From the IMG/VR virus record IMGVR_UViG_3300042691_022212, positions 1 through 23,064 of that record: 23,064 bases of DNA; one strand, 5' to 3'. A program made the translations under genes and the position numbers. The DNA comes from a virus. Position 1 is the first letter of the stretch, and each line of letters opens with the position of its first letter. The notes under the pieces are model-generated. The model was not told where the DNA came from. It did no database searches and was given only the letters and a program-made list of their open reading frames with translations. Positions 1 through 23,064 of this stretch are shown here, piece after piece.

Positions 1-440
1 CAAACTACTACAGAATTCCAAGTGTGGAAGAAATGGAAAAAAGAAAACAAGAATTGATTAATAATATTAATTCTATTGATATTTCACAACTTTCAATTGA
101 AAGTAATTCAATTTGGGATTTGTTTACTGATGGAACAAACATTCATTTAGGTAAACGTAGTAGTGGATGGAAGTTTTTATGGAATTTCAATGACAAAAAA
201 TTTTATTCAAATAAAGAAGAATTATTGAACTTTATAAGAACAGGTAGGGTTATAGATGAGTATGGTAAAGAAATGGACGTTGAGGAGTTTATCACAATGG
301 CGTTAGTATGGGGACAACCTAATGGTTATGATCATGAAAAATATCGTAGAGAACATCCACGCCAATATCATTACGATTTTGAAGTAAAAGAAGAATATAT
401 AGATGGATTAAGGGTATCTCCCTCAACTCAATTTAGTTAA
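1..440 (+). CDS. Small phage protein, 5'-partial (start just outside window)
   Basis: The reading frame is open to the left edge, and the upstream codons read (T)NYYRIPSVEEMEKRK, so the GTG at 24 and ATG at 33 are probably internal and the true start lies a few bases before the window. The visible part is about 146 residues. It contains IHLGKRSSGWKFLWNF followed by KFYSNKEELLNFI, a pattern I recall from small uncharacterised phage proteins that open with TNYY and carry an H(I/L)GK-S-GW motif. No catalytic residues, signal peptide or membrane segment are evident. The C-terminus is rich in His, Arg and Tyr (HEKYRREHPRQYHYDF). Function unknown. It is followed 21 bases later by another small gene on the same strand, probably cotranscribed. 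Confidence is high that it is coding and low on any role. Confidence 0.8.
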   Translation, partial: NYYRIPSVEEMEKRKQELINNINSIDISQLSIESNSIWDLFTDGTNIHLGKRSSGWKFLWNFNDKKFYSNKEELLNFIRTGRVIDEYGKEMDVEEFITMALVWGQPNGYDHEKYRREHPRQYHYDFEVKEEYIDGLRVSPSTQFS

Positions 441-461
441 CAATTTAAAAAATAAAATATT

Positions 462-740
462 ATGGCTAAGAGACTTTCATATGAAGAAAAAAAGGAAAAA
501 TTGTTCGTTGACATCATAAATAAGATGTTTGAAATCGCTGGTCACAAGGTTACATTTGAGGATATCAAAGACCGTAAGGATGCTTGGTACAATGATTGGA
601 CAATGACTGAAGACCAATATAACGAATGGAGAAAATGGGGATGTAAAGAATTAAAGAAAAAACTGAAACTTACTGATGTTTATGCTGACAGACAAATGTC
701 AATGATTGGGTTAAATTGGGGTTTGAAATTTGACAAGTAA
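462..740 (+). CDS. Hypothetical small phage protein
   Basis: A 92-residue, soluble, highly charged protein starting MAKRLSYEEKKEK. It has a Lys/Glu-rich N-terminal helix, a central segment FEDIKDRKDAWYNDWTM and a C-terminus MSMIGLNWGLKF. The Trp-rich, helical make-up resembles small early-type phage proteins of unknown function. There is no signal peptide or recognisable enzymatic motif. The ATG at 462 is preceded by an A-rich stretch (AAAATATT) without a Shine-Dalgarno sequence, as in the rest of the window. A strong hairpin with a T tract follows at 771, so this gene probably ends a transcript shared with the gene before it. Confidence 0.8.
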   Translation: MAKRLSYEEKKEKLFVDIINKMFEIAGHKVTFEDIKDRKDAWYNDWTMTEDQYNEWRKWGCKELKKKLKLTDVYADRQMSMIGLNWGLKFDK

Positions 741-770
741 GATGCTACATTAATTCCGATATATAAAAAA

Positions 771-796
771 AACACAACCTAAGTTGTGTTTTTTTT
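771..796 (+). terminator. Rho-independent terminator
   Basis: Perfect 8-bp stem AACACAAC/GTTGTGTT (771-778 and 783-790) with a 4-base loop, followed by a T tract. It lies after the gene ending at 740 and before the promoter-like motif at 807, separating two transcription units. Confidence 0.8.
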
Positions 797-806
797 ATTT
801 AAATAA

Positions 807-814
807 TATTTATA
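807..814 (+). promoter_or_regulatory. TATTTATA motif, candidate phage late promoter
   Basis: Exact TATTTATA within AATAATATTTATAAATTA, ending 17 bases before the ATG at 832 and directly after a terminator. One of a recurrent set in this window upstream of + strand genes; see the matching finding. Confidence 0.5.
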
Positions 815-831
815 AATTAAAACTATATTTT

Positions 832-2292
832 ATGAAACATTTATTAAATGATATATCAGAATCTGAAAACAATAGAATTTTAGAACAATACAACAATTCG
901 TTATTGGTTAATACTTCTAAATTCAAAAAGCTATTGGAATCAAAACTTGGGGATGTTAAACCTATTATGGAAAAGAGAAACAATATAACATTAATAAATG
1001 AAGATTCAGTTATACCATTTAAGAATAATAATGAAGGTAACCGATTTAGAAATTGGGTAAATGATAAATTTCCAGGAGTCGCTAAAGAATTACAATTAGA
1101 TAGAGAAGGTGCGTATAATAATTATTATATTCAAAAAGCATGGAATTATTTCGTAGGTATTGGTAAAACTGGGGAGACCTTGGGAGATAAATATATAAAG
1201 TCAAGTATTGCAAAAATTGGTGCTTTTGGTAGTGGTTTAAATGACAATTCTATTACTAATTCAAAACCTGAAGTATCTAATAAAATACCATTTAAGAATA
1301 ATAATGAAGGTAACCGATTTAGAAATTGGGTAAATGATACTTATCCTAAAATTGCTAGTGGATTAAAATTAGATAGAGAAGGGGAATACAACAATTATTA
1401 TATTCAGACAGCTTGGAATTATAAAGTTGGTAATTATACATTAGGGGAATTATATTCAACCCTAAAAATGTTTAATCCGGTAGGAAATTGGACTTCTAAT
1501 TTACAAACAGACCCAGTATCAAAATCTAAATTACCTTCATGTGTTTCAATTGGTGTTGGTGGTGAAGATTGGTGTAGTAAAATAAATCCAAATGGTTCTG
1601 TAGTTATAAGTGCAGGTAACCCAGATGTAGGTTGTTCAAGATTTACAAGAGAGTGTTTAGACGATTATAGAGTAAATCTAAGACTTGGAAATGCTTGGGA
1701 CGCTTTTAATAATTTATATGATTGGTTTGGAATGTCACCAGGAAAAATAAAATATAATTTATATGATTCTCTAGATTGGGAGAATATACATAAATTAGTT
1801 AAACAAAATAAAATAACTAAAAATTTGTGTAAAACTACATTTACTAAAGTTGGTCAAGATAGTGTAAATCCAATAATTAGAAATATGATAATAAATAGTA
1901 ATATAATTCCTAATTCATCAGGAGTGAATGTATCCTCTTTAGAATTAGGTGATTTTGTTGGTGTATATTATCCAGGTTCTAAAAGTATGGGTCATGCTCT
2001 TTGTGAAAAATTAATACAAAACAATCTTGATGATAGTAGTAATTTTTCACAAAATAAATTCACATTTAACACCCATATTGGTTTTGTTGGGGCAATAAAA
2101 AATGGTGAACCAATCATATATCACCAAACATATGATAAATGGATGGCAACACCCGCAAAGTTAATGCTGAGTAAAAATAGTTCAGATGGCATGATAGCTT
2201 GGGTAAGACAAAATCCTACAGTTTCAAGTAAGACTAAAAAAATTGCCGATAAATTAACAGAACATTACAGAAATATCAATAACATAATCTAA
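832..2292 (+). CDS. NlpC/P60-like putative cell-wall hydrolase with duplicated N-terminal domain
   Basis: A 486-residue protein starting MKHLLNDISESE. I use the ATG at 832 because it follows the TATTTATA motif; the frame extends upstream only through the preceding terminator. Residues 61-115 and 152-205 are two copies of a domain beginning IPFKNNNEGNRFRNWVND and containing LDREG-YNNYYIQ-AWNY. From memory this resembles peptidoglycan-binding-like repeats in phage proteins, but that is not proven. The C-terminal half looks like a papain-fold NlpC/P60 or CHAP-type domain: candidate nucleophile C268 in GCSRFTREC, LGDFVGVYYPG preceding the histidine as in this fold, candidate H415 in THIGFVG, and H431 in IIYH. 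The likely role is cleavage of host peptidoglycan, as an endolysin or virion-associated lysin. No signal peptide is seen. Spanin-like genes about 2 kb downstream fit a lysis role. The catalytic assignment is by pattern only. Confidence 0.72.
   Translation: MKHLLNDISESENNRILEQYNNSLLVNTSKFKKLLESKLGDVKPIMEKRNNITLINEDSVIPFKNNNEGNRFRNWVNDKFPGVAKELQLDREGAYNNYYIQKAWNYFVGIGKTGETLGDKYIKSSIAKIGAFGSGLNDNSITNSKPEVSNKIPFKNNNEGNRFRNWVNDTYPKIASGLKLDREGEYNNYYIQTAWNYKVGNYTLGELYSTLKMFNPVGNWTSNLQTDPVSKSKLPSCVSIGVGGEDWCSKINPNGSVVISAGNPDVGCSRFTRECLDDYRVNLRLGNAWDAFNNLYDWFGMSPGKIKYNLYDSLDWENIHKLVKQNKITKNLCKTTFTKVGQDSVNPIIRNMIINSNIIPNSSGVNVSSLELGDFVGVYYPGSKSMGHALCEKLIQNNLDDSSNFSQNKFTFNTHIGFVGAIKNGEPIIYHQTYDKWMATPAKLMLSKNSSDGMIAWVRQNPTVSSKTKKIADKLTEHYRNINNII
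1012..1339 (+). repeat. 55-bp perfect direct repeat (1012-1066 and 1285-1339)
   Basis: The two domain copies in the hydrolase gene share 55 identical bases (offset 273), encoding IPFKNNNEGNRFRNWVND. The flanking parts of the copies have diverged in both DNA and protein. This indicates duplication with recent homogenisation, or a very constrained segment. Confidence 0.85.
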
Positions 2293-2315
2293 TTTAGAAA
2301 TTACTAAAATTTAGT

Positions 2316-3020
2316 TTAAATAAATTTCCCAACAATATAAATTGGTGGGGTTTTTATACCAAAAATTCTTTTAAAAATTGTTGGTACTGATTGATAAGTG
2401 TGTGAATCATCAGAGTTACCAATTTTTAAATCAATAGAACTTCCACCATCAAATAATAACCCATCAGTTATCCCTAACTTTAATGCGAATTGACAAATAT
2501 CATACATTGAGATAAATCCCCATCTAGTTGAATGGATTATAACTAAATCACCTTTTTTATTTTTACCAATAATTGTTCTATATAGTTTTTTTGAGTTAAT
2601 TTTAGTATTAGTAACATTTGTATTTATTTTACCATTTATAATACCTCTATATGCTGTTTGGACACAATTAGATGATGATGGAACACAACCATACATAGAA
2701 ATAAATGGTTTATTATTAATCGTATAGAATGACCCTCCAAATCTACTCTGTGTATTAATTACTTTGCCATTAACTTTAGCAAAACCTTCAATAGTACCAT
2801 CAGATTTGAAAAAATTAGCATTCAAATAAAAATCATATTTTTCTGATTTTTTAGTGTCAGTTGAAAAATTCATATGTTTACTATCTATTGTTATGATAGT
2901 AAGTCCTTTTGAAATTGAGGTTTCAACTGAAAAATATTTATTTTTTATACTATTGTATCCTCCAATAAATGAATAAATTAAAGGTAACAAGATAATGATA
3001 ATAATGAAACTCTTTCTCAT
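2316..3020 (-). CDS. Secreted phosphodiester glycosidase-like (NAGPA/DUF2233) protein
   Basis: A 234-residue protein with an N-terminal hydrophobic signal or anchor (MRKSFIIIIILLPLIYSFIGG), so it probably acts outside the cytoplasm. The body carries hallmarks of the phosphodiester glycosidase family (NAGPA domain, DUF2233; exopolysaccharide-related proteins): YLNANFF at 65-71, RTIIGK at 148-153, and a GLLFDGGSSIDL block (DGGSS 191-195) followed by SVPTIF. Relatives cleave phosphodiester-linked sugars or act on surface glycans. For a phage this suggests change to the host surface, such as superinfection exclusion or release of progeny, which is inference. The gene is transcribed against its neighbours and ends 23 bases from the hydrolase gene. 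Upstream at 3060-3053 is an exact TATATTTG, matching the Bacteroidetes -7 consensus TAnnTTTG. Its isolated orientation suggests an accessory (moron) gene. Confidence 0.75.
   Translation of the reverse strand: MRKSFIIIIILLPLIYSFIGGYNSIKNKYFSVETSISKGLTIITIDSKHMNFSTDTKKSEKYDFYLNANFFKSDGTIEGFAKVNGKVINTQSRFGGSFYTINNKPFISMYGCVPSSSNCVQTAYRGIINGKINTNVTNTKINSKKLYRTIIGKNKKGDLVIIHSTRWGFISMYDICQFALKLGITDGLLFDGGSSIDLKIGNSDDSHTYQSVPTIFKRIFGIKTPPIYIVGKFI
2328..2355 (+). terminator. Probable terminator between convergent genes
   Basis: Hairpin CCCAACAAT/ATTGGTGGG with one mismatch and a short AT loop, followed by GTTTTTAT. It overlaps the 3' end of the minus-strand glycosidase gene and would stop transcription coming from the hydrolase gene. 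Confidence 0.5.
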
Positions 3021-3052
3021 ATTATAAGTTTTAATTGGTTAGAAAATACTAT

Positions 3053-3060
3053 CAAATATA
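3053..3060 (-). promoter_or_regulatory. Bacteroidetes-type -7 box (TAnnTTTG)
   Basis: On the minus strand this reads TATATTTG, an exact match to the TAnnTTTG consensus of Bacteroidetes vegetative promoters, 32 bases before the glycosidase start. No clear -33 TTG box is present at the expected spacing, so confidence is limited. Confidence 0.4.
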
Positions 3061-3118
3061 TAACCAAGACCAAAATAAATTAGTTCACTCAATTTAAAAA
3101 TAATAATAAAAATATAAA

Positions 3119-3147
3119 AGTGTGGGAAATTATCTCACACTTTTTTT
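3119..3147 (+). terminator. Rho-independent terminator in a divergent region
   Basis: Stem AGTGTGGG/CTCACACT (one G-U pair) with a 7-base AT loop, followed by seven T. It lies between two divergent genes, directly before the tandem TATTTATA motifs, and so insulates the gene at 3178 from upstream transcription. Confidence 0.75.
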
Positions 3148-3152
3148 ATTTC

Positions 3153-3166
3153 TATTTATATTTATA
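3153..3166 (+). promoter_or_regulatory. Two overlapping TATTTATA motifs, candidate phage promoter
   Basis: TATTTATA occurs at 3153-3160 and again at 3159-3166, the second ending 11 bases before the ATG at 3178. The site sits directly behind a terminator, as expected for a new transcript start. Confidence 0.5.
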
Positions 3167-3177
3167 ATAAAAATCAT

Positions 3178-3711
3178 ATGAAAAAAATTAGTCGTTCACC
3201 AAGTAATGATATTAAGTTTGATAATAATGTGACTTATAATGATAATTTCGCTGATTGGTTAACGGAAATGGTTGACCATTGGGCTAAGAACTATACTGGA
3301 TGTACATTTGAAATTAGACAAGTTGGAACTGAAGGGACTCAAGTAGAGATTGAGTCAAAACCAAAACAAAATATAAATTTTGATTGTAGTAATAGTTTAA
3401 ATACAGATTTAAGTAAGGTTAATAAAATAAAATATGAAAAAAAAGCAAGCGAAACTAAAACTTATTATATTGTAACTTGGAAAACTGAATCAAAAGAAAC
3501 ACCAAAAAAAGATAGTTCTAAATCTAAAACTGGAACTACTGATAATGAACAAGATTCTGAAATTCCATCTTCTCTTAAACAATTAGTTGCACCTTTGGCT
3601 AATAAAGTTGCAACAAGTATTAGAAGTGCCACAAATATAACTAATGAGGAAAAAGAAATTAATAAAAAATTATTAGAAGAAATTGATAGAATTAAAGAAT
3701 TATTAAAATAA
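3178..3711 (+). CDS. Hypothetical protein
   Basis: A 177-residue soluble protein that I do not recognise. The N-terminal ~100 residues look like a small mixed alpha/beta domain: NFADWLTEMVDHWAKNYTGCTFEIRQVGTEG, then TKTYYIVTWKTESK. A low-complexity linker rich in Lys, Ser, Thr and Glu follows (about 105-128, SKETPKKDSSKSKTGTT). The end is a helical tail with coiled-coil character (EEKEINKKLLEEIDRIKELL). There is no signal peptide. Two TATTTATA motifs precede it and a strong terminator follows, so it seems to be a single-gene transcript. A globular head, linker and coiled coil would suit a virion or adaptor protein, but nothing here assigns a function. Confidence 0.75.
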   Translation: MKKISRSPSNDIKFDNNVTYNDNFADWLTEMVDHWAKNYTGCTFEIRQVGTEGTQVEIESKPKQNINFDCSNSLNTDLSKVNKIKYEKKASETKTYYIVTWKTESKETPKKDSSKSKTGTTDNEQDSEIPSSLKQLVAPLANKVATSIRSATNITNEEKEINKKLLEEIDRIKELLK

Positions 3712-3715
3712 AAAA

Positions 3716-3747
3716 AATCCCCATTTCAATTAAGAGTGGGGATTTTT
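3716..3747. terminator. Bidirectional terminator between convergent genes
   Basis: Stem AATCCCCA/TGGGGATT (3716-3723 and 3737-3744) with T tracts on both strands. It closes the + strand gene ending at 3711 and the minus-strand lipoprotein gene ending at 3763. Confidence 0.85.
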
Positions 3748-3762
3748 AGTTAGAAATTAAAA

Positions 3763-3927
3763 TTATTTCTCAACTTTAGCAGTGTCTACAGATGGAGTTG
3801 TTACTGTAGTAACTTCAACTTTAGTTGAATCTTCAGTTGATTTAACTTCTTCAGTTTTAGTTTGTGATTCACAAGATGTGAAAATAGCACCAAGTACTAA
3901 TGCTGTTCCAAAAATTACTTTTTTCAT
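3763..3927 (-). CDS. Small lipoprotein
   Basis: A 54-residue protein starting MKKVIFGTALVLGAIFTSCE. It has a Lys-Lys N-terminus, a hydrophobic core and a lipobox-like IFTSC with the lipidated cysteine at position 19, typical of Bacteroidetes lipoproteins. The mature part is only about 36 residues, made mostly of Thr, Ser, Val, Lys and Glu (TKTEEVKSTEDSTKVEV), so it is probably an unstructured, membrane-tethered peptide. It is convergent with the gene ending at 3711, with a shared terminator, and has its own promoter-like sequence (TTGACT-N17-TATTTA on the minus strand, 4002-3974). Possible roles are superinfection exclusion or an envelope function in lysis; neither is shown by the sequence. 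Its opposite strand and separate transcription suggest a moron gene. It is short, but the intact signal peptide makes coding very likely. Confidence 0.8.
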   Translation of the reverse strand: MKKVIFGTALVLGAIFTSCESQTKTEEVKSTEDSTKVEVTTVTTPSVDTAKVEK

Positions 3928-3973
3928 TTTTTTTCGTTGTTTTTAAAATTGATTTGTTATTTTTTATAGACAA

Positions 3974-4002
3974 TAAATACATAATAATTGTAGAGAAGTC
4001 AA
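3974..4002 (-). promoter_or_regulatory. Host-like promoter for the lipoprotein gene
   Basis: Minus strand TTGACT (4002-3997), a 17-base spacer, then TATTTATTG (from 3979). Its form matches the candidates upstream of the UVR gene (10020) and of the gene at 20463. The start codon lies 47 bases downstream of the second box. Confidence 0.45.
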
Positions 4003-4032
4003 ATAGTTTTAACATTTTTTTAAAAAAAAATA

Positions 4033-4040
4033 TACTTATA
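4033..4040 (+). promoter_or_regulatory. Variant of the TATTTATA motif (TACTTATA)
   Basis: One mismatch from TATTTATA within TATACTTATAAATAAAAC, ending 15 bases before the ATG at 4056. The position matches the exact copies elsewhere. Confidence 0.35.
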
Positions 4041-4055
4041 AATAAAACATAAAAT

Positions 4056-4409
4056 ATGAATTGGAAACACACCCTAATTATCGTGGTATCAATATTATTG
4101 ATTGGGATTATTTTGGGTTATATGATGAATACAAATCATCAAGATAACAAGAAATTACAACAACAAATTATTGATGCTGAAAAGAAAGCCATAGATTCTC
4201 TATATAAAAAATTGGATGTAATGAAATCTGAGAGAGAAAAAATGGAATCCCAGTTGGATATCTTAACTACAAGCATTCAAATGAGTGAAAGTAATCTAAC
4301 ATCAAAAATAAACCAATTAAAAATTCAAAACAATGTTAAGATTGACGCTATTATTAATAGTTCTAATGACCAGCTCTTGGATGGTTTGCGCACAAGGTTT
4401 AACCAATAA
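4056..4409 (+). CDS. Inner-membrane coiled-coil protein, candidate i-spanin (Rz-like)
   Basis: A 117-residue protein with one N-terminal membrane segment (HTLIIVVSILLIGIILGYMM, residues 5-24), followed by about 80 residues of heptad-like coiled coil (KKLQQQIIDAEKKAIDSLYKK onward, then EREKMESQLDILTT). This topology, an N-terminal anchor with a periplasmic coiled coil, is that of inner-membrane spanins (Rz type), which join with an outer-membrane partner to fuse the envelope at lysis. The last 77 bases overlap a second gene in another frame that starts with its own signal sequence, as in Rz/Rz1 pairs. Spanins have little sequence conservation, so the call rests on topology and gene arrangement. 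A generic membrane-anchored structural protein is the alternative. Confidence 0.6.
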   Translation: MNWKHTLIIVVSILLIGIILGYMMNTNHQDNKKLQQQIIDAEKKAIDSLYKKLDVMKSEREKMESQLDILTTSIQMSESNLTSKINQLKIQNNVKIDAIINSSNDQLLDGLRTRFNQ

Positions 4410-4824
4410 CACAGACACAATTAAACCAAAAATTGACTTAATAGTTGTCAATGGTGATACCTCTTTTGTTATCAATAGAAAATTTGCTGAGAAAATTGCT
4501 ATACAATATGATTCATTGAAAATTGTAACTGCCAAACTATCTGAGTATAAAATTGTATTAGACGATTGTGTTAAAGTAAAAGACCAATATAAGGTAGCCT
4601 TGGACAAATCAATGGACATTACAGATATGTTAAAGAGAGAGGCAGAAACCAAAGACCAAATTGTTCAAGGATATAGGAAAATTGAAGAGTCACAACAAAA
4701 GATTATTACAGATTTGAATACTGAATTCCGTAAAGTAAAAAATAGGAATAAATGGCTAACTGGATTAACCATTGGAGGTGTTTCAGTGGGGTTTACTTCA
4801 ATCATCCTTTTACTTTTAAAATAA
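4333..4824 (+). CDS. Signal-peptide protein with C-terminal membrane segment, candidate second spanin component
   Basis: A 163-residue protein whose ATG lies inside the 3' end of the previous gene, in the +1 frame (77-base overlap). It has an N-terminal signal sequence (MLRLTLLLIVLMTSSWMVCAQG), cut either at CA|QG or, less likely because position -1 is Val, lipidated at Cys19. After TDTIKPKIDLIVVNGDTSF comes a long coiled-coil region (about 48-135), then a short charged stretch (KVKNRNKW) and a C-terminal membrane helix (LTGLTIGGVSVGFTSIILLL). A secreted coiled coil tethered at its C-terminus resembles the topology of unimolecular spanins. Embedding in the preceding gene resembles Rz1. The two genes may act together in envelope disruption, but the pair does not exactly match any class I know. 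Confidence 0.6.
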   Translation: MLRLTLLLIVLMTSSWMVCAQGLTNNTDTIKPKIDLIVVNGDTSFVINRKFAEKIAIQYDSLKIVTAKLSEYKIVLDDCVKVKDQYKVALDKSMDITDMLKREAETKDQIVQGYRKIEESQQKIITDLNTEFRKVKNRNKWLTGLTIGGVSVGFTSIILLLLK

Positions 4825-4838
4825 GTAATTTAAAATTA

Positions 4839-4857
4839 TTATGTCTATATGACATAA
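4839..4857. repeat. Inverted repeat between two membrane-protein genes
   Basis: TTATGTC and GACATAA form a 7-bp stem around the loop TATAT, 15 bases after one stop codon and 21 bases before the next start. There is no T tract after it, so it is not a classical terminator; it may be an RNA hairpin or a protein site. Confidence 0.4.
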
Positions 4858-4877
4858 AATTTAAATAATTTATTATT

Positions 4878-5192
4878 ATGGGAATTACTTATTTCACTTT
4901 AGGTATGCTCTCGATGTTGGCTCTAGTATTTGTTGGAGTTATTGTTTGGGGTTTGGTTAAGGTATTAAGAATTGAAAGGCAGATTGTTGCCATAAAAGAA
5001 AATCAAAGATTTGATGTTGATAATGTTCAACGTCAATTTGATGGTGTTTATAGAACTATTGGTGACCATAGGGATGATTCAAATAAGGCTATGGACAACT
5101 TGTGGAGAGATATTACTACCAAGTTTGATGAATCAATACGTTATACCGACAAAAGAATTGATAAAGCATTAAATCAAAAAGAAATTCAGTAA
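4878..5192 (+). CDS. Small membrane-anchored coiled-coil protein
   Basis: A 104-residue protein with an N-terminal membrane segment (TLGMLSMLALVFVGVIVWGLVKVL, residues 7-30), then a charged helical region (RIERQIVAIKENQRF, RQFDGVYRTIGDHRDDSNKAMDNLWRD, DKRIDKALNQKE). It follows the two spanin-like genes on the same strand, with a 53-base gap that holds an inverted repeat, and ends just before a strong terminator. Similar short anchored helices are common in phage genomes without known function. Membership in the lysis cluster is possible from position. No enzymatic motif is present. Confidence 0.7.
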   Translation: MGITYFTLGMLSMLALVFVGVIVWGLVKVLRIERQIVAIKENQRFDVDNVQRQFDGVYRTIGDHRDDSNKAMDNLWRDITTKFDESIRYTDKRIDKALNQKEIQ

Positions 5193-5198
5193 AACAAA

Positions 5199-5230
5199 AA
5201 ACCCCTTCTTAACGGAGGGGTTTCTTTTTT
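5199..5230. terminator. Bidirectional terminator (membrane genes / tmRNA)
   Basis: Stem AAACCCCT/AGGGGTTT (5199-5206 and 5216-5223) with T tracts on both strands. It ends the + strand membrane-protein transcript and, in the other direction, lies directly behind the 3' end of the tmRNA at 5234. Confidence 0.85.
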
Positions 5231-5233
5231 AAA

Positions 5234-5614
5234 GGTGGAGGTATTGGGTCACGATCCCAAGTCCTGCCCATCTTAACTATTAAGGACTACATGTTTAGGA
5301 CAACATTATTCGCAGTGTTCCGAGCTATTTGATTTTTATACCCCCAAAATCAACAAAATCGGTCAATTCATTTTTGGGGATGAGAATTGATTATACAACC
5401 CTATAGTGCTCCTGTTCCTGAGTTAATGCACCCCGACTCGAAAGTAATGACCTATTGACTAGGCTACTACTGCTTCTTCAGCACGGATTAAACCTACTGC
5501 AGAAAGTTTGTTGATAACGTTGCCGTGTATCGTTTCAAACCAGTTTAACAGACTTAGTTTAGGTCTGACATGCCCCAAATAACTAACAACGTCAGTCAAT
5601 TCCAGATTACCCCC
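5234..5614 (-). ncRNA. ssrA: tmRNA (ssrA), phage-encoded
   Basis: On the minus strand this is a complete one-piece tmRNA of about 381 nt. The 5' end GGGGGTA (5614-5608) pairs over 7 bp, with one G-U, to TACCTCC (5243-5237), giving the acceptor stem. ATCTGGAATTGACTGACG after the 5' strand matches the conserved tmRNA D-loop region, and GGGGCATG matches the E. coli GGTGCATG. Near the 3' end, AAACATGTAG matches the conserved AAGCATGTAG, followed by a T arm TTGGG-ATCGTGA-CCCAA. The discriminator A and CC are encoded but the final A is not, so CCA must be completed by enzyme. The resume site, TACAC followed by GGC, starts a 21-codon tag ending in TAG. The RNA would rescue stalled ribosomes and tag nascent chains for proteolysis with SmpB, presumably the host's, as none is seen here. 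Free-standing, with its own promoter and terminator. Confidence 0.93.
5459..5524 (-). other. tmRNA proteolysis-tag reading frame
   Basis: Within the tmRNA, GGC at 5524-5522 is the inferred resume codon, preceded by TACAC as E. coli has TAGTC before GCA. The tag is 21 residues: it begins GNVINKL, continues SAVGLIR and ends AEEAVVA, then TAG (5461-5459). It is longer than common tags (E. coli ANDENYALAA) and ends VVA instead of LAA. The exact resume codon is inferred by alignment to the E. coli pattern. Confidence 0.8.
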
Positions 5615-5631
5615 TTTTGTAAAGTAATACA

Positions 5632-5660
5632 ATAATAAATATAATGATTGATAATTCCAA
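5632..5660 (-). promoter_or_regulatory. Candidate tmRNA promoter
   Basis: Minus strand TTGGAA (5660-5655), a 17-base spacer and TATTAT (5637-5632), placing the transcript start a few bases before the mature tmRNA 5' end at 5614, where RNase P would cut. The same spacer and second box appear before the UVR gene at 10020. Confidence 0.45.
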
Positions 5661-5670
5661 GTTTTGATTA

Positions 5671-5678
5671 TATTTATT
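5671..5678 (+). promoter_or_regulatory. Variant of the TATTTATA motif (TATTTATT)
   Basis: One mismatch at the last base, ending 15 bases before the ATG at 5694, in a region divergent from the tmRNA. Confidence 0.35.
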
Positions 5679-5693
5679 TTAATAAAAAAATGT

Positions 5694-7070
5694 ATGGATT
5701 ATTCTAATAACGATATATTGTTTGAAAATGACAAATACTTGGCCATTAAATCTCCAAATATGGAAGAGGGTTTAAAAGTAGGACCAGAATTCTTGACTAC
5801 AACAAGACATGGTAAAGATGTCTATAATAATAGAACAGTATATTTTTTCATTAATAAAGAAGAAAAAGATACTAGATATGGAATTGTAACTCTAACACTT
5901 GGAAAGTATGGTACTGATTTATATGATAATTATGGTGATGATGTTGAATTAAGAGATGTTTTTTATTATTTTCCAATTTTAGATAAAACAATTACAGACA
6001 TAGTTGGTGATGTTGATTTAATAACAACCTTAACATTAATTGAGAATGGGAAAGAATTTGATAGATGGAAATTACAGAGATTAGATTCTAATATCAAATA
6101 TGTTCAATATAATCAAAAAAGACCTGAACTTAGTAAAATATATTTAACCTTTGATTCAAGTGAGGGAATTTTAGAATTTTTGGGTTTCCCGGAGGATGTC
6201 CAATATCACATTAGAGCAGTTTTAAATCCATATGGTTATGGTGGCGATTTATGGGGTGACCATTATAGAACGGTTGATGAATGGATTGAGGGTTATATGA
6301 TACAATTATTTAATGATGAGAATAAAAAATTAATTGACAAAATTGTTGAATTAATAAAACCAGAATTTTTTAATTGGAAAGATGATGAAGACATACGACA
6401 TGAGTTATGTAAGTTATTGTATGAAATGTTTGATAGTAGAATAAGTAATATTATAAGTGAATATGGTACTGTATATGAAAATGCTGGAAGTGAGGCTTTA
6501 AAAAAAGAATTAATTGATGATTTTTGTAATCCATTTGTTGAAAACAATATTCAAATATTTGTTGTAAAGAATTATTGTTTTGATGAATATAGAACTTGGG
6601 TTAGTTATTTAAAAGAACTTTTAATACAATATCGTGTTGATACTATTGAAGATTTAGTAAAAAAAATATCAGAAGACCATATTAATGCAAAGTTAAGACA
6701 TGAAATTTATGAATATCCATATCATGGTAATATTGACGAAGAAGCTTTCAATAGAGAAGTTGAATCCGAACTTGAGAAAATAATTGACCAAATTGAAGGG
6801 AATCCTGAAAAATATTCCAAGAATGCTAGTGAAAATGGAAAATTAATTTTAATACTTAAAAAGTACCCTTTGAATGAACCATTCTCAATTGATGATGAAA
6901 GAGGTTCATTTGTTATCAGAGGAATTAAAGATGGGAGACTTCTTGTTACTCACATCAAACAAAATGGTGAAAAAACAAATAAGAGTTTCAATTCAGAAGA
7001 ATTTCATAATTTTCTTTCAACTGGTGAATTATTTGAACATTTAGTTAGAAAATTAAAAAGAATGTTGTAA
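5694..7070 (+). CDS. Large hypothetical phage protein
   Basis: A 458-residue protein starting MDYSNNDILFENDKYLAI. I choose the ATG at 5694 because the frame upstream contains only AT-rich leader with a promoter-like motif. The N-terminal ~150 residues look like a beta-rich domain (NNRTVYFFINKEEKDTRYGIVTLTLGKYG, then LYDNYGDDVEL), a pattern I recall in uncharacterised phage proteins. The middle is helical and acidic. The last ~65 residues form another beta-rich unit (FSIDDERGSFVIRGIKDGRLLVTHI) ending in a basic tail (RKLKRML). There is no signal peptide, membrane segment or nucleotide-binding motif. It is followed after nine bases by the M20 peptidase gene, so the two are probably cotranscribed and may be linked in function. 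Function unknown. Confidence 0.8.
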   Translation: MDYSNNDILFENDKYLAIKSPNMEEGLKVGPEFLTTTRHGKDVYNNRTVYFFINKEEKDTRYGIVTLTLGKYGTDLYDNYGDDVELRDVFYYFPILDKTITDIVGDVDLITTLTLIENGKEFDRWKLQRLDSNIKYVQYNQKRPELSKIYLTFDSSEGILEFLGFPEDVQYHIRAVLNPYGYGGDLWGDHYRTVDEWIEGYMIQLFNDENKKLIDKIVELIKPEFFNWKDDEDIRHELCKLLYEMFDSRISNIISEYGTVYENAGSEALKKELIDDFCNPFVENNIQIFVVKNYCFDEYRTWVSYLKELLIQYRVDTIEDLVKKISEDHINAKLRHEIYEYPYHGNIDEEAFNREVESELEKIIDQIEGNPEKYSKNASENGKLILILKKYPLNEPFSIDDERGSFVIRGIKDGRLLVTHIKQNGEKTNKSFNSEEFHNFLSTGELFEHLVRKLKRML

Positions 7071-7079
7071 TATTGTGTT

Positions 7080-7895
7080 ATGAAACACAATTACGATTTA
7101 CTCAAAAAGGTTTTGTCCATACCTACCAAGACATACAAAGAGGACTTAATGATTCAATTCCTATGTGAATGGTTAACAGAAAACAATATACCTTATCAAG
7201 TTGATAAGATGGGTAATGTTTATGCAACCAAACAAACGGATGATATTGAATATTTCCCTTGTGTTGTTGCACATACCGACACAGTCCACGAATTGGATAC
7301 AATCAACATTAAAGAAATGATGTTACCCAATGACCAAAAAGAATTGAAATTGGCATTGAAGGCATTTAATGATAACCATCAACCAACTGGAATAGGTGGG
7401 GATGACAAATGTGGTGTTTATGTATGTTTGGAATTATTAAAAAATTTACCAAATGTAAAAGCTGCATTTTTTGTCTCGGAAGAAACTGGTTGTCACGGGT
7501 CAAAGAATGCTGATAAAGAGTTTTTCTCAAATGTTGGATACGTTATTCAATTTGATGCCCCAGGTAATTGGATGGTTAGCGAATATTGTATGGGGACAAA
7601 ATTATTTGATAAGAAGTCTGAATTCTTCAGCAAATGTGATAAGGTGTTAACTGAGGGATTTGATAACCGAAACAAGTATCAATCACACCCTTATACTGAT
7701 GTTTATGCTCTCAAAAATCAATTTGATTTTTCTTGTATAAATTTTGCTGTAGGATATTATAACTACCACACAAAACACGAATATGTAATTGTTGAGGATG
7801 TTTTTAATACATTGGATATTGCAAAAAAAATGATTGGTGATTTGGGGAATGTGAAATATTTTGAAGAAGTTAAACCAAGTAAATTTTTACTATAA
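7080..7895 (+). CDS. Compact M20/PepT-like zinc metallopeptidase
   Basis: A 271-residue cytoplasmic enzyme of the M20 family, closest in pattern to peptidase T. Expected metal and catalytic residues are present: H65 and D67 in VVAHTDTVH, bridging D108 in GIGGDDKCG, E134/E135 in FVSEETGCHGS, D159 in VIQFDAPG, and H233 in HTKHEY. Relatives are aminopeptidases or deacylases using two zinc ions and usually have about 370-410 residues including an inserted lid/dimerisation domain. Here only about 70 residues separate D159 and H233, so the lid is mostly missing. It lies nine bases after the preceding gene and is convergent with the Clp gene across a shared terminator. It could trim peptides from Clp proteolysis to amino acids during infection (inference). 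Some M20-type enzymes also act on other amides. Confidence 0.85.
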   Translation: MKHNYDLLKKVLSIPTKTYKEDLMIQFLCEWLTENNIPYQVDKMGNVYATKQTDDIEYFPCVVAHTDTVHELDTINIKEMMLPNDQKELKLALKAFNDNHQPTGIGGDDKCGVYVCLELLKNLPNVKAAFFVSEETGCHGSKNADKEFFSNVGYVIQFDAPGNWMVSEYCMGTKLFDKKSEFFSKCDKVLTEGFDNRNKYQSHPYTDVYALKNQFDFSCINFAVGYYNYHTKHEYVIVEDVFNTLDIAKKMIGDLGNVKYFEEVKPSKFLL

Positions 7896-7922
7896 AAAAA
7901 GGGACTATTCAGTCCCTTTTTT
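7895..7922. terminator. Bidirectional terminator between peptidase and Clp genes
   Basis: Stem GGGACT/AGTCCC (7901-7906 and 7911-7916), extended by A and T runs on either side, works on both strands. It overlaps the last codons of the minus-strand Clp gene, including its stop at 7907-7905. Confidence 0.8.
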
Positions 7923-9935
7923 CTTTTTTGATTTTTTAACTTCTTTTTCTTTAAACACTATGTTTTCTTCATTGGTTGTGAGTTCATAATTTTGATTCTC
8001 AACAACATTTCCGTTAAGTACTTCCTCTGATATGAAATCTTCAATTTTGTCTTGTATGGCTCGTTTTATTGGTCTAGCACCATATGTTTCATCAAACCCA
8101 ACTTTTGATATTAAGTCATAAACAGATTCATCGCAAGTTATATTATAATTTAATCCATTTAATCTAGTGATTAATTTTTCAATTTCAAGTTTTACAATTT
8201 GTTTAACTTCTTCTTCTTTCAATGTATTAAATACAATAATTTCATCAATACGATTTAAGAACTCAGGTGCAAAAAACTTTTTAAGTTCTTTCTTGAGAAT
8301 ATCTCTTTTCTCTTCTTCCTCAATATAAGAATTTGAACTTGTTTTGAATCCAACTCCAGTTCCAAATTCTTGGAATTTTTTAACCCCAAGATTGGAGGTC
8401 ATAATTATGATACAATTTTTGAAGTTAATTTTTCTTCCTAGTCCATCTGTAAGATGTCCATCATCCAATACTTGAAGTAATGTTGAGAACACATCTTTAT
8501 TTGCTTTTTCAATTTCATCAAATAGAATGACTGAATATGGTTTATTTTTAACTTGTTCAGTTAATTGTCCCCCTTCATCATAACCAACATAACCTGGAGG
8601 AGAACCAATCAATCTTGATATTGAATGTTTTTCTTGGAATTCTGACATATCAACTCGGATAAGATTTTCTTCACTACCAAATATTTCTTTTGCCAATTGT
8701 TTTGCTAGATATGTTTTACCAACACCAGTTGAACCCAAGAAAATAAATGAACCTATAGGTTTACTTGGGTCTTTAATACCAAGTCTATTTCTACGGATTG
8801 ATTTGGCAATTTTGGATACAGCGTCAGATTGACCAATAACTTTAGATGATAGATTATCCGCCAATGATGAAAGTTTATTCGTTTCATCAGAATTCATTTT
8901 TGATACAGGTATTTTAGTCATATTTGATACCACTTCATATACCAATTCTTGAGAAATTTCTTTCTTTTTGGTTAATAAGTCAGATTCAAATTTTTTCTTT
9001 TCAGATTCTAATTTATCCAATATCTTTGTTTCTTTATCACGCAAATCTGCCGCTAATTCATAGTTTTGACTTTTAACCACTTCAATCTTTTGTTGTTTAA
9101 TATCTAGTGCTTGAAGTTTCAAATCTTCAATTATTTGTGGCATCTTAGTGTCAACTTGACTTCTTGCTCCAACCTCATCAATAATATCAAATGCTTTATC
9201 AGGGAATTCTCTATCGGTAATATATCTTTCAGCTAAATCTACACATAGTTTTAGAATATCATCACTATAATTTACTTTATGATAATTTTCATATTTGTCT
9301 TTAACATTAATTAAAATCTGTAAGGTTTCTTCTTTTGAAGATGGGTCAACAATTACTTTTTGGAAACGTCTTTCTAATGCCCCATCTTTTTCAAAATTCT
9401 TTCTATATTCATCTAGTGTTGTTGCACCAATACATTGTATTTCACCCCTTGCCAAAGCTGGTTTAAAAATGTTTGAGGCATCCAATGAACCTGATGAATT
9501 TCCAGCACCAACAATTTGGTGTATTTCATCAATGAAAAGAATTATATTTGGAGCAGATTGTAGTTCTTCTATAATAACTTTCATTCTTTCTTCAAATTGT
9601 CCACGATATTTTGTTCCCGCGACAATTGATGTCATATCCAAGGACATAATTCTTTTATCCATTAGATTTCTTGGACATTCACCATTCAATATTTTTAAGG
9701 CCAAACCTTCCACTATGGCAGTTTTACCACAACCAGGTTCACCTATTATGATTGGGTTATTCTTTTTCCTTCTTGATAATATTTGGGCGATTCTTGTTAT
9801 TTCTCTATCTCTACCTACCACTGGGTCTAATTTTCCTTCTTCGGCAAGTTTGATTAAATCTTTCGCAAAGTTATTTAACACTGGGGTATCACCTTTACCT
9901 TTTGTTGAGTAATCTCCATCTTTTGATTCTATCAT
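7905..9935 (-). CDS. ClpC-like AAA+ unfoldase lacking the N-terminal domain
   Basis: A 676-residue double-ring Hsp100 ATPase. Ring 1: Walker A GEPGCGKT (65-72), pore loop KYRG (109-112), Walker B IILFIDE (131-137), arginine fingers R189/R190. A short middle domain (about 270-335) holds a UVR-like NYELAADLRDKE, which points to ClpC rather than ClpB. Ring 2: Walker A GSTGVGKT (401-408), pore loop GYVGYDEGG, Walker B VILFDE (469-474), NRID (561-564), and a sensor-2 region YGARPIKRAI. VGF (528-530) sits where ClpC carries its ClpP-docking loop, so it probably feeds the host ClpP. The usual Clp N-domain (about 140-150 residues, binding adaptors) is replaced by a ~20-residue polar leader. The Lys-rich C-terminus overlaps the terminator. 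The gene is divergent from the UVR-protein gene and convergent with the peptidase gene. It could unfold host or phage proteins, perhaps tmRNA-tagged ones. Confidence 0.9.
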   Translation of the reverse strand: MIESKDGDYSTKGKGDTPVLNNFAKDLIKLAEEGKLDPVVGRDREITRIAQILSRRKKNNPIIIGEPGCGKTAIVEGLALKILNGECPRNLMDKRIMSLDMTSIVAGTKYRGQFEERMKVIIEELQSAPNIILFIDEIHQIVGAGNSSGSLDASNIFKPALARGEIQCIGATTLDEYRKNFEKDGALERRFQKVIVDPSSKEETLQILINVKDKYENYHKVNYSDDILKLCVDLAERYITDREFPDKAFDIIDEVGARSQVDTKMPQIIEDLKLQALDIKQQKIEVVKSQNYELAADLRDKETKILDKLESEKKKFESDLLTKKKEISQELVYEVVSNMTKIPVSKMNSDETNKLSSLADNLSSKVIGQSDAVSKIAKSIRRNRLGIKDPSKPIGSFIFLGSTGVGKTYLAKQLAKEIFGSEENLIRVDMSEFQEKHSISRLIGSPPGYVGYDEGGQLTEQVKNKPYSVILFDEIEKANKDVFSTLLQVLDDGHLTDGLGRKINFKNCIIIMTSNLGVKKFQEFGTGVGFKTSSNSYIEEEEKRDILKKELKKFFAPEFLNRIDEIIVFNTLKEEEVKQIVKLEIEKLITRLNGLNYNITCDESVYDLISKVGFDETYGARPIKRAIQDKIEDFISEEVLNGNVVENQNYELTTNEENIVFKEKEVKKSKKKKGTE

Positions 9936-9952
9936 ATTTTTGTTTTTAATTA

Positions 9953-9980
9953 ATTATAATATTTATTTTTACATTTTCAA
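9953..9980 (-). promoter_or_regulatory. Sigma70-like promoter for the Clp gene
   Basis: Minus strand TTGAAA (9980-9975), a 16-base spacer and TATAAT (9958-9953), with the start codon at 9935. In such AT-rich DNA a chance match is possible. Confidence 0.4.
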
Positions 9981-9989
9981 CTATGATAA

Positions 9990-10006
9990 ACTGACAAATT
10001 GTCAGT
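9990..10006. promoter_or_regulatory. Palindromic operator-like site between divergent Clp and UVR genes
   Basis: ACTGACAA-A-TTGTCAGT is a perfect 8-bp inverted repeat around one base. It sits between the two divergent promoter candidates (-35 boxes at 9980 on the minus strand and 10020 on the plus strand), as expected of an operator shared by both genes. A T run follows it on the + strand, so a weak terminator is the alternative. Confidence 0.45.
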
Positions 10007-10019
10007 ATTTTTTTAATTC

Positions 10020-10048
10020 TTGACTACTAAAATTTATTGGTATATTAT
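10020..10048 (+). promoter_or_regulatory. Promoter candidate for the UVR-motif gene
   Basis: TTGACT (10020-10025), a 17-base spacer and TATTAT (10043-10048), about 40 bases before the ATG at 10090. The spacing and both boxes closely match the candidates before the tmRNA, the lipoprotein and the gene at 20463. Confidence 0.45.
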
Positions 10049-10089
10049 TGGATTATAAAAATTAAAATAAACTTTTAAAATATTATATT

Positions 10090-10524
10090 ATGAACAGTAA
10101 AGATTTTTATAAAAGATTTGAAGAAATTTTAAATGAAATTTTCAATCAAGACAATCAAAAATTTAATACACCTATGGATGGGTTTTTAAAGGGGTTAAAC
10201 CCAGATGACATTTCAAAAGAAATTAAAAAATATAGAAAGTCAATTAAAGAATCAAATGATGGATTATTCACAACTATCAGTTTTGTTTTTACTAACCCAC
10301 CATTTAACGATAAGAGTGAAATTAACGAATTGAAATCTAAATTGGATGAATGTGTGTCAAATCAAGATTTTGAGGAAGCCGCAAAATTAAGAGATAAAAT
10401 AAAAGAACTTGAGAATAACACATCTAAGGTTAAAGATTTGAAAAAAGAGTTAGATATTGCAATTAAAGAACAAAATTTTGAAAGAGCAATTGAAATTCGA
10501 GACGAATTAAAAAAAATAAACTAA
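10090..10524 (+). CDS. Protein with two UVR motifs, possible Clp adaptor
   Basis: A 144-residue protein. The N-terminal ~70 residues (MNSKDFYKRFEEILNEIF onward) match nothing I know. The C-terminal half holds two adjacent UVR motifs: residues 78-108, with LKSKLDECVSNQDFEEAAKL followed by RDKIKELE, and 115-143, with LKKELDIAIKEQNFERAIEI followed by RDELKK. UVR motifs are known from UvrB/UvrC, where they pair with each other, and from McsA and the ClpC middle domain. The divergent neighbour is a ClpC-like unfoldase with its own UVR-like segment and no N-domain, so a UVR-UVR interaction making this protein its adaptor or regulator is an attractive inference. No McsA-type zinc-finger cysteines are present. 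A strong terminator follows immediately, so the gene is monocistronic. Confidence 0.8.
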   Translation: MNSKDFYKRFEEILNEIFNQDNQKFNTPMDGFLKGLNPDDISKEIKKYRKSIKESNDGLFTTISFVFTNPPFNDKSEINELKSKLDECVSNQDFEEAAKLRDKIKELENNTSKVKDLKKELDIAIKEQNFERAIEIRDELKKIN

Positions 10525-10528
10525 TCAT

Positions 10529-10554
10529 AACCCCTCTAAATTGAGGGGTTTTTT
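10529..10554 (+). terminator. Rho-independent terminator
   Basis: Perfect 8-bp stem AACCCCTC/GAGGGGTT (10529-10536 and 10543-10550), then a T run. It ends the UVR-gene transcript 14 bases before the next start codon. Confidence 0.85.
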
Positions 10555-10567
10555 AAATCAAAAAAAT

Positions 10568-10810
10568 ATGGCAATTTTAAGAGAAGAAATTAATGGTACA
10601 AAAATTATTAATGAAATTCAGTCAAGTAATATTAGAAAAACAGAATTTGATACTGAATCAAAAGAGTTAGTTGTGGAATTTAACAACGGACTCAGATATT
10701 CTTATGAAAATGTTCCCCATCAATTATATACCCAATTTAGGATGTCGGAATCACAGGGCAAGTTTTTCAATTCCAAAATAGCAAAATCATATCAATACAG
10801 AAAATTGTGA
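10568..10810 (+). CDS. KTSC-domain protein
   Basis: An 80-residue protein starting MAILREEINGTKIINEIQSS. I use the ATG at 10568 because the upstream in-frame extension runs through the terminator. It fits the KTSC domain (named for a lysyl-tRNA-synthetase C-terminal-like module): SSNIRKTEFDTESKELVVEF, then NNGLRYSYENVPHQLYTQF and SQGKFFNSKIAKSYQYRKL. Many such stand-alone proteins occur in bacteria and phages; their role is unclear, though nucleic-acid binding has been suggested. There is no signal peptide or membrane segment. It is followed 32 bases later by the nucleotidyltransferase gene. Confidence 0.85.
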   Translation: MAILREEINGTKIINEIQSSNIRKTEFDTESKELVVEFNNGLRYSYENVPHQLYTQFRMSESQGKFFNSKIAKSYQYRKL

Positions 10811-10830
10811 TAATTATATTGGTACACTAA

Positions 10831-10837
10831 TATTTAT
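10831..10837 (+). promoter_or_regulatory. Variant of the late-promoter-like motif (TATTTATC)
   Basis: TATTTAT followed by C instead of A, within CTAATATTTATCATTT, five bases before the ATG at 10843. The short spacing makes a promoter for this gene less certain than at the other sites. Confidence 0.3.
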
Positions 10838-10842
10838 CATTT

Positions 10843-11589
10843 ATGGAAAGTTTAAATAAAGTCATATCTAGTTTTAAATTGAATACAACATTACAACCAA
10901 AAATTTGGATTGATGGGGGTTCAAGAATGAATCCAAATGTTAGAAAAAATTTATTAGAAGTTGCATATCAATTCATTGATTCCTTTGGGATGGATGTTGT
11001 AATTGATGATATTATTGTTACGGGGTCAATTGCGAATTATAATTGGTCTGAATATTCTGATGTTGATTTACACATTTTGGTAGATTATAAACAATTTTCA
11101 AATAATCTTAAAGATATGTATGTTGAATATTTTGATTTAAAAAAAATAGTTTTTAATCAAAAAAGAGACATAAAAATGTTTGGTTATGATGTTGAAGTGT
11201 TTGTTGAAGATACCGAGATAAAAGGTGTTAGTGGTGGAGTTTATTCTATTTTAAATGATGAGTGGATAACAAAACCAACCAAAGAAAAAATGAAAGTTAG
11301 TAATGAAGACATTACGATTAACGCAAAAAAATGGATGAGAATTATTGATAATTTAATTAAACACTTGGAAGGTGAAAGTATTGAAGAGATTAATAATAAT
11401 TTAAAGACAATCAAAAATAAGTTAAAAAAGTATAGAGTAAGTGGTTTAAATAAGTCGGGTGAATTAGGGTTAGAAAATTTAGTCTTTAAAGTTTTGAGAC
11501 GTAATGGTTATATTGAGAAATTATATAATACTCCAACAAAAGTTATAGATAAAAAACTTTCTTTGGATGAAAAATTAAGAAATAAATAA
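10843..11589 (+). CDS. Nucleotidyltransferase-fold protein
   Basis: A 248-residue protein with the signature of the DNA polymerase beta-like nucleotidyltransferase superfamily: VTGSIANYNWSEYSDVDLHILVD gives G61-S62 and the metal ligands D73 and D75. A third carboxylate is likely within YDVEVFVED (D116 or E118). A helical region follows (about 150-235; KKWMRIIDNLIKHLEGESIEEINNNLK), ending in a Lys-rich tail. Family members transfer nucleotides to proteins, antibiotics or RNA, and many are toxins (MNT type), but no HEPN partner is seen next to it. In phages such proteins occur near structural genes without a defined role. The substrate cannot be predicted from this sequence. Confidence 0.75.
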   Translation: MESLNKVISSFKLNTTLQPKIWIDGGSRMNPNVRKNLLEVAYQFIDSFGMDVVIDDIIVTGSIANYNWSEYSDVDLHILVDYKQFSNNLKDMYVEYFDLKKIVFNQKRDIKMFGYDVEVFVEDTEIKGVSGGVYSILNDEWITKPTKEKMKVSNEDITINAKKWMRIIDNLIKHLEGESIEEINNNLKTIKNKLKKYRVSGLNKSGELGLENLVFKVLRRNGYIEKLYNTPTKVIDKKLSLDEKLRNK

Positions 11590-11596
11590 TTCTGTA

Positions 11597-11604
11597 TATT
11601 TATA
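11597..11604 (+). promoter_or_regulatory. TATTTATA motif, candidate phage late promoter
   Basis: Exact TATTTATA within GTATATTTATATTATA, ending 19 bases before the ATG at 11624. It would drive the overlapping four-gene unit that runs to the terminator at 15593. Confidence 0.5.
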
Positions 11605-11623
11605 TTATAAAAACAAAAAAATT

Positions 11624-12886
11624 ATGGGAAAACTAAAACCTATTGGAAGTGAAAAATTGCAAGGTGTTGATATGATTAATCGTATCCTTGAAATATCAAA
11701 TTATAAATTAAATATTCCAAAACCAATAAATGAAGACTCTTCATTTGAATATAAAAAAACTTTGGTTGATGGGTACGCATATCATATCGTTAAAGAAAAA
11801 AATGGATATGTTATTAAAAAGGGATTAAATGAATCAACTTCAGAATATATTGAACCAATGAAGAATAGAAAATTTTATCCTTCGTATTCTCAGGCTTTAA
11901 AAAGATTAAATTTAATAACTAAAGAAGTTAATTATAATCAAGGTTTTGAAAAGAATATTTCATTATTTGAATCGGATGAAGATAAACAATATTTTTTAAA
12001 ACCTAGTGGAGAACAAACCGAACAAACTCAAACTCCTGCACCAGTCCCAGCCCCAGCACCTCAACCAGCAGAACCTACACCCGCACCACCAGCACCTATG
12101 CCTAGTGGTGAAGAAGTTCAAATGCCTGAACCTGAAATGGAAATGCCTGAACCTGATATGGAAATGGATGAACCTGAAATGGGCGGTGAAGAAGATGAAG
12201 AAGAACAAGTTACTTTTAAAACAATACAAAAATTAACTGGTAAATTGGGTCAAAAAATTAGAACATTTTTATCTGATGAAGAAAATGAAATGTCATCTAA
12301 AGATATTAAATACGTTATTAATTCTGTTTTATCAGCATTAAACTTAGATTCTTTGGAAGAGGAGGATAAAGAAGAAATTATTGGTAAGTTTGAAGGCGGG
12401 GAAGAAGGTATGATGGGTGACGAAGAAATGCCAATGGGTGATGAAGGTATGATGGGTGACGAAGAAATGCCAATGGGTGATGAAGGTATGATGGGTGATG
12501 AGGAAATGCCAATGGGCGATGAAGGTATGATGGGTGATGAAGAAATGCCACAACCTGAAGTTCAAGAAACTTATCATACTGGGTCTATGAAAGATAGACA
12601 ACACGCAAAAAGAATGGATAATATGTTTGAAGATATGGTCTCGGAATCTAAAATTGACAAGTTATTAATGAAATATTTACAACCAAACGTTGAAAAAAAC
12701 AACATTAATAAAATGTTAAGACAAATTGAAAATATATCTGAAACTCATATTCAAGAAAGCAATGCAAGAAAAATAATTAAAAATTATCCTAAAATTAAAT
12801 TACTTGGTAAAAACTCAAAAAGTCATTTAGTTTTTGAAATTAATGAGGAAAGAATTAGTGTAACACCAAAAGGTAATATTTTATGA
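11624..12886 (+). CDS. Acidic, low-complexity protein with 13-residue tandem repeats, probably virion-related
   Basis: A 420-residue protein I cannot match to a named family. Residues 1-125 are a mixed N-terminal region. Residues 137-160 are Pro/Ala-rich (TPAPVPAPAPQPAEP...). Residues 164-186 repeat (M)PEPxMEM. A short helical segment (195-242, FKTIQKLTGKLGQKIRTFLS) follows. Residues 261-308 are almost four copies of EGMMGDEEMPMGD. The C-terminus (about 320-420) is more ordered (ESKIDKLLMKYLQPN and NYPKIKLLGKNSKSHLVFEI). The ATG at 11624 follows a TATTTATA motif; a later ATG at 11672 is possible. Its stop overlaps the next start (ATGA), implying translational coupling. The place upstream of the terminase and the acidic Met-rich repeats, like those in the scaffold protein, suggest a structural or assembly role. 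Confidence 0.75.
   Translation: MGKLKPIGSEKLQGVDMINRILEISNYKLNIPKPINEDSSFEYKKTLVDGYAYHIVKEKNGYVIKKGLNESTSEYIEPMKNRKFYPSYSQALKRLNLITKEVNYNQGFEKNISLFESDEDKQYFLKPSGEQTEQTQTPAPVPAPAPQPAEPTPAPPAPMPSGEEVQMPEPEMEMPEPDMEMDEPEMGGEEDEEEQVTFKTIQKLTGKLGQKIRTFLSDEENEMSSKDIKYVINSVLSALNLDSLEEEDKEEIIGKFEGGEEGMMGDEEMPMGDEGMMGDEEMPMGDEGMMGDEEMPMGDEGMMGDEEMPQPEVQETYHTGSMKDRQHAKRMDNMFEDMVSESKIDKLLMKYLQPNVEKNNINKMLRQIENISETHIQESNARKIIKNYPKIKLLGKNSKSHLVFEINEERISVTPKGNIL
12404..12550 (+). repeat. 39-bp tandem repeat, 3.8 copies
   Basis: Units begin GAAGGTATGATGGGTGA at 12404, 12443, 12482 and 12521 (the last partial). They differ at only a few third-codon positions, encode EGMMGDEEMPMGD and keep the reading frame. 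The near identity indicates recent expansion by slippage or unequal recombination. Confidence 0.9.
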
Positions 12887-13290
12887 GTTTTTTGATTTAT
12901 GTTAATAAATTAGGTCAAAATTATAAAGGAGAAAATTTATATGAATTTATTTTCTCAAATAGTTTGGAAAATGTGTGGGGAGAATCTTGGGAAAGTAAAC
13001 CAGCTAATGGATATCCATCACCACCTAATATTGAATTTATTACAAAAGTAGGTGTGTTAAAAAATACTTTAGATTTGGAAGTACTGCAAAATTCTGATAT
13101 ATTTTCAATGATTGATGGAATGGATGATGTTATTGCTTTAGCTTGGGAAAATGAATCTGAAAGTGTAAATTTTGATGTAAAAAAAAGATTGGTTTTTAGA
13201 TTTGGTGAAAACATTGAGGTGATAAAAAATAAACTATACGAAAGAGACATCGTATTAGAATTTGAAAGAAAAGTACAATATGAATCTTAA
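12883..13290 (+). CDS. Conserved hypothetical phage protein
   Basis: A 135-residue protein starting MSFLIYVNKLGQNYKGENLYEFIFS. It has WGESWESKPANGYPSPPN, VGVLKNTLDLEVLQNSDIFS, DDVIALAWENE and a C-terminal LVFRFGENIEVIKNKLYERD. I recall this pattern from uncharacterised proteins in T4-like phages near the terminase, but no function is known to me. The ATG at 12883 overlaps the previous stop (ATGA), and the next gene starts inside its last codons (11-base overlap). The three genes are therefore translationally coupled and probably work in the same process, head or neck assembly by position. No membrane segment. Confidence 0.8.
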   Translation: MSFLIYVNKLGQNYKGENLYEFIFSNSLENVWGESWESKPANGYPSPPNIEFITKVGVLKNTLDLEVLQNSDIFSMIDGMDDVIALAWENESESVNFDVKKRLVFRFGENIEVIKNKLYERDIVLEFERKVQYES

Positions 13291-14437
13291 TAAAAAAATT
13301 GGTTTCTTATTAGATAATGGGTTAAATCCTGATTTCATATCTTCATTAAATGAAAACAAAATTAATTTTTTGTTTGAGACTTTATCTAAGAAAAAAGAAC
13401 CTAAAGAAGTTGTTCAAACAACAGCCCTAACCTTTGATCCTAAAAATCCAGCTGACGCTGGTGAATTAGATAAAAAATTAGGAACTAAACAATTTAAATC
13501 AGCTGGTGTTGACCCAACTACAGGTAAAGTTACATTAAACACCGATACCGGTGAAAATAAAGATGATGTTATAAAAGATTCAGAGATTAAAGAAAAATTT
13601 GAATCTAAAGCTCAACAAGGATTATTTTGGGCACGTTGTAACAAATGTAAAAGTGAAGATTGTAAATGGTGTAAAATGGCTAATGAATTTGATGAAAAAA
13701 CTAGCAAAAAGGATTATAAAAATATGCCAGAAAAAAAACATCCTGAAAAGACTGTAAAATATAAAAAGAAAGAAACCAAAGAAGGATATTTAGAAAATGT
13801 TGGTAAAAAAGTTACTGACATATACGCAAAGAAAGCTTTTAATGATTTTAAACCTGGTTTAGCATGGGGAGGATTAAAAGAAGATTATAATAAAATTATT
13901 GAAAAATATACACAACCAACTATGAAAAAAAGAGATTTATTAAAACTAATTGAGTCTGAAATCAAACGTAAAAAAGGTTTGAATGAAGATTTTTATATGG
14001 GTATGGATGAAGAATTTGATTTTATGTCAGATACGGAAACTGATATGCCAACAAGACCTAAACATAGACCTGACCGTACTGAGGATTTACCAATAGGACC
14101 TGACCGTACTGAAGGTGAACCTAATTGGGATGAAGACGAAGATGATGACATACCAAGACCAAGAGGTAAGATGGGTAAATTGAGGATGAGTGGTATTGAT
14201 GCCCCAACAATTGAACCCGGTATTAGAGAACCAAAAATCAAACCAAAAGAACCTGATACTACACCAAAATGGACACCTGATGTAAAAGAACCATTAGTAC
14301 CAGATGAAGATACTGAATCTGAACCACAAGCAAAAAGAAAAAAAGATTTTTTAAATAGATTTAAACACGATTTTGATAGAAAAATGAGTCGTATGGACGA
14401 ATCAACATACAAACCAATCAATTATAGAAAATTTTAA
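13280..14437 (+). CDS. Hypothetical protein with SKAQQ-type segment and four-cysteine cluster
   Basis: A 385-residue protein; I start at the ATG at 13280 (MNLNKKIGFLL), not the upstream in-frame TTG. Residues 109-156 contain SKAQQGLFWARC, then a CxxC-x4-CxxC cluster (C120, C123, C128, C131), then TSKKDYKNMPEKKHPEK. SKAQQ...SKK-YK elements occur in small uncharacterised phage proteins; the inserted cysteines look like a zinc knuckle. Residues 240-365 are disordered, acidic and Pro-rich (RPDRTEDLPIGPDRTEGEP, EDEDDDIPRPRG, then several EP/KP stretches). A basic C-terminus follows (KRKKDFLNRFKHDFDRKM). Its TAA overlaps the next ATG by one base (TAATG). Coupled expression upstream of the terminase suggests packaging or head assembly; the small terminase subunit is a speculative possibility. 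Confidence 0.75.
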   Translation: MNLNKKIGFLLDNGLNPDFISSLNENKINFLFETLSKKKEPKEVVQTTALTFDPKNPADAGELDKKLGTKQFKSAGVDPTTGKVTLNTDTGENKDDVIKDSEIKEKFESKAQQGLFWARCNKCKSEDCKWCKMANEFDEKTSKKDYKNMPEKKHPEKTVKYKKKETKEGYLENVGKKVTDIYAKKAFNDFKPGLAWGGLKEDYNKIIEKYTQPTMKKRDLLKLIESEIKRKKGLNEDFYMGMDEEFDFMSDTETDMPTRPKHRPDRTEDLPIGPDRTEGEPNWDEDEDDDIPRPRGKMGKLRMSGIDAPTIEPGIREPKIKPKEPDTTPKWTPDVKEPLVPDEDTESEPQAKRKKDFLNRFKHDFDRKMSRMDESTYKPINYRKF

Positions 14438-15591
14438 TGAAAAGATTATTATATGAAGCCCCCGTTGATGATTTCTTAAGCCAAGAGGCAAAAGAAAAGA
14501 TTTTAGGTGCTCAGAATAGAAAATATCAAAGAGCTAAGGAAGAAACTGGTGATACTTGGTTAGGTGAGTTATTAAACTATTTACCTAATATTGAATCTGA
14601 ACATTATGATAAGTTGTTAAAATTGGCTAAAGCTTTGTTTTTTTCTAGATTTCCAAAAATAAAAGAAAGAATTGATAATGGGACACTTTCATTAAATGTG
14701 AACTTTTCTACTCGTGTTAATCCAAGAACTACAACCCAGGCTATTACACCACAATACATAGAAAAGGCGAAAGAAGTTGACCCTTTATTTGATGAAAGAG
14801 TTAAAGCAAGAAATTTTATTAACGCGACAACACAAGGAAGTGCTTGGGCAGAAGGGTTTAATATGTACAAAGATATTGAATCACAATTAAATCAATTAGA
14901 CCCTCAATTAGTGGAAAAATATAAAAAATTTGAGAATGCTGCTACAGTATATTACAATGATAATTTAGATAGTTTGGAACAAATGGCAATGAGAGCAACA
15001 AATAGAGTGGCGTATGCTGATGTTATTCCAGACAAAAGAAATCCTGGTAGTTGGATTATTAATGTTGAAGCCCCAAATTTTCCTTTAATGATGCACGAAT
15101 TATATAAAGCAGGAAGATACTTTAATTCACTTCTTTATTTACCAAAAGATAAAGATGTGAATAACACTTTAACAAAAGTAACTGATATCCACAAACACGA
15201 AATTAGAAATATGATAACTGGTAGAGAAATCAGCTCAAAGTTAAGATTCTTATGGGGTGAATTAATTGATGATTATGAAACTTGGATGGATAGTGCTATA
15301 CAAACTCAATTTAATAAGTTGGCAAACGATAATCCAAAATTATTTAATGAAATTATGTACGATGGTGTTTTAAGTGGTAAACCTACTGCTATGTCTAAAT
15401 TTGAAGAATTTTCTCAAATGATTGTTGATGCTATTAAAAAGAACCCACCTAAAATTGAAAGACCTAATTATGATGAATTAATTAAGTCAGAAAAAAGAAT
15501 AACCCCTCCAAGTTATGATGATGACGAAGATGAGGATGATGATATTCCAACAGATTATGAGGATGATTTAAGTTGGTTAGATGAAGATTAA
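14437..15591 (+). CDS. Conserved hypothetical phage protein upstream of the terminase
   Basis: A 384-residue soluble, mainly helical protein starting MKRLLYEAPVDDFLSQEAKEK. Recognisable blocks are LPNIESEHYDKLLKLAKALFF, DPLFDERVKARNFINATTQG, SAWAEGFNMYKDIE, MAMRATNRVAYADVI, FPLMMHELYKAGR and a histidine-containing DIHKHEIRNMITGR. I recall similar blocks in uncharacterised proteins of large phages, where they seem well conserved. The C-terminal 30 residues are strongly acidic (SYDDDEDEDDDIPTDYEDD). The start overlaps the previous stop (TAATG) and a terminator follows directly, so this is the last gene of the coupled unit starting at 11624. Its position next to the large terminase gene is compatible with a portal, neck or packaging accessory, but nothing proves it. 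Confidence 0.8.
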   Translation: MKRLLYEAPVDDFLSQEAKEKILGAQNRKYQRAKEETGDTWLGELLNYLPNIESEHYDKLLKLAKALFFSRFPKIKERIDNGTLSLNVNFSTRVNPRTTTQAITPQYIEKAKEVDPLFDERVKARNFINATTQGSAWAEGFNMYKDIESQLNQLDPQLVEKYKKFENAATVYYNDNLDSLEQMAMRATNRVAYADVIPDKRNPGSWIINVEAPNFPLMMHELYKAGRYFNSLLYLPKDKDVNNTLTKVTDIHKHEIRNMITGREISSKLRFLWGELIDDYETWMDSAIQTQFNKLANDNPKLFNEIMYDGVLSGKPTAMSKFEEFSQMIVDAIKKNPPKIERPNYDELIKSEKRITPPSYDDDEDEDDDIPTDYEDDLSWLDED

Positions 15592-15592
15592 T

Positions 15593-15626
15593 AAAACCCC
15601 CCATTTAGAAATAAGTGGGGGTTTTT
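15593..15626 (+). terminator. Rho-independent terminator
   Basis: Stem AAAACCCCCCA/TGGGGGTTTT with an AT loop and a T run. It closes the four-gene unit, directly before the promoter-like motif of the terminase gene. Confidence 0.85.
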
Positions 15627-15627
15627 A

Positions 15628-15635
15628 TATTTATA
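15628..15635 (+). promoter_or_regulatory. TATTTATA motif, candidate late promoter of the terminase gene
   Basis: Exact TATTTATA ending 12 bases before the ATG at 15648 and beginning right after a terminator. Confidence 0.55.
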
Positions 15636-15647
15636 TAAAAAGATTAT

Positions 15648-17417
15648 ATGAGTTTAACAAAAGAACAAGTAATGATTGAATATGTTAAGTGTATGAAAGA
15701 TACCCCATACGCGTTAAGAACATATTTGGAAACCTATGACAATACAGTATCAAAATATGTACCATTAGAGTTATTTCCAGACCAAATTTCATTACTTAAT
15801 GACTATGAAAATTACAATGAAAACATCGCATTAAAGTACAGACAAGCTGGAGTATCAACAGTAACTGCGGCTTGGGTATCAAAAAAAATTGCTTTTGCCA
15901 AAAAGACAAAACCTGAAAAGATTCTAATTATTGCCAACAAATTGGATACATCACAAGAGATGGCAAATAAAATAAGAATGTTTATTGGTCAATGGCCAAG
16001 TTGGGTTGGTATTGATTTTTCAACTGATAAAAATTCACAAAAACATTATAAGACAAACAATGGATGTGAAGTAAAAGCTGTGGCCACTTCAAAGGATGCA
16101 CTACGTGGTTTTACACCAACAATATTAGTATTTGATGAAGCAGCGTTCATTGATGCAGATTCTGACTTCTGGGCGGCTTGTATGGCTTCACTATCAACTG
16201 GGGGTAAAGTTATTGTGGTATCAACACCAAATGGTTATGACCCAATTTATTATGAAATATATAATCAAGCAAATAGGGGAATGAATGACTTCAAAATATC
16301 TGAGATGTTTTGGTTTAGAGACCCAAGATATACCAAAGATTTATTTTTAGTCAAAACACAAGATGTCATTCATTATCTCCTTAATAAAACGGAATATAGT
16401 AGTAATGATATTATAAGTTGGGAAAACATTCCATTTGAAGAAAGAAATTATGATGAACTTAAATTAATGATGAATTCAGGGTACAAACCTTGTTCATCTT
16501 GGTTTGAGGGAATGGTAAAGAAACTTAAGTATGATAAGAGAAAAGTTTCACAAGAGTTAGAGTGTAACTTCTTGGGTTCTGGTGATAACGTATTTGATTC
16601 TCTTTTAATGCAAAGAGTTAAAGAAAATATGATTAAAGAACCCCAAAATAAAATGATTGGAAATTCTTTATGGATATGGAAAGAACCTGTGATGGGACAC
16701 AAGTATGTTATGGGAGTGGATGTCAGTAGAGGGGATAGTGAAGACTTTAGTTCATTCCAAATAATTGATTTTGATGAAAGAGAACAAGTTGCGGAATATG
16801 TTGGAAAGTTACCCCCAGATACAATGGCTGAAATATGTTATAAGTGGGGTAATATGTACAATTGTTTTATTGTAATAGATATAACTGGTGGAATGGGGGT
16901 TTCAACCTCAAGGAAGTTACAAGAGTTAGGTTATAAAAATTTATATGTTGATGGAGTAGATTTGGCAAACAAATGGAAATATGACCCCAAGGCATTGGAT
17001 AAAATCCCTGGACTTAATTTTAATAATAAACGTGTTCAGATAATTGCATCATTTGAGGAAGCAATGAGACATGAATTTAAGATATATAGCTCAAGGTTAT
17101 TTGATGAGATGAACACCTTTGTTTATGTCAATGGAAGACCTGACCATCAAAAAGGACAACATGATGACTTGATAATGTCAATCGCAATGGCAACTTATGT
17201 TGCTGAATCATCATTTAGTAGTTTAGAAAAAGTAACAGAACAAACAAAAGCAATGTTGGAATCTTGGTCTGTAAGTAACAATGAAAATATGGGAAAACAA
17301 TTAGAGTTCAATCCAGTAATTCCATTTGGACATGATAGATTACAACAAAGAAATCAAAATGTTTCAAAAGAGGATTATATGAAATATTCTTGGTTATTTG
17401 GAAACCAAAGGAGATAA
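15648..17417 (+). CDS. terL: Terminase large subunit (T4 gp17-like)
   Basis: A 589-residue DNA-packaging motor (T4 gp17 has 610). ATPase domain: a deviant P-loop KYRQAGVST (63-71), where T4 has SRQLGKTT, so the usual lysine is replaced by Val; adenine-side KILIIANKLDTSQEMANKIR; Walker B ILVFDEAAF (D163/E164); and the coupling motif VVSTPNG. Nuclease domain: RNase H-like acidic residues D358 in VMGVDVSRGDSEDFS, D411 in VIDITGGMG, and D506/D507 in GQHDDLIMS. The enzyme cuts concatemeric DNA and pumps it into proheads through the portal encoded two genes downstream. T4 has tail genes 18 and 19 between terminase and portal; here only a 53-residue gene lies between. The start is fixed by the late-type motif just upstream. 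Confidence 0.96.
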   Translation: MSLTKEQVMIEYVKCMKDTPYALRTYLETYDNTVSKYVPLELFPDQISLLNDYENYNENIALKYRQAGVSTVTAAWVSKKIAFAKKTKPEKILIIANKLDTSQEMANKIRMFIGQWPSWVGIDFSTDKNSQKHYKTNNGCEVKAVATSKDALRGFTPTILVFDEAAFIDADSDFWAACMASLSTGGKVIVVSTPNGYDPIYYEIYNQANRGMNDFKISEMFWFRDPRYTKDLFLVKTQDVIHYLLNKTEYSSNDIISWENIPFEERNYDELKLMMNSGYKPCSSWFEGMVKKLKYDKRKVSQELECNFLGSGDNVFDSLLMQRVKENMIKEPQNKMIGNSLWIWKEPVMGHKYVMGVDVSRGDSEDFSSFQIIDFDEREQVAEYVGKLPPDTMAEICYKWGNMYNCFIVIDITGGMGVSTSRKLQELGYKNLYVDGVDLANKWKYDPKALDKIPGLNFNNKRVQIIASFEEAMRHEFKIYSSRLFDEMNTFVYVNGRPDHQKGQHDDLIMSIAMATYVAESSFSSLEKVTEQTKAMLESWSVSNNENMGKQLEFNPVIPFGHDRLQQRNQNVSKEDYMKYSWLFGNQRR

Positions 17418-17425
17418 TATTTATA
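17418..17425 (+). promoter_or_regulatory. TATTTATA motif, candidate late promoter
   Basis: Exact TATTTATA within GATAATATTTATAAAAT, one base after the terminase stop and 13 bases before the ATG at 17439. Confidence 0.5.
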
Positions 17426-17438
17426 AAATAAACTAAAT

Positions 17439-17600
17439 ATGGGTTTAATTGATAGAAAAAAATCAGGAAAAAAATTTGATGGTTCAAAACTAAATGTTGA
17501 GGGACAAGGAATATTAACAAAACTTATTAGTCCTCCAGATAAAATCCCATTTAAAAATAAAACAACATCAAGTTCTAATCAAAATCCGAATAATCAATAG
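17439..17600 (+). CDS. Small protein between terminase and portal genes
   Basis: A 53-residue frame starting MGLIDRKKSGKKFDGSKLNV, continuing EGQGILTKLISPPDKIPFKN and ending in a Ser/Asn/Gln-rich tail. It is basic and probably largely unstructured. Support for coding is its own TATTTATA motif at 17418, a clean ATG, and its place between two conserved late genes where little non-coding DNA is found. I do not recognise it. A small head component or packaging accessory is possible by position only. Confidence 0.65.
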   Translation: MGLIDRKKSGKKFDGSKLNVEGQGILTKLISPPDKIPFKNKTTSSSNQNPNNQ

Positions 17601-17643
17601 TTTAAACTATTTAATTATTGATTTTAATTTTTAAAATTAATGT

Positions 17644-19449
17644 ATGGAAAATAACGAAAAAAATATGACAGTATGGCAAAGGTTATCACAAGCTTTTGGA
17701 CCAAACGCCCTCTTAAATCAAGATTACCCAACGTATAAGTTTGATAAAAAAGAACTTTTAAGGACTACATCTAAACAAGAATACGAGAAAGAATTATTAC
17801 AAGCGCAACAAACTTATTACTTAGGTAATCAATGGACAAAAATTGAAAGTAATCTATACACCCAAGCAGTGTATTATGAACCAACTAGATTAGCATCATT
17901 TTATGATTACGAATCTATGGAGTTCACCCCAGAGATATCAACAGCCTTAGACATTTATGGTGAAGAATCAACAACTGTAGACCACAATGGTTATATGTTA
18001 CAAATATATTCTGAGTCAAAACGTATTAAAGGAATATTAGCAGACTTGTTCAACAATGTTTTAGATGTTAACACCAATCTACCAATGTGGACAAGAAACA
18101 CTTGTAAGTATGGTGATAATTTTGTTTATTTGAAACTTGACCCAGAGAAAGGTGTGGTTGGTTGTATGCAACTACCAAATATTGAAATTGAACGTTTTGA
18201 AAGGGGGATGACAACTCACGGTGGTAAACAAAGTGTTGATGAACCAGCCGACCAAAAAGGATTGAGATTTAAATGGAAAGTGAAAGATATGGAATTTAAT
18301 TCTTGGGAAATTGCTCACTTCCGTTTATTAGGTGATGATAGAAAACTTCCATATGGTACATCAATGTTGGAAAAGGCAAGACGTATTTGGAAACAATTGT
18401 TATTGTCTGAAGATGCTATGTTAATATATAGAACATCAAGAGCACCTGAGAGGAGAGTATTCAAGGTATTTGTTGGTAATATGGATGACAAAGACGTTGA
18501 ACCATATGTACAACGTGTGGCCAACAAATTTAAACGTAGTCAAGTTGTTGATTCTCAAACAGGTAATGTTGATATGAGATTTAATCAAATGGCAGTTGAC
18601 CAAGATTATTTTATTCCAGTTAGAGACCCTGCTGCAACAAATCCAATTGAAACATTAGCAGGTGGTACAAACTTAGGTGAAATTGCCGATATTGAATATA
18701 TCCAAAAGAAACTATTAACGGCACTACGTGTACCAAAAGCTTTCTTAGGTTTTGAAGAACCTGTTGGTGCTGGTAAAAATCTATCATTAATCGATATAAG
18801 ATTTGCCAGAACAATTAATAGAATTCAGAAATCTATGATTTCAGAATTAAATAAAATTGCAATTATACATTTATTCCTTTTAGGTTTTGAAGATGAGTTA
18901 AATAATTTTACATTGGGATTAACCAATCCATCAAGTCAAGCTGATTTATTAAAAATTGATGTTTGGAAAGAAAAATTTGCAACATATAAAGAGGCAACGA
19001 CTGCGGGACAAGAAGGTATTATGCCAACATCAATTACTTGGGCTAAAAAACATATATTAGGATTCTCGGACGAAGAAATTAAGGTTGATTTACAACAACA
19101 ACGTATTGAACGCGCCGTTGGTGCTGAATTAACTAATACTGCAACAATTATAACTAAAACGGGTATATTTGATAATATTGATAAATTATATGGAACTGTA
19201 ACTGGGGCAACTCAAGGTGGAGCTCCACCACCACCACCTGGTGGAGAAGAAGGTGGTATGCCTCCTCCACCACCACCTCCAGGTGGAGAAGGAGCGGAAT
19301 TAACCCCAGAGTCATTAAAGAAAGATAATTTGAATATTTTATTAGAAAATGAATCGCTAATTGAATCAGACCAATTTATTGATTTGTCAAAGGTAAAAAA
19401 TTATTTGGGTGAAATGGAGAATCAATTAAAAAAACTCCTTAATGATTGA
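17644..19449 (+). CDS. gp20: Portal protein (T4 gp20-like)
   Basis: A 601-residue portal vertex protein (T4 gp20 has 524). It would form the dodecameric ring through which DNA enters and to which the neck attaches, and on which the prohead is initiated. Family-like blocks are FTPEISTALDIYGEESTT, the central YRTSRAPERRVFKVFVGNMD, VDQDYFIPVRDP, ALRVPKAFLGFEEPVG and RFARTINRIQKSMI. Near the C-terminus (about 537-562) lies a Pro/Gly-rich insert (APPPPPGGEEGGMPPPPPPP), which I would not expect in T4 gp20 and which may be a flexible linker. The ATG at 17644 begins MENNEKNMTVWQRL. A 43-base AT-rich gap precedes it with no exact late-type motif, so it is probably transcribed from the 17418 site. Confidence 0.94.
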   Translation: MENNEKNMTVWQRLSQAFGPNALLNQDYPTYKFDKKELLRTTSKQEYEKELLQAQQTYYLGNQWTKIESNLYTQAVYYEPTRLASFYDYESMEFTPEISTALDIYGEESTTVDHNGYMLQIYSESKRIKGILADLFNNVLDVNTNLPMWTRNTCKYGDNFVYLKLDPEKGVVGCMQLPNIEIERFERGMTTHGGKQSVDEPADQKGLRFKWKVKDMEFNSWEIAHFRLLGDDRKLPYGTSMLEKARRIWKQLLLSEDAMLIYRTSRAPERRVFKVFVGNMDDKDVEPYVQRVANKFKRSQVVDSQTGNVDMRFNQMAVDQDYFIPVRDPAATNPIETLAGGTNLGEIADIEYIQKKLLTALRVPKAFLGFEEPVGAGKNLSLIDIRFARTINRIQKSMISELNKIAIIHLFLLGFEDELNNFTLGLTNPSSQADLLKIDVWKEKFATYKEATTAGQEGIMPTSITWAKKHILGFSDEEIKVDLQQQRIERAVGAELTNTATIITKTGIFDNIDKLYGTVTGATQGGAPPPPPGGEEGGMPPPPPPPGGEGAELTPESLKKDNLNILLENESLIESDQFIDLSKVKNYLGEMENQLKKLLND

Positions 19450-19457
19450 TATTTATA
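19450..19457 (+). promoter_or_regulatory. TATTTATA motif, candidate late promoter
   Basis: Exact TATTTATA directly after the portal stop codon, ending 16 bases before the ATG at 19474. Confidence 0.5.
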
Positions 19458-19473
19458 AATTAAAAATATTAAA

Positions 19474-20187
19474 ATGAAATTCGGACAATTAAAATCAAAA
19501 ATAGAACAACATCTTCTTGAATCTTATTCAAAGGGTGAGTTTAAAACTGAAATGAAATATTTCAAAAAATTGGTATTGGAAAATAAAAACATCAAAAAAT
19601 TATATTTTCTTTATGATGAATTAAGTTCTAATAAAGGAATTAATTCAGAAATTGTTAATGATTATATAAATGAATGTATAACAATTTATGAAAACACGAT
19701 TAATAAAGTAAATAAGGCCAATTTAGAGAATTTAAATCATTGGGTTGATGGTGTACAAACTGAAAACATTTATGAATCAATTGATAGTCTTTTTTCAACA
19801 GATATTTTAAATATTGAAAATAAAATAAAAAATAGAAGATTGGTATCTGAATCATTAATTAAACAACCAAATGTAGCCAAAGAACCGATACAACTTCCAA
19901 TAAGTACTATGGTTAATATGGCTAACAAAACAATTAACAATTACATTGAAAATTTAAATGAATCTGACAGACAAGAATTGATAAAATTCTTATCAATAGA
20001 TGAAACAAATTTAGAAAAAGAATACCAAATAGTTAAGGAAGATGTTATTAATAAATTATTGTTAATAAACGAAAAATCAGATACTGAAACATCAACAAAA
20101 ATAAATGAAACTATTTCTAAAATAAAATCTGAAAAATATGATAAATTTTCATATTTCAGATTAAAGGGATTGAGAGATAGTCTTTAA
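19474..20187 (+). CDS. Hypothetical head-module protein
   Basis: A 237-residue, almost wholly helical, charged protein starting MKFGQLKSKIEQHLLESYSKGEFKTEM. Blocks include FKKLVLENKNIKKLYFLYDELSS and IVNDYINECITIYENTINKV. It lies directly behind the portal gene, where T4 has the small prohead core genes 67 and 68, so a prohead core or portal-associated role is plausible from synteny; no sequence match to gp67/gp68 is claimed. Its own TATTTATA motif precedes it. Its TAA overlaps the stop codon of the antisense bS21 gene (TTAA at 20184-20187), with no terminator between them. Confidence 0.75.
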   Translation: MKFGQLKSKIEQHLLESYSKGEFKTEMKYFKKLVLENKNIKKLYFLYDELSSNKGINSEIVNDYINECITIYENTINKVNKANLENLNHWVDGVQTENIYESIDSLFSTDILNIENKIKNRRLVSESLIKQPNVAKEPIQLPISTMVNMANKTINNYIENLNESDRQELIKFLSIDETNLEKEYQIVKEDVINKLLLINEKSDTETSTKINETISKIKSEKYDKFSYFRLKGLRDSL

Positions 20188-20378
20188 TCTTCGTTTGATT
20201 GTTTTTTATCTTGAACATATTTTGCTTTGTTCATTACATTTCGTCTAATAACTGATTTTTTAGTAAATTCTTTTCTGTTTTTTAATTCGGTCATTAATTT
20301 AGTTTTAATGACCTTACTTTTAAAAAGTTTTAAGGCTTTCTCAATTGGAGTTTTGTTATCAATTTTTACTATTATCAT
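20184..20378 (-). CDS. rpsU: Ribosomal protein bS21 homologue, phage-encoded
   Basis: A 64-residue basic protein with the bS21 pattern: MIIVKIDNKTPIEKALKLFK aligns with the bS21 start (V-V-(6-7 residues)-ALRRFKR in E. coli; Bacteroidetes forms have IDKALKRYKRKF), followed by a helical SKVIKTKLMTELKNRKEFTK and SVIRRNVMNKAKYVQ, as in Bacteroidetes bS21 (KPSVVNRAQIQKAAYIQ). bS21 sits on the 30S platform near the anti-Shine-Dalgarno end of 16S rRNA. In Bacteroidetes bS21 helps to hide that element, so a phage copy could replace the host protein and shift initiation toward phage mRNAs (inference). Phage bS21 genes are known from large metagenomic phages. No Shine-Dalgarno sequence precedes the ATG (upstream TTAGTTAAAT). 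It lies antisense in the head module, and its stop overlaps the previous gene's stop. Confidence 0.85.
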   Translation of the reverse strand: MIIVKIDNKTPIEKALKLFKSKVIKTKLMTELKNRKEFTKKSVIRRNVMNKAKYVQDKKQSNED

Positions 20379-20400
20379 ATTTAACTAATTTAAAATTATT

Positions 20401-20429
20401 TTGACTATTAATCAATAATTATCTATTTT
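20401..20429 (+). promoter_or_regulatory. Promoter candidate for the gene at 20463
   Basis: TTGACT (20401-20406), a 17-base spacer and TATTTT (20424-20429), 33 bases before the ATG. It belongs to the same class as the sites at 4002 (minus) and 10020, and lies in the divergent region shared with bS21. Confidence 0.4.
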
Positions 20430-20462
20430 TTTCAAAAAAATAAACTTGAAAAAAATATATAA

Positions 20463-20912
20463 ATGAAAAAAGGGAAAACCTCAAAAATTCAAGGATTTAA
20501 AATTGCTAAAGTAACGTATGGTACGGTGAATTCTATTGAATTAAAATCAATCTATTTAAATATCCAAACTTGGGTTGAACCCATAAGGGAAACTGATAAT
20601 TGGAACAGAGTAGTTCTTAACTTATCAAGGTCAATTAAACACACAGTTTATAATACAATCAACAACAATTTATTTAATGAAAATTTTATCGTTGATTTAG
20701 ATTTAAGATCTAGTGGTTTGTCATTGGGAAAAAAATCTTTTTTAAACTTAGAAGTTAATCTTTTTATAAAGGAAAATGAAATTGATTTTAAATCCCAAGA
20801 AATTAAAGATTATTTAAAAATAATTACCAAAAATATTATACATCAAAACTTTAATAAAAATAATTTTTTTGAGTTTACATTAACCAAAAAAGATAAAAAT
20901 AAAATAATTTAA
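20463..20912 (+). CDS. Hypothetical head-module protein
   Basis: A 149-residue protein starting MKKGKTSKIQGFKIAKVTYG. The N-terminal half reads GTVNSIELKSIYLNIQTWVE and WNRVVLNLSRSIKHTVYNTI. The second half has a beta-rich segment (FIVDLDLRSSGLSLGKKSFL, then NLEVNLFIKENEIDFKSQE) followed by helices. I recall this beta pattern from uncharacterised proteins of related phages but know no function. It lies between the portal and prohead protease genes, in the T4 region of the prohead core genes. It lacks an upstream TATTTATA motif and has a TTGACT-type candidate promoter instead. No membrane segment or signal peptide. Confidence 0.75.
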   Translation: MKKGKTSKIQGFKIAKVTYGTVNSIELKSIYLNIQTWVEPIRETDNWNRVVLNLSRSIKHTVYNTINNNLFNENFIVDLDLRSSGLSLGKKSFLNLEVNLFIKENEIDFKSQEIKDYLKIITKNIIHQNFNKNNFFEFTLTKKDKNKII

Positions 20913-20922
20913 CAATCTTTAA

Positions 20923-20930
20923 TATTTATA
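20923..20930 (+). promoter_or_regulatory. TATTTATA motif, candidate late promoter of the protease gene
   Basis: Exact TATTTATA within TTTAATATTTATAAAG, ending 14 bases before the ATG at 20945. Confidence 0.5.
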
Positions 20931-20944
20931 AAGAAAAATTAAAG

Positions 20945-21661
20945 ATGAATTTAAGAATTTTAAATCCTGGAGAAACTGGTAAAGGAATACTAATTGAAAA
21001 TGATGGGTGGGTGTCACCAACAACGGAAAATAATTCATACATTATGGAATCTAAAAGTATGTTAGACCATTCCAAACCATTTGAATTCTATGCTGTATTA
21101 CAAAAATACAATACACCAAATAGAAATGGTAGAATTTATCCAGAAAAGATATTAAAAAGAGAAGCCGAGAATTATAGAAAGATGATTCAAAAAGGAACAT
21201 CGTTATCAGAATTAAATCATCCAGAATCATCACTAATTGACTTAGATAGAGTATCTCATATAATAACAGAAGTATGGTGGGAAGGTCCAATATTAATGGG
21301 TAAACTTAAATTGTTAACATCACCAGGATTTCACGAAAGAGGTATAGTATCTACTAAAGGTGATATGGCCGCAAATTATTTAAGACAAGGTGTAACTCTT
21401 GGTATTTCCTCTCGTGGGGTTGGTTCATTGAAAAAAGTTGGGGAACAAAATGAAGTTCAAGATGATTTTGAATTAATTTGTTTTGATTTGGTATCATCAC
21501 CATCAACACCTGGTGCTTATCTATTTTTAAATAAAGAAGATAAACATATGTTTGAAGAAAATCTTGATGAAGAAAAAAGAATGGCTGTTGAACGAAATGT
21601 TGGAAGTAGTGGTAATAAATCTTTGGACTTAATGAAAAAATTATCTAAATACGGATTTTAA
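20945..21661 (+). CDS. gp21: Prohead core protease (T4 gp21-like)
   Basis: A 238-residue serine protease of the T4 gp21 type (T4 gp21 has 212). Candidate catalytic His is H92 in SELNHPESSLIDLDRVSH, and Ser is S155/S156 in LGISSRGVGS. A third acid may be in CFDLVSSPST (D181). The N-terminal NTPNRNGRIYPEKILKRE is characteristic of the family. The enzyme degrades the scaffold core and trims head proteins during prohead maturation, so its substrates include the scaffold protein encoded from 22104. The C-terminal tail (from about 200, KHMFEENLDEEKRMAVERNV) may be a removable propeptide or core-binding segment. Gene order portal - core region - protease - scaffold matches T4. Confidence 0.93.
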   Translation: MNLRILNPGETGKGILIENDGWVSPTTENNSYIMESKSMLDHSKPFEFYAVLQKYNTPNRNGRIYPEKILKREAENYRKMIQKGTSLSELNHPESSLIDLDRVSHIITEVWWEGPILMGKLKLLTSPGFHERGIVSTKGDMAANYLRQGVTLGISSRGVGSLKKVGEQNEVQDDFELICFDLVSSPSTPGAYLFLNKEDKHMFEENLDEEKRMAVERNVGSSGNKSLDLMKKLSKYGF

Positions 21662-21727
21662 TTTATTGATTTTTTAAGAAAGATTGTCTATGATTTATTA
21701 TCTAATAATTTTTAAAAAAATATAATC

Positions 21728-21943
21728 ATGGAAGAAGGGCAAAAATATTTTGTAGCAAAAATCTCAGAAGAGTTTACTGACGAAGAAACTGGAAAGAAAA
21801 AAAAGGTAAAATTGGAAAAATTGGTTATGGGTTATTCACCAACAGATGTTGAAGCTAAGGTAACTAAAATTTATGAACACTATACCTTTGATTGGAGAAT
21901 TACCGCAATAGTAGAGAGTAAAATTGATGAGGTGATTGAATAA
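21728..21943 (+). CDS. Small conserved protein, possibly DUF4494-like
   Basis: A 71-residue protein: MEEGQKYFVAKISEEFTDEE, then GKKKKVKLEKLVMGYSPTDVEAKVTKIYEHYTFDWRITAIVESKIDEVIE. The order of a short beta hairpin with a Lys-rich turn, a helix with T/S-DVEAKVTK, and a final beta segment ending in SKIDEV resembles DUF4494-type small proteins found in Bacteroidetes, from memory only. Function unknown. It lies between the protease and scaffold genes and is followed by a strong terminator. It lacks an exact late-type motif and so may be read from the protease promoter. Confidence 0.75.
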   Translation: MEEGQKYFVAKISEEFTDEETGKKKKVKLEKLVMGYSPTDVEAKVTKIYEHYTFDWRITAIVESKIDEVIE

Positions 21944-21961
21944 AATTCACGAATTATTATG

Positions 21962-21990
21962 GGGAGACATTATGTCTCCCTTTTTTTTTT
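21962..21990 (+). terminator. Rho-independent terminator
   Basis: Perfect 8-bp stem GGGAGACA/TGTCTCCC with loop TTA, followed by ten T. The strongest terminator in the window; it separates the protease unit from the scaffold gene. Confidence 0.9.
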
Positions 21991-22003
21991 GTCATTATTC
22001 AAA

Positions 22004-22076
22004 TATTTATAATTGTTAAAAATATTTGGTTAAAAATCCATTTAACTAACTTTTTTTAACATCGTATATATTTATA
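22004..22076 (+). promoter_or_regulatory. Two TATTTATA motifs upstream of the scaffold gene
   Basis: Exact copies at 22004-22011 and 22069-22076, the second ending 27 bases before the ATG at 22104. They follow the terminator directly. Two sites may serve high expression, as expected of a scaffold or capsid operon. Confidence 0.5.
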
Positions 22077-22103
22077 TAATAAAATAAACAAAAAACCAAG
22101 AAA

Positions 22104-23064
22104 ATGGCTAAAGAAAATAATATTTTAGAAGAAGCAATCATCCAAATGAAAAATTTGGAAGAGGCGGTTGCTGAAAACGCAAAAGGAATACTTGCTTCAA
22201 CTATGAAACAAGAAATCAAACAATTGGTAAAAGAATCTCTTAACGAACAAGATGACGAAGAAGAAATCGAAGACGAAGAAGAGATGGATATGGAAGATTC
22301 AGATGTTGCTGATGTTGAATTCCCTGAAGACGAAGAAGAAGAGGATGACACTGAAGAATATTCTGATGATGAATCAATAATGGATTATTCTGATGAAGAA
22401 GATGACGAGACATTGGATTTAACAAATATGGACACAGATTCAGTTGTTAAAATCTTTGGTTTGTTAGATGACTCAGCAGATATTGAAGTCGTTCCTGACC
22501 AACAAAAAGGTAAAGTCCATTTTAAAGATAATCGTACTGACAAAGAGTATATTGTTGTTACAGAAAGTGATGAAGATATGGGTATGTATTCTGAAGAAGA
22601 AATGCACGAAATGGATGAAATGCACGAAATGGATGATATGTACGAAATGGATGATATGTACGAAGAAGAAGATATGGTTTCTGATGAAGAAATTGTATAC
22701 GAAATTGAAATGGATGATGAAATTGATGACGAAATGGGTGATGAAGATTACTCTGAATTTAATGAAGGAGATGATTTTGATTTTTATGACGAAAAAGAAG
22801 ATGTTGTAACTGAAGCTAAAAAAACAAAAGGAATAACTAAAGGTTCTGGACCTAAATTCAAATATGATTCAAAACCAAATTCAAAGGGATTTAAAGATGA
22901 TATGGAACAAGGTCCTAGAAGTGTAGGTACGGGTAAAGTACCAAAAAATCTATACAAACTTGATTCTCCAAGTTTTGATGGTGAATTCTCTAAGAAACCA
23001 ACCAAATCAAAAGAAACAAAAGGAAGTATGATGATAAAGCCTAAAAAAGTAGAAACAAAAGAGG
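22104..23064 (+). CDS. gp22: Prohead scaffold/core protein (T4 gp22-like), 3'-partial
   Basis: The frame starts MAKENNILEEAIIQMKNLEE and stays open to the right edge (320 codons, no stop), so the gene is cut by the window. The N-terminal helix (ILEEAIIQMKNLEEAVAENA, then STMKQEIKQLVKESL) resembles prohead scaffold proteins of T4-like phages. A long, very acidic region follows (about 50-105 and 155-230), with Met-rich repeats of HEMDEM/HEMDDM/YEMDDM. Between them, SVVKIFGLLDDSADIEVVPD and EYIVVTESDEDMG could be a small folded unit. After about residue 233 the protein turns basic (KKTKGITKGSGPKFKYDSK). It would form the internal core on which capsid protein assembles and then be cut by the upstream protease. 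The position after portal and protease matches T4, whose gp22 is shorter (269). Confidence 0.8.
   Translation, partial: MAKENNILEEAIIQMKNLEEAVAENAKGILASTMKQEIKQLVKESLNEQDDEEEIEDEEEMDMEDSDVADVEFPEDEEEEDDTEEYSDDESIMDYSDEEDDETLDLTNMDTDSVVKIFGLLDDSADIEVVPDQQKGKVHFKDNRTDKEYIVVTESDEDMGMYSEEEMHEMDEMHEMDDMYEMDDMYEEEDMVSDEEIVYEIEMDDEIDDEMGDEDYSEFNEGDDFDFYDEKEDVVTEAKKTKGITKGSGPKFKYDSKPNSKGFKDDMEQGPRSVGTGKVPKNLYKLDSPSFDGEFSKKPTKSKETKGSMMIKPKKVETKE
22605..22664 (+). repeat. 18-bp tandem repeat in the scaffold gene
   Basis: Units CACGAAATGGATGAAATG, CACGAAATGGATGATATG and TACGAAATGGATGATATG at 22605, 22623 and 22641, plus a partial unit. They are in frame and encode (H/Y)EMD(E/D)M. Confidence 0.85.

Follow-up and report, generated by a model that had tools for sequence, protein, structure and literature searches.

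A putative exported NAGPA-family protein encoded by an accessory gene in a T4-like phage fragment

Why should a T4-like phage carry, on the strand opposite to most neighbouring genes, a small separate gene of the NAGPA (phosphodiester glycosidase) family, and what could its product do during infection? This question is raised by the IMG/VR record IMGVR_UViG_3300042691_022212, of which the whole 23,064-nt stretch analysed here is called the window. The window is a T4-like phage fragment, since its portal (PHROGs phrog_213, 216.6 bits), maturation (prohead) protease (phrog_207, 147.7 bits) and terminase large subunit (phrog_5989, 85.5 bits) are of T4 type. By portal, the named phages that come closest include Microcystis phage Mel-JY01 (40.4%) and Flavobacterium phages immuto (39.2%), which makes a Bacteroidota host plausible, and the host probably belongs to this phylum. 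At least 598 portal relatives were confirmed in viral contigs, and the best 80 of these were kept. Note that a ClpB-like gene (window 7905-9935), conserved in this phage group, is split after about codon 69 by about 1.7 kb in L096 (G004) and G005, perhaps by an intron or a homing endonuclease. Two MAG contigs of 109.7 and 87.2 kb (L113 and L114; Flavobacteriia and Bacteroidia) also encode ClpB-like proteins, with 57-58% identity to the phage one; these contigs could come from phages and have been binned with a host.

The gene and its predicted N-terminal segment are located as follows.
2316..3020, minus strand: NAGPA-family (phosphodiester glycosidase) ORF, 234 aa (PF09992 match and whole-window profile scan)
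2958..3020, minus strand: residues 1-21, a hydrophobic stretch read directly from the translation as signal peptide or membrane anchor

The reading frame is intact, with an ATG start, 234 codons to the stop and zero internal stops; by our estimate, the chance survival of an open frame of 234 codons at ~25% GC is near 1e-9. The Pfam profile PF09992 (NAGPA) matches residues 66-204 (E 1.5e-9, 38.7 bits, for a curated cut-off of 25 bits), and in a scan of the whole window it finds this ORF as its single place (E 1.0e-11, 39.3 bits), so that the E-value of the profile excludes a chance match. PHROGs and NCBIfam gave no good family for the ORF (best E-values of 0.059 and 0.0065, unannotated or below cut-off). 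The closest solved structure found with phmmer is the uncovering enzyme NAGPA (6PKU), matched over residues 146-200 only (E 0.014). When a profile was made from eight family sequences including the window protein, it reached 6U11, 6PKU, 3OHG and others with E-values from 2.7e-29 to 2.8e-15, which identifies this set as NAGPA/DUF2233 family. The single-sequence AlphaFold model of the ORF was poor (pLDDT 40.7) and was left out of the fold search. The preliminary description had proposed a NAGPA/DUF2233-like protein on the opposite strand, and the PF09992 score and the minus-strand frame bear out both points.

The family match is accompanied by conserved residues, N67, R148 and D191 being the only columns invariant (12/12) in a family alignment of 12 sequences, while S195, G79, G85, G130 and G152 are common to 11 of the 12.
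2820..2822, minus strand: codon of N67, invariant 12/12
2577..2579, minus strand: codon of R148, invariant 12/12
2448..2450, minus strand: codon of D191 in the motif FDGGSS, invariant 12/12

This alignment is remote and its rows are not independent (L110 is similar to L112); it comprises the window protein, three proteins from Bacteroidota genomes, E. coli YigE, four phage proteins (Ayka, SPO1 gp2.43, YomE and JLBYU50) and three fecal 'Bacteriophage sp.' records, which look bacterial by eye and were kept. The window protein reads FDGGSS where most family members have DGGGS, G396 has DSGSS and G372 has DAGAA. The three invariant residues are putatively catalytic. Both the family match and the conserved residues, on which the preliminary description had staked the identification, are thus present.

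Concerning export, the N-terminus (MRKSFIIIIILLPLIYSFIGG), read by eye, resembles a signal peptide or a membrane anchor, and this direct reading supports the earlier view of a signal-bearing protein with an export-type hydrophobic N-terminus. The relative encoded in bacterial genome G396 carries TYAS followed by Q, fitting the Bacteroidetes Q-rule (PMC5837995). By eye, no plausible Gln site of the Bacteroidota-type signal peptidase was seen in the window protein, and an uncleaved anchor is therefore as likely as a cleaved signal. If anchored in the inner membrane, the protein may reach few substrates.

Our comparison with related phages suggests that the gene is an accessory one. PF09992, which detects the window copy, found nothing in two sets of related phage records (0/48 and 0/47), which include records of 128-271 kb and not all of which span the NAGPA locus. 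Three local profiles run over 171 related loci (the best 80 portal relatives plus 78 and 13 from further searches, overlaps included) did not find the gene either, apart from two marginal partial matches with one profile (L219 18185-19381, E 0.0013; L213 18717-19943, E 0.0034), which cover model positions 36-109 only and were set aside as chance. In addition, tblastn found the gene in none of the 22 distinct contigs (counted by contig name) that hold both borders of the island around it (ORF 462-740 and ORF 4056-4409). In L203 and L204, whose layouts resemble the window most, the flanking genes are separated by 88 nt, against 886 nt in the window, and homology with them restarts at window 3106, ahead of the hairpin and leader of ORF 3178 (both nearly identical in these two relatives), which places the insert, including the upstream region of the gene, at about 2293-3105.
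2293..3105, no strand: segment without counterpart in L203/L204, holding the NAGPA gene and its upstream region (88 versus 886 nt between flanking genes)

On both sides, the gene adjoins phage sequence with 78-96% identity to the closest relatives, and the composition (GC 0.24-0.28) is near the phage's own. A larger single exchange event is also possible, because the C-terminal half of the neighbouring ORF 784-2292 likewise lacks a counterpart in L203/L204. These absences, together with the insertion between conserved flanks, support an accessory gene acquired in one lineage, and the moron proposed beforehand is upheld in this sense. The gene had also been called unusual in a T4-like phage, which holds for this group (0/95 related records) but not for phages in general, as the family occurs in SPO1, SPbeta, an E. 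coli phage and a Curtobacterium phage. Searches with the single protein confirmed no close relative in viral contigs, genome contigs or plasmids, and among phages they returned Ayka alone, at an E-value of 5; with a two-sequence profile, 71 pattern matches in viral contigs were obtained and 0 were confirmed.

The insert also holds a possible element of expression, and a hairpin stands just beyond it.
3053..3060, minus strand: Bacteroidota-type -7 box TATATTTG, 33 nt upstream of the ATG, inside the insert (motif scan)
3116..3144, plus strand: terminator-like hairpin within the ORF 3178-3711 leader, with nearly the same sequence in L203 and L204

A host-like promoter stands in part, as the -7 box named beforehand is present but no -33 element (TTTG) was found 17-23 nt upstream of it, and a full Bacteroidota promoter with the usual spacing was rejected. 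The box itself is weak evidence, since TANNTTTG is expected 43.4 times in the window and was found 55 times. No terminator-like site was found just past 2316 on the minus strand, and the hairpin at 3116-3144 lies outside the insert, as its near identity in L203/L204 indicates.

In bacteria, the best relative found is a 245-aa protein of genome G396 (E 1.4e-27, 32% identity), which itself passes PF09992 with 38.4 bits. The search in bacterial genomes thus gave a remote relative but no close one confirmed in genome contigs. The subfamily is rare, given the few matches across genome sets: 3/395 genomes at E <=0.001 in the class of G049, with only G396 strong; 2/87 in the order of G396, namely G396 itself and one YigE-like protein; 1/395, a weak match, in the order of G049; and 3/395 in the phylum, with G372 best. 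The G396 gene lies directly after an lpxC-fabZ-type ORF and lpxA, and before a sulfatase-superfamily ORF that is LTA-synthase-like by eye.

Altogether, we propose that the gene encodes an accessory phosphodiester glycosidase that is exported and acts on a glycan in the envelope of the infected cell, with a change of the cell surface as the likely benefit, a reading for and against which our confidence is evenly balanced. The stand-alone gene would have been acquired horizontally by one lineage of T4-like phage of (probably) Bacteroidota; the protein, made in the infected cell, would be exported or anchored through its hydrophobic N-terminal segment, placing the catalytic domain in the periplasm or beyond, and would hydrolyse a sugar-1-phosphate diester in a glycan or glycolipid of the envelope (a decoration of LPS or lipid A, a capsule or a teichoic-like polymer). 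The changed surface could mask receptors against further phages, or ease release with fewer progeny lost on debris; the receptor or capsule alteration, superinfection block and progeny release put forward in the preliminary description are hypothetical. The family, the conserved residues, the accessory status and the place in a variable island are shown here; export, enzymatic activity, substrate and benefit are what we infer. A narrower version, which we regard as rather improbable, is that the enzyme edits host lipid A/LPS during infection by removing a sugar held by a 1-phosphate diester, the bacterial relative in this subfamily being encoded with lipid A genes. This linkage was seen in one genome only and may be accidental, because the order of G396 adds just one YigE-like match among 87 genomes. 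If true, such editing would mean that a phage remodels the Bacteroidota outer membrane from inside.

The neighbours of the gene bear on how its product could be used.
784..2292, plus strand: neighbour, 502 aa (488 from an ATG at ~826), lysin-like by eye only
3178..3711, plus strand: neighbour, 177 aa, 63-65% identical in L203/L204, with the tag EEIDRIKELLK at its end
3763..3927, minus strand: small lipoprotein-like ORF of 54 aa at the edge of the island, widely conserved in relatives

The small lipoprotein-like ORF was present in 47 of 91 loci examined, duplicate contigs included. Between the same borders, relatives encode an M23-type protein (31.2 bits in L219, above the cut-off, and 20.4 bits in L092, below it), an M48/M78-like zincin (L218, M48 at 22.6 bits for a cut-off of 20.3) or, in L203 (1213-3917) and L204 (6231-8957), two successive ORFs with the SGCxN-type motifs SFGCVNVP and SSGCFNVS. 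These ORFs resemble L,D-transpeptidases by eye, and Pfam returned 0 families for both of the L203 copies; the second has its N-terminal part in common with window ORF 784-2292, whose C-terminal part has no relatives. On this partial evidence, we read the island as a probable exchange site for envelope-related genes. As such, it would be a locus swapping probable envelope-active genes in an uncultured phage group, and a place to seek receptor- or lysis-related genes. Unrelated-looking island proteins (window 3178-3711, L092, L219, L220, L207 and L203) have a common tag at the C-terminus, (L/I)xEEhxRIKxLhK (e.g., KLLEEIDRIKELLK), which in this phage group may serve head targeting or processing.

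The same neighbourhood brings in a helper of lysis or egress, which would strip phosphodiester-linked polymers for the lysin-like protein of ORF 784-2292 or free progeny from debris. The two genes are convergent, and the NAGPA gene and the C-terminal part of ORF 784-2292 are the pieces of the island that are unique relative to L203/L204; moreover, some bacterial NAGPA proteins also have an NlpC/P60 peptidase domain, according to a published survey (PMC12419801). However, the two convergent genes do not form one operon, and no notable match to ORF 784-2292 was found in Pfam, phages or the PDB, so that its identity as a lysin is by eye only. We consider this role unlikely, and the exported, surface-altering enzyme remains our preferred reading.

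It is known that the NAGPA family occurs in phages. A search with the Ayka domain matched 42 phage records at E <=1, which by name comprise 34 Bacillus, 3 Escherichia, 3 'Bacteriophage sp.', 1 Curtobacterium (Ayka itself) and 1 Kurthia. The domain lies in a 568-aa protein annotated as tail spike in Ayka (Curtobacterium phage), in a 437-aa protein in SPO1 (gp2.43), in 644 aa with a beta-helix in YomE (SPbeta) and in 857 aa with Tail_spike_N in JLBYU50 (E. coli phage); in SPO1, YomE and Ayka, the family members are in or adjoining tail genes, a setting for envelope glycans. The name Acinetobacter phage MD-2021a, considered as a phage with a YigE-type exported NAGPA, was rejected since both records (L283, CAKLQH020000039.1; L284, CAKLQF020000009.1) carry metK, tktA, trmA and putA and look like pieces of bacterial chromosome under a wrong name.

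A virion-associated depolymerase, carried on the particle and acting during adsorption, a role that has been proposed for NAGPA domains of other phages, would agree with these larger proteins (of which those of Ayka and JLBYU50 are spike-type, judged by name or domain) and with the published Curtobacterium prophage depolymerases of the NAGPA family (PMC9862828). The window gene, however, encodes the domain alone, as a single-domain ORF of 234 aa whose N-terminus is hydrophobic. The gene runs against most of its neighbours, no tail gene was recognised beside it, and its product lacks the C-terminal RIKxLL tag of the island neighbours. We give this depolymerase a slim chance. A nutrient or metabolic gene, which would supply the infected cell with sugar or phosphate released from glycans of the envelope or the environment, has a slimmer one: the YigE, G396 and G455 proteins also begin hydrophobic, as for exported housekeeping enzymes, but no phosphate-uptake or sugar genes were recognised beside the NAGPA gene in the window, and a short lytic cycle gains little from such a supply. 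Least probable of all is an assembly artefact (a misjoined bacterial fragment) or a decaying, functionless passenger, which would agree with the gene being in one record only, with no near relative anywhere searched, but not with the phage flanks, the right junction just before a conserved leader, the phage-like GC, and the intact frame and invariant residues.

Compared with known systems, the preferred exported enzyme shares with the uncovering enzyme (UCE, 6PKU) and the DUF2233 protein (3OHG) the profile match and N67, R148 and D191, whereas it is short (234 aa), has DGGSS and not DGGGS, is phage-encoded and bears a putative N-terminal anchor, its activity being putative as well. The 245-aa G396 protein and E. 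coli YigE are like it in size, N-terminal hydrophobic segment and family, but they are chromosomal, are 30-32% and 26% identical to it, respectively, and YigE has DGT where the family has DGG. Superinfection-exclusion morons such as P22 SieA and gtrABC (PMC10883804) are likewise accessory, directed to the membrane or periplasm and capable of a possible surface change, whereas the window phage is not known as temperate and its exclusion role would be hypothetical. Within the texts, partly excerpts, that our literature search covered, no paper on an exported stand-alone phage NAGPA was found. Finally, SPO1, YomE, JLBYU50 and Ayka belong to the same Pfam family, but there the domain belongs to larger proteins (437-857 aa), at least two of them spike-type, that are probably virion-borne, whereas the window encodes a separate 234-aa protein with an export-type N-terminus, which argues for a different use. 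The phage NAGPA domains otherwise examined, in larger and mostly spike-type proteins, meet the cell from outside; a separate exported NAGPA would mean that a T4-like phage alters envelope phosphodiesters from inside the infected cell.
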